This document shows, piece by piece, positions 1-64,000 of a stretch of 64,000 nucleotides of DNA. How positions within the stretch are numbered: the stretch's first letter is position 1; each line of letters begins with the position of its first letter. Origin of the DNA: Flammeovirgaceae bacterium (GTDB lineage: Bacteria; Bacteroidota; Bacteroidia; Cytophagales; Cyclobacteriaceae); NCBI GenBank assembly GCA_021298015.1, contig JAJTGY010000012.1:1-64000 (forward strand), in the 5' to 3' direction. Made by a program: the position numbers and the translations under genes. The notes beneath the pieces are model-generated. The model had not been told where the DNA came from, made no database searches, and saw only the letters and a list, made by a program, of their open reading frames with translations.

Positions 1-107
1 TTTTAACACCCAACCAAAATGAAAAACCGCGTTTTTGAATAAAATTCTATGTTTTTTTGACTCGACTCCAAAAAGTGCGGAAGTCAGGAAACAAATACAA
101 AGGTGCA

Positions 108-3100
108 TTACCGCGCGATGACCACACGGGCCTGCTCCACGCGGCCCTCAGCACGCAGTTGAATGATGTACACGCCCGGGGCCCATCCGGATACGTCCAG
201 ACCGCGCTGACCGCCACCGGATTCAAAGTCGGTGAGTTCGGCTATGCGCTGCCCGGTCGAATTCCAAACCTGCACCTCCGGGGGTGTGGTGGTCGGGGTC
301 CATTGCAACCAAATCACATCGCTGGCGGGGTTCGGATGAGGCGGAAGCAAGAACCAGCCATCGCGTAGCGACACACATTGCCGGTCGTTAGTCATGATCT
401 GGTCACTGGCCGTTGATGCACTGACACATACATAATCGGCTTGACCCACTCCTACCCGCGCGTTCATGAATCGAACCAATTGCTCGCCCGGCTGTAGGGT
501 TTGCACGACTGCCTCGACAACCGACTGCATGTTGCCAAGTTGCAGCTGCAAATCAGGATTTCTGATCGGTACATTGCTTCGGTTGGTGAGTGTAACCTGT
601 GGCAAACGCGTGCCATCCGGTTGCAAAACCAGCTCGAGCCGATCCACCGAAAGGTCGACAGCTGGCACCACAACGTTGATTTGAACCCTTGCTGTATCGC
701 GGCAGCCCGAAGCGCGCGCAGCAACGAGCCGCACCGGATAGGTTCCCAACGACAGGTAGGTAAACACCGGTGATATGTCAATGGATTGCGAGTCGGCAGG
801 ATCACCAAAAAGCCATTGATACGAGGTTGCACCCGTTGACGTGTTGGTGAAATCAACCGTGAGAGGCGCGGGGCCGGCAACAGGCGTTGCCACAAAGGCG
901 GCCTCCGGGACGGTATTCACCACAAGCGTTCTGGAGCGTGTGTACTGGCAACCCGATTGACCGGTTACCGTCAACTGAACGTTATAGTTTTGTGGTGTTG
1001 GAAAAATCCGTGAAGCCGTTGTACCCTGGGCCGAACCGAGTGATCCAAAATTCCAATGCCAATTCACCGCAGGATCAGACGGAGATGCGCTGGAGGCATC
1101 TTCAAAGGTAGTCACCTGTGTGGCGCACAGATTCTGCGCAATAAAATCCGGTTGGATGGGCACCGGCACGTTAACGACTTGCTGGCGCTGATTCAGACAG
1201 CCATTCATACCCGTGACGGTAAGCGACACCGGAAAACTGCCTTGAGCCGGAAAAACATGGGTAGGATTCAGAGATGTGTAGGTAGTGCTTTGAATTTGCC
1301 ATTGCCGGGCAACAATGCCAGTCGATGTATCGGTGAACTGCGTAGGCGAACCCGCGCAGGCAAGCCCGGTGGTAAACGTGGCGGTTGGTGATGCCGCGAT
1401 AGTCACGGTCTTATTCACAAATGCTGAGCAGCCCGTGTTGGTCGTAGTTGTGAGCGTCACGGAATAGCTGCCGCTGGTGGTATAAACGTAAGCCGGATTC
1501 CGCTGTAATGATGATCCATTGGCGGTATCGCCAAATGCCCATGACCAGGATGTGATGTTGCTATCCGTGGGCGGAGGCGTGAGGTCGGTGAACTGAGAAG
1601 GCGTTCCCGCACAGGAGAAGGGCGGCAAAGCCAGCGAGAAATCGGGCACGGGCCGGCTCCATATCTTTTTGTTTTCCGAAAGCTGATTGACACACCCATT
1701 GGCACTCACAATTTGAAGTGACACAGTATAATCACCCGCATTAGGATAAGTATGTGTCGGATTCAAGGCCGTTGACGTTTGCCCATCACCAAAATCCCAC
1801 AAATGCGAAATTCCGACTTGAGAGGATAAATTTAGAAAAGACACCGACTGTTGACTGCAGATGCCCGAGGAAGAAAACTGAACGTCTACTCCGGGATTGA
1901 CCACCAGGCTGGCCGTGGCATTTTTGCTGCATTGCGCCACGCGGGCTGCCAGTTGTACCAAAAACGTGTTCGCACTCGCATATTGATGAACCGGCTGAAC
2001 AACGGTTGTTGAATTACCGTCACCAAAATTCCACTGGACATCCGAAACCTCGCCAAGGCCAACAGAAGTTGCAGGGCTGAAGGACACGGGTTGAAAAGAG
2101 CACACCGGTCCAGCGGGCAAGATGGCCAATGACACGGAGGTCGGATCCGTTACCACCACTGGCCGAACAAGAGTATCAGTATCACCACAGTCATCGGTTA
2201 CTGTTAGCTGGACCTGATAGGTACCGGGTTCCGCGAAAATATGGTTGGGGCTCGGCAGATTGGAGCTGTTTGCCGGCCCGCTAGAAGGATCATCAAAAAA
2301 CCACGACCAGGACAGAATCACTCCATCGTCAACTGACGTATTCTGAAACACGGCCGCTTCAGCCGCGCAATTCCTGGAAAAAGAAAAAGATGCTGTTGGC
2401 TTTTCTTTAATTTGTATTGATTCTATTGCCACACGGCTCTCGCCAAAATCATCGGTTGCCTCCAGTGAGATTCGCTTGGTGCCGGACTGGTTGAAATTAA
2501 CGGCAGGCGCAAAAAGACTTGATGATGCGGCACTGCCCGAGCAGGGTGCTGTAAAATGCACGCGTTTCAGCTGACTTGCGATGGAGCAAGTATAACCATA
2601 GATGTTATTTTCCATCTTGGTCATGGCTAGACCCTGCACGTTGGCAAGTGTGCCCAACCGGCCCAGATTGGTGACTAGTGGCGAGCTATTGCTGAGATTA
2701 CTGCCAAAGTCAAGCCGGAAAAGGTCGCCTTCAAACTGCAGCACAAAAGCGAAGTATCGGTCAACATCGCGCAAAAGCACCGCATTATTCGGAAAGCCGG
2801 TAAGCGACACCTGGCTTGTCAGATTGACTGTAAACGGGACTTCGAAAAGGCCACCCGGAAATTCCAGCTTAAAAACATTTCCGTTTTCAATCAAGGCTAA
2901 CCCGTTCCACCCGAAACCATCGCGCAAAAGCGCTACATCTTTCAGAAATCCTCCGCCCGGAAGTATCAGTTCCTTAAAATCGGTAGGTGCCGAAGGGGTC
3001 CCGGTTGGATTGGTACGGAAGTTCACGAGAAGTATTTTCCGTTGACTTCGGTCACCAATAACGGCAATCCACTCACCCTGGTCGGCCATCCAATCCACCG

Positions 3101-3653
3101 AATAAGCCTGGGTTAGCCGGCCGCCAAGATTAGCGAGATTCTGAGCGGCTGGAGAACTGCTAAGCGTTGCCCCAAAATTCAATCGGATCAACCCGGTGGT
3201 TGAACTGCTTACATTGAAGCAGGTGATCAGGGCAAGCCAAACACCGTTGGTTTTCACCAGGCTGATATCACGCGGCCGATCCAGCAAGCCACCTGGATTA
3301 CCGAGATCAACCACGGTGGGATTGCTGGCCGGGTTGGTGCCAAAATCCAGTCGCAATAGCGTGTTGGCGTTGGTATTAGCCATAAAACCATACCATTGCG
3401 TGCCATCCCGAACGATGACCAACCCCTCCGTTGAGTTACCAGCCGAAATAAAAGTTGAATTTGTTCCAATCGGAGTTGTCTCGGCACCGCCATTACAGAA
3501 ATCCCACCGAAAGGAAGATGCACCTGCCGTCTGATTCTGAAGGCCAATATCCTGAGCACGGCAAGCCTGCGCAGCAAGCGAAAAATCCGCAACGGGCTGT
3601 GCGGGTACGAGACTACTGATCAGCAACCCGATGCCGGCAAAATAAAGGCGCAT
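108..3653 (-). CDS. PKD-repeat protein with T9SS type A sorting domain
   Basis: Large secreted surface protein of about 1181 residues. The start at 3653 gives a signal peptide (MRLYFAGIGLL..., cut near PAQ) and is preferred over an upstream ATG at 3674. After the signal comes the first half of a PKD domain (ending SSFRWDFCNGG). Next is about 330 residues of propeller-like repeats (recurring W/YxG, LxRLDFG and NLG.L blocks), and then the second half of a PKD domain (GTKRISLEATDDFGE). Seven complete PKD domains follow, with WxFGD and GTYxVxLTVT motifs. The C-terminus has a CARDB-like stretch and then a sorting domain with HPNPASD and GVYIIQL motifs, as in T9SS cargo. It is the last gene of the minus-strand polysaccharide run, 45 bases after a glycosyltransferase. 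The ligand is unknown; adhesion or a structural surface role is inference. Confidence 0.9.
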   Translation of the reverse strand: MRLYFAGIGLLISSLVPAQPVADFSLAAQACRAQDIGLQNQTAGASSFRWDFCNGGAETTPIGTNSTFISAGNSTEGLVIVRDGTQWYGFMANTNANTLLRLDFGTNPASNPTVVDLGNPGGLLDRPRDISLVKTNGVWLALITCFNVSSSTTGLIRLNFGATLSSSPAAQNLANLGGRLTQAYSVDWMADQGEWIAVIGDRSQRKILLVNFRTNPTGTPSAPTDFKELILPGGGFLKDVALLRDGFGWNGLALIENGNVFKLEFPGGLFEVPFTVNLTSQVSLTGFPNNAVLLRDVDRYFAFVLQFEGDLFRLDFGSNLSNSSPLVTNLGRLGTLANVQGLAMTKMENNIYGYTCSIASQLKRVHFTAPCSGSAASSSLFAPAVNFNQSGTKRISLEATDDFGESRVAIESIQIKEKPTASFSFSRNCAAEAAVFQNTSVDDGVILSWSWFFDDPSSGPANSSNLPSPNHIFAEPGTYQVQLTVTDDCGDTDTLVRPVVVTDPTSVSLAILPAGPVCSFQPVSFSPATSVGLGEVSDVQWNFGDGNSTTVVQPVHQYASANTFLVQLAARVAQCSKNATASLVVNPGVDVQFSSSGICSQQSVSFLNLSSQVGISHLWDFGDGQTSTALNPTHTYPNAGDYTVSLQIVSANGCVNQLSENKKIWSRPVPDFSLALPPFSCAGTPSQFTDLTPPPTDSNITSWSWAFGDTANGSSLQRNPAYVYTTSGSYSVTLTTTTNTGCSAFVNKTVTIAASPTATFTTGLACAGSPTQFTDTSTGIVARQWQIQSTTYTSLNPTHVFPAQGSFPVSLTVTGMNGCLNQRQQVVNVPVPIQPDFIAQNLCATQVTTFEDASSASPSDPAVNWHWNFGSLGSAQGTTASRIFPTPQNYNVQLTVTGQSGCQYTRSRTLVVNTVPEAAFVATPVAGPAPLTVDFTNTSTGATSYQWLFGDPADSQSIDISPVFTYLSLGTYPVRLVAARASGCRDTARVQINVVVPAVDLSVDRLELVLQPDGTRLPQVTLTNRSNVPIRNPDLQLQLGNMQSVVEAVVQTLQPGEQLVRFMNARVGVGQADYVCVSASTASDQIMTNDRQCVSLRDGWFLLPPHPNPASDVIWLQWTPTTTPPEVQVWNSTGQRIAELTDFESGGGQRGLDVSGWAPGVYIIQLRAEGRVEQARVVIAR

Positions 3654-3698
3654 CACTGCATGAATTAACCTCAAAGGTAAGACGTAACCCGGAAACGC

Positions 3699-4913
3699 TT
3701 ACGAGGTGAGTTCTTTGTAAATCTTATCATAAGAATCCACGCCTTTTCCCAAGGCAAAAAAACCAACAAGTTCACCCGAAAACTGCGGCACATCGATCGA
3801 AGTCATTTTCCGGACGGCCCGTTTGAGACTTTCGGGTGAAAAATCATCCACCAATGCTGCAGCTGATTCCTGGCGCAACAAACGATCATTATCACCAACC
3901 CCGGTATTGGTAATCAGCGGCACTCCGCAAGCGACAATCTCCCCGAGCTTAGTCGGAGAAGACGCCTGTTTTGAAAAAACCGGGGCAATAAAAAAAACCG
4001 CCAGCCGCGCCACCGATAGTAGCTCCGGAATATCCCGGTGACCTACCGAAACAACCCGAACGTCTTCGGTTGCGACACCCTCCGCTTGCGCATCGGCCAA
4101 TACCAGGGCAGCCGGTTGAGGCGTAGCGACAAGCAAGATGAAATTTTGATTTTCCAGTTTGGCGATTCGCATCAATCGCATGACCTCGCGGGTGAGGTAC
4201 CAGGTACCCCAACTGCCATGATAAAGAATAACCTGCCGGGCCGGGGCAATGTTGAGGCGATCAAACCATTTCTGCCGCAAAGGTTCACCTGAGCTCGGCC
4301 GGAAGAGCGAAACATCCACGCAGCAGGGTATAACCGTAACTCGATCAGGTTGGGCCAGCGCTGGCCGTCCGGCTGTCACCAGCTTTTTGGCCTGTTCGGT
4401 TAACAAAACAACATGGTCAGCCGAGGCGAACAACCGCTGCTCCCACTGGCGGAGATACCCGATCACGAGTTTAAAGATCGGATTGCGGGGGTTCCAGATT
4501 TTTCCCTCAATTCGCTCATCAATCCAAAAACCACGGGCATCAAAAACCAGTTTGATTTTGTGTACTCTCCGGAGCACTAACCCAACCATGGCGGGCAGGT
4601 AACTTCGGGCATGAACGATATCAAATTTTTCTTCGCGCAATATTCGGCTTGCGCCTTGACGCATCCTCCACAAATCCCAAAGCGTTGAGAATATGGCTGG
4701 CCGTTTGTGATACGGAAAAGACTTCCAACGTATACCGGCCGACTGTAATTGTGCGCGCTGTGCTGTTAACCTTTCTTCACCAACCTGCTTCTCGAAACTG
4801 ACAATCGTAATGGAATGCCCCCGATCTCGAAGACACGACAGGTATGGCCAAATCTGTGCCTGTCCGAGGGGGTCGGTCATCCCGTCATAGGTGAGATACA
4901 AAACCTTAGCCAT
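3699..4913 (-). CDS. glycosyltransferase family 4 protein
   Basis: GT-B fold glycosyltransferase of 404 residues that probably adds one sugar of the polysaccharide encoded here. The start at 4913 (MAKVLYLTYDG) is chosen because the N-terminal Rossmann half begins there, and it overlaps the upstream glycosyltransferase by 8 bases. The extra 14 residues of a longer frame look non-coding. Seen in the sequence: an N-terminal DPLGQAQIWPYL region, a middle HGSWG segment opening the nucleotide-sugar half, and a C-terminal SPTKLGEIVACGVPLI block corresponding to the EX7E region of GT4 enzymes. Substrate and linkage cannot be read from the sequence. Confidence 0.88.
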   Translation of the reverse strand: MAKVLYLTYDGMTDPLGQAQIWPYLSCLRDRGHSITIVSFEKQVGEERLTAQRAQLQSAGIRWKSFPYHKRPAIFSTLWDLWRMRQGASRILREEKFDIVHARSYLPAMVGLVLRRVHKIKLVFDARGFWIDERIEGKIWNPRNPIFKLVIGYLRQWEQRLFASADHVVLLTEQAKKLVTAGRPALAQPDRVTVIPCCVDVSLFRPSSGEPLRQKWFDRLNIAPARQVILYHGSWGTWYLTREVMRLMRIAKLENQNFILLVATPQPAALVLADAQAEGVATEDVRVVSVGHRDIPELLSVARLAVFFIAPVFSKQASSPTKLGEIVACGVPLITNTGVGDNDRLLRQESAAALVDDFSPESLKRAVRKMTSIDVPQFSGELVGFFALGKGVDSYDKIYKELTS

Positions 4914-6063
4914 GCCGTAGAATAGAATCAAAGCATTCGCGAAGGCCATCAACATGCGCCATCACGGTAAAGTGTTGAATGTAGTGGCTGCGCTGATACT
5001 CCGAATCCACGCCAAGCCCCTGGTTCAGGATTTGACGAAAGCGGTCAGCCGCAGAACGAGCATCACCTGCTGTAAAAACAAATCCGGTTCGACCCGGCAG
5101 AACGACCTCCGGAAGCCCCCCGGCATCGGATGCCAGCACGTTGCACCCAAGCATGATCGCTTCAATAGCCACATTACCGAGACCCTCTTGCAAAGAAGGA
5201 ACAACGACCAAATCCGCGTAAGCGAGGAAATTCAACAACTGAGCATGGTCAACAGTACCCAAAAAAGTTACCCGGTCACTCCATCCCTGGTTCTTCACCC
5301 ACTGTTGCAGCGCGTTCAAATCGCTCCCCTCTCCGAGTACCCAAATGTGCAAAGACGGCCTCACCAAATCTTCCTCACTCAGTTGTTGAGCGATTGCCTT
5401 CAGGAAGAACGTCTGGCCTTTTACCGGTTCTACGCGGCCGGCTAAAACCACTTTGAAGCCGGAACGACCAAACGGATTTTCTTTTGACGAACGATCGTCC
5501 ACCACAAAATTGTAGATGACACGTCCTTTCGTTGCCACTTGCACCCGAGGAAGAGTAGCCGCCACGGCACGCGAAACAGATATTGTGTCCGTATCCATGA
5601 CCGAGGAGAAGCGGAGTAGTTGCCAGGTTAACTTCCCGGAAAGGGTATACGGGGCCTCATAAATCGAGTGATGATGGGTCACGAGCGCGATTGTCCACCC
5701 CGAAACTTTTGAGAAAAAGGCAACCCACCGGCCAACCCAATGCGCCAGGGGCAAGTGAGCAACGAGCAGACGAATCTGATGGCGTCCGAGTGTGCGGCTT
5801 AGATACCACGCTGCTCGTATACCGCGCCATAAACTCGACCTGTCGATATGCGCGCGGCCGATCTTCAATACTGACACGCGATCTGGCGACAGGGACACCT
5901 GGGCGAGTAATGCCTCTTCATCCGACAACAGCACCAGGTGAACATCATAATAATGCACCAAAAAGGGAATGGCATGCACCAGTTGAAGCTCAGCCCCGCC
6001 AACCCCTAATCCGGGTATCAATACTGTAATCTTTGGACGAGGGGTATTCACGGGTGGCACCAC
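4906..6063 (-). CDS. glycosyltransferase family 4 protein
   Basis: Retaining GT-B glycosyltransferase of 385 residues. The N-terminal nucleotide-fold motif ITVLIPGLGVGGAELQL is typical of GT4 (GGAE, acceptor side). The C-terminal half has VVLAGRVEPVKGQ and VPSLQEGLGNVAIEAIMLG, the EX7E donor-binding motif, followed by ASDAGGLPEVV. Both halves are intact and the length is normal. It overlaps the FkbM gene upstream by 16 bases and the next glycosyltransferase by 8, so the three are probably co-transcribed and translationally coupled. Donor and acceptor sugars are unknown. Confidence 0.92.
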   Translation of the reverse strand: MVPPVNTPRPKITVLIPGLGVGGAELQLVHAIPFLVHYYDVHLVLLSDEEALLAQVSLSPDRVSVLKIGRAHIDRSSLWRGIRAAWYLSRTLGRHQIRLLVAHLPLAHWVGRWVAFFSKVSGWTIALVTHHHSIYEAPYTLSGKLTWQLLRFSSVMDTDTISVSRAVAATLPRVQVATKGRVIYNFVVDDRSSKENPFGRSGFKVVLAGRVEPVKGQTFFLKAIAQQLSEEDLVRPSLHIWVLGEGSDLNALQQWVKNQGWSDRVTFLGTVDHAQLLNFLAYADLVVVPSLQEGLGNVAIEAIMLGCNVLASDAGGLPEVVLPGRTGFVFTAGDARSAADRFRQILNQGLGVDSEYQRSHYIQHFTVMAHVDGLRECFDSILRHG

Positions 6064-6920
6064 GCATCAAAGTGGCAATTTTTGAAATTTTCAGAAAGCT
6101 CAATGACCCGTGCAGACTCTGCTTCAGTAACGGTATAGCCCGACTTGTGCAGAAATTCGACCAATTCAGCGGGCGAAGAGCCCTGCGCCCGCAAATTTTC
6201 GTCACCGATTTCCACCAACAAACCCGGCTTACAACGCGTGATGAGCTGCCGGGCACCCAAGAGCACCTGCATTTCATAGCCTTCCACATCCAGTTTTAAA
6301 AGATCCACTTGCGCAATGTGGTGCTTCGCGCAAAATTCATCAACGGTAGTTAGGTTCACGTGCACACCGTCTCCGTTGGGCAGGGGTTGAATTTTGTTTC
6401 GTCCGAGATTGTCGGCTTTTACAACAGCTAATTTCGCCTCCCCGATGGCCGAACCCAATGCTTCGGGGTGTGGCTTAACCGGAAGTTTCGGATTGAGGCT
6501 GAGATTTCGCTGAAGCTTGGCAAATGTGAACGGGAAGGGTTCGAACGCAATCACCGTTCCGGAAGGCCCCACTCGCTCTGCCAGACGAAGCGAAGCAAAA
6601 CCGATATTGGCCCCAACGTCAAATACACAAAACCCGGGCTTGCTTTCTGAAATCAACTTTTCTAACGAATGGTCCGTGTAGCTGAAAAAAATCTCCCAGT
6701 CATTTAAGTTGCTGATGTCCAATTCAAACCTTAATCCGAACCGAACCACACTTCTGAAACTCCCGGGTTTGTACTGGTAGTGATTGGGCAGAAGCCGAAA
6801 GGCCAGGAGTCGTAACCACCGAACCTGAATTGCCCGGGTTAACAGGAATTCGACCGGCCGATTCATAAACGCGGTTCGGAATAGGTTGAAAATACGTGTT
6901 CGTAGGGGCAGCCGGCTCAT
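6048..6920 (-). CDS. FkbM family methyltransferase
   Basis: SAM-dependent methyltransferase of about 290 residues, probably O-methylating a sugar of the surface glycan. The FkbM fold is shown by VFDVGANIGFASLRLAERVG (SAM-binding motif I), VIAFEPFPFTFAKLQRN (motif II) and LLKLDVEGYEMQVLLGA (family signature). The ATG at 6920 lies directly behind the stop of the upstream gene (6922-6924) and is preferred. An in-frame start at 6983 would add 21 residues and overlap that gene. The gene sits between glycosyltransferases and a deacetylase-like gene, as expected for a glycan-modifying enzyme. The methylated position is unknown. Confidence 0.9.
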   Translation of the reverse strand: MSRLPLRTRIFNLFRTAFMNRPVEFLLTRAIQVRWLRLLAFRLLPNHYQYKPGSFRSVVRFGLRFELDISNLNDWEIFFSYTDHSLEKLISESKPGFCVFDVGANIGFASLRLAERVGPSGTVIAFEPFPFTFAKLQRNLSLNPKLPVKPHPEALGSAIGEAKLAVVKADNLGRNKIQPLPNGDGVHVNLTTVDEFCAKHHIAQVDLLKLDVEGYEMQVLLGARQLITRCKPGLLVEIGDENLRAQGSSPAELVEFLHKSGYTVTEAESARVIELSENFKNCHFDAWCHP

Positions 6921-6921
6921 G

Positions 6922-7800
6922 TCATTCAATCGGTATTGGCGCACTCGTTCGCAAAAAATCCGCCTCCGAACAGAAGGCGACATTCAAATGAGTGGATAAG
7001 AGGCGAATAACCTTGAGCGTGTTTTCTAATTCTCGCGCGCTGGCAATATTATAGTCATGGGTGGTTATCATCCCGGTCACCACGCCCTGCGAAGGCAAAA
7101 ACCGGTTAAGGATTCGAACAAAGTCCATCGGATAGTTACTGCCGGTAAACCCCATCAGTGTTTGGACAAAGACGGGGCCGGTTTTCTCCCGAAAACTCTG
7201 GCCGAACATGATGTTGTTTGATGCCAGAAAATTTTTCGCCCAGGTGTTGTTAACCCAGGGTTGCTGGGAAAAGGAAAAATCAAGCACGAGGTGATTTTCA
7301 CCAAGAAGCTTCATCAAAAAAGGATTCACAAACCACCACCCGGCTGAATAACTGCGGAGGGTAAATCCGTTTTGCTGAAACCAATCCATTTCGGCTTTGA
7401 ACTGCGCTCGTGTTCCCGGTTCATCAGCCGCTTCAAAATTACCAGCCTTGATTTGGTTCCCTGGTTCGGAAAATGGCTTGTCAACCGATTTCCAAAAGTG
7501 CCCGTGGTATCCGATGTCAGCCCATTCCCTCAGTTGGTGAAGGCGTCCGGCAAACTCGTCACTGCTGACACCCAATTGGTTCATTTGCTTTCGAATGCTT
7601 GGATTCTCCGGAGACATTACCGTGCAAAGGGCGCGCTTACCGGTAATCGAAACGTATTGCTGACAGAAGTGTATTAACTGCGAAAATGTAGCGGGCTGCT
7701 GAATCTCCTCCGTATGAAAAATAACCCCACAATGTAAGTTAACGGACTTGGGCAGTCGCGCAGGCTTAAGGACATAGTAAAGTGACTTTAGAGCATCCAT
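6922..7800 (-). CDS. polysaccharide deacetylase-like protein (degenerate NodB fold)
   Basis: Protein of 292 residues in the sugar cluster. The start at 7800 (MDALKSLYYVLKP) lies 4 bases after the upstream stop; an in-frame extension to 7941 would run into the neighbour. The order of short motifs resembles NodB-type deacetylases: an early IFHTEE, then IGYHGHFWK where the metal-binding HxxxH would be, SYSAGWWF in place of the usual RxPxG, LDFSFS, and a late ITTHDYN with a histidine. None matches the consensus exactly, so it may be a divergent deacetylase or a fold relative with another activity. The family call is inference and the reaction is not assigned. Confidence 0.55.
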   Translation of the reverse strand: MDALKSLYYVLKPARLPKSVNLHCGVIFHTEEIQQPATFSQLIHFCQQYVSITGKRALCTVMSPENPSIRKQMNQLGVSSDEFAGRLHQLREWADIGYHGHFWKSVDKPFSEPGNQIKAGNFEAADEPGTRAQFKAEMDWFQQNGFTLRSYSAGWWFVNPFLMKLLGENHLVLDFSFSQQPWVNNTWAKNFLASNNIMFGQSFREKTGPVFVQTLMGFTGSNYPMDFVRILNRFLPSQGVVTGMITTHDYNIASARELENTLKVIRLLSTHLNVAFCSEADFLRTSAPIPIE

Positions 7801-7804
7801 CTTG

Positions 7805-8518
7805 TTAGGAACGCAAATAATCAAACGCTTTGTACACCACGTTTTGAACCGTATAGTTATAGAACACCTTTGGCTGACCACCAAAAGACTCTTTAAAAAA
7901 CGTTCGTCCTTCTCCCGGCTTTGGCACACCACCCCAATCATAGGTCACGTAGCCGTGACTTTTAAAAAAGAGCATATCGTACCAATGCAAAGACTTGTTC
8001 AAATAGCCACGGATCGTGTCGGGTTGTTCTCCGACATGGTGACTGGAGAGCAGGCGTGCAATAGCACCGTCCGCCAAGTAGGCATGGTAGATCATGGGTT
8101 GATTGGCGATGCTCACGCCTGTCAGGCAAAAACAACCGGCCCTTATCATCGCATGTAAACGGCTACGGCCAAAGGGCATGATTTCCTTGGCCATGGCGAA
8201 ACTTTTCTGCGTGTCTAAAAACCGCTCAAGCACGTCATCGGAGGGGTCAAACGCAAACCAAGGCTTGTGGTCAATCTGCTGCGCTTTCCGAATATGGTAC
8301 CGAAAGGTGTCGCTGATTTGCCGGTGCAACGCGTCTTCGGCAAGCTCGAGACTTGACCAAAGTGTATGAAACTCCTCGTAGGGCCGGGCGGGCGGCTGCA
8401 TGGCCTCGTAAAAAAAAATGCGGCCAGCCAATTCAACAGGCGATCCGTCATAGTACCAAACCTCCTTTTGAGATATCAACGGAATTTTTCGTGTAATCAC
8501 CTCAATCATTACGCACAC
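7805..8518 (-). CDS. FemAB/GNAT-like transferase
   Basis: Protein of about 237 residues (possibly 234 if it begins at the ATG at 8509). The C-terminal stretch YDWGGVPKPGEG...FFKESFGG closely follows the end of FemAB-type peptidyltransferases and related acyltransferases (YDxGG...FKxxFGG). The middle has SDTFRYHIRKAQQ, where family members bind the acceptor. FemAB relatives in exopolysaccharide clusters are thought to transfer an acyl or aminoacyl group to a sugar. The protein is shorter than classical FemA/B (over 330 residues), suggesting a single GNAT-like unit. It overlaps the methyltransferase upstream by up to 17 bases, which supports co-expression. The substrate is not known. Confidence 0.68.
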   Translation of the reverse strand: MCVMIEVITRKIPLISQKEVWYYDGSPVELAGRIFFYEAMQPPARPYEEFHTLWSSLELAEDALHRQISDTFRYHIRKAQQIDHKPWFAFDPSDDVLERFLDTQKSFAMAKEIMPFGRSRLHAMIRAGCFCLTGVSIANQPMIYHAYLADGAIARLLSSHHVGEQPDTIRGYLNKSLHWYDMLFFKSHGYVTYDWGGVPKPGEGRTFFKESFGGQPKVFYNYTVQNVVYKAFDYLRS

Positions 8519-9329
8519 AAAGGTAATACAACCAGGTATCCGTCACGAGGTCATAATTTTGGGGAGACACCGGTTTGCCCTGAAGGTCAAAAACATTTTG
8601 CGCGATGAAACCATACTTCTGCAGCGTTTGCACCTGAAAGGCCGGCCTCACCCAGTAATTCTTGATTTGATAAGCGTGTGAGCCGTCAACCACCCGGGCA
8701 AAATTCTGGCGCTGCATTTCACGTATGGGTGGGTTCAGCTTGCGAAGAACGAAGGAGCGATAGTTTTTCTGCAATATCTGCCGATGGATTGGCCAAAACT
8801 GGTACCGAACGTGATCTGAAAGTGCCTGCAGATTATGAGACGAAAAGACAAAATACTTACCCGTTTTGGTTACTCGCCTGATAGCCGTCAGCGCAAGCTC
8901 CCGATCTTCGGGCGAAATACTGTCCAAACCGTTAAAACTAAACATTACGAGATCAAACTCTCCATCCGCATAACGCGACAAATCCCGGACATCGGCCTGG
9001 GCAAACGTATAAGGATTTGCCGCAAACATTTTTTTGCAGGCCGACACCATGGAATCGGAATAGTCAACCCCTTCGTAGTGACGAACCCGTGGGGCAAAAA
9101 AGTGCGTAGTTCGGCCCGCGCCAATACCAATGTCGAGCATGCGGAACGAGCCTAACTCCGGCTTCAGGAAATCCAATATTGCCGCTTCGGGCGGTTGCAG
9201 TTCGGGAATCTGCTGAACATAGTAGTCAACCACTTCATCTGACTCATACACCTGAATATTGGAGTCTTCAGATGGTTTGTAATTCAGGATGCGCAAAAAG
9301 TTCGAAACTTTTTTCAACAGAGACGCCAT
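8502..9329 (-). CDS. class I SAM-dependent methyltransferase
   Basis: Methyltransferase of 275 residues. The SAM-binding motif is MLDIGIGAGRTTHFFA (about residues 70-85), followed by the acidic position in HYEGVDYSDSMV, then FAQADVRDLSRY and FDLVMFSFNGLDSI, the Methyltransf_11/25 pattern. The rest of the protein carries no second recognisable domain. The gene lies between the flippase (3-base gap) and the FemAB-like gene in the minus-strand polysaccharide run, so a sugar or lipid-carrier acceptor is likely. The exact target is not readable from sequence. Confidence 0.87.
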   Translation of the reverse strand: MASLLKKVSNFLRILNYKPSEDSNIQVYESDEVVDYYVQQIPELQPPEAAILDFLKPELGSFRMLDIGIGAGRTTHFFAPRVRHYEGVDYSDSMVSACKKMFAANPYTFAQADVRDLSRYADGEFDLVMFSFNGLDSISPEDRELALTAIRRVTKTGKYFVFSSHNLQALSDHVRYQFWPIHRQILQKNYRSFVLRKLNPPIREMQRQNFARVVDGSHAYQIKNYWVRPAFQVQTLQKYGFIAQNVFDLQGKPVSPQNYDLVTDTWLYYLCVRND

Positions 9330-9332
9330 ACG

Positions 9333-10661
9333 TTATTTCTTGAGGTGTAAGAGTTCCGTTATTTTCGACCGAATAAATTTGATGTCTTCCAAATTCAAGA
9401 CAAAAAGTTGATACCAACGTGTGCTCGTGTGCCGATGAAAACGCCACACGAGCAACGCAGTGGACACAACATAGGTACTCACAGAGGCAATGGCTGCCCC
9501 CATAGCTCCTTTTGCGGGAATCAGAATGATATCAAGAACCACCGTTATGAGTAAGCCTAGCGTGGAGACAATAAGCAAGTCCTTCAACAACCCGACTCCG
9601 GCAAAGTAGTTTCGTAACACGGTGAAAACCGCGTACGGAACTATACCCATCAGCAATATTTTCAGCAGCAAAAACGAATCATCAAAGACACTCCCGTACA
9701 AAAACCGAATAAGTTGGTCTCCGGTTAACCAAAGTACAAGAGCAATTAAACATGAAATGAAAAAAGTTAGCCGGCAAAGGAAAGCTGACCACCTGTCCAC
9801 CCGCCCCGCACCCTCATTCGCGGTAAAGGCGGTGAGCACCAAACCCACGGAATTCGGCAGTAACATCATAGTCAATCCTACATTCGATGCCAGAGAATAA
9901 AGGCCAAGGTCAGCTGCACCGGCAAAATGATTAACAAACCAATAGTCCAGTTTCATGGTAAGAAAAAACATGATGTTACTGGCAAAAATAACCATGCTAT
10001 ACCGGACCATAGACACCACTCCGTCACGCGGTGGCATACCCCAGCGGTAAGACGAGGAAACATACCGATGATGAACCCAGAAGCAGCCGAAAAGAGTAAC
10101 CAGGGCCATCAGCATTTGAACAAAAAAGAAAACCGATGGGCTGGCTCGGTCGGAAGAATAAAAAAACAGCAAGGCGTAGATTACCAACGTGCCGCCAATG
10201 CTGACCAAGCTAATCAGATTTGTTTGAGGGAAAAGCCGATGGCCATTCAGTACGGAAACAAAAAGATACCAACCCGACAGTCCCAAAAAATAAATAACCA
10301 TCATGACTTGATCGGTAAGTTTGTTGTAAGGCGCAGGGAGCAGAAGATGTTGAAAGCCCCAGCCATTGCTGATGATCATCAGGGCAACGAAAGCAAGCGT
10401 TGATGCACCAAGGGCAGACAGCGAAAAATTGAAAAGGCCTGGCCTATCGAACTGGTCTTTGGCGGCAAAGTAGAGGAGAGCGTGCGGAAGGCCTAGTCCG
10501 AGCATCATGGCCATTAACTCCACCGCAGTTGAGTAAATCGTAAAAACGCCTCGGCCTTCGGGACCCAGCAATCGGGCGGCCATGATTGAATTCAAGAAAC
10601 CAGCCAGAAAGGTAAAAGCATTGAGGCCAAAGGTGGTGGCGACCGACTTTTTGAATGACAT
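9333..10661 (-). CDS. Wzx-type oligosaccharide flippase
   Basis: Polytopic membrane protein of 442 residues with roughly a dozen hydrophobic segments. It starts KKSVATTFGLNAFTFLAGF and has MAARLLGPEGRGVFT near the N-terminus, the typical opening of MOP-superfamily polysaccharide exporters. Such proteins move lipid-linked oligosaccharide repeats across the inner membrane. The C-terminal half contains the usual paired helices ending in ALLVWRFHRHT. It is the first gene of the minus-strand run, so the promoter of the cluster should lie in the 144-base gap upstream, which it shares with the divergent glycosyltransferase. A second flippase lies at the right edge of the window. Confidence 0.9.
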   Translation of the reverse strand: MSFKKSVATTFGLNAFTFLAGFLNSIMAARLLGPEGRGVFTIYSTAVELMAMMLGLGLPHALLYFAAKDQFDRPGLFNFSLSALGASTLAFVALMIISNGWGFQHLLLPAPYNKLTDQVMMVIYFLGLSGWYLFVSVLNGHRLFPQTNLISLVSIGGTLVIYALLFFYSSDRASPSVFFFVQMLMALVTLFGCFWVHHRYVSSSYRWGMPPRDGVVSMVRYSMVIFASNIMFFLTMKLDYWFVNHFAGAADLGLYSLASNVGLTMMLLPNSVGLVLTAFTANEGAGRVDRWSAFLCRLTFFISCLIALVLWLTGDQLIRFLYGSVFDDSFLLLKILLMGIVPYAVFTVLRNYFAGVGLLKDLLIVSTLGLLITVVLDIILIPAKGAMGAAIASVSTYVVSTALLVWRFHRHTSTRWYQLFVLNLEDIKFIRSKITELLHLKK

Positions 10662-10805
10662 GATAATCCAGCAATTCGAAATATATAGCTATTTGAAACA
10701 TTTTGGCGACACGTGACTCAAATTCGCTGCAGGTAGTGGAATCAACGCAGCGAACGTAACCCGGCAGCGAATTGAATGCTTCCTGCTAACTTGCCATTGA
10801 ATTCC

Positions 10806-12005
10806 ATGGAGGACAACCGTTACCCTAACTCGCTGCGCGATGGTTTCGCCATCACGTCTTTCGTTCACGGGCAGGGAACATACGTTCATCCATCGCGCAA
10901 AAGTCCGAGTATCGCCTTTCTCACGCCCTACCCGACTAATACCGCTCCCGGGCCACGGTTTCGATTCGAGCAGTATTACGGTATACTCCAAAACCACAGG
11001 ATTAGATTCAAGGTTTTTTCCTTTTTTTCAGAGCCCGACTATCGCAAAGTTCGCCAACAAACGGGCCGGGCTCTTCTTTGGCCATTGCTGAAGGGTGTCG
11101 TCAACCGGTTACGCACCTTATCCGAGCTGCTGCGTTTTGATTTTGTTTTCATTTACCGGGAGGCTTGCCCCGTAGGCCCCCCAGTATTGGAATGGATCAT
11201 AGCTCAGATCTTTCGAAAAAAAATTATCTATGATTTTGATGATGCGATATGGCTGACGGACAATCGTCACGAAACAATAATTGAATCATTTCTGAGATGG
11301 CGGGGAAAAGTGAAATGGATTTGCCGCTGGTCACATCGGGTCAGTTGTGGCAACCGTTACCTTGCTGATTTTGCTTCGAAATACGCTCGGCAGGTTGTTG
11401 TGAACCCCACCACCCTTGACCCGAGTCGGCAGCAGGCCCGGCTAAAACCAGAGAAGGAACCGGGCCAAGAGGGCATCACGATTGGTTGGACTGGTTCGCA
11501 TTCCACGCTTAAGTATTTGGAATCGTTTTTGGGTATTATCCGGCAACTTGAAGAACGTCACCCTCACCTTCGCTTCTTAGTAATTGCCGATCGCAATCCA
11601 GAGTTCGCACTAAAATCGTTTGTGTTCAAGAAATGGAATCTGGAAACTGAGATTGACGATTTGCTGGAGATGGATATTGGTGTTATGCCGCTTCCAAACG
11701 ATGAATGGACCCGCGGTAAATGTGGATTCAAAATCTTGCAATACATGGCGCTGGGTATTCCGACTGTGGGATCACCGGTTGGTGTGAATGCCGAAATTAT
11801 TTCGGGTTCCAACGGGTACCTGGCCACCACCAATACCGAATGGATCGAAGCATTGGAACGCCTGATTTTTGATCGCGCTTTGCGTAAGCGCCTTGGGGAA
11901 GAGGGTCAAAGGACCGTAATCGAACGCTACTCCGTTGAATCTAATACCGGTAACTTTCTGGCGCTGTTTAGTTTACTGAACACGATAACCAACGCCAGGG
12001 CATAG
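10806..12005 (+). CDS. glycosyltransferase (GT4-like), lone plus-strand gene
   Basis: GT-B glycosyltransferase of 399 residues from the ATG at 10806 (MEDNRYPN); a start at 10776 is possible. Seen: SIAFLTPYPTNTAPGPRFRFEQY at the N-terminus (an acceptor-side pattern of Bacteroidota GT4-like enzymes), KKIIYDFDDAIWL in the middle, ITIGWTGSHSTLKYL opening the donor half, and DIGVMPLPNDEWTRGKCGFKILQYMALGIP as the donor-binding block. It is the only plus-strand gene in the surrounding sugar cluster. Its last 79 bases overlap the end of the convergent membrane-protein gene. A line counted by hand inside it is about 35% G+C, lower than housekeeping genes here, so later insertion is possible but not shown. 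Confidence 0.87.
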   Translation: MEDNRYPNSLRDGFAITSFVHGQGTYVHPSRKSPSIAFLTPYPTNTAPGPRFRFEQYYGILQNHRIRFKVFSFFSEPDYRKVRQQTGRALLWPLLKGVVNRLRTLSELLRFDFVFIYREACPVGPPVLEWIIAQIFRKKIIYDFDDAIWLTDNRHETIIESFLRWRGKVKWICRWSHRVSCGNRYLADFASKYARQVVVNPTTLDPSRQQARLKPEKEPGQEGITIGWTGSHSTLKYLESFLGIIRQLEERHPHLRFLVIADRNPEFALKSFVFKKWNLETEIDDLLEMDIGVMPLPNDEWTRGKCGFKILQYMALGIPTVGSPVGVNAEIISGSNGYLATTNTEWIEALERLIFDRALRKRLGEEGQRTVIERYSVESNTGNFLALFSLLNTITNARA

Positions 12006-13258
12006 AAGGGCATCAGCGTAATCTTGTATCTGGACAAAGTACCAAAGTTGTAGGTGGATACACCCACCGCAAATGCAAATGACAGGCTATACACCAATGC
12101 AAACAGGGAATTTCCATCCACAACACGCCAGGTGGGCCGAAAAAGAAACAAAATGAAAACATACACCGTCAGCAACAGAAAGCAGAGACTCTCAAGGGCG
12201 GAAAAAAACATCAACGGATTGACCACCTCCCAGAAGTAGGGCCTGAACAACGTTACGTTAATGGCAGCCGGTGCCAATCGAAACATCGACTCAAAAGAAC
12301 CATCCAACTCGCCCAGCGTATAGCCCGAGCCCGCGTCTTTACCCGTCCAAAACCGAATGTCGTAAGCCGTGATGCGAGCCGTATTGGCCAGGTTCTCGAG
12401 GGCATATCGTTTATCTTTCGCGCCAATCTCCTTGACTGCCAAAAAGGCGCTGCCGATCACAATGGTTGCCATAAAAGGTACCAGCAGCCACCGCACGATC
12501 AATGAGCTAATTGAGACAATTCGGGCAGCAAAAACCCAGATAAGAACAGCCGGAACAAATGCCTGAAGCACAAATACCTTAATTTGAAAAATGGTATAGA
12601 GTGCCGCAGCTAACATCAATAACCGCCATGCGGTCGGCTTCCGTTCGATAAAGATCTGATTGATCAGGTAGGTTCCGGCTCCCAGAGCAGCCAATACCAA
12701 CGTATCTTTTAGCACCCCGCTGCCCCAGAAAAATACGGACGGCACAAATAAACAGGCTACGGCCAGCCCGCGGTGCATCTCGGGGTACTTGGTATAAAAT
12801 GTCAAAAACAAGAGCCACGCTCCAAAGAACCCAAGCACAGCAAAGAGAATGGCGGTAGCACTATAGGCGGAAAATGTAAACAAATCGAAAAAAGCGGCTA
12901 CGCGAATAACAGCATAGCTGCTGGGATCACGATAAAAAACAATTTTGGATGCATACTCATAAACACCCTCAGCCGAACTCGTTGAGCCAAAAAGTAATTT
13001 TACTCCCTTTTCAGGGCTATCCCAAAACGCTTCCCAAATGTGCCGGCTGCCGTGCGTGTGAAAGTTGTAGGTGTCGCCACCGGAGTAATAGTACTGGTAG
13101 ATAAAGCCCAGTGCCAGGGCACCAAACATCTTGACCAAGAGGGCCGGGAAAAAATACTTCCGGGTGACTTCATCCGTAAACCGTGGCCGAACTGCATAAG
13201 CGGCTGCCAGCACCAACAAGATAACGATCGGGGTAACGATCAGGTCGCGCTGCTCCAT
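11927..13258 (-). CDS. polytopic membrane protein, Wzy/O-antigen-polymerase-like (putative)
   Basis: Protein of 443 residues with about ten hydrophobic segments. The ATG at 13258 sits one base after the stop of the TPR gene; longer in-frame starts would overlap that gene. A loop after the second helix carries YYSGGDTYNFHTHGSRHIW, and a second hydrophilic loop carries RFWTGKDAGSGYTLGELDGS. Position beside a flippase and glycosyltransferases suggests a glycan polymerase or ligase, but no family signature is certain. It could equally be a lipid- or glycan-linked membrane protein of unknown role. Its 3' end overlaps the convergent glycosyltransferase gene by 79 bases, with both frames open to their stops. 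Confidence 0.6.
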   Translation of the reverse strand: MEQRDLIVTPIVILLVLAAAYAVRPRFTDEVTRKYFFPALLVKMFGALALGFIYQYYYSGGDTYNFHTHGSRHIWEAFWDSPEKGVKLLFGSTSSAEGVYEYASKIVFYRDPSSYAVIRVAAFFDLFTFSAYSATAILFAVLGFFGAWLLFLTFYTKYPEMHRGLAVACLFVPSVFFWGSGVLKDTLVLAALGAGTYLINQIFIERKPTAWRLLMLAAALYTIFQIKVFVLQAFVPAVLIWVFAARIVSISSLIVRWLLVPFMATIVIGSAFLAVKEIGAKDKRYALENLANTARITAYDIRFWTGKDAGSGYTLGELDGSFESMFRLAPAAINVTLFRPYFWEVVNPLMFFSALESLCFLLLTVYVFILFLFRPTWRVVDGNSLFALVYSLSFAFAVGVSTYNFGTLSRYKITLMPFYALALVIVFSKLNSARKLPVLDSTE

Positions 13259-13259
13259 G

Positions 13260-14462
13260 TCAATCGGAGTTTTTCTTTTCCATCTCGCGCAGTCGCTTCT
13301 TGGCATCCTTAAAAGCCTCATCCTTCCGGCCGGCTTTCTTCTTCGCATCTTTAAAATACCGTTTTGCTGCCTCGCGGTTTCCCTGCCTTTGGTTGATTTC
13401 GCCCAGGGCTATGAGCGAATAGAGGTAGTAACCACTTTCGGTAGCCTCAATCTCTTCCGCATACTTCACGGCCAGTTCGTAGTACGTTTTAGCCTCATCA
13501 TATTTTCGTAAAACATCATAGTGTTGCCCCAGAAAAAATGCGGCATACCGGCCACTGGTGGCTTCGTAACCAAAACGCCCGCTATCGATAAGCGCCAAAA
13601 TCTGGTGGCATTCTTTGGCCATCTCCGGAAAAGACCCGCGCGAATACAGGACCCGCGCATAGTACCGGTGGAAATAGGGATTGCCCGGGTAAGTCTGCCG
13701 CAAATACTGCGAGGCTTTGAACGCGCCAGGCTGATCATTCTCATAGCTGTTCAATATTCGCATCAACCACACCATCGCTTCGGTGCGCGTATAAAATGCG
13801 TTGTAGGAAACTTCCTTGAGTTGCTCCAGTCCCAATTTCTTGTCACCCTTGCGAAAGAACCACAGCAGCGGCTTTAATGCCGGGTAATTCTCCGGAACCC
13901 AAACCGAAAAGTAGTTGTACAAGGCATCTCCAAATAAAAGCTCCGGGCTCAGCTCACTCCCGGCCTTGCTCTCCTCCAGGTAGTTCAACGCCCGTTTACC
14001 CACTACAGCTGCCTTTCGCCAGTTCTTTCGCTCCTCATCGGCATAGAGCCTGCCCTTGAACCCGTAAGCGGCCGCCAAAAAGAAGGAAGCCTCTACTTTA
14101 TACTCCGGTCGTTTGTCGTAGAGTCGTTCGGCCACTAAAATGGCGCTGTCCATATAGGCTAAAAACCGATCGTCATAGACCGTGCGTTTGGTGTTGGGCA
14201 TGATCTTCCACCACTCGCTGAGGCCCAGCAAAAAATAGGGTAACGGATGCCAGCCGTATTTAATCTTAAAGTAGCGGAATTTGGTCTCCGCTTTCTCAAA
14301 TTCGAAGTTGTAGAGATTGGTCAGGGCCTCAGCCGCCTCCAGCTGGATATCGAGATTTGAAATCAGAATGAGCGTGGAGTCACGGTTGTCGGGCCGATGG
14401 CCGGGTGTGGCGGCACAGGTCCCCACAGCGGCTATCACCAGCAAAACAACCAGGCTCTTCAT
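13260..14462 (-). CDS. exported tetratricopeptide-repeat protein
   Basis: Protein of about 400 residues beginning MKSLVVLLVIAAVGTCAAT, a cleavable signal peptide. An ATG three codons upstream (14471) is possible. The body is alpha-helical, with TPR-like pairs of helices (for example YNFEFEKAETKFRYFKIKYG, LGQHYDVLRKYDEAKTYYELA and LGEINQRQGNREAAKRYFKDA). It ends in a Lys/Glu-rich helix. A TAnnTTTG box lies 8 bases upstream of the start on this strand. It is followed directly by the Wzy-like membrane gene, which suggests a two-gene operon. TPR proteins mediate protein-protein contacts; here a scaffold for an envelope complex is inference. Confidence 0.82.
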   Translation of the reverse strand: MKSLVVLLVIAAVGTCAATPGHRPDNRDSTLILISNLDIQLEAAEALTNLYNFEFEKAETKFRYFKIKYGWHPLPYFLLGLSEWWKIMPNTKRTVYDDRFLAYMDSAILVAERLYDKRPEYKVEASFFLAAAYGFKGRLYADEERKNWRKAAVVGKRALNYLEESKAGSELSPELLFGDALYNYFSVWVPENYPALKPLLWFFRKGDKKLGLEQLKEVSYNAFYTRTEAMVWLMRILNSYENDQPGAFKASQYLRQTYPGNPYFHRYYARVLYSRGSFPEMAKECHQILALIDSGRFGYEATSGRYAAFFLGQHYDVLRKYDEAKTYYELAVKYAEEIEATESGYYLYSLIALGEINQRQGNREAAKRYFKDAKKKAGRKDEAFKDAKKRLREMEKKNSD

Positions 14463-14470
14463 GATCACCA

Positions 14471-14478
14471 CAAATCTA
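14471..14478 (-). promoter_or_regulatory. TAnnTTTG promoter box for the TPR gene
   Basis: On the minus strand the sequence is TAGATTTG, a full match to the Bacteroidota -7 element. It lies 8 bases before the ATG at 14462, so the transcript would have a very short leader. No clear TTTG -33 element is visible at the usual distance. Confidence 0.45.
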
Positions 14479-14506
14479 ATTGAAAGAAATCACGTTAATT
14501 AGCACC

Positions 14507-15139
14507 ATGCAAGCGGAATCCGGTTGGAGCACGTTGTTCGGGGCACAGAAGCGTGTGCTATTTGTTGTACTCTGCATCAGCGCTATTCTTTTGCTTTATA
14601 TCAAAAAACAATTTATCGAATATGAAACAGCCGCCTTCGAATTTCTTCAGGACCGGCCGGAGGGTGGCATCCTGCGACTGATCAGCACACTCCAGTTTAT
14701 CTCCATCCCGCTGATTTACGCCTGGAAGTTCACGGTAATCGGATTTGTTCTTTGGATCGGGTGTTTCATGTTTGGCTTTCGGATTACCTATTGGCAGTGC
14801 TGGGGTGTTGCGCTGGCAGCCGAGTATGTCTTTCTGCTGCCCGAACTCATTAAAATTGGCTGGTTTTTGTTCGTTACAAATGACCCCACGCTGCCCGAAA
14901 TCCGGGCGTTTTATCCTCTGTCGCTCATGAATCTGGTGAACTTCGCCAATGTGGATGTTCGGTACCACTACCCGCTAAAGTCACTTAACGTTTTTGAGAT
15001 CCCGTACGTGTATCTGCTCGTTACGGGTTTGTTCTATTTTGCCCAAAAACAAAAAAAGATGATGTGGTGGATTGTGACAACATCCTACGTGCTCATCTTC
15101 TCGCTGTGGTTGTTGTTCTACATGATCGTATATAAATAG
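14507..15139 (+). CDS. integral membrane protein of unknown function
   Basis: About 210 residues from the ATG at 14507 (MQAESGWSTL); a start at 14480 adds nine residues. Four to five hydrophobic segments are visible (VLFVVLCISAILLLYI, LIYAWKFTVIGFVLWIG, VALAAEYVFLLPELIKIGWF, YVYLLVTGLFYFA and VLIFSLWLLFYMIV). They are linked by short loops, one with NDPTLPEIRAFYPLSL. I do not recognise the family with certainty. The gene is divergent from the TPR gene across a gap of only 44 bases and precedes the DUF2723 gene by 79 bases. A link to envelope glycan work is suggested only by this neighbourhood. Confidence 0.7.
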   Translation: MQAESGWSTLFGAQKRVLFVVLCISAILLLYIKKQFIEYETAAFEFLQDRPEGGILRLISTLQFISIPLIYAWKFTVIGFVLWIGCFMFGFRITYWQCWGVALAAEYVFLLPELIKIGWFLFVTNDPTLPEIRAFYPLSLMNLVNFANVDVRYHYPLKSLNVFEIPYVYLLVTGLFYFAQKQKKMMWWIVTTSYVLIFSLWLLFYMIVYK

Positions 15140-15218
15140 GCCTGCCGTGACGTTAACGATCACGCGGCCCAATAGGGTATTTTAGCTATTTTCGCCCCTT
15201 CTAACGGCCGCAACGCGC

Positions 15219-18170
15219 ATGAATTTTCAGAAAACGAACAACATTACCGGTTGGTTGACCTTTGCCATTGCTTTAATGGTGTATTGGGTAACCATGGAAG
15301 AAACTGCCAGCTATTGGGATTGCGGGGAGTTTATTGCCACCTCCTACAAACTGGAGGTATCGCACCCGCCCGGAGCCCCGTTGTTTATGCTCCTCGGCCG
15401 GTTGTTTTCGTTCCTCGCCATGGGCGATGTAACCCGGGTGGCGTATTGGATCAACATGATCAGCGTGCTTAGCAGCGCCTTTACCATTTTATTTCTGTTT
15501 TGGACCATCACGCTCTTCGGCCGAAAAATGATGGGTATCCGGCAGGACGGACCGGTCACCGAATCGCAAACCTGGTTGCTGGTAGGAGCCGGACTGGTGG
15601 GGGCGCTGGCCTACACCTTTAGTGATTCGTTCTGGTTTTCGGCTGTCGAGGCCGAAGTATACGCCCTGTCATCGTTTTTCACTGCGTTTGTCGTTTGGGC
15701 TATGCTGAAGTGGGATCACATAGAGGACGAAAGCCGAGCCAACCGCTGGTTGCTGATGATTGCCTACATGATGGGATTATCCATTGGCATTCACATGCTC
15801 AACCTGGTAACCATACCCGCACTGGGCCTGATCTACTACTTCAAAAAATATGAACCCAATCGGTGGGGCATTTTACTAACGCTGATGATCAGTGGCGCCC
15901 TCGTTTTGTTCATCAATGACTTCATTGTGCCGGGCTTGCCCAGCATTGCCGGCTCGTTCGAGATCTTCTTTGTCAACACGTTGGGGCTTCCCTTTGGCTC
16001 CGGTGCTTTGTTTTTTGCCGTGTTAGTGGGTGCGGGCCTAGCGTTTGGCATACGCCAAACTCATCTCCGGAACAAACCATTGCTCAACGTCTTTTTACTG
16101 GCCACGTCCTTTATCCTCATCGGGTATTTCTCCTACGCCACCATTGTCATTCGGTCCAACTACGAAACAAACATCAACGAAAACGCCCCTAAGGACGTGA
16201 TGAGCTTCGTTCGCTATCTCAAACGCGAACAGTACGGGAGCCGCCCCCTGCTCTACGGAGCCTATTTTACCGCCCGCCCGGTCGATATTGAATACGGCTC
16301 ACCGGTGTACATCAAAGGAAAAGACCGGTACGAAATCTCCACCCGGAAGTTTAGTTATAAGTACGATCCGGCTAACGAAACGATGTTACCTCGGTTGTGG
16401 TACCCCGATGGGAAGAAGGCCTATGAACGAATTATGGATCTGCCGGAAGGTCAGCAACCAACATTCGCACAAAACCTGGCCTATATGTTCACCCACCAAA
16501 TTAGCTTCATGTACGTACGCTATTTCATGTGGAATTTTGCCGGCCGCGAAAGTGACGACCCCATGGCAGCTTGGCTCACTCCGATGGATGCCTTCACCAA
16601 GGTACCGGCCTTGCTGGAGGAAAACCGCGGACGCAATAACTTTTTGATGATCCCGTTTGTGCTTGGCTTTTTGGGCATGTTCTTCCAGATCGTGAAAGAC
16701 ACCCGGAACTTTGCCGTGGTGGGGCTCTTGTTTGTCATGACGGGTGTGGCGATTGTTGTTTACTTAAACTCACCCCCTGAGGAGCCGCGCGCACGGGATT
16801 ACATTTATGCCGGATCATACTACGCGTTTGCCCTCTGGATTGGATTGGCCGTGATTGGCATTGCCGAAAGCCTGCAACGCCTGTTAAAGAACGTGAAGAT
16901 GGCTGCCCTGGCAGCGACATTCATCGGGCTGAGTGCACCTACCGTCATGGCCCTGGAGGGCTGGGACGATCACAATCGCGCCAACCGGTACTTCTCCGTA
17001 GACTCTGCCAAAAACTACCTTGCGTCATGTGCCCCCAACGCCATACTGTTTACGGGTGGCGATAACGATACCTTCCCGCTGTGGTACGCTCAGGAAGTAG
17101 AGGGATTCCGCACCGATGTGCGCGTCATTGTGCTCAGTTACTACAACACCGACTGGTATATCGGGCAAACCATGCGCAATTCGTATGAGTCCACGCCTTT
17201 CCCCTACACGCTGTCATTGCACCAATACCGCCAGGGCGGCCCGAATGAATACCTGCCCGTAGCTAACACCGGTATCAAGAGCATCGATTTACATCAGTAC
17301 CTGGATTTACTGCGCCAGGACTATAAAGGCTTGCTGCGCGATGAAAACAACATCGTTCCCAGCAAGCTGATGACCCTCAATGTGAACCGGGAGGAAGTAC
17401 TCAAGAAGGGTATCATCCCGGCAGGAATGGATAGTCTGGTGGTGGATCAGATGCAGTTGCGCATCACAGCCTCCCATTTGCAGATGAAAGACCTGGCCAT
17501 GCTGGATGTATTAGCCACCAGCAATTGGAATCGCCCGATTTATGTTAACATGACGTCCCTCAACCAGTTTCAGGTTGACCTTAGCCCTTACGTGGTTCAG
17601 GAGGGAAACGCCTATCGTATTCTCCCCATGCGTAACATTCGCAACGACCGCGAGACGTTGGTCAACACGGAAAAGACCTATGACAACATGTTGAATAAGT
17701 TCAGCTACCGGGGCCTGGATGATCCTACCGTTTACTACTCGGATGACTACCGGGGCTTTGTGCTCAATCAACGCCATTCATTCAATACGCTGGCCGAAGC
17801 GCTGATTGACGAGGGCAACATTGCCAAAGCCGATTCGGCACTGCAATTCATGCTGCGTGTAATTCCGGACAACGTATTCCGGTATGATCCTACCAATGTT
17901 TCGACCGTGAACCTGCTATTTAAGGTGGGCCGTAAAGACCAGGCTGTAGCCATGGCCAACCTGATGGGCGACCGGGCCGATGAAATGGCCACTTACCTGA
18001 TTGGGCGTGGAGATGGCATCACCAGCGAGGTACGAAACAACTTGTCGATACTGGGGATGATGTATCGCACGCTATACGAACATGGCGAGGTCGAACTGGG
18101 TAAGAAGTACGAGGATGCCTACGAGCGTCATCTTAATGATCTGGAAATCCGCTCGCGGATTCAACCCTGA
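15219..18170 (+). CDS. DUF2723 family membrane protein (GT117-type glycosyltransferase)
   Basis: Protein of 983 residues. The N-terminal half is a polytopic membrane domain opening with YWVTMEETASYWDCGEFIA and SHPPGAPLFMLLGRLFS, the DUF2723 signature, which resembles the acidic first loop of GT-C enzymes such as protein O-mannosyltransferases. The acidic E/D residues in the first periplasmic loop are the expected catalytic region. The C-terminal half is a soluble region with FTGGDNDTFPLWYAQEVEG and helical repeats near the end (LAEALIDEGNIAKADSALQ). Length is normal for the Bacteroidota family. The likely role is transfer of a sugar from a lipid carrier to a surface acceptor; the acceptor is unknown. 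A TATTTTCG box lies at 15187-15194, one base off the promoter consensus. Confidence 0.9.
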   Translation: MNFQKTNNITGWLTFAIALMVYWVTMEETASYWDCGEFIATSYKLEVSHPPGAPLFMLLGRLFSFLAMGDVTRVAYWINMISVLSSAFTILFLFWTITLFGRKMMGIRQDGPVTESQTWLLVGAGLVGALAYTFSDSFWFSAVEAEVYALSSFFTAFVVWAMLKWDHIEDESRANRWLLMIAYMMGLSIGIHMLNLVTIPALGLIYYFKKYEPNRWGILLTLMISGALVLFINDFIVPGLPSIAGSFEIFFVNTLGLPFGSGALFFAVLVGAGLAFGIRQTHLRNKPLLNVFLLATSFILIGYFSYATIVIRSNYETNINENAPKDVMSFVRYLKREQYGSRPLLYGAYFTARPVDIEYGSPVYIKGKDRYEISTRKFSYKYDPANETMLPRLWYPDGKKAYERIMDLPEGQQPTFAQNLAYMFTHQISFMYVRYFMWNFAGRESDDPMAAWLTPMDAFTKVPALLEENRGRNNFLMIPFVLGFLGMFFQIVKDTRNFAVVGLLFVMTGVAIVVYLNSPPEEPRARDYIYAGSYYAFALWIGLAVIGIAESLQRLLKNVKMAALAATFIGLSAPTVMALEGWDDHNRANRYFSVDSAKNYLASCAPNAILFTGGDNDTFPLWYAQEVEGFRTDVRVIVLSYYNTDWYIGQTMRNSYESTPFPYTLSLHQYRQGGPNEYLPVANTGIKSIDLHQYLDLLRQDYKGLLRDENNIVPSKLMTLNVNREEVLKKGIIPAGMDSLVVDQMQLRITASHLQMKDLAMLDVLATSNWNRPIYVNMTSLNQFQVDLSPYVVQEGNAYRILPMRNIRNDRETLVNTEKTYDNMLNKFSYRGLDDPTVYYSDDYRGFVLNQRHSFNTLAEALIDEGNIAKADSALQFMLRVIPDNVFRYDPTNVSTVNLLFKVGRKDQAVAMANLMGDRADEMATYLIGRGDGITSEVRNNLSILGMMYRTLYEHGEVELGKKYEDAYERHLNDLEIRSRIQP

Positions 18171-18171
18171 G

Positions 18172-18630
18172 TCAGAACTCAATCTCACCCAGGAACGAGG
18201 CGTTTTCCAGAACATAGATCATCTGGTGGGCACTCCGGTCATTGAGGACAAGGGTGCCGCTGACCTCAATGGGTTTGTCGGTGTACGCAATCGCCTTTGT
18301 CAGGAAAACCTCAACAACAGTTTCGGGGCCGCCTGATCCACAGAAAAAACAGGCGTTGAGCGGTAATGATGACAACATAAAGTGGTTTCCCTTTAACCCG
18401 TTCTCAAACGGAACCATATAACCCGGCAACGTCACTTTCTTTCCACTAAGCGCTTTTGCCTCAGCCGAAAACAGAGGTTTCCCAAACGGGTGTTGCTCCG
18501 TCTTCTCTTTTGCGTACGTGATGCGGTACAACTTTGGCCATACCTCTGACGGGAGCCCGGTATACGAAGCTCGTGGCTGTGCGAACGCACATAATGGCAA
18601 GGCCCACAGGAAAAACGTACGAGCGATCAT
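18172..18630 (-). CDS. secreted DUF3299-like protein, paralogue 1
   Basis: Small exported protein of 152 residues starting MIARTFFLWALPLCAFAQ, a signal peptide. The start at 18630 is preferred because in-frame codons upstream overlap gcvP. The conserved core is LSGKKVTLPGYMVPFEN, LSSLPLNACFFCGSGGPE and TVVEVF, ending LVLNDRSAHQMIYVLENA. This matches the pattern of DUF3299-type proteins, with a C-x2-C pair that could bind metal. A clear relative lies at 38340-38765. The gene is convergent with DUF2723 (one base between stops) and follows gcvP. Function is unknown. Confidence 0.75.
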   Translation of the reverse strand: MIARTFFLWALPLCAFAQPRASYTGLPSEVWPKLYRITYAKEKTEQHPFGKPLFSAEAKALSGKKVTLPGYMVPFENGLKGNHFMLSSLPLNACFFCGSGGPETVVEVFLTKAIAYTDKPIEVSGTLVLNDRSAHQMIYVLENASFLGEIEF

Positions 18631-18700
18631 CACGCGTGCTGAATTGTAAAAATAGACAAACGCACGACCCGGCTTCTGTAAAAAAATGCCAGCGGCCGAA

Positions 18701-21580
18701 CTAGGCCTCTTCCCTGGCATAATCATCAACCGGCAAGCAGCTGCATACCAGATTGCGGTCACCATACGCGTTGTCAACACGACTTACCGAAGGCCAGAAT
18801 TTGGCTTCTCTGACAAAGGGTAGCGGATAGGCGGCCTTCTGCCGGCTGTAACTGTGAGTCCACTCATCAGCAGTGATTACCGCAGCGGTATGGGGAGCAT
18901 TCTTGAGCACGTTGTCTTCCCGGCTAAACTTGCCCTCTTCCACTTCACGTATCTCGTTCCGGATTTCAATGAGTGCCTCTACAAATCGATCCAACTCGGC
19001 TTTGGGTTCGCTCTCCGTGGGCTCAATCATAATAGTACCGGCCACGGGGAAAGAAACAGTGGGCGCGTGGAATCCAAAATCCATCAGGCGTTTGGCGATA
19101 TCTTCCACTTCAATGCCGGCCTTTTTGAAATCACGGCAATCCACAATCATTTCATGGGCGCAGCGTCCGTTGGTTCCGGTGTACAGAATCTTATAATGAC
19201 CGTTCAGTCTTTCTTTAATGTAGTTCGCGCTGAGTATCGCCAACTTGGTTGCGGTGGTCAGTCCCTCGCCACCCATCATTGAAATGTAGGCATAGGAAAT
19301 GGCCAGAATGCTGGCGCTACCCCAAGGGGCTGCCGACACGGCCGGAATAGCCTCCGGTCCGCCCGTCTTCACCACCGCGTGTCCGGGCAAAAAGGGTTTC
19401 AGCTTGTCGTTAACACAAATAGGGCCCATGCCAGGCCCGCCTCCACCGTGCGGAATGCAAAATGTTTTGTGAAGATTAAGGTGACAAACATCCGCCCCGA
19501 TATTGGCTGGCGAGGTAAGTCCGACCTGCGCATTCATGTTCGCGCCATCCATGTACACTAGTCCACCATTTTGGTGAATGATCTCGCATATCTCCGTAAT
19601 GGCTTCTTCAAAAACTCCGTGAGTCGATGGATAGGTGACCATCAGACAGGCGAGACGGTCCTGATACTGCAAGGCCTTGGCTTTCAAATCAGCGACATCC
19701 ACCTTGCCGTCCTCGTCTGATTTTACGACAACCACATCCATACCGGCCATTACCGCACTGGCGGGATTGGTTCCGTGCGCGGAAGCGGGAATCAACGCAA
19801 TGTTGCGATGGTGGTCACCGCGATGCTGGTGATATGCCCGAATCACCATGAGCCCGGCATACTCGCCCTGGGCTCCGCTGTTCGGCTGTAACGACACACC
19901 GGTGAATCCCGTCACTTCCATCAACCATTTCTCCAGATTGTTGATCATCTCCTGATAACCGAGTGTCTGGCTGGCCGGAGCAAACGGATGAATCTGGCCC
20001 AATTCCGGCCACGTTACAGGAATCATTTCCGTGGTAGCGTTCAATTTCATGGTGCAACTGCCCAATGAAATCATCGAATGCACCATCGAGAGGTCCTTAT
20101 TCTCCAACTTTTTGATGTAGCGCAGCATCTCGTGCTCGCTATGATGCATGTTGAATATCGGGTGTGTCAGGTAGCTGCTCGTACGGACGAGGGAGCCCGA
20201 GAACTTCAACGAGGAAATGGGTTGAAGGGAAGTTGGAGCCGCCTGGCCTGTGGCGCTGGCAAAAATGGCAAGAATCGATTTCAGAGACTCGACCGAAGAG
20301 GTCTCGTCCAGCGAGATTCCGATATGAGGGGTTGCGAAGTACCTGAAGTTCATTCCGGCTGCTTCTGCGCGGGTTCGCACCTCTTGCGGGTTCGCCACTT
20401 CCACCTTCAACGTATCGAAGTAATTCGCATTCACCTGCTTGATGCCAAGTTTTTGCAAACCGGCCTCCAACATCTGCGCGAGCCCATGAATGCGCCCCGC
20501 GATTTTTCGCAAACCGTGAGGCCCATGGTAAACGGCATACATACCCGCCATCACCGAGAGCAATACCTGGGCTGTACATATGTTGGATGTGGCTTTCTCT
20601 CTCCGAATGTGTTGCTCGCGGGTTTGCAATGCCATGCGATAACCCGGATTGCCCTGCGCGTCTACCGAGGCGCCAATGATACGACCTGGAATCTGGCGTT
20701 TGTACTCATCGCGGGTGGCGAAAAACGCTGCGTGCGGTCCGCCAAAACCCATGGGCACCCCGAAACGCTGACTGCTGCCCACCACCACATCCGCTCCCAT
20801 TTCTCCGGGAGACTTCAAGACCAGCAATGCCATCAGGTCGGTACCCATCACCACAGCCACATCGCGTTCGCACGCGGCCGAAATGAAGGATGAATGATCT
20901 TGTACCCCGCCATCGTTATTCGGGTATTGGATATAAACGCCAAACACGTCCGCATCCGTTATATCCATTTTGGAGATATCCCCAACCCGTAGTTCAACAC
21001 CAATGGGCGCGCAGCGGGTTTTTAATACATCTATCGTTTGAGGAAACGTGTTGTGATCCACAAAAAACACGTGGGCATTTTTCTTCGATGCCTTGCGGGC
21101 GGCATACACCAGGTGAACGGCCTCGGCTGCCGCTGTCGCTTCGTCCAGCAGCGAAGCATTCGCGATCTCCATACCGGTCAGGTCAATGACCATGGTTTGG
21201 TAATTGATCAGCGCTTCGAGGCGGCCCTGGGCAATTTCCGCCTGGTAAGGCGTGTAGGCGGTGTACCATCCCGGGTTCTCGAGAATATTGCGCAAAATTA
21301 CGCCTGGGGTAATGGTGTTGTAATACCCCATGCCGATGTACGATTGAAAAAGTTTGTTCCGACCCATCGTCTTTTTGAAGTCATTCAAAAAGGCAAACTC
21401 CGATTGAGCCGGGGGCAGATTGAGCGGCTTCTTGAGGCGGATATTAGCCGGCACAGTCTGGCTAATCAGTTCATCCACCGATGAGGCCTTCACCACGTTC
21501 AGCATTTCATCAATCTGCTCGGCACTGGGTGCATTGTGGCGTCTTTCAAACTTCTCGAAATACAACGGATCAATCGACAT
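18701..21580 (-). CDS. gcvP: glycine dehydrogenase (decarboxylating), P protein
   Basis: Full-length homodimeric-type P protein of 959 residues. It is the PLP enzyme of the glycine cleavage system that decarboxylates glycine and passes the aminomethyl group to GcvH lipoate. The N-terminal half starts [14 protein letters not shown] and has the [18 protein letters not shown] motif. The C-terminal half has the PLP-lysine motif [20 protein letters not shown] with the lysine at about residue 705. Both halves are present as one chain, as usual in Bacteroidota and proteobacteria. The gcvH and gcvT genes are not nearby. A flux link to tdh and kbl, which make glycine and lie at 58.8-61.3 kb, is inference. 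Confidence 0.98.
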
Positions 21581-21669
21581 AGACCTACTGGGAAAATGAT
21601 TTTGCTAGAACAACAACTTTTTGTGCACCTGGTTCCCGGTGCCGTCCGCACCGGGGCTTCCGTCAGGTG

Positions 21670-22089
21670 TTAGAAACGCTCGAACTGGGAGAAGAAGAAA
21701 TCCCCCTCAATGCCGGCATTTTCGTCCGAATCACTGCCATGGATCGCATTAGCGTCAATCGATTTGGCAAACAGTGCGCGGATGGTGCCCGGAGCTGCCT
21801 TTTTGGGGTCTGTTGCCCCGATCAGCTTACGAAAATCCTCCACGGCATTTTCCTTCTCCAAAATCATGGGCACAATAGCACCGGACGACATGTAGGCGCA
21901 GAGTTCGCCATAAAACGGACGCTCCTTGTGGATGGCGTAAAATTGACCGGCCAGTTCGCTGGTCAGTTTTACTTTCTTCATGGCCACAATTCGGAACCCG
22001 GCTTCTTCAATCATTTTCGTAATCGCACCCGTGTGACCTGCTGAAACAGCATCGGGCTTTATCATCGTGAACGTTCTTTTTCCTGCCAT
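21670..22089 (-). CDS. ndk: nucleoside diphosphate kinase
   Basis: Enzyme of 139 residues that moves the gamma-phosphate from ATP to nucleoside diphosphates through a phosphohistidine. It starts [11 protein letters not shown] and has the signature NAIHGSDS with the active histidine at about residue 117. Length is typical (135-150). A Bacteroidota promoter box lies just upstream on the same strand. It is divergent from nrnA and upstream of gcvP, with an 89-base gap to gcvP. Confidence 0.97.
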
Positions 22090-22117
22090 GGACTTGTAGG
22101 GTTTAAAAATTTGCGCG

Positions 22118-22125
22118 CAAAGGTA
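22118..22125 (-). promoter_or_regulatory. TAnnTTTG promoter box for ndk
   Basis: Minus-strand TACCTTTG is an exact match to the Bacteroidota -7 consensus, 28 bases before the ndk ATG. A TTTTG lies about 25 bases further upstream, slightly beyond the usual -33 spacing, so only the -7 element is certain. Confidence 0.6.
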
Positions 22126-22221
22126 TCAAAAGACGATGAAGAATTGCGTTCAAAACCCGCAATTCGGCCCGAAAACTGCCAGAATTGAAATGTGCGCTTT
22201 TCTACCGATTTTTGCCGGCTC

Positions 22222-23241
22222 ATGAAAAATCAGGAAGAGCTGGAAATGCTTCTGCAATCACCTCGCAATGTGGTGGTTATCATGCATTTCAAGCCGGATG
22301 CCGATGCGTTGGGCTCCTCGCTGGGCCTGGCGGGCTTCCTCAAAAAGCTTGGTCATCGCATCCAGGTGATCGCCCCCAGCAATTACCCGGAGTTTTTGGC
22401 TTGGCTACCCGGAAATGAACAGGTATTGGCGGTAGACGACCGGTTTGGCGACTCCTTGCCGAAAGCTGTTCAAGAAATCGAAAAAGCAGACATTCTTTTT
22501 TGCCTCGACTTCAACAATCCGAACCGTGTAAACGCGTTGGAAAAACCACTGCGCGATGCCCGCGGGGTGAAAGTTGTGATTGATCACCATCTGGAGCCGG
22601 AGAACTTTGCTGATTTCCAGAAATGGAACATTCAATCAGCCTCTACGGCCGGCCTCGTGTTCGATCTGATTCACGATTTAAAGGCGGTCGATAAGATTGA
22701 TGCCGATATTGCCACTTGTCTTTACGCAGGTCTGATGACCGACACGGGGGGATTCCGTCACAACAATACCCGTCACCAGGAATTTCTCATTGCGTCCTCG
22801 TTGGTAGCGCATGGAGCTGATCCTCATGTGATTGCCAAGAAGATATATGATAATAATACATTGGAGCGCCTGCGTTTAACGGGCTTCGCCTTATATGAGA
22901 AGCTGGTGGTGGTGCCGGAGTATCGGACAGCCTACATGGCCTTAAGCGGCAGCGACCTCAGCCGATTCAACGCCCAGACGGGCGATCTGGAAGGGCTCGT
23001 GAACTACGGCCTCTCCATTGAGGGCGTCCGCATGGCGGTTCTGATGTACGACCGAAAAGATGAGGTGAAACTGTCGTTTCGCTCCCTGGGTGATTTTTCA
23101 GTGAATGAATTAGCCCGGAAACATTTCAATGGCGGTGGTCACCGTAACGCTGCCGGGGGGCAGTCCAAAACCTCGTTGCAGGCAACGCTTGAAAAACTTT
23201 TGGCACTTTTGCCAGAATACAAAAATCAATTGAACGCATAA
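22222..23241 (+). CDS. nrnA: bifunctional oligoribonuclease / pAp phosphatase, DHH family
   Basis: DHH/DHHA1 phosphoesterase of 339 residues that degrades nano-RNA and, in the NrnA family, dephosphorylates pAp. The ATG at 22222 (MKNQEELEMLL) is preferred over a GTG ten codons upstream. Motifs in order: VVIMHFKPDADALGSSLG (metal site), CLDFNNPNR, VIDHHLEPENFADF (the DHH triad), LMTDTGGFRHNNT, and the C-terminal GGGHRNAAGGQS of DHHA1. It opens a plus-strand run with a 4-base gap to the FKBP lipoprotein gene; all catalytic motifs are intact. Confidence 0.92.
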   Translation: MKNQEELEMLLQSPRNVVVIMHFKPDADALGSSLGLAGFLKKLGHRIQVIAPSNYPEFLAWLPGNEQVLAVDDRFGDSLPKAVQEIEKADILFCLDFNNPNRVNALEKPLRDARGVKVVIDHHLEPENFADFQKWNIQSASTAGLVFDLIHDLKAVDKIDADIATCLYAGLMTDTGGFRHNNTRHQEFLIASSLVAHGADPHVIAKKIYDNNTLERLRLTGFALYEKLVVVPEYRTAYMALSGSDLSRFNAQTGDLEGLVNYGLSIEGVRMAVLMYDRKDEVKLSFRSLGDFSVNELARKHFNGGGHRNAAGGQSKTSLQATLEKLLALLPEYKNQLNA

Positions 23242-23245
23242 CCAA

Positions 23246-24133
23246 ATGAATAAGCACATGAGATCGATCCTGTTGTTGTTAGTCGTGACCCTGCTGGTAG
23301 CCGCCTGTTCGGAAACCGAGAAGACGCCCTCCGGGCAAGAGTTTACCTATATCCGTAAGGGGAAAGGTGAACCGGGGCGGAAAGGCGAATACATTTTGAT
23401 GAATATGAGCTATCGGGACGCTAAAGACTCCGTGTGGTTTACGTCTGCCCGCGAAGACGGAAACCCGGTATTGCTGCCCATTTTGGACAGCATACCCAAA
23501 TCAATGAAGGATGGCGTACGTGAAGTATTTCAGTTACTTCGGGTGAACGACAGCATCACCTTCAAAGTGCGGGCGAAAGATCTGTTTACCAAAACATGGC
23601 AGTCAGAAGTGCCGGCACACGTGGACTCCAGTAGCTTCTTCACCTTTTATGTGGGTGTTAAGGAGATTATGAATGCCGACCGGCTGAACGAGTTTCAGCG
23701 CGAATTCTATGAAAAAGAAAATGCCCGGGCCATGAAGGCCGAAAGTGAGCAATTGAAGAAAGATACCCTTGCGCTCAATCAGTATCTGGCAGAACGAAAC
23801 ATTACGGCCACCGGCACGCCTGAGGGAGTTCGCTATGTTATCAGCAAATTGGGCACGGGTGAAAAACCCAACTTATCACAACAAATCCGATTTGCCTATA
23901 AGGGTATGCTGCTGGATGGTACCGTCTTTGACGAATCCAAACAGCCTATAGTTTATCCGCTCAGTAATCTGATTCGCGGTTGGCAAATTGCATTTCCTAA
24001 CTTCCCGGTGGGAACCCGAGCCACGTTGTATATTCCCTCTTCACTGGGGTATGGCCCACAGGGTTCGCCCCCCACGATTCCGGCTAATGCCAATTTGATA
24101 TTCGAGGTTGAGTTGGTGGGCATTGAGAAATAA
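23246..24133 (+). CDS. FKBP-type peptidyl-prolyl isomerase lipoprotein, GldI-like
   Basis: Lipoprotein of 295 residues. The signal peptide ends LLVAACSETEKT with a lipobox cysteine near residue 21. The N-terminal half resembles a second, degenerate FKBP-like unit (YILMNMSYRDAKDSVWFT..., FKVRAKDLF). The C-terminal FKBP domain has IRFAYKGMLLDGTVFDES, IRGWQIAFPNFPVGTRAT and the strand IPSSLGYGPQGSPPTIPANANLIFEVEL. In Flavobacterium, GldI is an FKBP lipoprotein needed for gliding and T9SS; whether this protein has that role is inference. It is followed after 2 bases by a second FKBP gene. Confidence 0.85.
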   Translation: MNKHMRSILLLLVVTLLVAACSETEKTPSGQEFTYIRKGKGEPGRKGEYILMNMSYRDAKDSVWFTSAREDGNPVLLPILDSIPKSMKDGVREVFQLLRVNDSITFKVRAKDLFTKTWQSEVPAHVDSSSFFTFYVGVKEIMNADRLNEFQREFYEKENARAMKAESEQLKKDTLALNQYLAERNITATGTPEGVRYVISKLGTGEKPNLSQQIRFAYKGMLLDGTVFDESKQPIVYPLSNLIRGWQIAFPNFPVGTRATLYIPSSLGYGPQGSPPTIPANANLIFEVELVGIEK

Positions 24134-24135
24134 GT

Positions 24136-24671
24136 ATGCGAGTAGCGAATTTTATTCCGTTGTTCCTGCTGGTGTTCGGATGCGCCCAAACCTTAACGCC
24201 ACCACCGTGCACCGAAGAAGTTAATCCAGCCGAAATTGCTGCCGTGCCTGCCGATCAGTTGCAAATTGACCTGGATATTATTGACGATACCCTGGCCGCC
24301 CGGTCAATTGTACCGATCATCGATCCCACCGGCATACGCTATACGATCGAAAGGCAGGGAGGGGGCAGAGAGGTCCAATGCTTACAAAAACCCATCTTGG
24401 TAACGTACAAGGGCAAACTACTTTCCCCGGATGCCCGCGCCCTTAAGTTTGGTGGCATTTTTGACCAAGGCACGATCAGCATTTCGTTGTCTACCGTCAT
24501 CGTTGGGTGGCAAGTCATGTTCCTGCAGTTCAAGGCGGGGCAACGATTTATCTCCCATCCGGGTTCGCTTACGGAACTTTGTCACGGCCGGCACCACTTG
24601 GATCAGGTCGAGCTGATATTCCCGCAAACGCAAACCTGATTTTTGAAATTGAACTGCTTGATGTACAATGA
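24136..24671 (+). pseudogene. second FKBP-type isomerase lipoprotein, frameshifted near the 3' end
   Basis: The frame from the ATG at 24136 encodes a lipoprotein signal (FLLVFGCAQ) and most of an FKBP domain (VTYKGKLL, FDQGTISI, VIVGWQVMFLQFKAG). After a run of four G (24537-24540) the frame continues with unrelated residues to a stop at 24639. The next frame, from 24543, instead reads TIYLPSGFAYGTLS and IPANANLIFEIELLDVQ, the normal end of an FKBP domain, and stops at 24669-24671. That stop overlaps the rdgB ATG as ATGA, the arrangement expected of an intact operon. One missing base in the G run explains everything. A sequencing error is the simplest cause; a real mutation or a slippage site is possible. 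Without the repair the product lacks the last strand of the isomerase fold. Confidence 0.8.
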
Positions 24672-25249
24672 CGCTGTGCCTGGCGACTCGTAACACGCAC
24701 AAATTGGAAGAAATTCGGGCGAAACTGGGCAACCGGTTTCGCCTGATTTCATTAGACGATGTTGGTTGTACGGAAGAACTGCCCGAAACGACCGACACGA
24801 TTCCGGGTAACTCGTTGCAAAAGGCGCAGTACGTGTTTCAACATTACCGTGTTGCCTGTGTAGCCGATGACTCAGGCCTGGAGATTGACGCACTTGCGGG
24901 TGCCCCTGGCGTTCACTCGGCCTGCTATGCCGGCCCGCAGCGAAGTCACGAGGATAATATCCAAAAAGTGCTAGGTGAAATGCGAAACACAACACACCGA
25001 TCAGCCCAATTCCGGACGGTGCTCACACTTGTGACCGACAACGGCATTCAGGAGTTCGAAGGCATCTTGCGCGGAGATATCCTTCGCGAACCCCGCGGTA
25101 AGAATGGTTTTGGCTACGACCCGATTTTTCAACCGGACGGAATCGACCTAAGCCTGGCCCAGTTGTCGCTGGAGGAGAAGAATAAAATCAGTCACCGCGC
25201 ACGGGCCATTGAAAAGCTGGTGAGCTACTTCCAAACCAATTCGCTATAA
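24668..25249 (+). CDS. rdgB: XTP/dITP pyrophosphatase (HAM1/RdgB)
   Basis: House-cleaning nucleotidase of 193 residues that hydrolyses XTP, ITP and dITP so that deaminated purines stay out of nucleic acids. Motifs: LATRNTHKLEEIRAKL at the start, VADDSGLEIDALAGAPGVHSA (substrate pocket), GKNGFGYDPIFQPDG, and KNKISHRARAIEKL near the end. Length and all signature blocks are normal. Its ATG overlaps the repaired stop of the upstream FKBP gene. Confidence 0.96.
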   Translation: MTLCLATRNTHKLEEIRAKLGNRFRLISLDDVGCTEELPETTDTIPGNSLQKAQYVFQHYRVACVADDSGLEIDALAGAPGVHSACYAGPQRSHEDNIQKVLGEMRNTTHRSAQFRTVLTLVTDNGIQEFEGILRGDILREPRGKNGFGYDPIFQPDGIDLSLAQLSLEEKNKISHRARAIEKLVSYFQTNSL

Positions 25250-25320
25250 TTGGTCATTCGTTATGAAATGGCCATAGTAAATGCTTCATACTAATCGGAA
25301 TGATCATTCAGGCCATTCCA

Positions 25321-25357
25321 TGCCTGCCTGCTGAAATGCCACTAGGGCATGCAGGCA
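25321..25357. repeat. imperfect inverted repeat between rdgB and udk
   Basis: Arms TGCCTGCCTGC (25321-25331) and GCATGCAGGCA (25347-25357) pair at 10 of 11 positions around a 15-base loop. No T-run follows on either side, so it is not a standard terminator. The 136-base gap also carries AGTAAATG twice. Function unknown. Confidence 0.5.
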
Positions 25358-25385
25358 AGTGACATTAGTAAATGAATATGAACAC

Positions 25386-26009
25386 ATGAAACCTTATACG
25401 ATCGGCATTACAGGTGGCAGCGGTTCCGGAAAAACGTTTTTTCTGCAAGGCCTGTCGGCCAGTTTTGGGTCTGATCACATTTGCCTGATCTCACAAGACA
25501 ATTACTACAAGCCACGGGATTTACAGCCCGTAGATGAGAACGGGGTAAAAAATTTTGACTTACCCGTCTCCATCGACCGCGAGGCTTTTGAAGCCGATCT
25601 CCTCAAATTACGCTCCGGACAATCGGTCACGAAACTCGAGTACACCTTCAACAATCCGGCTGCGGGGCCAAAAATGCTTGAGTTTAAGGTTGCGCCTATT
25701 CTGGTTGTGGAGGGGCTTTTTGTCCAATACTTCGAAGAAATTGCCTCCCAACTCGACTTAAAGGTTTTTATCGAGGCGAAAGACCATGTTAAACTCGGCC
25801 GCAGAATCAAGCGCGACCAGGTAGAGCGCGGATATGATCTGGATGACGTGCTCTACCGTTACCAGTGCCACGTGATGCCGGTTTACGAGCGCCTGATCGA
25901 ACCCCTGAAGCACCAGGCCGACCTGGTGATACCCAACAACTCGGATTTTAGCCACGCGCTTGAGGTTCTGACCGGTTTTTTGAGGCACCGGCTGGCACTT
26001 GCAAATTAG
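25386..26009 (+). CDS. udk: uridine kinase
   Basis: P-loop kinase of 207 residues that phosphorylates uridine and cytidine in pyrimidine salvage. The ATG at 25386 (MKPYTIGITGGSGSGKT) places the Walker A motif at the extreme N-terminus as usual; an upstream in-frame start at 25359 is unlikely. Other motifs: ISQDNYYKPRDLQ (substrate aspartate loop), FDLPVSIDREAF, ILVVEGLFV (Walker B-like) and the lid RRIKRDQVERGYDLDDVLYRY. Intact and of normal length; upp at 40.3 kb acts in the same pathway. Confidence 0.93.
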   Translation: MKPYTIGITGGSGSGKTFFLQGLSASFGSDHICLISQDNYYKPRDLQPVDENGVKNFDLPVSIDREAFEADLLKLRSGQSVTKLEYTFNNPAAGPKMLEFKVAPILVVEGLFVQYFEEIASQLDLKVFIEAKDHVKLGRRIKRDQVERGYDLDDVLYRYQCHVMPVYERLIEPLKHQADLVIPNNSDFSHALEVLTGFLRHRLALAN

Positions 26010-26028
26010 AAGTCAATCCCTACTTTTG
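25999..26028 (+). promoter_or_regulatory. Bacteroidota promoter for the small membrane protein gene
   Basis: TTG at 25999-26001 and TACTTTTG at 26021-26028, 19 bases apart, match the TTG/TTTG-N19-TAnnTTTG consensus. The box lies 18 bases before the ATG at 26047 and overlaps the end of udk. Confidence 0.65.
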
Positions 26029-26046
26029 TAGGCCTTTTTGGCGGGC

Positions 26047-26376
26047 ATGCAGAAGCAAACGAATCGTCTCGCAACATTGACACTGGGCATTTTTGCTGCC
26101 CTCGCGATCCTGTTTTCGCATAGCTTCAGCTACCAGCCCGAACGATCAGAGAAAAACAGCGAAGCTCAGGAACAAACGGAGACCGGAACCTCCGTGCAGA
26201 CTGCCCCGGCCACGGTGTCCGGTCCTCAGGCATCCGTTCAAACCGAAACTGAACCCTCGGTAATTCAGGTTTGGGTGCGTGAGGTAAAGCAGAAGGCGCT
26301 GGCTATCGTAACAGAAACCGCATCGTTTGTTTTCCGGCACCTCGTAGGTGCGTCCATTTCGCCACAGGCACCCTGA
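26047..26376 (+). CDS. small single-pass membrane protein of unknown function
   Basis: Protein of 109 residues from the ATG at 26047 (MQKQTNRLATL). It has one N-terminal hydrophobic segment (LATLTLGIFAALAILFSHSF), then a low-complexity stretch rich in Gln, Thr, Glu and Ser, and a predicted amphipathic C-terminal helix around VWVREVKQKALAIVTETASFVF. A strong promoter match stands directly in front, which argues that the gene is real. The spot behind udk is where other Bacteroidota often carry an FtsB/DivIC-like gene, but no coiled-coil Leu pattern is obvious here, so I do not make that call. Confidence 0.6.
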   Translation: MQKQTNRLATLTLGIFAALAILFSHSFSYQPERSEKNSEAQEQTETGTSVQTAPATVSGPQASVQTETEPSVIQVWVREVKQKALAIVTETASFVFRHLVGASISPQAP

Positions 26377-26464
26377 TTAGAATCTTCCCCAATCCTAACC
26401 CGACCACTGCTATCCGGCCGGGCCTACTCATTTTCTTAACTCAAAAATCAATTCGGAATATTAT

Positions 26465-29461
26465 ATGCAAAACAAAGGAATAGTTGTTGTACTCACCGTG
26501 GTGATCACCGCGCTGTGCTTGTACTATCTCTCCTTCACGTTCGTGTCGCGAAAAGTGCAGCAAGATGCCATCGCGTATGCTACGGACGATAAGGGGACCG
26601 TTAACCTGGCCCGGAAACAGACTTATCTGGATTCACTCTGGAACAAACCCGTGTACGATCTGGGGTTTAAAGAATACACGTACAAAGAAGTCAAAGAAAA
26701 CGAACTGGCACTCGGCCTCGATTTGCAGGGTGGCATGCACGTGGTACTGGAGATTTCACCAGCTGACATTGTGCGGGGCCTCGGTGGTTCTTACGCCACG
26801 GACGAAACGTTTCGCGCAGCCTTGACAAAAGCGCGCGAAGGTGAAAAGCGTGGCGAGGGTAAGTTCACTGAACTTTTCCGGCAAGCTGTAAATTCAGCTA
26901 AACCCGATGAGCGTCTGTCGCTGTATTTTGCTTCGGCTGCTAACAAAGACCGCATTACCCAAAGCGCCACGGATGATGAGGTGGTCGAATTTCTCGATAA
27001 AGAGATTGATCAGGCAATCGAGCGATCGTTTACCATCCTCAAGACACGTATCGACCAATTTGGCACTTCACAGCCTAACATCCAGCGGCTTCAGGGCACG
27101 GGACGTATTCAAATCGAAATTCCGGGAGCCGACAATCCCCAGCGCGTACGCAAACTTTTACAGGGTGTAGCCCGCCTGGAGTTTTGGGATGTCGCAGAAT
27201 ACAACGATCCGGCTTTGATTGGCGCATTGTCATCGGTAAATGATAAACTCACGCAGGAACTGCAAGCCCAACAAGCCAGCACACCTGCTATCCAAAATGC
27301 CGCCACGCCTGCCGATACCACGCAATCAGACCTGGCGAAACAACTGGCAGCCCAGGACAGCACGGGCACCTCGTTGGATTCCCTTACCCGGGCAACCACT
27401 TCTCCGCTATTTGGAAAGTGGAGTCAGGGTATCCCCTTCTTGTATGATGTAAAAGATACCGCGGAAATCAACCGGATTCTCAGACGGCCCGATGTACGGA
27501 ATCTCATTCCTTCGTCTATCAACTGGGCGTGGGATGTTAAACCCAATCCCGATGTAACTCCGGGCGTAGAAGATATTCAACTGAACTTTTTGAATGTTGG
27601 ACGAAACCGTAAACCCTTGTTGACCGGTGAGGTGATTACCGATGCCCGAAACGATTTTGATGACAAGGGCGCACCAGCCGTTACCATGAACATGAATGCC
27701 AGCGGCACCAAAACATGGGCTAAGGTAACGCGCGAGGCTTCCCAGCGCCAACCGAAAGGCCGCATCGCCATTGTATTGGATAATTTTGTTTACACGGCTC
27801 CCACGGTTCAGGGCGAAATTCCCAACGGCAACTCCCAGATTACGGGGAACTTTGCGTTGGAAGAAGCCAAAGATTTGGCAAACGTTCTGAAGGCGGGTTC
27901 GCTGCCGGCACCTACCCGCATTGTGGAGGAGGCCATTGTTGGCCCCACGCTGGGTAAGGTTGCCCAAAATCAAGGTTTGATCTCCATGGCTTGCGGTCTC
28001 GCGCTGGTGGTGATTTTCATGATTGCGTATTATGCGAAAGGTGGCTGGATTGCCAACCTGGCGTTGCTGTTCAACATCTTCTTCATCCTGGGAATTTTGG
28101 CTCAGCTCGACTCTGCGCTTACGCTGCCGGGTATTGCCGGTATTGTATTGACCATGGGTATGGCCGTAGATGCCAACGTACTGATTTATGAACGAATTAA
28201 AGAAGAGATGCGCCATGGCCGTAAATTGTTGGATGCCATTAAGAAAGGTTACCAACGCGCCTTTGCCACCATCTTTGACTCGAACCTAACAACCCTGCTC
28301 ACCGCTATCGCTTTGTTTGTCTACGGTCAGGGGCCGCTCCGCGGCTTTGCCATTGTGTTAATGATCGGCATTGGCACCTCGTTCTTCTCGGCCGTTTACA
28401 TCTCTCGCGTTTTTGTGGAGTGGATCACCCGGAAAGGTGACGAATCAAAAATCAGTTTCGAAACCGGGTTGTCTGGCATGGTGCGCAAGCGCAGGGAGTT
28501 TGATTTTATTGGAGCGCGCAAGATCGCCTATATCGGCTCTGTCGCTTTCATTGTGTTGGGAGCCGTCCTGATTGCCATTCAGGGCCTGAACCTCGGGGTA
28601 GATTTTAAGGGTGGACGCTCGTATGTAGTTACCTTTAGGGAATCGGTAGAGGCCACCGAAATGAAAGTGGCGCTTGCCCAGGGATTTGAAAATGCCGGGA
28701 CTGAGGTGAAAAACTTCGGCAGCAACAACGCCATTAAAGTAACTACAGCTTACCTGATTGATGATGACAGTGATGCCGCAGATGAAAAAGTGAAGAGTGC
28801 CTTGATTAGCGGGGTCGCCAAAAAAACCGGCTTTACCTACGTTGAAAATGCCAGCGAAGTGGCGGATAAAACGTTTACCATTGGTTCTTCGTCTAAGGTT
28901 AGTGCCACGGTAGCGGATGACATCAAGAACTCGGCCTGGAAAGCCAGTCTCTTGTCCTTGATCGCCATCTTCATTTACATTTTGGTGCGTTTCAAAAAGT
29001 GGCAGTACTCGGCCGGTGCCATCGTAGCTACGGTACACGACACGTTGTTTGTATTTGCTGCCTTTGCCGTGGCGCGTGTATTTGGCATCGCGTTTGAAAT
29101 TGACCAGGTGTTTGTGGCAGCCGTCTTGACCGTTATTGGTTACTCAATCAACGACACGGTGATCATCTTTGACCGGATTCGCGAATACTTCGAAATGGGT
29201 ACCTCGCACGATCGCAAGCGCATCTTCAACGATGCGATCAACAGCACGCTGGCCCGAACTTTGATCACCTCAGGAACAACATTAGTAGTGGTGATTGTGC
29301 TGTTCCTCTTTGGAGGCGAATCGTTGCGCGGATTCTCGTTTGCGCTGTTGCTCGGTATTGGCGTGGGTACATTCTCATCCATTTTCATCGCATCTCCGGT
29401 AGTTTATGATTTCGACAAGAAGGGCGAAGAAACACCCGCCCTACAACCGAAGGCGGCCTAG
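26465..29461 (+). CDS. secDF: fused protein translocase subunit SecDF
   Basis: Proton-driven Sec accessory protein of 998 residues that pulls preproteins across the inner membrane. The SecD part has one N-terminal helix, the signature LGLDLQGGMHVVLEI, a periplasmic P1 domain with a Gln/Ala/Thr-rich insert near residues 260-310, and ITGNFALEEAKDLANVLKAG before five helices with GMAVDANVLIYERIKEE. The SecF part begins near residue 680 and has GLNLGVDFKGGRSYVVTF and IGYSINDTVIIFDRIREY before the last helices. The fusion is normal in Bacteroidota. A strong terminator follows. Both catalytic D/N-containing helix motifs are intact. Confidence 0.97.
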   Translation: MQNKGIVVVLTVVITALCLYYLSFTFVSRKVQQDAIAYATDDKGTVNLARKQTYLDSLWNKPVYDLGFKEYTYKEVKENELALGLDLQGGMHVVLEISPADIVRGLGGSYATDETFRAALTKAREGEKRGEGKFTELFRQAVNSAKPDERLSLYFASAANKDRITQSATDDEVVEFLDKEIDQAIERSFTILKTRIDQFGTSQPNIQRLQGTGRIQIEIPGADNPQRVRKLLQGVARLEFWDVAEYNDPALIGALSSVNDKLTQELQAQQASTPAIQNAATPADTTQSDLAKQLAAQDSTGTSLDSLTRATTSPLFGKWSQGIPFLYDVKDTAEINRILRRPDVRNLIPSSINWAWDVKPNPDVTPGVEDIQLNFLNVGRNRKPLLTGEVITDARNDFDDKGAPAVTMNMNASGTKTWAKVTREASQRQPKGRIAIVLDNFVYTAPTVQGEIPNGNSQITGNFALEEAKDLANVLKAGSLPAPTRIVEEAIVGPTLGKVAQNQGLISMACGLALVVIFMIAYYAKGGWIANLALLFNIFFILGILAQLDSALTLPGIAGIVLTMGMAVDANVLIYERIKEEMRHGRKLLDAIKKGYQRAFATIFDSNLTTLLTAIALFVYGQGPLRGFAIVLMIGIGTSFFSAVYISRVFVEWITRKGDESKISFETGLSGMVRKRREFDFIGARKIAYIGSVAFIVLGAVLIAIQGLNLGVDFKGGRSYVVTFRESVEATEMKVALAQGFENAGTEVKNFGSNNAIKVTTAYLIDDDSDAADEKVKSALISGVAKKTGFTYVENASEVADKTFTIGSSSKVSATVADDIKNSAWKASLLSLIAIFIYILVRFKKWQYSAGAIVATVHDTLFVFAAFAVARVFGIAFEIDQVFVAAVLTVIGYSINDTVIIFDRIREYFEMGTSHDRKRIFNDAINSTLARTLITSGTTLVVVIVLFLFGGESLRGFSFALLLGIGVGTFSSIFIASPVVYDFDKKGEETPALQPKAA

Positions 29462-29481
29462 GCCAAACACGTTTTTGCATG

Positions 29482-29515
29482 AAACAAAGGCCGCGTACGC
29501 GGCCTTTGTTTTTTT
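29482..29515. terminator. bidirectional terminator between secDF and nhaD
   Basis: A perfect 14-base stem, AAACAAAGGCCGCG against CGCGGCCTTTGTTT, with a two-base TA at the centre is followed by a T-run on the plus strand. The A-rich left arm gives T on the minus strand, so it can also serve nhaD, whose stop codon is at 29515-29517. Confidence 0.9.
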
Positions 29516-30849
29516 CAGGCACTTAACAACAGGTAAACAACAGCTCCACCTACATAACCTAAAAACGCCAGCCAGCTAATCCGCTTGACGTACCAGATAA
29601 ACTCGATACGTTCCATACCCATTGCCGCCACCCCGGCTGCCGACCCGATAATCAGCAAGCTGCCGCCTGTACCCGCACAGTAAGCGAGGTAATGCCATAA
29701 TGTACTGTCCACCGGAAATTCGGTCAGTGAATACATGCCCATGCTGGCGGCAACCAAAGGCACGTTATCCACAATAGCGGAGAGCACCCCGATCAGGCTT
29801 ACAATGATGCGGGAATCACCGAACGTACGGTCGAGCGTAGCTGCAAAATGATGCAGCGTCTGCATCGACTCCAGCGCACTCACGGCCAAAAGAATTCCAA
29901 AGAAGAACAACACGCTCGGCACATCGGCACGCGAAAGCGCAGTAGCCACCGAAAACTTACGTCTCTCAAATTCATCGGCAGCCGGGTTGATGATCTCCGA
30001 GATGATCCAAAGCACGCCCAGCCCAAGCAGGATTCCCATGTACGGTGGCAAGTGAGTGACCGACTTAAACACAGGCACGAACACCAGCGACCCGATGCCC
30101 GCCAACAGCATCAGTCGGCTGGCAAACCCGGGTTGATGATTACCGGCAGGAGAATGGGCTTCGCCAATCGACCCCTTTAGCTTTGTATTGAGAACCAATA
30201 AAGGAACCAGCAGGCAAACCATGCTGGGTAAGAAAAGACCTTTCATAATGGCCCCCGATGTAATCTGGCCACCGATCCAAAGCATGGTTGTGGTTACATC
30301 GCCAATGGGTGACCACGCGCCTCCGGCATTGGCGGCAATCACGATCATTCCCGCAAAGAAGAGTCGCCTATCCTGATCGGGTATCAACTTCCGCACCAGC
30401 GATACCATGACAATCGTGGTGGTGAGGTTATCCAGAATAGCGGACAGAAAAAAGGTGACCCAACTCACCAGCCACATGAGCGTGCGAACATTTGTAGTTC
30501 TGATACGATCGGTAATGATTCGAAACCCCTCATGGGCATCGACCAACTCTACAATAGTCATGGCACCGAGCAGAAAGAATAGAATCGCTGCAATTTGACC
30601 CAGGTGATGCGACAACTCCGCCCGAATGAACGAGGAATAAAGATCACCGTCTGCTGGCGATTGGGCCGCAACAAATGAGCTATAACCGGGCGTTTGTTCA
30701 AATTGAGCATTGGGCGGTTGCCAGGCAAAAAGTGCCCAGCACAATACACCCGTGATTAGCGCTGTCGCGGCTTTGTTGATCTTTATCGGATGCTCCAACG
30801 CAATGGCCAGATAACCGATGATGAAGACCACGATGATCAGGTTTTCCAT
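29515..30849 (-). CDS. nhaD: NhaD-family Na+/H+ antiporter
   Basis: Ion-transporter-superfamily protein of 444 residues with 11-13 hydrophobic segments. It exchanges sodium for protons at the inner membrane. Typical NhaD blocks are seen: LAIALEHPIKINKAA near the start, LLGAMTIVELVDAHEGF, FFLSAILDNLTTTIVM (the conserved D-N-x-T motif), ANAGGAWSPIGDVTTTMLW, and LSAIVDNVPLVAASMGMY in the second half. Both inverted-repeat halves are complete. It shares the terminator with secDF. Confidence 0.93.
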   Translation of the reverse strand: MENLIIVVFIIGYLAIALEHPIKINKAATALITGVLCWALFAWQPPNAQFEQTPGYSSFVAAQSPADGDLYSSFIRAELSHHLGQIAAILFFLLGAMTIVELVDAHEGFRIITDRIRTTNVRTLMWLVSWVTFFLSAILDNLTTTIVMVSLVRKLIPDQDRRLFFAGMIVIAANAGGAWSPIGDVTTTMLWIGGQITSGAIMKGLFLPSMVCLLVPLLVLNTKLKGSIGEAHSPAGNHQPGFASRLMLLAGIGSLVFVPVFKSVTHLPPYMGILLGLGVLWIISEIINPAADEFERRKFSVATALSRADVPSVLFFFGILLAVSALESMQTLHHFAATLDRTFGDSRIIVSLIGVLSAIVDNVPLVAASMGMYSLTEFPVDSTLWHYLAYCAGTGGSLLIIGSAAGVAAMGMERIEFIWYVKRISWLAFLGYVGGAVVYLLLSA

Positions 30850-30939
30850 ACTAGTTTCGTGAGGGGAAAGATGGCAGCCCGCACGAAAGAAACGGGCGTT
30901 GCCTGCAGGCTTCTAATGAATTTTTAATAAGTGACACGC

Positions 30940-30947
30940 TACCTTTG
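30940..30947 (+). promoter_or_regulatory. TAnnTTTG promoter box for the response regulator
   Basis: TACCTTTG, an exact -7 match, ends 4 bases before the ATG at 30952. Transcription would begin at or next to the start codon, giving a leaderless message. No clear TTTG -33 element is visible. Confidence 0.5.
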
Positions 30948-30951
30948 CTCT

Positions 30952-31626
30952 ATGCGTATTTTGTTGATTGAGGACGAACCAAAGACGATTGTTTCGGTTA
31001 AGAAGGGTCTTGAAGAAAACGCCTACACGGTAGATGCCACCACTGATGGCAAAACCGGCAAACACCTGGCCTTTCGTAACTCCTACGACCTGATCATTTC
31101 CGACATCATCATGCCCGGGCTTAGTGGGCTTGAATTGTGCCGCGAAATCCGAAAAGCCAAAATCAATACACCCATTCTGCTGTTGACCGCACTTTCCAGT
31201 ACAGACGATGTTGTGACAGGGCTGGATAGCGGAGCCGATGACTACCTGGCGAAACCTTTTGAGTTCAAAGAATTGCTGGCCAGAACACGGGCGTTAACCA
31301 AGAGAAAAGGTGATATACAATGGGACAGCACGCTGGTCTATGAGGACCTCAGCCTGGACACCGAAACCAAGGTGGTCAAGCGTGCCGGAAACATCATCCG
31401 GCTCACCGCAAAAGAATTTGCGCTACTCGAGCATTTTATGCGCAATCCGGAACGCACACTGTCAAAAGCCGAACTGGCCCGCCACGTTTGGGGCATTGAT
31501 TTTGATACCGGTACCAACATGGTGGAGGTTTACGTCAATTACCTGCGAAACAAAATGGACCGCGACTTTGATACCCGCCTGATTCATACGCACTTTGGGC
31601 TCGGGTACATCTTGAAAAAAGCCTAG
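30952..31626 (+). CDS. OmpR-family response regulator
   Basis: Two-component regulator of 224 residues. The ATG at 30952 (MRILLIEDEPKT) gives the canonical receiver start; an in-frame GTG at 30931 would overlap the promoter box. The receiver domain has the acidic pair E7/D8, the phospho-acceptor Asp51 in IISDIIMPG, Thr79 and Lys101 in LAKPF. The C-terminal winged helix (about residues 125-224) ends VEVYVNYLRNKMDRDF and THFGLGYILKKA. It is followed after 3 bases by its histidine kinase. CusR/RprY-like regulators of this kind respond to metals or envelope stress, but the signal is not readable here. Confidence 0.95.
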   Translation: MRILLIEDEPKTIVSVKKGLEENAYTVDATTDGKTGKHLAFRNSYDLIISDIIMPGLSGLELCREIRKAKINTPILLLTALSSTDDVVTGLDSGADDYLAKPFEFKELLARTRALTKRKGDIQWDSTLVYEDLSLDTETKVVKRAGNIIRLTAKEFALLEHFMRNPERTLSKAELARHVWGIDFDTGTNMVEVYVNYLRNKMDRDFDTRLIHTHFGLGYILKKA

Positions 31627-31629
31627 TCC

Positions 31630-33000
31630 GTGCAAATCCGCACCCGCCTCACCGTCCAGTTTACGCTATGGGTAACCGGAATCATCTCTGTAGCTTTCCT
31701 GGCCATCTACACCCAGATGCAGCTGGTTACCCACGAGGACTTCCGGGAGCGGTTGCGGAAAAAGGCCATAACTTCTGCGGTGTTGCTGTTGAAAGTGGAG
31801 GAAGTCGACTCGGTATTGCTCCGCACCATTGACCTGGCCAAGCGTGACCTCTTGCACCATGAAAATATTTCGATTCTAAATGAGTACAGGGAAGAGATTT
31901 ACACCAACAATGATAAGATTCACTTCAAACTAGGCCCGGATTTTTTTCAACAGGTGGAAAACGAAGGGGGAGCCACTCGCCAACAGGGAGATTTTGATGT
32001 TATCGGAGTGCCATTTCACGATCGGGGAAAGCACTACACGCTCGTAGCCGGGGCAGTTAATGAAGACGGTGAAGAGCGTTTGCGCAGTTTGCGCGTGACG
32101 CTTGTAGCACTTGGAGCCGGCATGGTACTCATTATAGCATTGGCCGGATGGATCTATGCGGGGCGTGCACTTCGCCCGATACAAAAAATGATTCGGGATC
32201 TTCAGCAAATTTCACCCAGCGAGTTGACCTCGCGGCTTGAAACGCCCCGCCATTTGGATGAAATCGGTCGCCTCACCACCATCATCAATGATCTGCTAAC
32301 GCGAATCGAACGGGCATTCGAAACCGAAAAACAATTTGTCAGCAATGTTTCGCACGAGCTCAAAAACCCCCTGACGAAAATCACCTCGCAACTGGAAGTA
32401 ACACTATTGCGACCGCGCCCGCCCGAAGAGTACCAAAAATTGCTGGAGTCACTGCTGGAAGATACGCGCGACCTCAACCAACTGGCCAACAGTTTGCTGG
32501 AATTGGCACGACTTTCAGCCGTACGAAATGGTCAGCCAATGGAAACGGTTCGATTGGATGAAGTACTGTGGGATGCCCGCGACCACGTGCTCAAAATTAA
32601 CGAGCACTTTCACGTCACCGTGGTGCCCCTGCAACTACCAGACGAGGCCGTCCACCTGGAATTACCCGGGCATGGCCACCTTCTCCGGCTGGCGCTCCAA
32701 AACATCATCGAAAATGCCTGCAAGTTTTCGCCCGACCATACGGCCCGGATTGAACTTAACCGCGAGCCAGGTGCGTTCGTCATTTTGGTTTCGGATCGTG
32801 GCCCCGGCATTCCACCCGAAGATTTGGCCAACATCCTGAATCCGTTTTTCCGCAGCAATGCCACCTCGCAAACAAAAGGCCATGGTATCGGTCTGTCGCT
32901 GGTTAGCCGAATTGTGGCACTTCATGGCGGAACGATTCATTTCGAACAAAGGCAGCCCGGAACATGCGTCCGGATCACTATCCCGCAGCGGGCCTTTTAA
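31630..33000 (+). CDS. sensor histidine kinase
   Basis: Membrane sensor kinase of 456 residues starting at GTG 31630, three bases after the regulator stop. Order: helix 1 (ITVQFTLWVTGIISVAFLAIY region), a periplasmic sensor of about 120 residues, helix 2 (LVALGAGMVLIIALAGWIYAG), a HAMP linker (RALRPIQKMIRDLQQ), the HisKA box NVSHELKNPLTK with the phospho-acceptor His242, and a HATPase domain with NIIENACKF (N box), SDRGPGIPPEDL (G1) and KGHGIGLSLVSRI (G2). All boxes are intact. It pairs with the regulator upstream; the two end at a strong terminator. Confidence 0.95.
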   Translation: MQIRTRLTVQFTLWVTGIISVAFLAIYTQMQLVTHEDFRERLRKKAITSAVLLLKVEEVDSVLLRTIDLAKRDLLHHENISILNEYREEIYTNNDKIHFKLGPDFFQQVENEGGATRQQGDFDVIGVPFHDRGKHYTLVAGAVNEDGEERLRSLRVTLVALGAGMVLIIALAGWIYAGRALRPIQKMIRDLQQISPSELTSRLETPRHLDEIGRLTTIINDLLTRIERAFETEKQFVSNVSHELKNPLTKITSQLEVTLLRPRPPEEYQKLLESLLEDTRDLNQLANSLLELARLSAVRNGQPMETVRLDEVLWDARDHVLKINEHFHVTVVPLQLPDEAVHLELPGHGHLLRLALQNIIENACKFSPDHTARIELNREPGAFVILVSDRGPGIPPEDLANILNPFFRSNATSQTKGHGIGLSLVSRIVALHGGTIHFEQRQPGTCVRITIPQRAF

Positions 33001-33143
33001 GTTTTTTCTAATTGATGTTTCCGGCCGGACAACTCGCTGAAGTCTACCTTTCGAAAAGTTTTAGAGGTTTAAAGATTCGGGTTTTTTCATAGTACAGGTT
33101 TATTTTTTGGGGAACCATTGTGTCAGTCAAACCAATCGCCCCA

Positions 33144-33175
33144 AAGGGTCAGCGCAAGCTGACCCTTCTATTTTT
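33144..33175 (+). terminator. intrinsic terminator after the two-component operon
   Basis: A perfect 10-base stem, AAGGGTCAGC against GCTGACCCTT, closed by a GCAA tetraloop, with TTTTT three bases beyond. It lies 143 bases downstream of the kinase stop. The stretch in between holds no open frame of note; it has a TACCTTTC box at 33045-33052. Confidence 0.9.
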
Positions 33176-33206
33176 GGAAGAAAAGTAACGCTGCGGCTGT
33201 TTTTAG

Positions 33207-33214
33207 TAGTTTTG
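33207..33214 (+). promoter_or_regulatory. TAnnTTTG promoter box for prfC
   Basis: TAGTTTTG is an exact -7 match and ends 10 bases before the prfC ATG, so a leader of only a few bases is expected. A TTTG at 33173-33176 is too far upstream to be the normal -33 partner. Confidence 0.5.
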
Positions 33215-33224
33215 CGGCCGCTTT

Positions 33225-34808
33225 ATGAACCTCCCCTCTGAAATTGCCAGGCGCAGAACCTTTGGCATCATTAGTCACCCGGATGCGGGCAAAACCACGC
33301 TTACCGAAAAGCTCCTGCTGTTTGGCGGTGCCATTCAAAAGGCCGGAGCGGTAAAATCCAGCAAAATCAAGGAACACGCCCGCAGCGACTGGATGGAGAT
33401 CGAAAAACAACGCGGTATTTCCGTGGCCACATCGGTGATGGGCTTCAACTATAAGGATCTCAAAATCAATCTGCTGGATACCCCCGGTCACCAGGACTTT
33501 GCCGAAGATACCTTCCGCACGCTCACCGCAGTGGATAGCGTTATAATGGTGATTGATTGCGTGAAAGGTGTGGAGATGCAAACGGAGAAGCTGATGGAGG
33601 TTTGCCGCATGCGCAGCACACCGGTGCTCTGTTTCATCAACAAACTGGATCGCGAAGGCCAGGATCCTTTCGACTTGCTGGATGAAATTGAACAAAAGCT
33701 TGACATTAAGGTACGGCCGTTAAGCTGGCCGATTAGCATGGGGAAAACATTCCGCGGAGTCTACAGCCTTTACGAAAAGAAGCTACACCTTTTTACGCCC
33801 AGCAAAACTACCGTAGAAGAGGGCGTTGAAATCACGGACATCAATAGTACCGAATTGGATCACCTGGTGGGTGAGAATAATGCCGCCAAACTCCGCGCTG
33901 ACGTTGAGTTGATTGAAGGCGTATACCCCGAATTCGATGTAAACGAATACCTGGCGGGTCGCGTAGCCCCGGTGTTTTTTGGAAGCGCAGTCAACAACTT
34001 TGGTGTGAAGGAGCTACTCGACACGTTCATTCGTATTGCCCCTCCCCCGCAACCGAGGGCTACATCGCTGCGCGTGGTGCACCCGGAAGAATCTAAATTT
34101 TCAGGTTTCATTTTTAAGATCCACGCCAACATGGATCCCAAACACCGAAACCGCATCGCGTTCATCCGCATCTGCTCCGGCAAATTTGAGCGGGGCAACA
34201 ACTACTACCATGTGCGTCAGGAGAAATCGCTTCGGTTTTCCAATGCTACCGCCTTTATGGCACAAGACCGCGAAACCGTTGAAGAAGCCTGGCCGGGCGA
34301 TATTGTGGGGATCTATGACACGGGTAATCTAAAGATTGGGGATACGCTGACCGAAGGTGAAAAAACAGTCTACACGGGTATTCCAAGTTTTTCGCCCGAG
34401 ATATTCAAAGAAGTGCTGAACAAGGACGCCATGAAAACCAAGCAATTGGAAAAAGGGCTCCAGCAGTTAATGGAGGAAGGCGTGGCCCAGTTATTCACAT
34501 TCGACATTGGCAAACGCAAAGTGGTAGGCACTGTGGGTGCGCTGCAGTTTGAAGTCATTCAGTTTCGCCTGAAGCACGAGTACAGCGCCACGGTGGAGTT
34601 TGTACCACAAAATATCTACAAAGCGTGTTGGATTAGCAGCAGCAATCCTCAAAAACTGCAGGAGTTCATTGACAGCAAACAGCGGCATATCGCCCGCGAT
34701 AAGGAGGGAAAACTGGTATTTATGGCTGAGTCAAAAGCATGGCTGCAAATGGTACAAGACAACTTCCCGGAAATCCAGTTTCATTTTACGTCTGAATTCA
34801 AGAGCTAG
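33225..34808 (+). CDS. prfC: peptide chain release factor 3
   Basis: Translational GTPase of 527 residues that recycles RF1/RF2 from the ribosome after termination. It starts [29 protein letters not shown] (P-loop HPDAGKTT), followed by the RF3-specific [26 protein letters not shown] (switch I, G2), [13 protein letters not shown] (G3) and [12 protein letters not shown] (G4 NKxD). The C-terminal domains end in FHFTSEF. Length is normal. The last four bases, CTAG, are shared with the convergent GWxTD gene. Confidence 0.97.
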
Positions 34809-35980
34809 AACCTCGCTTTGCGCCAAAGGTCAATGGTGCTGTACCAGGCTTCCGCAAAACGCTTGTCACGCAGCAGGATGAAGTGATCCGGATCATACAC
34901 GCTGCCGCTTTTTACAAACGTAAACGACACATCGAGGGCGCGGTAACGCCAAACCTGGTTGCCAGAGTTGAAGAGTAATTCGTCCGGAGAGCCAAAGACC
35001 AGGTAAATCATACCCCGGTCGGACCGCCAGCCTTCTTTATATGAAGTGAAATACGTGTTCGCCAGCTCAACTCTGCGAAAATAACTACGCATAAAATTCC
35101 GGGCGCGATCTTTATCGCGCGTTATTTCCAGGATCACTTTATCGAACAGCGCCTTATCGCTGCCGGCCGCCTCCAGACTCTTGTACTCGTCAGGCGTACA
35201 CACGTACATGAGCGGATCGCGAATCTGTTCTACGCGGTTGAATTTCGGAAAAGGGGGCGGAACCGCCATCATGGTAAAGCCCTCAGCAGCGGCTGTATCC
35301 TCCTGAAACAAGTAAAGCCCGGGCGATTTGAACCGAATCGTTTCCCCACTCCTGACCTGAAAAAGTGAGTCGTGAAACAGAAAGCGCTCAACCGGTGCAA
35401 GCTTTTCGGCAAACGGTGGTAAAGCGGGAGGAAACTTTTGATTACGGTAGAATGACACAAACATCGGTGTGTTGGGCCCGGAGCCCACCACCTTAAAGGA
35501 TTCGCCAACGGAGACGTAGCTGGACATCCAGACTCCAGCTTCATTTTCCAGCCGGCCCCTGACCGGAAAAATCGGCTCAATCAAATGATGGAAAGTCCAT
35601 TGCCGTCCGGTTTTCTGATTGCGGATGATCAAAACCAGCAGGTAGGGCTTTTCCCGCAGATCAACGGAAACAAGGCCCGTCACCGGTTTACTCTGCGCTT
35701 CAATTACAACGCTATCCTTTTTGAACTCGGTACCGACACGCTGGGTATAACTTTCACGCGTCTCCCACAACACCAAGTAAACCTGTTGCAGATTGTCTAT
35801 TGGCTTAAAAGATAAGCGATAGTCTACCCGCATCTTACCCTCCTCATGTTGTGCATGCAGTGATACCTGCACTTCTTCATTGGGGTCGTACAAATAGTTT
35901 TGATTTAGGGAGGCAATGGACTGAGCCTTCAACGAGACGGCAGCCATAAGCCCGAATAACGTGATCAGCAGTCTTTTCAT
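34805..35980 (-). CDS. GWxTD domain-containing exported protein
   Basis: Exported protein of about 391 residues; the start at 35980 ([21 protein letters not shown]) gives a signal peptide. The N-terminal half is beta-rich, reading like Ig-type modules ([22 protein letters not shown] and so on). The C-terminal 130 residues contain [11 protein letters not shown]..., then [18 protein letters not shown] and [13 protein letters not shown], the GWxTD domain, here with S in place of T. The domain is common in Bacteroidota and its function is unknown. Its stop codon shares four bases with prfC. Confidence 0.85.
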
Positions 35981-36051
35981 ACACACAAACCGGTGGTTAA
36001 TTTACAACGAACAATTGAGAGTATTCGGTTAATTTGCAACCGGATTTTTTT

Positions 36052-36828
36052 ATGGCTTCCGTCTTTACTACCGAGATAACATCCGGCTCCATCCCATCCG
36101 ATAACCCGATTCACCAGCGTTTGTTAAAGGCCTATGTGTGGGCGGCCGACCTGGTGAGTGGTCATACCCTGGAAGTGGGCTGTGGAGAAGGCCGTGGCCT
36201 GGATTTATTGCTGCCTCGCGTAACCGCCCTCACCGCTATTGACAAGCTGACCAACGTGATTGGCGAATTGCGCAAGCGCTACCCGTCTATCACCTTCATC
36301 GATGACTTCCTGCCGCCCTTGCGCAACCTGGCCGATAATTCATTTGACTGTGTGGTAAGTTTCCAGGTAATTGAACACATCGAGGATGATCACTCTTTTT
36401 TGAAAGAAATTCACCGCGTATTGAAACCGGGCGGCCTCGCGTTGATCACGACTCCCAATCGACCTTTGTCGCTCAGCCGCAACCCCTGGCACGTGCGTGA
36501 GTATACGGCCAGCGAGCTTACCTCACTGGCCCAAAAGTATTTTGCTTCGGTAACCATGAAAGGTGTTACCGGAAATGACAAGGTACTGGCATATTACGAG
36601 CGTAACAAAAAATCCGTGGAACGCATTACGCGATGGGACATCCTGGATCTGCAACACCTACTGCCGGCAGCGTGGCTGCGCGTGCCCTACGAAATACTGA
36701 ACCGGCTCAACCGAAACAAATTGAAAACGACTTCGGACGAACTGGTCATGTCCATCCGACATGACGACTACCTCATCACCGAGGATGCCGAACACGCACT
36801 GGATTTATTTCTGATCGTGCGGAAGTGA
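36052..36828 (+). CDS. class I SAM-dependent methyltransferase
   Basis: Protein of 258 residues from the ATG at 36052 (MASVFTTEITS); an in-frame TTG at 36034 is less likely. Methyltransf_11/UbiE-like motifs: GHTLEVGCGEGRGLDLLLP (motif I), LTAIDKLTNVIGEL, FDCVVSFQVIEHIEDD (motif II/III) and IHRVLKPGGLALITTPN. After the core, a 90-residue tail of unknown role holds DELVMSIRHDDYLI. The substrate is not predictable. It stands alone between the GWxTD gene and the inverted repeat at 36.9 kb. Confidence 0.88.
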   Translation: MASVFTTEITSGSIPSDNPIHQRLLKAYVWAADLVSGHTLEVGCGEGRGLDLLLPRVTALTAIDKLTNVIGELRKRYPSITFIDDFLPPLRNLADNSFDCVVSFQVIEHIEDDHSFLKEIHRVLKPGGLALITTPNRPLSLSRNPWHVREYTASELTSLAQKYFASVTMKGVTGNDKVLAYYERNKKSVERITRWDILDLQHLLPAAWLRVPYEILNRLNRNKLKTTSDELVMSIRHDDYLITEDAEHALDLFLIVRK

Positions 36829-36836
36829 GGTAATAC

Positions 36837-36960
36837 TAGAAGCCATCTCAAAAACACTTCACCATGTCAGTTTGAGCCTGTCGAAACCGGGTTTCAGTAC
36901 CGAATAGCCTTCGACAAGCTCAGGCTGACAATTGAAAATTGATTTTTGAGATGGCTTCTA
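36837..36960. repeat. 124-base long inverted repeat with nested inner arms
   Basis: The outer arms (36837-36854 and 36943-36960) are a perfect 18-base inverted repeat, TAGAAGCCATCTCAAAAA. Inside, 36865-36885 pairs with 36910-36930 at 18 of 21 positions; the right arm is TTCGACAAGCTCAGGCTGACA, a motif I recall as dispersed in many bacterial genomes. The element fills the gap between two convergent genes and includes the stop codon of the M28 peptidase. It may act as a two-way terminator or be a small mobile repeat; it has no coding capacity. Confidence 0.85.
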
Positions 36961-38328
36961 CAACCCGTACTGGTCCAGCAAGTAAACCATGGCAGCCATG
37001 GCAGCCGCACCCATCTCCAACTCGCGTTTATCCACCTTATCGAACGTATCTTCCGCGGTGTGGTGGTAATTGAAGTACCGTTGGGAGTCGGGCAGATAGC
37101 CCATGAGCGGTACGCCCTGCGGAGCCAGTGGTCCGATATCCGCACCGCCTTCCTCCTGACTGAAGTCGGCCAGCCCGTATGGTTCCAACAACGGCTTCCA
37201 GCTTCTCACCTTGGCCTTCTTCGCATCATCCATGCTCAGGGTGAACCCACGGGGCGTGAAGCCACCGCGATCCGATTCCATGGCGGCCAGATGCTTTTCC
37301 TTTTTGGCCAGGGCCTGCCGGGCATACTCGGTTCCTCCGCGCAAGCCGTTCTCCTCATTCATGAACAAAACAGCCCGCACGGTGCGCTTCGGCTTATACC
37401 CCATGGCTTTAAACAGCCGAAGCACTTCAATGGCCTGCACGCAACCTGCCCCGTCATCGTGGGCCCCCTGACCCAGATCCCAGGAATCGAGGTGACCGCT
37501 CACCACAATAATCTCTTCCGGATACTCCGAGCCCTTGATCTCTCCAATCACGTTGTACGAGGGGGCATCGGGCAAAATTTCGCAATGCGACTCCATATAA
37601 AACTGCAAGCCGCTATCGTCTTTCAATAGTTTACTGAGCAACTCGGCATGGCGCGTGCTGATGGCCAGGGCCGGAATTTGCGGAACATTGGGTGCATACC
37701 GCAGTCCACCGGTATGTGGATAATCTTCAAGATTCGATCCCATCGACCGAACCAAAGCACCTACCGCACCGTACTTGGCGGCTTCGCTTGCCCCGCTTCC
37801 CCGCTGATCAACTGCGCCACCATAGCCGGCAAAGGTGTTCAGCCGCGTGGGGTCCATGGCCCGATTGAAGAAAACAATCTTGCCCTTAACGTTCTTTTCG
37901 CCCAATTGCTTGAGTTCATCAAAACTCCTGACCTCAATCACCGGAGCTGAAATGCCGGATGGGCCCGTACCGATGCTTCCGCCCAACGCACAAACGTTCA
38001 CTTCCACGGTGCCCATCTTGCGCGAATTCACAATACGACCAATCTCCTTTTGACCCCTCACCCAGTGCGGCACCATCACCGGCTGAAGGTAAACGTTATC
38101 GAAGCCGTAGTCCTGCATGACATGGCGGCCCCACTCCACGGCAGCCGCAGCTCCGGGTGAGCCACTCAGGCGGTGCCCGACCTTGTTGCAGAGGTAGTCC
38201 AGCATAGCGTACGACTCACCATTCCGCAAGGCCTCGTCAAAAATCTGCCGGATCGATGACTCATCGCGGGTTTGTGCAGCGCCCACGAGTGACCCCAGCA
38301 GCAGCAGACAAGCGCCAATATATTTCAT
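36958..38328 (-). CDS. M28 family metallopeptidase, exported
   Basis: Exported zinc aminopeptidase or carboxypeptidase Q-like enzyme of 456 residues, with a signal peptide MKYIGACLLLLGSLVGAAQ (start at 38328). A PA-like insert stands before the catalytic part. Zinc and catalytic motifs: VVSGHLDSWDLGQGAHDDGAG (H and bridging D), LFMNEENGLRGGTEYA (catalytic E and zinc E), GGADIGPLAPQGVP and FNYHHTAEDTFDKVD (last zinc H). All ligands are in place. It probably digests peptides in the periplasm or outside the cell. Eleven bases separate it from the DUF3299-like gene upstream, so the two are likely co-transcribed. Confidence 0.93.
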   Translation of the reverse strand: MKYIGACLLLLGSLVGAAQTRDESSIRQIFDEALRNGESYAMLDYLCNKVGHRLSGSPGAAAAVEWGRHVMQDYGFDNVYLQPVMVPHWVRGQKEIGRIVNSRKMGTVEVNVCALGGSIGTGPSGISAPVIEVRSFDELKQLGEKNVKGKIVFFNRAMDPTRLNTFAGYGGAVDQRGSGASEAAKYGAVGALVRSMGSNLEDYPHTGGLRYAPNVPQIPALAISTRHAELLSKLLKDDSGLQFYMESHCEILPDAPSYNVIGEIKGSEYPEEIIVVSGHLDSWDLGQGAHDDGAGCVQAIEVLRLFKAMGYKPKRTVRAVLFMNEENGLRGGTEYARQALAKKEKHLAAMESDRGGFTPRGFTLSMDDAKKAKVRSWKPLLEPYGLADFSQEEGGADIGPLAPQGVPLMGYLPDSQRYFNYHHTAEDTFDKVDKRELEMGAAAMAAMVYLLDQYGL

Positions 38329-38339
38329 AGTCTCAACAT

Positions 38340-38765
38340 TTACTTTTTCACAACTTTCGCCTGCTGAAGCAAGTAGATGTGGTGGTCCGGATCGCGGTCG
38401 TTCAACCGCAAAATTCCCTCCATCCAAATGGCATCAGGGCTGAATTTGATTTTTTCATCGGTCTCGACTTCTACCACCGTCTCGGGCCCGGCTGCCCCGC
38501 AGAAATAGCACACATTGAAGGGCAGGGCCGAGAACATGAATTTTTCAACATCCCCCACCTCCCCGGCTGGAATCACATATCCCTTCAGCTTCACCTTCTT
38601 TCCCTGGTAGCTCTTCAAATGCTGACTAAACCGTGGCACCTCAACCGTGTAACCCTGCGGATCTTTCTTTGTCTCAAAACCAACCTCAGCGAGAATATGC
38701 CAGAAATTAGTATCATTCTGAGCGGGCGAAAGCCACCACAGGAAAAAAAGCAGAAGTCGAATCAT
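38340..38765 (-). CDS. secreted DUF3299-like protein, paralogue 2
   Basis: Small exported protein of 141 residues starting MIRLLLFFLWWLSPAQND, a signal peptide. It shares with the protein at 18172-18630 the pattern QGKKVKLKGYVIPAGE, FSALPFNVCYFCGAAGPE, TVVEV and LRLNDRDPDHHIYLLQQA. The C-x2-C pair and the GPETVVEV string are identical, which shows common descent. It is co-oriented with and just upstream of an M28 peptidase. A TATTTTTC box just before the start, with TTG 21 bases upstream, is a one-mismatch promoter. Function unknown; metal binding by the two cysteines is inference. Confidence 0.75.
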   Translation of the reverse strand: MIRLLLFFLWWLSPAQNDTNFWHILAEVGFETKKDPQGYTVEVPRFSQHLKSYQGKKVKLKGYVIPAGEVGDVEKFMFSALPFNVCYFCGAAGPETVVEVETDEKIKFSPDAIWMEGILRLNDRDPDHHIYLLQQAKVVKK

Positions 38766-38868
38766 CAGCGAAAAATACAGAATCGCGTGCGCCCGAACCA
38801 AGTAGTTTAAACAAACGTTTGAAATGCGGTGATGATCTGAGAGATTTGAATGGTCAAAAATTCAGCTT

Positions 38869-39774
38869 ATGGCGTATCTGTTTGAGTCCTTTGCCGGTTG
38901 GAAGGCCTATAGCCAGGAAAAGAACATGGCCTTGCCGGAGGTGGTGATGGAGTACGAACAGCATCAACGAAATCGCACGCGCCAGGAGATCATCGAAGGG
39001 CTGGCCAAAGCGTTGGTCGTTATGAAAGATGCCGTGCGGACCGGGCTGGAAGAAGACATGACCTCACGGTCGGGCATGATCAATAACGGAGCAAAAAAGG
39101 TGTACCGATACCCGACCCCGGTACTCAGCAAGGAATTTCAGCAACTGATCTCGCGTGCGCTGGCGGCCAAAGAAGTCAACTCCTGCATGGGTCGCGTAGT
39201 GGCTGCGCCTACAGCCGGAGCAAGTGGCATTATGCCCGGCATTCTGTTTACGTTGCAAGACATTCACAAAATCGATGACGAAAAAATTATTGAAGCCATG
39301 TTACTGGCGGCCGGCATCGGGTTGATCATTGAACAAAAAGCATCGATTGCCGGGGCAGTTGGAGGGTGCCAGGCGGAGACGGGCACGGCAGCCGCCATGG
39401 GGGCCGGAGCGATTGTCTTCTGCCTGGGCGGCAACACGGACCAGATATTCAATGCGGTGGCCATCACCATTCAATGCATGTTGGGCCTCGTGTGCGACCC
39501 GGTGGCCGGTTTGGTTGAAGTGCCTTGCGTGGTGCGCAACGCCAGTGCTGCGGCTATTGCCTTCAGTTCTGCCCAAATCGGGCTGGCCGATGTCAGCAGC
39601 GTAATTCCCGTGGATGAAGTAATTGAAGCCATGGGTGAAATTGGTGCCAGCATGGAAACGCGTTACAAAGAAACGGCCCTGGGCGGATTGGCCGCCACCA
39701 AAACAGGCCAAGCCATCAGCAAGAAAGTGTTGATCCGGGATATTGAGGTGTTACCGGATGAGGATGTCCGGTGA
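38869..39774 (+). CDS. sdaAA: L-serine dehydratase, iron-sulfur-dependent, alpha subunit
   Basis: Alpha chain of 301 residues of the [4Fe-4S] L-serine ammonia-lyase, which turns serine into pyruvate and ammonia. Motifs: TSRSGMINNGAKK, NSCMGRVVAAPTAGASGIMPG (first cluster cysteine and substrate loop), IAGAVGGCQAETGTAAAMGA, and LVCDPVAGLVEVPCVVRNA (further cluster cysteines). The N-terminal beta domain found in single-chain SdaA enzymes is absent, and no sdaAB lies next to it. The beta partner must be elsewhere if the enzyme is to work. The gene is convergent with the membrane protein at 39777 (2-base gap). Confidence 0.93.
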   Translation: MAYLFESFAGWKAYSQEKNMALPEVVMEYEQHQRNRTRQEIIEGLAKALVVMKDAVRTGLEEDMTSRSGMINNGAKKVYRYPTPVLSKEFQQLISRALAAKEVNSCMGRVVAAPTAGASGIMPGILFTLQDIHKIDDEKIIEAMLLAAGIGLIIEQKASIAGAVGGCQAETGTAAAMGAGAIVFCLGGNTDQIFNAVAITIQCMLGLVCDPVAGLVEVPCVVRNASAAAIAFSSAQIGLADVSSVIPVDEVIEAMGEIGASMETRYKETALGGLAATKTGQAISKKVLIRDIEVLPDEDVR

Positions 39775-39776
39775 TT

Positions 39777-40250
39777 TCAATTCCACTGAATGCCCTGCAC
39801 CCAGTCTACGATAAAATCGTAACCAAAGTAAACGGCAGTCGTAAGCGCCACTGACCACAAGCAGGCGCTGATGAGCATAAAAAATATGACCTTCTGGCGC
39901 GAGCTACCCAACCCCACGGCCAACAAGGTGCCACCAATCGGTGTAAGAATTACGGGCGTTAAAAAGGCGATACCCGGTAGTCCATACTTCAAGTACCACG
40001 TGGCTGATCGGCCATCCAGGTTGCGCTCGGGCCGGTCTTTAAAGAATCGCTGAATGATGTGCTTCCGAATGAATTCACCGAAATAGGTGAACGCCACCAC
40101 CGATGTCATCATCCCCCCTGCCGTGGCAATCATCGTGGTGATCAGGTGCAAGCCGGCAGCCCTTCCACCGATCGGCCCCAAAATAAACTTCAGCGTAGCC
40201 GAGAGCAACACCGGTATCGCCTTAAGGATTTCTTCCCACATAACTTTCAA
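39777..40250 (-). CDS. small integral membrane protein, possible small-multidrug-export-like
   Basis: Protein of 157 residues (154 if it starts at the ATG at 40241) with four likely membrane segments. The stretch KYGLPGIAFLTPVILTPIGG, with helix-breaking Gly and Pro, recalls PF06695 and DedA/VTT-type folds, but the match is partial. A basic loop, RFFKDRPERNLDGRS, faces one side. No catalytic motif is visible. It lies 32 bases after upp on the same strand and may be co-transcribed with it. Confidence 0.55.
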   Translation of the reverse strand: MKVMWEEILKAIPVLLSATLKFILGPIGGRAAGLHLITTMIATAGGMMTSVVAFTYFGEFIRKHIIQRFFKDRPERNLDGRSATWYLKYGLPGIAFLTPVILTPIGGTLLAVGLGSSRQKVIFFMLISACLWSVALTTAVYFGYDFIVDWVQGIQWN

Positions 40251-40282
40251 TTCCCCACAATTTGGTCAGGATTGGGCGCAGC

Positions 40283-40930
40283 TCATAATTTTTCTCCAAA
40301 ACTCAAATCACCCGCATCGCCCAGCCCCGGAACGATATAGAGTTGCTGATTGAGCTTTTCATCAATCGCAAACGTCCAAAGATCGTAAGAGGTGTTCAAC
40401 GTTTTTTGAATGTGCGCAATACCCTCGGGAGCAGCAACCAACGCGGCCAGATGCAAATGCCGCGGCTTTTCGCGCTGCAACAGCTGGCCACATACCCGCA
40501 ACACAGACTGCCCGGTGGCCAGCATCGGGTCAATCAGAATCACGGTGCGATCGGTAAGGGGCGGCAGGGCCATATACTCCATCTCGATTGCCAATTGGCT
40601 CTCACTTTCTTTACGGTAAGCACCTATAAATCCACAGTCGCTTTGATCGAAAAAATATTGAAAGCCTGCAAAATAGGGAAGCCCGGCCCGCAAAATGGTA
40701 AGTAAAACCGGTGGCTGATCTGGCACCAGCACGTGAGCTGGCGCGAGCGGTGTTTCCACTTTTTGCGATACGTAGGTCAGGTGCCGCGAAATCTCATACG
40801 CCATGATGGCGCCTAACCGCTCAAGATTATGGCGGAAGCGGGCCCGGTCGCGCTGGATATCACGATCGCGCAATTCAGCCAAGAATGCAAGGGCAATGGT
40901 GTTGGTTTCACTCAGGTTGTGAATGGTCAT
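40283..40930 (-). CDS. upp: uracil phosphoribosyltransferase
   Basis: Pyrimidine-salvage enzyme of 215 residues that joins uracil and PRPP to give UMP. Motifs: LTILRAGLPYFAGFQYF near residue 80, the PRPP loop VILIDPMLATGQS near residue 130, and the uracil-binding end QQLYIVPGLGDAGDLSFG. Intact and of normal length. It faces the M42 peptidase gene across a 61-base gap that must hold both promoters. It works in the same pathway as udk in this window. Confidence 0.96.
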   Translation of the reverse strand: MTIHNLSETNTIALAFLAELRDRDIQRDRARFRHNLERLGAIMAYEISRHLTYVSQKVETPLAPAHVLVPDQPPVLLTILRAGLPYFAGFQYFFDQSDCGFIGAYRKESESQLAIEMEYMALPPLTDRTVILIDPMLATGQSVLRVCGQLLQREKPRHLHLAALVAAPEGIAHIQKTLNTSYDLWTFAIDEKLNQQLYIVPGLGDAGDLSFGEKL

Positions 40931-40991
40931 GACGTTGAAATCAACCGAAAATTTAGCGAAATGTCGTAAACTGCCGGTGAATTCTTTATCA

Positions 40992-41909
40992 ATGAATTAC
41001 TCGCTCCTAAAACAACTTTGTGAAATACACGCTCCGTCAGGTGAAGAGGGACGTTTGAAAGAGTTCTTAACAGCATACATCCGCAAGGCCAGCCGCCATT
41101 GGAAGGTTAAACCCAAACTAATTGAAGGTGAAGAATTTCAGGATTGCCTGCTGCTGAAGTTTGGCCGGCCGCGCACCCTTGTGTTGGCGCACATGGATAG
41201 TATCGGGTTTACGGTGCGTTACCAAAATCAACTGCTCACCATCGGCAGCCCCGAGGCCGACATGGGCACCCGGCTGGTAGGCCGCGATTCGCATGGCGAA
41301 ATTGAATGTGAGTTGGAATACGATAAAGAGAACCACGCGTTCTACAAATTCGGTCGCACCATCGACCGTGGCACATCCCTCACCTACAAAAGTAACTGGC
41401 GCGAAACAAAAACGACCATCCAAACGCCTTACCTCGACAACCGGCTGGGCATCTACAATGCCCTTCGGGTAGCGGAATCGATGAAAGATGGTATCATCGC
41501 CTTCACCTGCTGGGAGGAGCATGGTGGCGGCAGCGTAGGTTATGTGGCGGAGTATGTATACCGCAAGTATGGTGTTCGACAGGCGCTCATTTCGGATATC
41601 ACCTGGACTTCGGATGGCGTGGAGCCGGGGAAAGGCGTGGTGATTTCCCTTCGCGACCGCAACATTCCGCGCAGGAGTTTTGTCAACAAGATCATTGCCG
41701 TGGCACAGAAGAACCATATCAATCATCAACTGGAGGTGGAAGGGATGGGGAGCAGTGATGGTGGTGAACTCCAGCGCTCACCCTTTCCATTCGACTGGTG
41801 TTTTGTGGGCGCCCCGCAACTTAACCCACACACGCCCGATGAAAAAGTGAACAAGTCCGACATCGAAAGCATGTTTAAACTCTATTCAGTACTTATGCGG
41901 CAACTCTAG
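40992..41909 (+). CDS. M42-like family metallopeptidase
   Basis: Aminopeptidase-type protein of 305 residues from the ATG at 40992 (MNYSLLKQLCEIHAPSGEEG, the usual M42/M20 opening). Metal-site motifs: LVLAHMDSIGFTVRY (H-x-D), TPYLDNRLGIYNAL (bridging D), FTCWEEHGGGSVGY (catalytic E-E), ISDITWTSDGVEP (zinc D) and NPHTPDEKVNKSDI (last H). It is shorter than most M42 enzymes (about 340-360 residues), mainly through a reduced insert domain. Probably a cytosolic peptidase; it has no signal peptide. Confidence 0.85.
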   Translation: MNYSLLKQLCEIHAPSGEEGRLKEFLTAYIRKASRHWKVKPKLIEGEEFQDCLLLKFGRPRTLVLAHMDSIGFTVRYQNQLLTIGSPEADMGTRLVGRDSHGEIECELEYDKENHAFYKFGRTIDRGTSLTYKSNWRETKTTIQTPYLDNRLGIYNALRVAESMKDGIIAFTCWEEHGGGSVGYVAEYVYRKYGVRQALISDITWTSDGVEPGKGVVISLRDRNIPRRSFVNKIIAVAQKNHINHQLEVEGMGSSDGGELQRSPFPFDWCFVGAPQLNPHTPDEKVNKSDIESMFKLYSVLMRQL

Positions 41910-41994
41910 CCCGCCACGTTTCAAGTCAGCTTCCCCGTCTCAATTTTTCAGTACCTTTACTCATGACATTTTCCCATCCATTTATTCCATCGAT

Positions 41995-43347
41995 ATGACT
42001 TCCCGCAGGGCTTTCATTCAGCAAACCGCTTGGGCAGGTGTAGGGCTCTCCCTGTTATCCGCCTCAGATGTATTCGCGACAGCAAAAGAAAAAGTTCGGC
42101 TGGGCTTTATTGGCGTTGGCCTGCGGGGACAAAATCACCTTGAATTAGCGCTCAAGCGCACAGACGTTGACGTGGTTGCGTTGTGCGATATTCAGCAACG
42201 GATGATGGATGCCGCCTTACAGCTGGTGAAAGAGTCCGGCAAGCCCTCACCCCAGATTATTCTGGAAGGAAATTACGGCTACCGCAAACTGCTGGAAAGA
42301 AAGGATATCGATGCCGTAATTATTTCTACCCCCTGGGAATGGCACACCGTACAATGCCTCGATGCCATGAACGCGAAGAAATGGGTGGGCTGCGAAGTAA
42401 TCACGGGCATGACCGTAGACGAATGCTGGCAGTTGGTCGACACGAGCGAAAAAACCGGCATACCGCTGATGATGCTCGAAAATGTGTGCTACAGGCGCGA
42501 TGTGATGGCCGTACTCAATATGGTGCGGCAGAATCTCTTTGGCGAACTGATTCACCTGCAGGGGGGCTATCAGCACGACTTGCGCGAAGTGAAATTTAAT
42601 GACGGGCAAAAACCTTATGGCGGTGGCGCTGAATTTGGCGCAAAAGGATTTTCTGAGGCGCAATGGCGTACGCAACACTCCGTGGTGCGCAATGGGGATT
42701 TGTACCCTACACATGGCATTGGTCCAATCGCCTTGATGGCCAACATTAACCGGGGCAACCGCTTTACGCGCCTGTCCTCGTTTGCCTCCAAGGCGCGCGG
42801 CCTCCACGAGCACGTGGTGAACGTAGGCGGCAAAGATCATCCGAATGCCAAAATCGATTTCAAGTTGGGCGATGTGGTGACGACCATGATCAGCGCGGCC
42901 AACGGTGAAACATTCCTGCTGCAACACGACACCAACCTGCCCCGGCCCTATTCGCTGGGCTTCCGGGTGCAAGGCACAAAGGGCATTTGGATGGACGTGA
43001 ACAAGTCGATGTACATTGAAGGACAAAGCGCTAAGCCACACCAGTGGGAAGAAGCCAAGGCATGGCTGGAAAAATATGATCACCCGCTGTGGAAAAAATA
43101 TGGGAGCGATGCCAGTGGCGCGGGGCATGGCGGTATGGATTGGTTTGTTTTGAACGCTTTTGTTGAATCGGTGAAACGCAACGTTACCCCGCCCCAAGAT
43201 GTATACGATGCCGTGACCTGGAGTGCCATCACTCCACTTTCCGAGACTTCGATTGCGCAAGGCGGCACAGTAGTTGACTTTCCGGATTTCACCCGCGGTA
43301 AGTGGGAAAAAAGAAAGAATGAGTTTGCGCTCGATGATCGCTATTGA
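41995..43347 (+). CDS. Gfo/Idh/MocA-fold protein, GH109-type glycosidase
   Basis: Exported protein of 450 residues. A Tat-type signal opens it (MTSRRAFIQQTAWAGVGLSL). Next comes a Rossmann domain (VRLGFIGVGLRGQNHLELAL, NAD site GxGxRG). Then come DAVIISTPWEWHTVQCLDAM, the lysine-containing block KKWVGCEVITGMTVDECW, and the C-terminal motif GAGHGGMDWFVLNAFVES. This set is the GH109 pattern, in which a tightly held NAD supports alpha-N-acetylgalactosaminidase activity. The sugar substrate cannot be proven from sequence. The gene stands alone; a TACCTTTA box upstream (one mismatch) may be its promoter. Confidence 0.87.
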   Translation: MTSRRAFIQQTAWAGVGLSLLSASDVFATAKEKVRLGFIGVGLRGQNHLELALKRTDVDVVALCDIQQRMMDAALQLVKESGKPSPQIILEGNYGYRKLLERKDIDAVIISTPWEWHTVQCLDAMNAKKWVGCEVITGMTVDECWQLVDTSEKTGIPLMMLENVCYRRDVMAVLNMVRQNLFGELIHLQGGYQHDLREVKFNDGQKPYGGGAEFGAKGFSEAQWRTQHSVVRNGDLYPTHGIGPIALMANINRGNRFTRLSSFASKARGLHEHVVNVGGKDHPNAKIDFKLGDVVTTMISAANGETFLLQHDTNLPRPYSLGFRVQGTKGIWMDVNKSMYIEGQSAKPHQWEEAKAWLEKYDHPLWKKYGSDASGAGHGGMDWFVLNAFVESVKRNVTPPQDVYDAVTWSAITPLSETSIAQGGTVVDFPDFTRGKWEKRKNEFALDDRY

Positions 43348-43392
43348 ATCTGAAGCAATGAACCTACAAGCATTTTCGTTGTTTGATGTAGT

Positions 43393-43920
43393 ATGAAACT
43401 CAAAGACCTCACGTTTCGAAAAACCATAGCAGCCGACAAAATTAGCACGAAAGTGTCGTCTTTGGCCAAGCAAATCAACCGCGACTACCAGGGTAAGACT
43501 CCGCTCTTTGTGCCGGTGCTGAACGGCTCGTTCATGTTTGCGTCTGATCTTTTAAAGGAGATCAACCTCACCTGCCGGGTGTCGTTCGTGAAGGTAGCCT
43601 CCTACTCCGGCACCGCCAGCACAGGCCAACTCAAAACGCTGATCGGTCACGAGGAGAGTTTATTTAACCAGGACATCATCATCATCGAAGATATTGTCGA
43701 TACCGGGTTAACCCTTCAAAAAATAATGGATGAACTTCGCAGCCTGGGCGCGCACTCCGTAGAAGCCGTGGCGCTGCTGCGCAAGCAACCCGCCCGCGAA
43801 AAAAATATTGAAGTGAAATATGTCGGGTTCGACCTGGAGACCGAATTCGTGGTGGGTTATGGCCTCGACTACGATGGCCTGGGCCGCAACCTCACCGACA
43901 TCTATAAAAAAGTGGATTAA
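43393..43920 (+). CDS. hpt: hypoxanthine phosphoribosyltransferase
   Basis: Purine-salvage enzyme of 175 residues making IMP or GMP from free bases and PRPP. Motifs: PLFVPVLNGSFMFASDL, FVKVASYSGTASTG (flexible loop), the PRPP-binding block IIIIEDIVDTGLTL at about residues 96-109, and VVGYGLDYDGLGRNL at the end. Intact. It heads the order hpt-adk-obgE, which is common in Bacteroidota. Confidence 0.95.
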   Translation: MKLKDLTFRKTIAADKISTKVSSLAKQINRDYQGKTPLFVPVLNGSFMFASDLLKEINLTCRVSFVKVASYSGTASTGQLKTLIGHEESLFNQDIIIIEDIVDTGLTLQKIMDELRSLGAHSVEAVALLRKQPAREKNIEVKYVGFDLETEFVVGYGLDYDGLGRNLTDIYKKVD

Positions 43921-43988
43921 ACAGGCCCTTGGCGAATTAGCCGGTGGATCGCTACCTTGCGTTCCTTTTTTATCTAAACCTAACGGCA

Positions 43989-44552
43989 ATGATTAACCTG
44001 GTGATCTTTGGCCCGCCCGGGGCCGGCAAGGGCACACAGAGCGAAAAGCTCATTCAGAAATACGGATTTGTGCACATCTCCACGGGCGACTTATTCCGGT
44101 GGCATACCAAGAACGATACCCCGCTGGGCAAGCGCGTAAAAGAAATCATGAACAGCGGGGCTCTGGTGCCCGATGACATCACCATCGCCATGTTGAAAGA
44201 AGAACTCGACAAAAATCCGCAGGCCAAAGGTTTCTTATTCGATGGATTTCCGCGTACCGTAGCGCAGGCCGAAGCGCTGGACCGGTTTATGAAAGAAAAT
44301 AATACAGCCATTCACTACGTGTTGGCACTGGATGTGTCGGAAAAAGAGGTGCGCGACCGGATTGCCAAAAGAAGAACGATTGAAAACCGTGCGGATGATG
44401 AAGAAGATAAACTCAATAAGCGGATCACCGAATACTTCACGAAAACCATTCACGTGCTGCCGTACTATGAAAAAGCCGGCCGCCTGAATACTGTCAACGG
44501 GATAGGGCCGATTGATGAAATTTTTTCGCGCATCACAGCCGTGATCAAATAG
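43989..44552 (+). CDS. adk: adenylate kinase
   Basis: Short-lid adenylate kinase of 187 residues that balances ATP, ADP and AMP. The start at 43989 (MINLVIFGPPGAGKGT) puts the P-loop at residues 8-16 as expected; the in-frame extension to 43944 is unlikely. Other motifs: VHISTGDLFRWHTK (AMP site), GFLFDGFPRTVAQA and KRRTIENRADDEEDK (short lid with no zinc cysteines). The length is that of the lid-less class. It follows hpt by 68 bases. Confidence 0.96.
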   Translation: MINLVIFGPPGAGKGTQSEKLIQKYGFVHISTGDLFRWHTKNDTPLGKRVKEIMNSGALVPDDITIAMLKEELDKNPQAKGFLFDGFPRTVAQAEALDRFMKENNTAIHYVLALDVSEKEVRDRIAKRRTIENRADDEEDKLNKRITEYFTKTIHVLPYYEKAGRLNTVNGIGPIDEIFSRITAVIK

Positions 44553-44624
44553 AATTCAACATTCAATAGCTGTGTCACGGAGTACCTCGCCTCAACCATC
44601 TTTCATCTGAAATCGTAGATCACG

Positions 44625-45617
44625 GTGTCCAGCCCTAATTTTATCGACTACGTAAAATTCCATGCCCGCTCCGGACATGGGGGCGCAGGTTGTTTGCACT
44701 TTCATCGCGAAAAATTCGTACCCAAAGGTGGGCCCGATGGTGGTGATGGCGGGCGCGGTGGGCACATCATCCTGCGCGGTAACTCGCAACTCTGGACGCT
44801 GCTTCACCTGAAGTACCGCAAACACATTCGAGCCGAAGATGGTGGGGCCGGTGAAGGCCAAAACCGAACCGGGGCTGATGGTAAAGATGAAATTCTGGAG
44901 GTGCCCCTGGGCACCGTAGCCAAGCGGGCCGAAAGCGGTGAGGTAGTTTGCGAGATCAATACGGACGGGCAGGAGGTGATTCTGATGGCAGGCGGCCGTG
45001 GGGGCAAGGGAAATAGTTTTTTTACTTCGCCCACCAACCAGGCACCCCAGCATGCACAGCCAGGCGAACCGGCTCAGGAGGATTGGATCATTCTGGAATT
45101 AAAGCTGCTGGCAGACGTTGGGCTCGTAGGATTTCCCAATGCCGGAAAGTCAACCCTGCTGTCGGTGATGTCGGCCGCCAAACCCAAAATTGCAGACTAC
45201 GCATTTACCACGCTCACACCCAACCTCGGGGTGGTGCCTTACTACGATGACAAATCGTTTGTGATGGCCGACATCCCCGGAATCATTGAGGGTGCAGCAG
45301 AGGGTAAAGGGTTGGGCATTCGCTTTTTGCGCCACATCGAGCGCAACTCACTTCTTCTGTTTCTCATTCCGGCCGACTCGGCCGACATTCGCAAAGAGTT
45401 TGACATTTTGCTTAATGAGTTGCGGCAGTACAATCCCGAACTGCTCGATAAAAAGCGGTTACTGGCGATTTCGAAAAGCGACATGCTGGATGAAGAGCTG
45501 AAGGAAGCCATCAAAAAAGAGTTGCCCCCGGGAATACCCTCTGTTTTTGTGTCCGGACTCAAAAAGGAAGGGCTCAAGGAACTCAAAGACTTGATCTGGC
45601 AAACGCTAAAAAGTTGA
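44625..45617 (+). CDS. obgE: Obg family GTPase ObgE/CgtA
   Basis: Ribosome-associated GTPase of 330 residues starting at GTG 44625 (read as M, then [19 protein letters not shown]). The glycine-rich Obg domain follows ([19 protein letters not shown]). The G domain has [12 protein letters not shown] (P-loop), TTLTPNLG (G2), [17 protein letters not shown] (G3) and AISKSDML (G4). The C-terminal OCT domain of some Obg proteins is missing, as is usual in this phylum. It helps assemble the 50S subunit. Confidence 0.96.
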
Positions 45618-45669
45618 TCCATCGGCCAACCTGTCACGATTAAGTGGCTTGGCAGTATTATTGCCCTTT

Positions 45670-45681
45670 AAAACGCGTTTT
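45670..45681. promoter_or_regulatory. 12-base palindrome upstream of grpE
   Basis: AAAACGCGTTTT is a perfect palindrome 14 bases before the grpE ATG at 45696. No CIRCE or standard heat-shock element is visible nearby, so this is the only symmetrical candidate operator for grpE-dnaJ. Its function is unproven, and A/T-rich palindromes of this size can occur by chance. Confidence 0.3.
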
Positions 45682-45695
45682 TTAGATGATTTTTT

Positions 45696-46262
45696 ATGGA
45701 AAACCCCGCGCAGCAGGAGCACGATTTGCCCAAACATGATGATTCGGTGGTGGAAGAAACGCCTCCTATGCAATCAACCGAGCCGGTGACGGAATCTTCC
45801 GGCAAGCCGGAAGCCGATCCGCTAAAGAAATTACAGGACGAATTGGCAGAGGCCAAAGACAAATACCTGCGGTTGTATGCCGAATTTGACAACTTCCGCA
45901 GGCGCTCGGCTAAAGAGCGCCTCGAACTGATTCAGACGGCCAACGAAAAACTTTTGCGCGACTTCCTTCCCGTTGCCGATGACTTCGAACGGGCCGAAAA
46001 ATCATTTGCGGGCCTGACCGATAAAGAGGCCGAGGGATTCAAACTGATCCACAACAAGTTCAAAAAACTACTTGACCAAAACGGGGTGAAGCCCATGGAG
46101 GCCGGACCTGCCGTAGCTTTCAATCCCGACCTGCATGAGGCCATTACCCAAATACCGGCTCCGGAAGAAAAGTTGAAAGGTAAAATCGTAGACGTGGTGG
46201 AGAAAGGTTACCTGCTCCACGACAAAGTGATTCGCTTCGCCAAAGTGGTGGTAGGCCAATAA
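45696..46262 (+). CDS. grpE: nucleotide exchange factor GrpE
   Basis: Co-chaperone of 188 residues that releases ADP from DnaK. An acidic, disordered N-terminus of about 45 residues leads to the long coiled-coil helix ([20 protein letters not shown]) and the family core [19 protein letters not shown]. The C-terminal beta-wing has [17 protein letters not shown] and [21 protein letters not shown]. Intact. It is followed after 10 bases by dnaJ, so the two are co-expressed; dnaK is not in the window. Confidence 0.96.
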
Positions 46263-46272
46263 TTCACCTCTT

Positions 46273-47382
46273 ATGAGCAAGCGTGACTATTACGAAATCC
46301 TCGGTGTTACCAAATCGGCCAGCGCTGACGAAATCAAGAAGGCTTACCGGAAGGTAGCCATCCAGTTTCACCCGGATAAAAACCCGGGAAACAAAGAAGC
46401 GGAAGAGAAATTCAAGGAGGCCGCTGAGGCCTACGAGGTGTTGAGCGATGCGGACAAGCGCGCCCAGTACGACCGTTTTGGTCATTCCCGGGGCAATGGC
46501 GGTTTCCGAGGCCACGAGATGAACATGGACGATATCTTCTCGCAGTTTGGTGACATTTTTGGAGGCGGCAGTCCGTTCGACAGTTTCTTTGGCGGAGGAG
46601 GCGGGCGAAGCCGCACCCGCAAAGGCTCCAACCTGCGCATCAAACTGAAGCTGACACTGGAAGAAATTGCCAACGGTGCAGAGAAAAAAATTAAAGTGAA
46701 CCGCCTGGTTCAGGCCGATGGTGTCACGTTCAAAACGTGCCCTGCTTGTCAGGGACAGGGTCAGGTGCGCAAGGTGGTGAACACGATGCTCGGCCAAATG
46801 GTCTCGGCCAGCACCTGCTCGAGTTGCGGAGGCTCAGGCCAGATCATCGATAAACGCCCTCCGGGTGTCGATAACTCCGGATTAGTCAGCAAAGAAGATG
46901 TGATTTCGGTGCGCGTACCGGCCGGGGTGGGCGATGGTATGCAACTCTCGATGTCTGGCAAGGGAAATGAAGCTCCGGGTGGTGGCCTGCCAGGCGACCT
47001 GCTTATTCAAATTGAAGAGGTTGAGGATAAGGTGCTGAAACGGGACGGCAATAATCTGATTCATGATCTGCACATCAGTTTTATTGATGCCGCGCTGGGC
47101 ACCTCGGTGGAAGTGCCCTCGGTGGGCGGCAAGGTGCGCATCAAGATTGATCCCGGAACGCAAAGCGGTAAGATTCTGCGGCTGCGCGGCAAGGGTTTGC
47201 GCGACCTCAATGGCTACGGTACGGGAGATCAACTCATTTATATCAATGTCTGGACACCTAAGCGACTGACGTCCGAAGAGCGGGCGAAACTGGAGTCGCT
47301 TAAACAATCTCCGAACTTCCAGCCGAGTCCTGAAGCCGGTGAAAAGGGCTTTTTCGAGCGAATGAAAGAGTATTTTGGTTGA
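46273..47382 (+). CDS. dnaJ: chaperone DnaJ with only zinc centre II
   Basis: Hsp40 co-chaperone of 369 residues that feeds substrates to DnaK and triggers its ATPase. The J domain (residues 4-70) is intact with the HPD motif in [11 protein letters not shown] Gly/Phe-rich linker follows ([20 protein letters not shown]). The zinc domain is odd. A normal DnaJ has four CxxCxGxG motifs; here only the second (CPACQGQG, C156/C159) and third (CSSCGGSG, C182/C185) remain. The places of motifs 1 and 4 read LVQADGVTF and [10 protein letters not shown] and carry no cysteine. The C-terminal beta domains ([17 protein letters not shown]...) and the dimer region follow normally. The call is firm; the lost centre is discussed as a finding. 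Confidence 0.95.
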
Positions 47383-47450
47383 AATTGTTTGCTCTTTGTG
47401 GGGCATCGACCTCAAATCCCTGAACAAATAGAAATTTTAAAAGTCGACTG

Positions 47451-47498
47451 AAACCCTGGGGAGAACTCCCCGTTTAACCTAGCTATGGGTTTTTTTTG
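47451..47498 (+). terminator. terminator-like structure after dnaJ
   Basis: AAACCC (47451-47456) can pair with GGGTTT (47487-47492), enclosing a small inner hairpin GGGGAGAACTCCCC; an eight-T run closes the structure. It lies about 70 bases downstream of the dnaJ stop. The remaining gap to 47566 holds no recognisable feature. Confidence 0.6.
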
Positions 47499-47566
47499 CT
47501 TAACGAAAACTTAACAAAAGGCACACAGGCACAACCCTGCGGGGTGGCCAACCGTAAAACAGGTAA

Positions 47567-48460
47567 ATGAAGGCGTTTGTCTTAGTTGGTATTGGCGGAT
47601 TATTGTCTCTGGGCGCAGCCGCCCAGATTAAAAAGCAATTTTCTATTGGTGCATCGGACGATTGCAAACGGGTATCCTTGCAGTTGAAAGCAAAAACCGG
47701 CAATTGCTTCATCCGCCCCAGCCAGAATAAAGAGCTCCTTGACATTTACAGCAACCAGCAAGCAGAAGAATATGCGCATTCGCTCGCGCAGGATGTGCGT
47801 GGCGATGTATGCTCTGTGAAGATAGCCATGGACCAGGCTAATCAGAGAGGTGTGGGCCAAAAAATTTCGTATCAGGTTTTTGGTGGCGAAAACCGCACCG
47901 TAGACGGTAAGGTCTGGAAGTTCTATCTCTCCGAAACCAAACCCTATTCACTTGATTTGGATTATGGGCTCGGTAATGCTGATATCGATTTGAGTGGCCT
48001 CGCAGTTGAGCGGTTAAAGATCAGGACCGGAACAGCCGATGTTCTGCTTTCCTACAGCGCAGAACCCAATAAGGTAAAGATGGATACCTTCTTCGTTAAG
48101 GTGGATATGGGCTCATTACAGGCCAAACACATCAACCTGGCCAACGCGCAGGTTGTGGTGGCCGAGGTTGGTTTTGGTAACATGCTGCTGGATTTCAGCG
48201 ACAAGACCGAATATCCTCGGATGGTGCAGGGTTCGGTAGGCGCTGGCAATCTGATAATTCGGCTTCCGTCAAAAGATGTACCGGTGCTGGTTAAACTGTC
48301 GGATTCGTGGTTGTGCAGCATTGACCTGGTTCGGAGCCTGAAAAAGATTGGCGACAACACCTACGCCAATGCTGCGTATTCCGGCAATCAAAAAAATGCT
48401 ATGGTCTTTGACCTTGACGTATCCATGGGCAAGATCACCTTCCGCGAGCGTCCCGAATAG
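47567..48460 (+). CDS. exported beta-solenoid-like (toastrack/DUF4097-type) protein
   Basis: Exported protein of 297 residues with the signal peptide MKAFVLVGIGGLLSLGAAAQ. The body is built of short beta-strands with alternating polar and hydrophobic residues, such as LDLDYGLGNADIDLSGL, VERLKIRTGTADVLLSYS, VDMGSLQAKHINLANAQ and VGFGNMLLDFSD. This resembles the toastrack beta-solenoid of LiaF/DUF4097 proteins. No catalytic residues stand out. Some such domains associate with envelope-stress systems in other phyla; a link to the ABC genes downstream is not shown. The best description is an exported protein of unknown function. Confidence 0.7.
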   Translation: MKAFVLVGIGGLLSLGAAAQIKKQFSIGASDDCKRVSLQLKAKTGNCFIRPSQNKELLDIYSNQQAEEYAHSLAQDVRGDVCSVKIAMDQANQRGVGQKISYQVFGGENRTVDGKVWKFYLSETKPYSLDLDYGLGNADIDLSGLAVERLKIRTGTADVLLSYSAEPNKVKMDTFFVKVDMGSLQAKHINLANAQVVVAEVGFGNMLLDFSDKTEYPRMVQGSVGAGNLIIRLPSKDVPVLVKLSDSWLCSIDLVRSLKKIGDNTYANAAYSGNQKNAMVFDLDVSMGKITFRERPE

Positions 48461-48499
48461 TAGTTGCCTGTTTTGATGTTGAATAAACATTCCGCGGAG

Positions 48500-48529
48500 T
48501 TTGACCGTGTAATTCTCTTCCTATTTTTG
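48500..48529 (+). promoter_or_regulatory. Bacteroidota promoter of the ABC transporter operon
   Basis: TTTG at 48500-48503 and TATTTTTG at 48522-48529, 18 bases apart, fit both consensus elements. The start codon lies 34 bases further on, so the leader is about 30 bases. Confidence 0.75.
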
Positions 48530-48563
48530 CTACTAATTTAAAATAAACATAAACCCCTGCCTT

Positions 48564-49505
48564 GTGGAAGCACTTGTAGCTGAACACGTGACAAAGCAGT
48601 ACTCAAATCATACCGCCCTGGACGATGTGAGTCTGACCATTCCGGAAAAATCTGTTTATGGCCTTCTGGGGCCCAATGGGGCCGGCAAAACCACGTTGAT
48701 CCGAATCATCAATCAGATCATTAATGCCGATGGGGGCGAAGTTCGAATTTTTGGAGAAAAATTGAAGCCCGGCCACGTGGAAATCATCGGCTACCTGCCC
48801 GAGGAGCGCGGTCTCTATAAAAAAATGAAAGTAGGTGACCAGCTCATGTACCTGGCTCAATTAAAAGGTTTGGGAAAGCAGGATGCATTTCAACGTATTA
48901 AAGTCTGGTTCGAGCGATTTGAGATTAAGGACTGGTGGAATAAGAAAGTGGAGGACCTCTCGAAGGGCATGGCACAAAAAGTTCAGTTTATCAGCACCCT
49001 ACTTCACGAGCCTAAGTTGATCATCCTGGATGAGCCATTCTCCGGTTTCGACCCGGTGAATGCCCAATTGATTACGGATGAGATTCTGGGGTTGAAAGAG
49101 CGCGGCAGTACGATCATTTTTTCCACCCACCGGATGGAGACGGTTGAGTCGCTGTGCGATCATATCGCCATGATCAACAAGTCAAAGAAAGTGTTGGAGG
49201 GCTCCAAAAAAGACGTGAAAGCAAGCTACAAGACAAACACCTACGTAGTGGAGCATCGGGGCAACTTCCGGCTTTCGGGTGTGGGTCACCAACTGGTGTC
49301 GCAAAAAGAGCTGGAGGGCAATCACTTTGTAACATTAATCAAAGCGGATCAGGGCAGTTCGCCCAACGCCCTGCTGCACGAGTTGTTGCCTCAAACCGAG
49401 GTATTCCGCTTTGAACAAAAACTTCCCACCATGGCCGAAATTTTCATCAACCTGGTGAAAGCCGAAGGCGATGAAGCGTTGCGCAAACATTTACAAGAAG
49501 CCTAA
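48564..49505 (+). CDS. ABC transporter ATP-binding protein (NatA-like)
   Basis: ATPase of 313 residues starting at GTG 48564 (read M, then EALVAEHVTKQY). Walker A is GLLGPNGAGKTTLIR, the Q-loop region is GYLPEERGLYKKM, the signature is DLSKGMAQKVQF, Walker B is LIILDEPFSGFDPVN, and the H-loop is STHRME. A C-terminal extension of about 80 residues (DUF4162-like, with KLPTMAEIFINLV) is typical of NatA-type exporters. It is 18 bases upstream of its permease. The substrate is unknown; in Bacillus, NatAB exports sodium. Confidence 0.93.
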   Translation: MEALVAEHVTKQYSNHTALDDVSLTIPEKSVYGLLGPNGAGKTTLIRIINQIINADGGEVRIFGEKLKPGHVEIIGYLPEERGLYKKMKVGDQLMYLAQLKGLGKQDAFQRIKVWFERFEIKDWWNKKVEDLSKGMAQKVQFISTLLHEPKLIILDEPFSGFDPVNAQLITDEILGLKERGSTIIFSTHRMETVESLCDHIAMINKSKKVLEGSKKDVKASYKTNTYVVEHRGNFRLSGVGHQLVSQKELEGNHFVTLIKADQGSSPNALLHELLPQTEVFRFEQKLPTMAEIFINLVKAEGDEALRKHLQEA

Positions 49506-49523
49506 ACCGAAAAGCACCGAGAT

Positions 49524-50858
49524 ATGAACAAAGTTTGGTTGATCATTCAACGCGAGTTTTTGAATCGCGTGCAGAAAAAATCGTTTTTGGTTACCACCAT
49601 TTTGGTGCCGTTGATTATTCCGGCCATTATGGGGGTGTTGGTGTATGTCATGATTCAGGAAGTAAAGGAAGCCAAGCCTGATACCCTTCAAGTGCTGGAC
49701 GAAAGTCAACTGTTTAAATTGGAGTCTAACAAGAGACTGACTATTGTGCCCGTTTCAGGATCAATTGTTCAGGTCAAGGCTGCGTATATGGAGTCAGATG
49801 ATTTCGGATTGCTGTATATCCCACCTGCGGAGTCAATAGGCGACATAACGGGAATAACACTATACACAAAGGAGAGCCAAAGTCCGGAAAAAGTTGGGAA
49901 CGTTACTTCCATGCTAACAGATTTAGTGAAAGATTCGAAGATGGAGAAGTACAACGTAGACAAGGAAACTCTAAAAGATATTCGAACAACCGAGGTTAAT
50001 CTACAGGAGATTAATCTTAGTGAGGATGGCCAAGAACAATCCAGTAATACTCAAATCAAGAGTGGTCTGGGTATGGCCTTAGGAATACTCATTTACATGT
50101 TTGTACTCATTTACGGAATCCAAATTATGCAGGGCGTCATTGATGAAAAGACCTCCAAGATTGTCGAGGTGATTGTTTCTTCAGTAAAGCCATTCCAACT
50201 CATGCTTGGAAAGATAATTGGGATCGCTTCCGTTGGGCTTTTGCAGTTCATAATTTGGATCGTGTTGATATTTGGGGTTACCACGTCAGTATTGGGTTAT
50301 TTCGGTTTAAAAATGCCTCAGCAACAAGCGATGGAGCAAGTGATTGAAAGCACCAGCGATGAAGAGGTAAAAGAGGTCATTGCAAAGCAGAGCAATCAAG
50401 GTCCGGAGTTTCTTCAAAACCTGAGTCAAATCCCATTTTTGAAAATCGCCCTAGTATTCTTGTTCTACTTTCTGGGGGGGTATTTGCTATATGGTGCCCT
50501 TTTCGCAGCAGTAGGTTCCGCAGTAGAATCAATTCAAGAGTCTCAACAGTTCCAATTTCCAATTACGATTCCATTATTGATAGGATACCTGGGGCTTTTT
50601 ATGTTTATTGTACGAGATCCGCATGGTACGGTAAGCTATTGGCTATCAATCATACCCTTTACATCACCAGTAGCGATGGTTGGTAGAATTGCCTACGATG
50701 TCCCCACATCGGATTTAGTTTTATCCATGGTGCTGTTGGTTGGCGGCTTCATCTTCACCACCTGGATAGCCGGCCGCATTTACCGCGTGGGTATTTTGAT
50801 GACGGGCACCAAGGTAAACTACAAGGTGCTGGCCAAGTGGTTCATGACGAAGGTCTAG
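49524..50858 (+). CDS. ABC-2 type permease (NatB-like), compositionally mosaic
   Basis: Permease of 444 residues. Helix 1 is near residue 25 (FLVTTILVPLIIPAIMGVLVY), followed by an extracytoplasmic domain of about 150 residues and then five or six helices, with IQIMQGVIDEKTSKIVEVIV (a conserved ABC-2 block) and FLFYFLGGYLLYGALFAAVG. It is complete and in frame. Hand counts of sample lines from about 49690 to 50700 give 33-43% G+C, against about 52% in the preceding ATPase gene. The first 50 codons and the last 40 look like the rest of the genome. This suggests that the middle was replaced by recombination, though relaxed codon choice is possible. Confidence 0.9.
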   Translation: MNKVWLIIQREFLNRVQKKSFLVTTILVPLIIPAIMGVLVYVMIQEVKEAKPDTLQVLDESQLFKLESNKRLTIVPVSGSIVQVKAAYMESDDFGLLYIPPAESIGDITGITLYTKESQSPEKVGNVTSMLTDLVKDSKMEKYNVDKETLKDIRTTEVNLQEINLSEDGQEQSSNTQIKSGLGMALGILIYMFVLIYGIQIMQGVIDEKTSKIVEVIVSSVKPFQLMLGKIIGIASVGLLQFIIWIVLIFGVTTSVLGYFGLKMPQQQAMEQVIESTSDEEVKEVIAKQSNQGPEFLQNLSQIPFLKIALVFLFYFLGGYLLYGALFAAVGSAVESIQESQQFQFPITIPLLIGYLGLFMFIVRDPHGTVSYWLSIIPFTSPVAMVGRIAYDVPTSDLVLSMVLLVGGFIFTTWIAGRIYRVGILMTGTKVNYKVLAKWFMTKV

Positions 50859-50883
50859 ACCAGCCAAACCCTCAAACACCAAA

Positions 50884-50914
50884 AAAATCTCTCCCGATCC
50901 GGAGAGATTTTTTT
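50884..50914 (+). terminator. terminator after the ABC transporter operon
   Basis: An 11-base stem, AAAATCTCTCC against GGAGAGATTTT, with a six-base CGATCC loop and a T-run. It overlaps the region just before the histidine kinase promoter box. Confidence 0.88.
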
Positions 50915-50917
50915 CTT

Positions 50918-50925
50918 TACTTTCG
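50918..50925 (+). promoter_or_regulatory. putative promoter box for the orphan kinase
   Basis: TACTTTCG is one base off TAnnTTTG and ends 6 bases before the ATG at 50932. If used, the message would have almost no leader. Confidence 0.35.
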
Positions 50926-50931
50926 GTTCGC

Positions 50932-52143
50932 ATGGCCAGTAAAAACACCCCGGCATCCATGGAATTCTATCAGGACAACACGAACCTGAAGTGGATTATT
51001 CTCATCGTATCGGTGGTGATTAGCGTGGGCTCCATTTATTACACCGATGTGCTCGTTGACCAGCTCAAGGAACGCGAACGTAACCAAATCAACCTGTTTG
51101 CCCGCGCCCTGGAATACACCATTAACGAAGCCGAAAACAACATTCTGTTTATCCGGGAGGAAATCATTCTGAAAAATCACTCCATCCCCACCCTGCAGGT
51201 GAGTGAGCAGGGTGACATTCTCAGTTACATCAACCTGCCGGTTGACTCGGCCTGGTCGGCCGAAAAGAAAAAGAGTTACCTCAACCGCCAGTTGGCTGAA
51301 ATGAAGCGTACCTATGCGCCCATCGAGATCTTGCTCAAAGACGAAAACAACGAAGTATTCGGCCGACAGTACCTCTACTACAAGAATTCATTCCTGCTTA
51401 GCCAGCTCATGGCATACCCCTACATTCAGCTGTCCGTTATCGCCATTTTCGCCTTCATTTCGTACCTGGCCTTCAACTATTCGCGCGTGGCCGAACAAAA
51501 CCGCGTATGGGTAGGGCTCGCGAAAGAGACGGCCCACCAACTCGGCACACCCTTATCATCGTTGATGGCTTGGCTCGAGGTGCTACGCGATGACCCGGAA
51601 ATTAAAGGTAAAGGCGTGGTGGATGAGTTGGAAAAAGACATTCTGAAACTGCGGGTGGTCACCGAGCGCTTTTCCAGTATAGGATCAACCCCGGTGCTCA
51701 AATCGGAAAATGTGTACCAACTCATCACCAATGTAGTGGGGTATCTGCGGCCCCGCGTATCATCCAAGATTACGTTCGAACTCTACACGCTATCCGAAAA
51801 CATACAGGCTAGAATTCATGCCCCGTTGTTTGAATGGGTTATCGAAAATCTCTGCAAAAATGCGGTTGATGCCATGGGCAACACCGGCACGATTGCCATC
51901 AAAATCTTACGCGGCAGCGACAGCAAAGTTTTCATTGATATTTCGGACACCGGCAAGGGCATACCCAAAGGCAGCGTGGCCAGTGTTTTCAAGCCGGGCT
52001 ACACCACCAAAAAGCGCGGCTGGGGGCTTGGCCTGGCCCTGGCGAAGCGGATAATTGAACTCTATCACGAGGGGAGGATATTCGTTAAATCCTCAGAAGA
52101 AAACCTGGGAACCACCTTTCGCATCCAGCTTCAGGCAGGTTAA
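50932..52143 (+). CDS. orphan membrane histidine kinase
   Basis: Sensor kinase of 403 residues. It has two hydrophobic helices (about residues 22-40 and 163-182: LKWIILIVSVVISVGSIYY and QLSVIAIFAFISYLAFNY) around an extracytoplasmic region of about 120 residues. The phospho-acceptor box is KETAHQLGTPLSSLMAWLE with His202, in an H-x-L-x-T-P form rather than H-E-L-R-x-P. The ATPase domain has NLCKNAVDAM (N box), ISDTGKGIPKGS (G1) and RGWGLGLALAKRI (G2). No HAMP domain is evident and no response regulator gene is next to it, so the partner must be encoded elsewhere. Confidence 0.9.
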   Translation: MASKNTPASMEFYQDNTNLKWIILIVSVVISVGSIYYTDVLVDQLKERERNQINLFARALEYTINEAENNILFIREEIILKNHSIPTLQVSEQGDILSYINLPVDSAWSAEKKKSYLNRQLAEMKRTYAPIEILLKDENNEVFGRQYLYYKNSFLLSQLMAYPYIQLSVIAIFAFISYLAFNYSRVAEQNRVWVGLAKETAHQLGTPLSSLMAWLEVLRDDPEIKGKGVVDELEKDILKLRVVTERFSSIGSTPVLKSENVYQLITNVVGYLRPRVSSKITFELYTLSENIQARIHAPLFEWVIENLCKNAVDAMGNTGTIAIKILRGSDSKVFIDISDTGKGIPKGSVASVFKPGYTTKKRGWGLGLALAKRIIELYHEGRIFVKSSEENLGTTFRIQLQAG

Positions 52144-52171
52144 GAGAGCTTCCAAAATGGGGCGCAAAACC

Positions 52172-52202
52172 TTTGCCCAAGACCCTGAATATGCTACTTT
52201 TG
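52172..52202 (+). promoter_or_regulatory. Bacteroidota promoter for atpD-atpC
   Basis: TTTG at 52172-52175 and TACTTTTG at 52195-52202 with a 19-base spacer match the consensus closely. The atpD ATG is 92 bases further on, so the leader is long (about 85 bases); the leader holds no evident structure. Confidence 0.75.
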
Positions 52203-52257
52203 CGCTCGGATTTTGGATGCAGTGGATTTCATTCGTAACTGATTCAAAATCATTTAG

Positions 52258-53799
<1,542 letters not shown>

Positions 53800-53806
53800 G
53801 TTGCGT

Positions 53807-54055
53807 ATGCACCTGGAAATCCTAACACCTGAGAAAAAGATATTTGAGGGTGACGTGTCTTCGGCCACATTCCCTGGTGCCGATGGTTCCTTTCAGATAT
53901 TGAATCATCATGCCCCGCTGGTGAGTTTGCTGAAGGAAGGTTCGGTCGAGTATAAAACCGGAAAGGATGGCAAACAAAGCCTGGTGATCACCGGTGGCGT
54001 GGTGGAAGTACTGCGCGATCACGTGATTTTACTGGCCGATGGTGTGAAGCAATAG
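53807..54055 (+). CDS. atpC: F0F1 ATP synthase subunit epsilon, barrel domain only
   Basis: Protein of 82 residues from the ATG at 53807 (MHLEILTPEKKIFEGDVSSA), 7 bases after atpD. It covers the N-terminal beta-sandwich that binds gamma and the c-ring (ATFPGADGSFQILNHHAPLVSLL, VEYKTGKDGKQSLVITGGVVEV). The C-terminal two-helix domain that inhibits hydrolysis in other bacteria (about 50 residues) is absent; the chain stops right after the barrel. A terminator follows. Confidence 0.94.
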   Translation: MHLEILTPEKKIFEGDVSSATFPGADGSFQILNHHAPLVSLLKEGSVEYKTGKDGKQSLVITGGVVEVLRDHVILLADGVKQ

Positions 54056-54073
54056 TCGTTGACGGTCAAAAGC

Positions 54074-54105
54074 AAAAAAGGCCACCGCGATGCGGTGGCC
54101 TTTTT
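54074..54105 (+). terminator. terminator after atpC
   Basis: AAAAAAGGCCACCGC pairs with GCGGTGGCCTTTTT around a GAT loop and ends in a T-run: a strong intrinsic terminator 20 bases after the atpC stop. Confidence 0.92.
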
Positions 54106-54172
54106 AATTTCCTCAAAGACAGGCCACGGACGCCTACAGGCATCGCAAAAATACTTAAAGATCAAGTCCGTC

Positions 54173-54193
54173 ATGCCGCGCAAGTCCCGGCAT
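54173..54193. repeat. short REP-like palindrome
   Basis: ATGCCG (54173-54178) and CGGCAT (54188-54193) surround a nine-base loop in the gap after atpC. It looks like a dispersed intergenic palindrome, but only one copy is in the window. The rest of the 203-base gap shows nothing else. Confidence 0.35.
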
Positions 54194-54258
54194 CCCATTC
54201 TCAATACACAGAAGCGCATTCGAGCACTATAGCCGGGGTATTAACTGCATTTTAGCTT

Positions 54259-56898
54259 CTACTCCCATTTCAAACTCTCGACCGGGTTCTTGCGTGATGC
54301 CCTCAACGACTGGAACACTACCGTAGCAAAACCAATCATCACGAGAAGCAAAAATGGCCCGACAAACAGGATCGCACTGATATCTATCCGGTACGCATAC
54401 TGCGCAAGCCACCAATCAACCAAGTAATAACTTAATGGGAGGCTAATGATTGCGCCAACGCCAATCGGTGTCATAAAATGGCTACATAGCTCACGCGTTA
54501 GGTAACCCACTCCGGCCCCAAGGATTTTCTTAATCCCAATTTCCTTGGTTTTGCGATGAATGGTATGGAGTGATAACGAAAAAAGCCCTAAACACGCGAT
54601 GACAATTGCCACCCAAGAAAACACACTTACACTACGGTTCATTAAAATATCGGATTGATATTGTTTATTGAAAAAGTCATTCAGGAAAAAGTATTGAAAG
54701 GGTTTATCGGGGAAATGCACTTGCCAAATCTTTTTAATCTGATCAATTTTCTCGGGAAGGTTTTCGCCATTCAGCGATAATGTGAGGAATTTCATATACC
54801 CGGCACCGGTAATGTATGCAGATGGAAACAGCGGATCATGTAAACCAGCTTCGTGAAATGATTCCACCACACCAATAATCTCACGAGTGCCAAACAATTC
54901 AATTTTTGTTCCAAGTGCTTCTTCCGGTGTTCCAAGCTTTAGTTGTTTAACTGTTTCGGCCGTAACAATAACAGAACTCTGATTGCCCAATGAAGACGAA
55001 TAATTTCTGCCTGCCAGCAAATACAAATCAAACGTTTCAAGGAATTTCTCATCTACGCGGGTTAGGTTACACCGCACCACCTCATCGCTGGCCGCTCCGG
55101 TAACCCGGGTACTGCCGCGCCATTCATTCTTCCTACCGGGTATGCTTGATGAAACGGTGGCCTGCAGACTAATCCCGTTCATGGCCACTTCCGATTTAAC
55201 GGAATTCAGGCGGATGTTGAAAACGGAATCCATCTCTTCACTCACCCCGGGCAAGACTTTTACAACCAGCTTTCGCGCAATACCAAAACCAAGGTCCTTG
55301 TTTTGCATAAACTCAATTTGCCTGAACAGCACAAAAGTGCCTGTAATCAAAATCAAGGAAATAGAAAATTGAATGGTAACAAGACCGGTTTGAAGCCGTG
55401 GCCGTTGGTGTTTTACCAACATGCCTTTTAATGCTTCGCGGGGATTTAGACGTGTGAGTACAAAGACCGGATAGAATCCGCCCAAAACAGATACCAGCAA
55501 CGCTACACCCACTAGCGTTAGCCAAAACATAGGTTGCTGATATAACTGTAAAGTGATTTGTGATTCAAATGACGTATTGAACCACGGCATCAAAAGCCAG
55601 GCGGCAGTCAATGCCATACCGATCGACACAGTAATTAATATCATGGATTCCATCAGGAACTGTGCAGACAACTGAATTGCGGTTGATCCTATTGTTTTTC
55701 GTATGCCCATTTCCTTGATGCGTTGCAATGCCCGCGATGTACTCAAATTGACGTAATTGATCACCGCTATCACCATAATGAATATGGCCACAACAAACAG
55801 GCCGTAGACGATTCTCCGATTGCCATTCGGTTGAAGCTCACCTTCGAGGTGTGAATCGAGGTGGATGCCTTCTAAAGGTTGTAGTTCAAACTGAGAACTT
55901 GCCCCAGGCCGGGTTTTATAGTACTCACCGGTATAAGACTTCGCAAAGTCAGAAAGTCTCGCGGACACCCGTTGCATATCTTCGGGCGAATCAAAGAGAA
56001 CATAGGTATAAAAACCATCCCAGGTGAAGAGGCTTCTCTCTTCATACACGTTAAACCACGATTGAAGCATGTCAAACTTGAAGTGACTGTTTCCAGGTAA
56101 ATCTTCGAATACACCAGTAATCGTAAATGCGCCCATCCCGATGCTGCTGGTAAGCACTTCGCCAACAACATCAAGACGCTTAAAGTAGCGCATGGCGGTG
56201 CTACTGGATAGAATGACTTTACTTTCACCGTTTAAAGCTGTGGCTCTATCTCCATAGATGAATTTCAAATCAAAAATCTGACAAAATGTATTATCGGCCA
56301 GAAAAGAATCAGGTTCGGAGAAACTGATCCGCTCGCCATCGCTCGTAGTTGCTACAAAAACGGGTTCAATATTGGTGCTTACCGGGAATAAGCGGGCCAC
56401 CGATTTTACCTCCGGAAAATACTCTTGCAGTGCGATTCCAACTTCCGGGAAGTTCATGGCTTTTTTATAGAGCAACTGGTTATCGATAAACCGGTTGTGC
56501 TGTAAACGATAAATGCTCTTGCTATTCGCAAAAAACTTATCGTAGCTTAATTCAAATCGGGTGTAGTCGGCAATCAGAATACAAGCGGTGAGGCTCACAC
56601 TTAGGCCAAAAAGTATAATGGCAACAAACACTTTACTTCTTGTCAGTACGCGTACAGCTACTTTCCAATAGTTTTGAAGGATATCCATCTGCCTAAAATT
56701 TAGAACCAACTTGTTTCGAAGTAAAATTCCCGGTCTAAAAAATCGTATCACATTCCACAGCAATCTTCTCCTCGCCTTCCTTTCACCAAACAACTTCACA
56801 TCGTGCGCGAACTTTTGAAGTAAATCGCCTTCAATTTCCTCGAGTAGGTGTGCCGGGCAGAACCAGCGCAAAATCCGTATCGCCCAGAGATCCTTCAT
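54259..56898 (-). CDS. FtsX/MacB-type ABC permease with N-terminal prefix domain
   Basis: Permease of about 879 residues. The ATG at 56898 shares its A with the stop of the PadR gene (TGATG); an in-frame ATG at 56931 would overlap that gene by 34 bases. The N-terminus (about 75 residues, WFCPAHLLEEIEGDLLQKF) is the permease prefix domain 2. Two MacB_PCD/FtsX units follow, each with a large periplasmic domain, and conserved membrane blocks INYVNLSTSRALQRIKEMGIRKTIG and HRKTKEIGIKKILGAGVGYL. No ATPase gene is adjacent, as is typical of this Bacteroidota family. The substrate is unknown; members are often linked to antimicrobial peptides or lipoprotein handling, which is inference here. Confidence 0.9.
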   Translation of the reverse strand: MKDLWAIRILRWFCPAHLLEEIEGDLLQKFAHDVKLFGERKARRRLLWNVIRFFRPGILLRNKLVLNFRQMDILQNYWKVAVRVLTRSKVFVAIILFGLSVSLTACILIADYTRFELSYDKFFANSKSIYRLQHNRFIDNQLLYKKAMNFPEVGIALQEYFPEVKSVARLFPVSTNIEPVFVATTSDGERISFSEPDSFLADNTFCQIFDLKFIYGDRATALNGESKVILSSSTAMRYFKRLDVVGEVLTSSIGMGAFTITGVFEDLPGNSHFKFDMLQSWFNVYEERSLFTWDGFYTYVLFDSPEDMQRVSARLSDFAKSYTGEYYKTRPGASSQFELQPLEGIHLDSHLEGELQPNGNRRIVYGLFVVAIFIMVIAVINYVNLSTSRALQRIKEMGIRKTIGSTAIQLSAQFLMESMILITVSIGMALTAAWLLMPWFNTSFESQITLQLYQQPMFWLTLVGVALLVSVLGGFYPVFVLTRLNPREALKGMLVKHQRPRLQTGLVTIQFSISLILITGTFVLFRQIEFMQNKDLGFGIARKLVVKVLPGVSEEMDSVFNIRLNSVKSEVAMNGISLQATVSSSIPGRKNEWRGSTRVTGAASDEVVRCNLTRVDEKFLETFDLYLLAGRNYSSSLGNQSSVIVTAETVKQLKLGTPEEALGTKIELFGTREIIGVVESFHEAGLHDPLFPSAYITGAGYMKFLTLSLNGENLPEKIDQIKKIWQVHFPDKPFQYFFLNDFFNKQYQSDILMNRSVSVFSWVAIVIACLGLFSLSLHTIHRKTKEIGIKKILGAGVGYLTRELCSHFMTPIGVGAIISLPLSYYLVDWWLAQYAYRIDISAILFVGPFLLLVMIGFATVVFQSLRASRKNPVESLKWE

Positions 56899-57224
56899 CA
56901 ACTCATTTTTAACTGGGGTACCAACTTCCATAGCTCCACCCGCGTTTCTTTAAGTGCCTTAAGCATGGCCAGACCGGCACTGGTGATAGTGTAGATACGT
57001 TTGCGTCTGCCGCCCCGCTGTTGTGTAGCCCCACCCATGGCCGATTTGATTAGGCCTTTGTCCTCAAGACGATAAAGAGTTACGTGGACCGCGCTCAAAT
57101 TAACGGAGCGCTTCAGGCGCGTTTCAAGTTCTTCGGCAATGGCCGCACCATAAGCATCGTCTTGCAAAGCCGCTACAAGGGTCAAGACGACCTCCTCAAA
57201 CTCACCGACATACTCTTTAGCCAT
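56898..57224 (-). CDS. PadR-family transcriptional regulator
   Basis: Winged-helix regulator of 108 residues, the short PadR type. It starts MAKEYVGEFEEVVLTLVAAL and has the DNA-binding block LSAVHVTLYRLEDKGLIKSAMGG, followed by GRRKRIYTITSAGLAMLKAL. The gene directly precedes and overlaps the permease, the standard pairing in which PadR represses the operon. The A/T-rich stretch at 57222-57250 just upstream of its start may hold its operator, but no clean palindrome is visible. Confidence 0.93.
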   Translation of the reverse strand: MAKEYVGEFEEVVLTLVAALQDDAYGAAIAEELETRLKRSVNLSAVHVTLYRLEDKGLIKSAMGGATQQRGGRRKRIYTITSAGLAMLKALKETRVELWKLVPQLKMS

Positions 57225-57293
57225 TTATATACTTATATTTTGTAAAGTAAATGAATGGAAAAATTATGCCTGAAACAAGTCAAAATAAAAACT

Positions 57294-57308
57294 CCGGTGC
57301 CAAACCGG
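57294..57308 (-). terminator. weak terminator after the lipoprotein gene
   Basis: Minus-strand CCGGT and ACCGG arms (57294-57308) are followed on that strand by a T-rich run (57281-57290). The stem is short, so the call is tentative; it would separate the lipoprotein operon from PadR. Confidence 0.4.
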
Positions 57309-57339
57309 CTCGGGAGTCGAAAAATATTACTTAACAGGG

Positions 57340-57843
57340 TTACTGCCGCACCAACCACCTCACAAAAAAGACCAAGCCAACGATCATGGCAATGCCGCCA
57401 ATGATTGCGAACACATCTCCCCCAATGATGAGGGCCACCACTCCAATGGAGCCAAAAATGGCCGCCAACTTTAGATCCGGGTCCATGCCTTGGGATGCTT
57501 TTGAGGATTCAGGAGACAACTTCGATGAGGCCACAGAAGCCTTCAATGCCGACCGCAGATTTTGCCGCAGTTCCTTACGCTCGGCTTTGGTCATTTGAAT
57601 ATAGGTCTTACGCACGTCAACAGTCGGGGTCGATTCTGTCACAACCGGCACGATTTCGGTTGACGCAGTGAGTTGCTCTGGCTCAATAGCCGGGCGAATG
57701 GTCTTAGGGGCTGAACCCGGGACAGTATTCGCTTCTGCATACAACGGTTCATACGGCTTCACATTTTGAAAGTGCGCAGCATACTTGTTTGACGAGCAAG
57801 AAGCCAACACGCTCAAGACCAGCAGATAAAGAAGTTTCTTCAT
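57340..57843 (-). CDS. lipoprotein with C-terminal membrane segments, unknown function
   Basis: Protein of 167 residues. The signal peptide ends VLSVLASCSSNKYAA, a lipobox with Cys near residue 16. A low-complexity middle follows (Glu, Thr, Pro, Ser) with MTKAERKELRQNLRSALKA, a basic helix. Then come two hydrophobic segments (LAAIFGSIGVVALIIGGDVF and IIGGIAMIVGLVFFVRWLV). The topology of a lipid anchor plus C-terminal helices is unusual but seen in Bacteroidota. Its ATG overlaps the stop of the upstream DUF6787 gene as ATGA. Function unknown. Confidence 0.75.
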   Translation of the reverse strand: MKKLLYLLVLSVLASCSSNKYAAHFQNVKPYEPLYAEANTVPGSAPKTIRPAIEPEQLTASTEIVPVVTESTPTVDVRKTYIQMTKAERKELRQNLRSALKASVASSKLSPESSKASQGMDPDLKLAAIFGSIGVVALIIGGDVFAIIGGIAMIVGLVFFVRWLVRQ

Positions 57844-58157
57844 AGGTTGTTTTTTGTTTTGGTTTTAACGATCGAAAACAAACGATTAAAAAAGCGCTTT
57901 TCGAAATCCCAAAAAAACCGGAATTGACCAAAAATGGCACCATAAAACAGCAACAAGACGTTATAGACCGGCAGAATGAGCACATAATAGACCACGCTGG
58001 CCCATAGCGGAATTTCAATCTCATTAAACAGGAATCTAAACAACGGGCGTTTCAAGAAAAGCACGGTAAATCCGGTGCAGGCAAAAGCCAATAAGACCAA
58101 AATCACCCGTGCAGGGGACAGACCCCAGCGGGCCTGCAGGCGTTGCATCCAATTCAT
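57840..58157 (-). CDS. DUF6787 small membrane protein
   Basis: Protein of 105 residues from the ATG at 58157 (MNWMQRLQARWGLS), overlapping the rluA-type stop as ATGA. It has a typical N-terminal helix, WMQRLQARWGLSPARVIL, and two or three hydrophobic segments (VILVLLAFACTGFTVLFL and YYVLILPVYNVLLLFYGAIFG), ending in a conserved FGQFRFFWDFEKRFFNRL. This is the DUF6787 layout. The role is unknown; it is coupled to the pseudouridine synthase and the lipoprotein in one operon. Confidence 0.75.
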   Translation of the reverse strand: MNWMQRLQARWGLSPARVILVLLAFACTGFTVLFLKRPLFRFLFNEIEIPLWASVVYYVLILPVYNVLLLFYGAIFGQFRFFWDFEKRFFNRLFSIVKTKTKNNL

Positions 58158-58831
58158 CGGGCAAAACTGGTGAATTGATTCCACACGGAATGATCGGGTA
58201 ACGGAGCATTAATAGCGGTGGCCGATTTCGAAACCGGGTGAATGAACGTGAGGCTGCGGGCATGCAACGCAATTCGGGCATCATCCAGCGCAAATGGGGC
58301 GCCATAGCGCAAATCGCCAACAATCGGGCAACCGATAGCCGCCAATTGCACCCGGATCTGATGCGGACGACCGGTAACGGGCCTCACATCAAGCAAGTAA
58401 AATCCATTGGCTTCTTCCAGGATCGAATAGGATAACTCCGAACGCAGTGCATCGGGCGTCTCCCGGCTAAACCAGGCAGTCTTATTTTTTGATTCGTCCT
58501 TCCTAAGCCAGTGAATAAGCGTATCCTCAGGCTTGCCTGGTTTGCGTTCCACCACTGCCCGGTACGTTTTTTGGGTTTCCCGTTCCCGGAACTGTTGATT
58601 CATGCGTTCCAGTGCCTTCGATGTGCGGGCAAACAAAACCACGCCACTCACCGGGCGGTCGAGGCGGTGAATGACGCCCAGAAAAACCTCGCCCGGCTTC
58701 CGGTATTTCTCTTTGATGTACTGTTTGACCCGTTCAGCCAGTGGCGTATCCCCTGTACTGTCCCCCTGCACCAGCCAGCCGGCCGGCTTATTGACAGCAA
58801 TGAGGTGATTATCCTCAAACAATACCTCCAT
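58154..58831 (-). CDS. RluA-family pseudouridine synthase
   Basis: RNA-modifying enzyme of 225 residues, without an S4 domain. Motifs: VLFEDNHLIAVNKPAGWLVQ at the start, FLGVIHRLDRPVSGVVLFARTS with the catalytic Asp in HRLDRP, and VRPVTGRPHQIRVQLAAIGCPI. This is the RluA/RluC/TruC fold; the short form resembles TruC and YqcB-type tRNA or rRNA synthases. The modified position cannot be told from sequence. It lies 6 bases after kbl on the same strand and may be in one operon with it. Confidence 0.92.
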   Translation of the reverse strand: MEVLFEDNHLIAVNKPAGWLVQGDSTGDTPLAERVKQYIKEKYRKPGEVFLGVIHRLDRPVSGVVLFARTSKALERMNQQFRERETQKTYRAVVERKPGKPEDTLIHWLRKDESKNKTAWFSRETPDALRSELSYSILEEANGFYLLDVRPVTGRPHQIRVQLAAIGCPIVGDLRYGAPFALDDARIALHARSLTFIHPVSKSATAINAPLPDHSVWNQFTSFAR

Positions 58832-58837
58832 GAGAGG

Positions 58838-60034
58838 CTACTTGATCACGCCCAATGACCGACCTACCTCGGTAAAGGCCGCGATCGCTTTATCCAGGTG
58901 GTGTTGCTCGTGGGCAGCCGACAGTTGTACCCGAATGCGAGCTTGCCCCTTGGCCACTACCGGGTAGAAAAACCCGATCACATAGATGCCTTTCTCCAGC
59001 AACTGGTCGGCAAACTGCTGGGCCAATGGCGCCTCGTAGAGCATAATGGGTACAATCGGATGTTCACCGGGTTTGATAGCAAACCCAGCGGCCGTCATTT
59101 TGCTGCGGAAGTATTGGGTGTTGCGTTCGAGTTTGTCGCGCAGCGCGGTGGTTTCGCTCAACATGTTAAACACCTCAATCGAGGCCCCGGTAATGCTGGG
59201 TGCCAGCGTGTTGGAGAACAGATAGGGCCGCGAGCGCTGGCGCAACAGTTCAATGATTTCCTTTCGGCCGGCCGTAAATCCTCCGGACGCTCCACCCAGG
59301 GCTTTGCCCAGCGTACCCGTGATGATATCAACCCGGCCCTGGACGCCCCGGTATTCGGGCACTCCCCTTCCCGTCTTTCCCAGAAAGCCGGTCGAGTGGC
59401 ACTCATCGGTCATCACCAGTGCCTGGTATCGGTCGGCCAGGTCACATATTTTATCCAGTTGGGCGATCGTACCATCCATCGAAAAGGCGCCATCGGTAAC
59501 AACAATAATCTGCTTTGCCCCTGCCTTGCGGGCTTCAACCAATTGCTGCTCCAGGTCAGCCATGTCATTGTGTTTATACCGGTATCGCATGGCTTTGCAC
59601 AGCCGGACACCGTCAATGATTGACGCGTGGTTGAGCTCATCGCTGATGATGGCATCTTCGGCACCAAACAGGGGCTCAAATACACCGCCATTGGCGTCAA
59701 ACGCGGCAGCATATAAGATGGTATCTTCTGCTCCCAAAAATTCAGAAATCTTCACTTCTAACTCCTTATGAATATCCTGTGTGCCGCAAATGAAACGAAC
59801 GGACGACATGCCAAAGCCATGTGTATCGATGGCGCGTTTGGCCGCTTCAATTACCCGCGGGTGGGATGACAGGCCCAGGTAATTATTCGCGCAGAAATTA
59901 ATCACCGATTTCCCATCGGCCGTGCGAATGTCTGCACCCTGTGGGGTGACAATGATTCGTTCTTTCTTAAAGAGCCCCGCTTCGCGAATGGCATTGAGTT
60001 CCTTTTGCAAAACAGGTTGTAGGGTAGTATACAT
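58838..60034 (-). CDS. kbl: glycine C-acetyltransferase (2-amino-3-ketobutyrate CoA ligase)
   Basis: PLP enzyme of 398 residues that splits 2-amino-3-ketobutyrate with CoA into glycine and acetyl-CoA. Motifs: INFCANNYLGLSSHPRV, SVRFICGTQDIHKELE, VMTDECHSTGFLGKTGRG (PLP-binding Asp and His) and ITGTLGKALGGASGGF with the Schiff-base Lys at about residue 244. Length and end (LGVIK) are normal. It is divergent from tdh, which makes its substrate, with one small gene between them. Confidence 0.96.
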   Translation of the reverse strand: MYTTLQPVLQKELNAIREAGLFKKERIIVTPQGADIRTADGKSVINFCANNYLGLSSHPRVIEAAKRAIDTHGFGMSSVRFICGTQDIHKELEVKISEFLGAEDTILYAAAFDANGGVFEPLFGAEDAIISDELNHASIIDGVRLCKAMRYRYKHNDMADLEQQLVEARKAGAKQIIVVTDGAFSMDGTIAQLDKICDLADRYQALVMTDECHSTGFLGKTGRGVPEYRGVQGRVDIITGTLGKALGGASGGFTAGRKEIIELLRQRSRPYLFSNTLAPSITGASIEVFNMLSETTALRDKLERNTQYFRSKMTAAGFAIKPGEHPIVPIMLYEAPLAQQFADQLLEKGIYVIGFFYPVVAKGQARIRVQLSAAHEQHHLDKAIAAFTEVGRSLGVIK

Positions 60035-60052
60035 GATTAACTGATTTTCGGT

Positions 60053-60280
60053 TTAACAAGGGCGGGGGTTTGGGGTATCGCCCGATGGGGTCCCAGGTGG
60101 GGCAAGGCCCAGCCAATACTTCCTGCGAACGGCATTGATCAGATTGAGCTTCTGCAGGGTGAAGCTGTTGGGGTGCATCTGCTCAAACAAATCTGCCCAC
60201 TCCTTAAAAACGTCCGGTTCTGCGGCCGCAAAGCGGGCGGCATCAATCTTCTTCGACACCAGGAAGTCCGGAAACGACAT
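60053..60280 (-). CDS. small conserved protein between kbl and tdh
   Basis: Protein of 75 residues, hydrophilic and mainly helical (MSFPDFLVSKKIDAARFAAA, then WADLFEQMHPNSFTLQKLNLINAVRRKYWL), with a Pro/Gly-rich tail. It has no signal peptide or membrane segment. It is 18 bases upstream of kbl on the same strand. I do not know the family. The fixed spacing and absence of stops support a real gene. Confidence 0.6.
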   Translation of the reverse strand: MSFPDFLVSKKIDAARFAAAEPDVFKEWADLFEQMHPNSFTLQKLNLINAVRRKYWLGLAPPGTPSGDTPNPRPC

Positions 60281-60324
60281 GGGGCAAAGCTACGATGCGC
60301 CCGGCTATTTTCTTAAATCTCTGT

Positions 60325-60332
60325 TATCTTCG
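60325..60332 (+). promoter_or_regulatory. putative promoter box for tdh
   Basis: TATCTTCG is one base off TAnnTTTG, 17 bases before the tdh ATG, in a 69-base divergent gap. Confidence 0.35.
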
Positions 60333-60349
60333 CCCCCCAAATCCAGTAC

Positions 60350-61288
60350 ATGCAAACCACCATTTTGTTGATTGGAGCGGGAGGCCAGTTAGGCGCAGAA
60401 CTCACCCACGGTCTGCGAAAAATTTATGGCCCCGATCATGTTATCGCATCGGACATTCGCGATGCCCAGGGCGCGCTTAGAGAGGGCCGCTATGAGAAAA
60501 TGGACGTGATGCAGCGCGACAAGCTCTTCGAATTTATTAAGAAGAACCAGGTGACGCAGATCTACCACCTGGCCGCCCTGCTCTCCGCCACCGGAGAGAA
60601 AGACCCACGGTGCGCCTGGAAGTTGAATATGGAGAGCCTGCTTTTTGTACTGGAGGCTGCCCATGAATTGAAGCTCCATAAAGTGTATTGGCCCAGTTCG
60701 ATTGCTGCTTTCGGGCCGACCACCCCGAAACAAAATACTCCCCAATACACGATTATGGACCCCACCACCGTATATGGCATAACCAAGCTGGCGGGTGAGC
60801 TGTGGTGTGAGTATTATTTCCGAAGGTATGGTGTAGATGTGCGCAGCCTGCGTTACCCCGGCATTATCGGCTGGAAGACCCCGCCCGGTGGCGGCACTAC
60901 GGATTATGCCGTTGACATTTACTTTAAAGCCATTAAGGAAAAAAAGTACGAATGCTTTTTGTCGGCCGACACGTACCTGCCCATGATGTACATGGATGAC
61001 GCGGTAAAGGCCACGCTGGATTTGATGGAAGCGCCTGCCGAAAAAGTGAAGATTCGCAGCAGCTACAATGTAGGTGCCATGAGCTTTTGCCCCGCTCAGG
61101 TAGCCTCAACGATAAAACGTCACATCCCCGATTTCCAAATCAGCTACAAACCAGACTTCCGGCAAGCTATTGCCGACTCGTGGCCTAAATCCATTGATGA
61201 TACCCCGGCCCGGCAAGACTGGGACTGGAAACACCGGTTCGGTCTGGAGGAAATGACAACGGATATGATCAGAAACCTTTCGGTTTAG
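60350..61288 (+). CDS. tdh: L-threonine 3-dehydrogenase, SDR/epimerase type
   Basis: NAD-dependent enzyme of 312 residues oxidising L-threonine to 2-amino-3-ketobutyrate. It opens TTILLIGAGGQLGAELTHGL (NAD-binding GxGGQxG), followed by IYHLAALLSATGEKDP, YWPSSIAAFGP, and the catalytic DPTTVYGITKLAGELWCEYY (Y-x3-K). Then comes RYPGIIGWKTPPGGGTTDYAV, typical of the Flavobacterium/Cupriavidus-type SDR threonine dehydrogenase rather than the zinc type. The divergent kbl next door completes the pathway. It ends with a 4-base overlap with the convergent T9SS protein. Confidence 0.92.
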   Translation: MQTTILLIGAGGQLGAELTHGLRKIYGPDHVIASDIRDAQGALREGRYEKMDVMQRDKLFEFIKKNQVTQIYHLAALLSATGEKDPRCAWKLNMESLLFVLEAAHELKLHKVYWPSSIAAFGPTTPKQNTPQYTIMDPTTVYGITKLAGELWCEYYFRRYGVDVRSLRYPGIIGWKTPPGGGTTDYAVDIYFKAIKEKKYECFLSADTYLPMMYMDDAVKATLDLMEAPAEKVKIRSSYNVGAMSFCPAQVASTIKRHIPDFQISYKPDFRQAIADSWPKSIDDTPARQDWDWKHRFGLEEMTTDMIRNLSV

Positions 61289-62448
61289 GGAACCAGGAGG
61301 CGGCTTACTGTTTGGCGCCCTCCGGTGAACACAGAAATCGAGTAAACCCCTGGACTCCACTCGACAGGAAGTTGCACACGTGTCTCTTTCGTTTCCAGTC
61401 GGACTACCTGACGGCCATGCAAATCGCGAACAAAAATAACCGCAGGGGCTTCCGCCTGCTGAATCTCAATATTCACAAATTCCCCCTGCCTTGCCGGGTT
61501 AGGTGAAATGGCTACTTCCGCGTGTTGTGGATTGCGAGACACCAGCGTGACATCCGAAAACGCGAAAGTTCCATCCAAATCCACCATGCGCAAACGATAA
61601 TACTGACGGGTACCCTTTATCTCCGAATCAACATGCTCGTAGGCAGTAACCGTTTTCGACTCTCCTTTGGCTTGCTTGCGCGCAATTTCAAAAAAAGTAA
61701 GTCCATCGAAAGATTTTTCAATGGCATAATAGTCGGACTGAAATTCCGTTGCCGTTGCCCACCTGATCAGGTTTTGTAAACCCGATGCCATCGCTTTGAA
61801 AAAAATAAGTTCGACAGGTAAAATGGGATTGCTGCAAAATGCGGGAGGCCCGGTACACGGCCCACCCGTTACAAAAGAACCGGTACCGGAAAGCGATGAT
61901 CCGGTTCCTAACGTGGTTGAGCCCGCCACATTTACAGTGCCATTAACACTCACAAGGGTATTGGTGCCGCCCACAAAATTTCCACCGATCGTAAGGTTGC
62001 CATTTACAGTAATACTGGCATTATTACTCATCACCAGGTTGCCAATAATGGTTACCGTACCGGCTCCTGTAATCGAGATGATCAGGTTGTCATTCACGTT
62101 CACATTGCCATAAATGATAAGGTTCCCGGCAACGAAAATTGACATGTTGATATTGGACGTAAAGTCTCGCGGATTGCCCGGGCTGCCGAGCGTGAGAGTG
62201 GCGCCCGAGCTGATGAGCATCGAGGTGTTGCTTCCCGATGACACATTTCCTACCGTAAAGGAATCGGGTGAGCCGATATTGACATCTACGTTATTGTTGA
62301 GGAAAACATCTTCGCTGATATTGTCGGCCACATTACCACTCGTCCAGATGGCGGGGTTATTCCAGTTTCCGTCTGTTGTAATTGTATTCTGAGCGCAGAG
62401 GTTACCCGCGAGAGAGATAATGAAAGCGATAACAGACAACTGCTTCAT
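61285..62448 (-). CDS. T9SS cargo protein with beta-helix-like repeats
   Basis: Exported protein of 387 residues with the signal peptide MKQLSVIAFIISLAGNLCAQ (start at 62448). Residues about 75-190 form short repeats of the type GNVNVNDNLIISITGAG, VTIIGNLVMSNNA and ITVNGNLTIGGN, an Asn/Gly-rich strand-turn pattern of a beta-helix. A linker with FCSNPILPVELIFFKA leads to an Ig-like region. A type A sorting domain ends the chain (ISPNPARQGEFVNIEI, then GVYSISVFTGGR). It is exported by the Sec then T9SS route and is likely anchored on the surface. Its role is unknown. Confidence 0.87.
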   Translation of the reverse strand: MKQLSVIAFIISLAGNLCAQNTITTDGNWNNPAIWTSGNVADNISEDVFLNNNVDVNIGSPDSFTVGNVSSGSNTSMLISSGATLTLGSPGNPRDFTSNINMSIFVAGNLIIYGNVNVNDNLIISITGAGTVTIIGNLVMSNNASITVNGNLTIGGNFVGGTNTLVSVNGTVNVAGSTTLGTGSSLSGTGSFVTGGPCTGPPAFCSNPILPVELIFFKAMASGLQNLIRWATATEFQSDYYAIEKSFDGLTFFEIARKQAKGESKTVTAYEHVDSEIKGTRQYYRLRMVDLDGTFAFSDVTLVSRNPQHAEVAISPNPARQGEFVNIEIQQAEAPAVIFVRDLHGRQVVRLETKETRVQLPVEWSPGVYSISVFTGGRQTVSRLLVP

Positions 62449-62595
62449 AAAAACCCAAGGTAAGGATTTCCCGGGAAAAAATCGTGTTGAACCCACCCTT
62501 ATGCCGGGCGAAAGATGTCGAAACCTGTTAAAAGGCTATTTTATGACACCTTTTCCCACCTGTTGACCGCAGTATTTACCCATATTTGAGCCCGG

Positions 62596-64000
62596 GTGGG
62601 AAAAATAAAAAATCTGGCTTCGGAAACTGCGATTTATGGGCTTGGCACCATTATTCCACGCCTAATCAATTATTTTTTGGTCATCCCCCACACCCGGATT
62701 TTTCTCCCCGAGGCCTATGGAATTATCACCAACCTGTATGCCTACGCAGGATTTCTAAATGTTGTGCTTTTGTTTGGCATGGAAACCGCCTTTTTCCGGT
62801 TTGCCAATAAACCGGGAGCTGATCGGAACAGGGTCTTTCAACTGGCCCAGACAGTGGTCGTGGGCATTGCTCTTCCGATTTCGCTGGTGATTGGGCTCAA
62901 TGCCCGTTTTCTGGCCAAAACCCTGGGCTTTGCGGGCCACCCGGAGTACCTCCAGTATCTGGCGGGCATCGTTTTACTGGATGCCCTTGTCGCCATTCCC
63001 TTTGCCCGATGGAGGCAGGAAAAAAAAGCGACCTTATTTTCAATTGCCAAAGTCACCAATGTTCTCGTACTGGTGGGATTGAACTACCTATTTCTTTTTT
63101 CCAGGTGGTTTGAGCCTGCCCGGGGCGTGGGTTATGTTTTACTCGCCAATCTGTTGGCCAATGCTCTTTTTCTAATCTTCCTAGGCAAGAGCTTGCTTTC
63201 CTGGCGCCCGGCCTGGAACCAGGAACAAACCGGGCACATGCTTCGGTATGCCTATCCGGTAATGTTGATGGGACTGGCCGGCATGACCAACGAGTTGTTC
63301 TCTCGCATTTGCATTGAGTGGTGGTGGCCGGTGGATTTTCAGGGCCACTCCGCACAATATGCATTGGGCGTATTTGGTGCCTGCTACAAGTATGCTGTGT
63401 TCATGAATCTTGTGGTAATGGCCTTTCGCTACGCAGCCGAACCTTTTTTCTTTTCGAACGCCAACGACAAGCACTCTCCTGCCCTCTTTGCAAAAGTAAA
63501 CCACTACTTTATTGTAGCCGGCTGTTTCATTGTTCTGGTGGTAACTGTCAATCTCGATTGGCTGAAGTGGATGCTCCGCTCACCGGCCTATCATGAAGGT
63601 CTTGATATTGTCATCATCTTATTGATCGCGTATTTGTTTATGGGCGTTTACTATAATTTTTCTGCGTGGTTCAAGATCACAGACCGAACCCATTTCGGCA
63701 CCTGGTTCACCGCGCTAGGTGCCCTCATTACCATTGGCGGCAACTACTTTCTAATTCCCATTGCCGGCTACTATGGAAGCGCCTGGGTAACCCTGGCTTG
63801 CAGCGGATTCATGATGGTAGCCTGTTACACATTTGGCCAGCGGTATTTTCCTGTACCCTATCAGGTGGGAAAGGGTTTGGCTTATTTATTGTTAGCCTGC
63901 GGGCTGATTGGGTTGTCCAATACGTGGGCGTTTAACGCGCAGTGGCAAACCACGATGTACCACTTATTTTTATGTTTGATTTACCTGGTGGTGGCCTGGC
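62596..64000 (+). CDS. Wzx-type flippase, 3' end outside the window
   Basis: An open frame from GTG 62596 (VGKIKNLASETAIYGLGTII) runs to the end of the window without a stop (468 codons), so the gene is truncated by the window edge. An in-frame stop at 62587-62589 excludes an earlier start. It has about 12-13 hydrophobic segments, with RLINYFLVIPHTRIFLPEAY near the N-terminus and YAYPVMLMGLAGMTNEL mid-way, and a C-terminal pair with YFPVPYQVGKGLAYLLLA. This is the MOP-superfamily pattern of polysaccharide or lipid flippases, and it resembles Bacteroidota members next to dut and nucleotidyltransferase genes. It may start a second polysaccharide locus. Confidence 0.85.
   Translation, partial: MGKIKNLASETAIYGLGTIIPRLINYFLVIPHTRIFLPEAYGIITNLYAYAGFLNVVLLFGMETAFFRFANKPGADRNRVFQLAQTVVVGIALPISLVIGLNARFLAKTLGFAGHPEYLQYLAGIVLLDALVAIPFARWRQEKKATLFSIAKVTNVLVLVGLNYLFLFSRWFEPARGVGYVLLANLLANALFLIFLGKSLLSWRPAWNQEQTGHMLRYAYPVMLMGLAGMTNELFSRICIEWWWPVDFQGHSAQYALGVFGACYKYAVFMNLVVMAFRYAAEPFFFSNANDKHSPALFAKVNHYFIVAGCFIVLVVTVNLDWLKWMLRSPAYHEGLDIVIILLIAYLFMGVYYNFSAWFKITDRTHFGTWFTALGALITIGGNYFLIPIAGYYGSAWVTLACSGFMMVACYTFGQRYFPVPYQVGKGLAYLLLACGLIGLSNTWAFNAQWQTTMYHLFLCLIYLVVAW

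Follow-up and report, generated by a model that had tools for sequence, protein, structure and literature searches.

Locus and domain organization of the two-motif DnaJ

The question raised by this locus is whether a DnaJ that carries just two CxxCxGxG motifs has decayed or has exchanged one zinc site for another element, and what such a change would mean for its work as a chaperone. The window is the whole stretch of DNA that we analysed, 64,000 nucleotides of a Flammeovirgaceae bacterium (assembly GCA_021298015.1, contig JAJTGY010000012.1, positions 1 to 64,000). Ten bases separate the grpE stop codon from the dnaJ start codon, and the gene pair contains the following features:

45696-46262, + strand: grpE, DnaK nucleotide exchange factor, directly 5' of dnaJ (PF01025, E-value 5.9e-43)
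46273-47382, + strand: dnaJ, ATG start, 369 aa, with just two CxxCxGxG motifs
46285-46473, + strand: J domain, residues 5-67, HPD at 33-35 (PF00226, 100.7 bits)
46486-46611, + strand: Gly/Phe-rich linker, residues ~72-113 (model pLDDT below 50 at 72-113)
46633-47259, + strand: C-terminal substrate-binding domains (CTD) with the zinc region inserted, residues 121-329 (PF01556, 154.6 bits)
46711-46737, + strand: motif-1 remnant QADGVTFKT, residues 147-155, 9 residues below most four-motif DnaJ
46738-46761, + strand: CxxCxGxG motif 2, CPACQGQG, residues 156-163, half of zinc site II
46762-46815, + strand: beta-hairpin between motifs 2 and 3, residues 164-181 (AlphaFold2 strands 164-171 and 174-181)
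46816-46839, + strand: CxxCxGxG motif 3, CSSCGGSG, residues 182-189, half of zinc site II
46849-46884, + strand: cysteine-free motif-4 replacement ([12 protein letters not shown]), residues 193-204, length unchanged

The translation of the 46273-47382 frame contains four cysteines in total, C156/C159 and C182/C185, and lacks motifs 1 and 4, just as the initial annotation had reported. Its description of the J domain and the flanking beta domain as normal is borne out by the PF00226 and PF01556 scores listed above. The range that it gave, 46690-46880, covers the altered region, but the motif-4 replacement extends to 46884. The zinc-region profile PF00684 matches the protein partially, over the middle positions 12-56 of 65. 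The HPD motif of the J domain is invariant across 28/28 aligned two-motif DnaJ.

The genome of the window is a draft of 115 contigs (99.52% complete) that encodes one full-length DnaK, and the window DnaJ is its sole PF00684 match over the cut-off. The only other match to the window DnaJ within this genome was a J-domain stretch (query residues 3-69), and a similarity search of the genome revealed no second J-domain protein with such a C-terminal domain. Judged from its parts and its position, the window DnaJ is most likely the main DnaK co-chaperone of the cell. Just past dnaJ, at 47455-47495, an inverted repeat is followed at some distance by a T run; by eye it resembles a terminator, and the terminator scan did not list it.

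Coupled loss of zinc site I and its spread

The initial annotation had proposed that the four motifs be scored in relatives, and this was done in a comparison set of 212 distinct Bacteroidota DnaJ which, being fetched by similarity, gives no prevalence. Proteins were extracted by the presence of at least one CxxCxGxG motif; among the fetched loci this failed only for L002, the C55 frame described below, which is no dnaJ. The extraction skipped the DnaK loci L181 and L182. From the 219 proteins obtained we dropped the duplicates L001, L012, L019 and L180, the fragment L142, and the identical L206 and L219, while near-copies remain. Both cysteine pairs of site I were present in 107 of the 212 proteins, neither was present in 105, and one alone was present in 0, counts that do not represent independent events because the proteins are kin. 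The two-motif pattern is thus common to 105/212 DnaJ, and all 105 keep the site II cysteines. Two members of the larger group, L043 and L084, have three canonical motifs yet eight cysteines (spacing or glycine altered) and were counted among the 107. The dnaJ of one four-motif relative, at G071:C120:60868-63212 (L142), is split in two pieces within the zinc region, through either a sequencing error or conversion to a pseudogene.

The matched range of PF00684 tells the two states apart, with positions 1-65 in four-motif and ~10-57 in two-motif DnaJ. When 98 genomes of the window's family were searched, 94 gave a match over the cut-off, 83 in the two-motif range and 11 over the full range; the rest comprised 3 genomes without a match and 1 with a weak match in a long frame. 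Within the order, the families f2 and f9 contain both states. A phylum sample of 395 genomes, in which the state was read by eye from PF00684 E-values, placed 59/98 genomes of the window's class in the two-motif band of 2e-9 to 4e-12, whereas 39 scored stronger (four-motif). By family, the band was occupied by 9/9 genomes of f1, 8/8 of f25 and 40/40 of f26. No E-value between 1e-8 and 1e-12 occurred among the 297 genomes of other classes, 7 of which had a weak match or none and count for neither state, and in this phylum sample the trait was seen in one class only.

The proteins of three of the four extracted sets agree with the PF00684 score of their own genome, the broken L142 excepted. Named two-motif records include Chryseotalea, Dawidia, Fulvivirga, Roseivirga, Flavobacterium, Gillisia, Salegentibacter, Salinimicrobium and Tenacibaculum, and the four-motif form was found among the fetched records of Pedobacter, Mucilaginibacter, Aquirufa and Saprospiraceae. 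Chitinophaga records were four-motif as well, except for a metagenome bin so named (L106). A weak PF00684 match was also observed at G000:C55:34466-34558, inside a 967-aa frame that we take to be probably UvrA; many genomes of the family have a match to the same profile positions in a long frame, in most cases of 940-1016 aa.

Shape and constraint of the replacement

The two sides of site I were altered in different ways. On the motif 1 side, two-motif DnaJ are nine residues shorter and read ~x-A-x-G-V-T-F/Y. The distance from the strand anchor to motif 2 is 13 residues in two-motif DnaJ (103/105 rows measured), versus 22 in 93, 21 in 4 and 23 in 1 of the 98 four-motif rows; in 20 two-motif and 10 four-motif rows the pattern took an anchor 19 residues further upstream, and these spacings were corrected accordingly. 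On the motif 4 side, 26 residues separate the end of motif 3 from the P-x-G-[VA] anchor, both in the 32 two-motif DnaJ with an anchor match and in 102/103 four-motif DnaJ measured. Motif 4 has been rewritten at equal length in the 105, mostly as P-x-x-[AV]-[DN]-x-x-G-[LM]. With this pattern, which was broadened between the first and the final scoring, the motif-4 signature was found in 104 of the 105 two-motif DnaJ, the motif-1 signature in 101, and both in 100. Two two-motif DnaJ of the window's family, L208 and L211, carry another motif-1 remnant of equal length, VDP[DN]TKF, and their motif-4 replacements lack the proline in its normal position.

We calculated pN/pS by segment for 28/30 loci of the genus, leaving out L024 (ambiguous letters) and L027 (partial). 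Since pS was near saturation (0.77-0.84), the values rank the segments and do no more. The replaced segments span just 9 and 12 codons. The motif-4 replacement had the lowest value of the six segments (0.086), followed by the J domain (0.101), the motif-1 remnant (0.140), the CTD (0.153), the Gly/Phe-rich linker (0.154) and the hairpin (0.169). In its congeneric form, P-x-G-V-D-x-S-G-L, the first P, the G, the D, the last S, and the final G and L are invariant in the 28 congeners. The motif-4 replacement is under purifying selection. Together with the 107/105/0 distribution of the site I pairs, this supports the initial proposal that one entire site was cleanly removed and did not decay.

Predicted structure and proposed role of the neck

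AlphaFold2 gave a mean pLDDT of 78 for the window DnaJ, with 85-89 for the ten-residue blocks of the neck, and 79 for a four-motif Cytophagales relative, in which the strand order of the zinc region was the same. The predicted neck strands span residues 152-155 and 190-194 in the window DnaJ versus 165-167 and 202-204 in the four-motif relative; the models are metal-free, and the pairing of these strands was read from secondary structure alone. Strands that are longer at the neck would be in keeping with a closure that needs no metal. Among PDB entries, S. pneumoniae DnaJ (6jzb) was the best match in both sequence and fold (fold E-value 3.3e-27).

We consider it probable that the window protein is a DnaK co-chaperone with one zinc ion, at site II, in which a metal-free neck replaces site I. 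Zinc site I, at the base of the zinc region, would have been exchanged for this neck, in which the shortened motif-1 stretch and the rewritten motif 4 (P-x-G-V-D-x-S-G-L) most likely form a short beta ladder with each other. The ladder would keep the motif 2/3 hairpin in position, and the mechanical task that zinc performs at site I most likely falls to the conserved neck. In E. coli DnaJ, site II serves the work with DnaK; because the window DnaJ keeps site II, its DnaK-dependent work should be intact, and its holding of clients without DnaK may be as before, weaker or retuned. In yeast Ydj1, growth in heat needed an intact zinc domain II and not I, but mutation of either domain left the purified protein impaired in assisting folding (Fan 2005, as reported in PMC6584821). 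Losing site I may therefore carry a cost.

A different outcome, suggested in the initial annotation, is that the loss of site I has removed the stand-alone holdase activity and that clients are now only targeted to DnaK. This would agree with E. coli DnaJ, which did not protect luciferase from aggregation when zinc domain I was disrupted and behaved like wild type when domain II was disrupted (Linke 2003, as reported in PMC6584821); a truncated E. coli DnaJ showed severely reduced substrate binding (PMC5818400). However, the E. coli cases are mutants, presumably with the neck left unrepaired, whereas the window DnaJ has a rewritten neck under constraint, and according to PMC5818400 the suppression of rhodanese aggregation was unaffected in Ydj1 without its first zinc domain. 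Small heat-shock proteins were detected in 168/194 genomes of the order and 16/16 of the window's family, and by eye the two-motif families showed no excess, so no compensation for a loss of holdase activity is evident. We regard a loss of stand-alone holding as unlikely.

The change might also have been selected to save zinc or to reduce oxidation-prone thiols, with little effect on chaperone function. DnaJ is usually abundant, and half of its zinc ligands are gone while the remaining protein is kept; yet site II and its thiols are retained in all of the 105, and we find this explanation rather doubtful. Drift after a relaxation of function is highly improbable: decay often sets in with the loss of metal ligands, but not one of the 212 DnaJ has only one site I pair, and no other of the six segments is as constrained as the motif-4 replacement. 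An error of sequencing or assembly could be suspected in a draft genome of 115 contigs, and the initial annotation had named a corrected assembly with all four motifs as a finding that would overturn it. Another genome of the genus (G007) encodes a protein that is 99% identical and has the same motifs, and the same state recurs in 105 distinct DnaJ, which leaves such an error a negligible chance. The exchange of site I for a conserved metal-free neck is the reading that we retain.

Relation to known J-domain proteins

The window DnaJ shares the J domain, the Gly/Phe-rich linker, the CTDs and the motif 2/3 hairpin with the class A proteins E. coli DnaJ, yeast Ydj1 and S. pneumoniae DnaJ (6jzb). 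These have eight cysteines and two zinc sites, whereas the window protein has four cysteines, one predicted site and a conserved cysteine-free replacement. As class A is described in PMC12799103, by eight cysteines for two zinc ions, the protein with its four cysteines falls outside it. It scores above the cut-off of the NCBIfam model NF008035 (358.8 versus 338) and below that of the equivalog TIGR02349 (367.4 versus 377.2). The gene is a dnaJ by descent, adjoining grpE and branching among four-motif DnaJ. From the sequence comparison, the protein is thus not class A by cysteine count but is a DnaJ by descent, operon and fold, and the eight-cysteine definition fails for the dnaJ of these bacteria.

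Class B proteins of the CbpA type are defined by the absence of a zinc finger, and the window DnaJ, which has motifs 2 and 3 plus the hairpin, is not one of them. CbpA, the actinobacterial DnaJ 2B (PMC12799103) and Thermus DnaJ (4j80, assigned to class B in PMC8215388) are DnaJ-like proteins with a reduced or absent zinc finger; as described there, the class B proteins lack the entire zinc finger, whereas the window DnaJ keeps half of it and is encoded in a grpE-dnaJ pair. The endoplasmic reticulum (ER) proteins DNAJB11/AtDjA8 are closer in description: PMC12799103 reports a truncated zinc finger with four cysteines and 30 rather than 60 residues, and suggests that it is held by disulfides. 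Like the DNAJB11 type, the window DnaJ has four cysteines where class A has eight and keeps the protruding hairpin, a likeness of description that does not imply that the same half is shared; DNAJB11/AtDjA8 are eukaryotic ER proteins with a halved zinc finger, whereas the window protein is bacterial and just nine residues shorter.

Among the matches listed in a literature search (titles and abstract starts, with supplements outside the search), no description of a two-motif DnaJ in bacteria was found, which does not establish its absence from print, and the main text of PMC12799103 holds no word beginning with "bacteroid". The roles of the two DnaJ zinc sites have so far been argued from engineered mutants. 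Many Bacteroidia offer a natural test, as exactly one site has been removed from the main DnaJ with a conserved cysteine-free element in its place, and comparison of two-motif with four-motif near relatives would let the role of site I in client holding be told from its role in holding the neck.

Number of origins

For the phylogenetic analysis the 30 loci of the genus were thinned to 8, 117/154 of the remaining rows were used for the largest tree, and the 92-row sets were hand-picked. In trees built without the replaced segments, the number of state changes needed was 9 (117 rows), 6 and 8 (92 rows) and 5 (79 rows, Cytophagales-centred); well supported branches alone force 1 (117-row tree) and 3 and 2 (92-row trees) for the two-motif group. 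A single origin was recovered in 0% of 200 bootstrap trees in both 92-row analyses. A single two-motif clade was not rejected, with AU p values of 0.258 and 0.13 (92 rows) and 0.175 in a further test. Nor was the tree joining the Cytophagales and Flavobacteriaceae-like two-motif DnaJ rejected (43 rows, AU p 0.279); it fell 22.6 log units short of the host-order tree, in a short search whose free tree was itself 7.4 below the host-order tree. For a clade of two-motif Cytophagales, the AU p values were 0.294 (42 rows), 0.245 (41 rows) and 0.25 with Flavobacteriaceae-like rows added.

We compared identities by segment in 16, 18 and 12 hand-grouped rows. The hairpin of two-motif Cytophagales is 69% identical among themselves, 67% to four-motif Cytophagales and 57% to Flavobacteriaceae-like two-motif DnaJ, and the corresponding values for the CTD are 69%, 65% and 56%. 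In contrast, the two replaced segments are 60 and 47% identical to those of Flavobacteriaceae-like two-motif DnaJ and 18 and 14% to those of four-motif Cytophagales. A block transfer of the zinc region is disfavoured, as the hairpin follows host order and the replaced segments go the opposite way.

The segment-wise identities speak for vertical descent of the gene with repeated replacement, whereas the equal length and common signature across orders speak for one origin, which the topology tests do not reject. Several Bacteroidia lineages may have independently swapped site I for the same metal-free neck (the nine-residue deletion plus P-x-x-[AV]-[DN]-x-x-G-[LM]), a reading that we put forward tentatively, at somewhat less than even chances.

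Among the eight-cysteine proteins, motif 4 of L043 (Thermoflexibacter ruber) has the sequence CDGACGGKDGL; three residues separate its cysteines, it ends in GL like the cysteine-free replacement, and it is possibly an informative intermediate.
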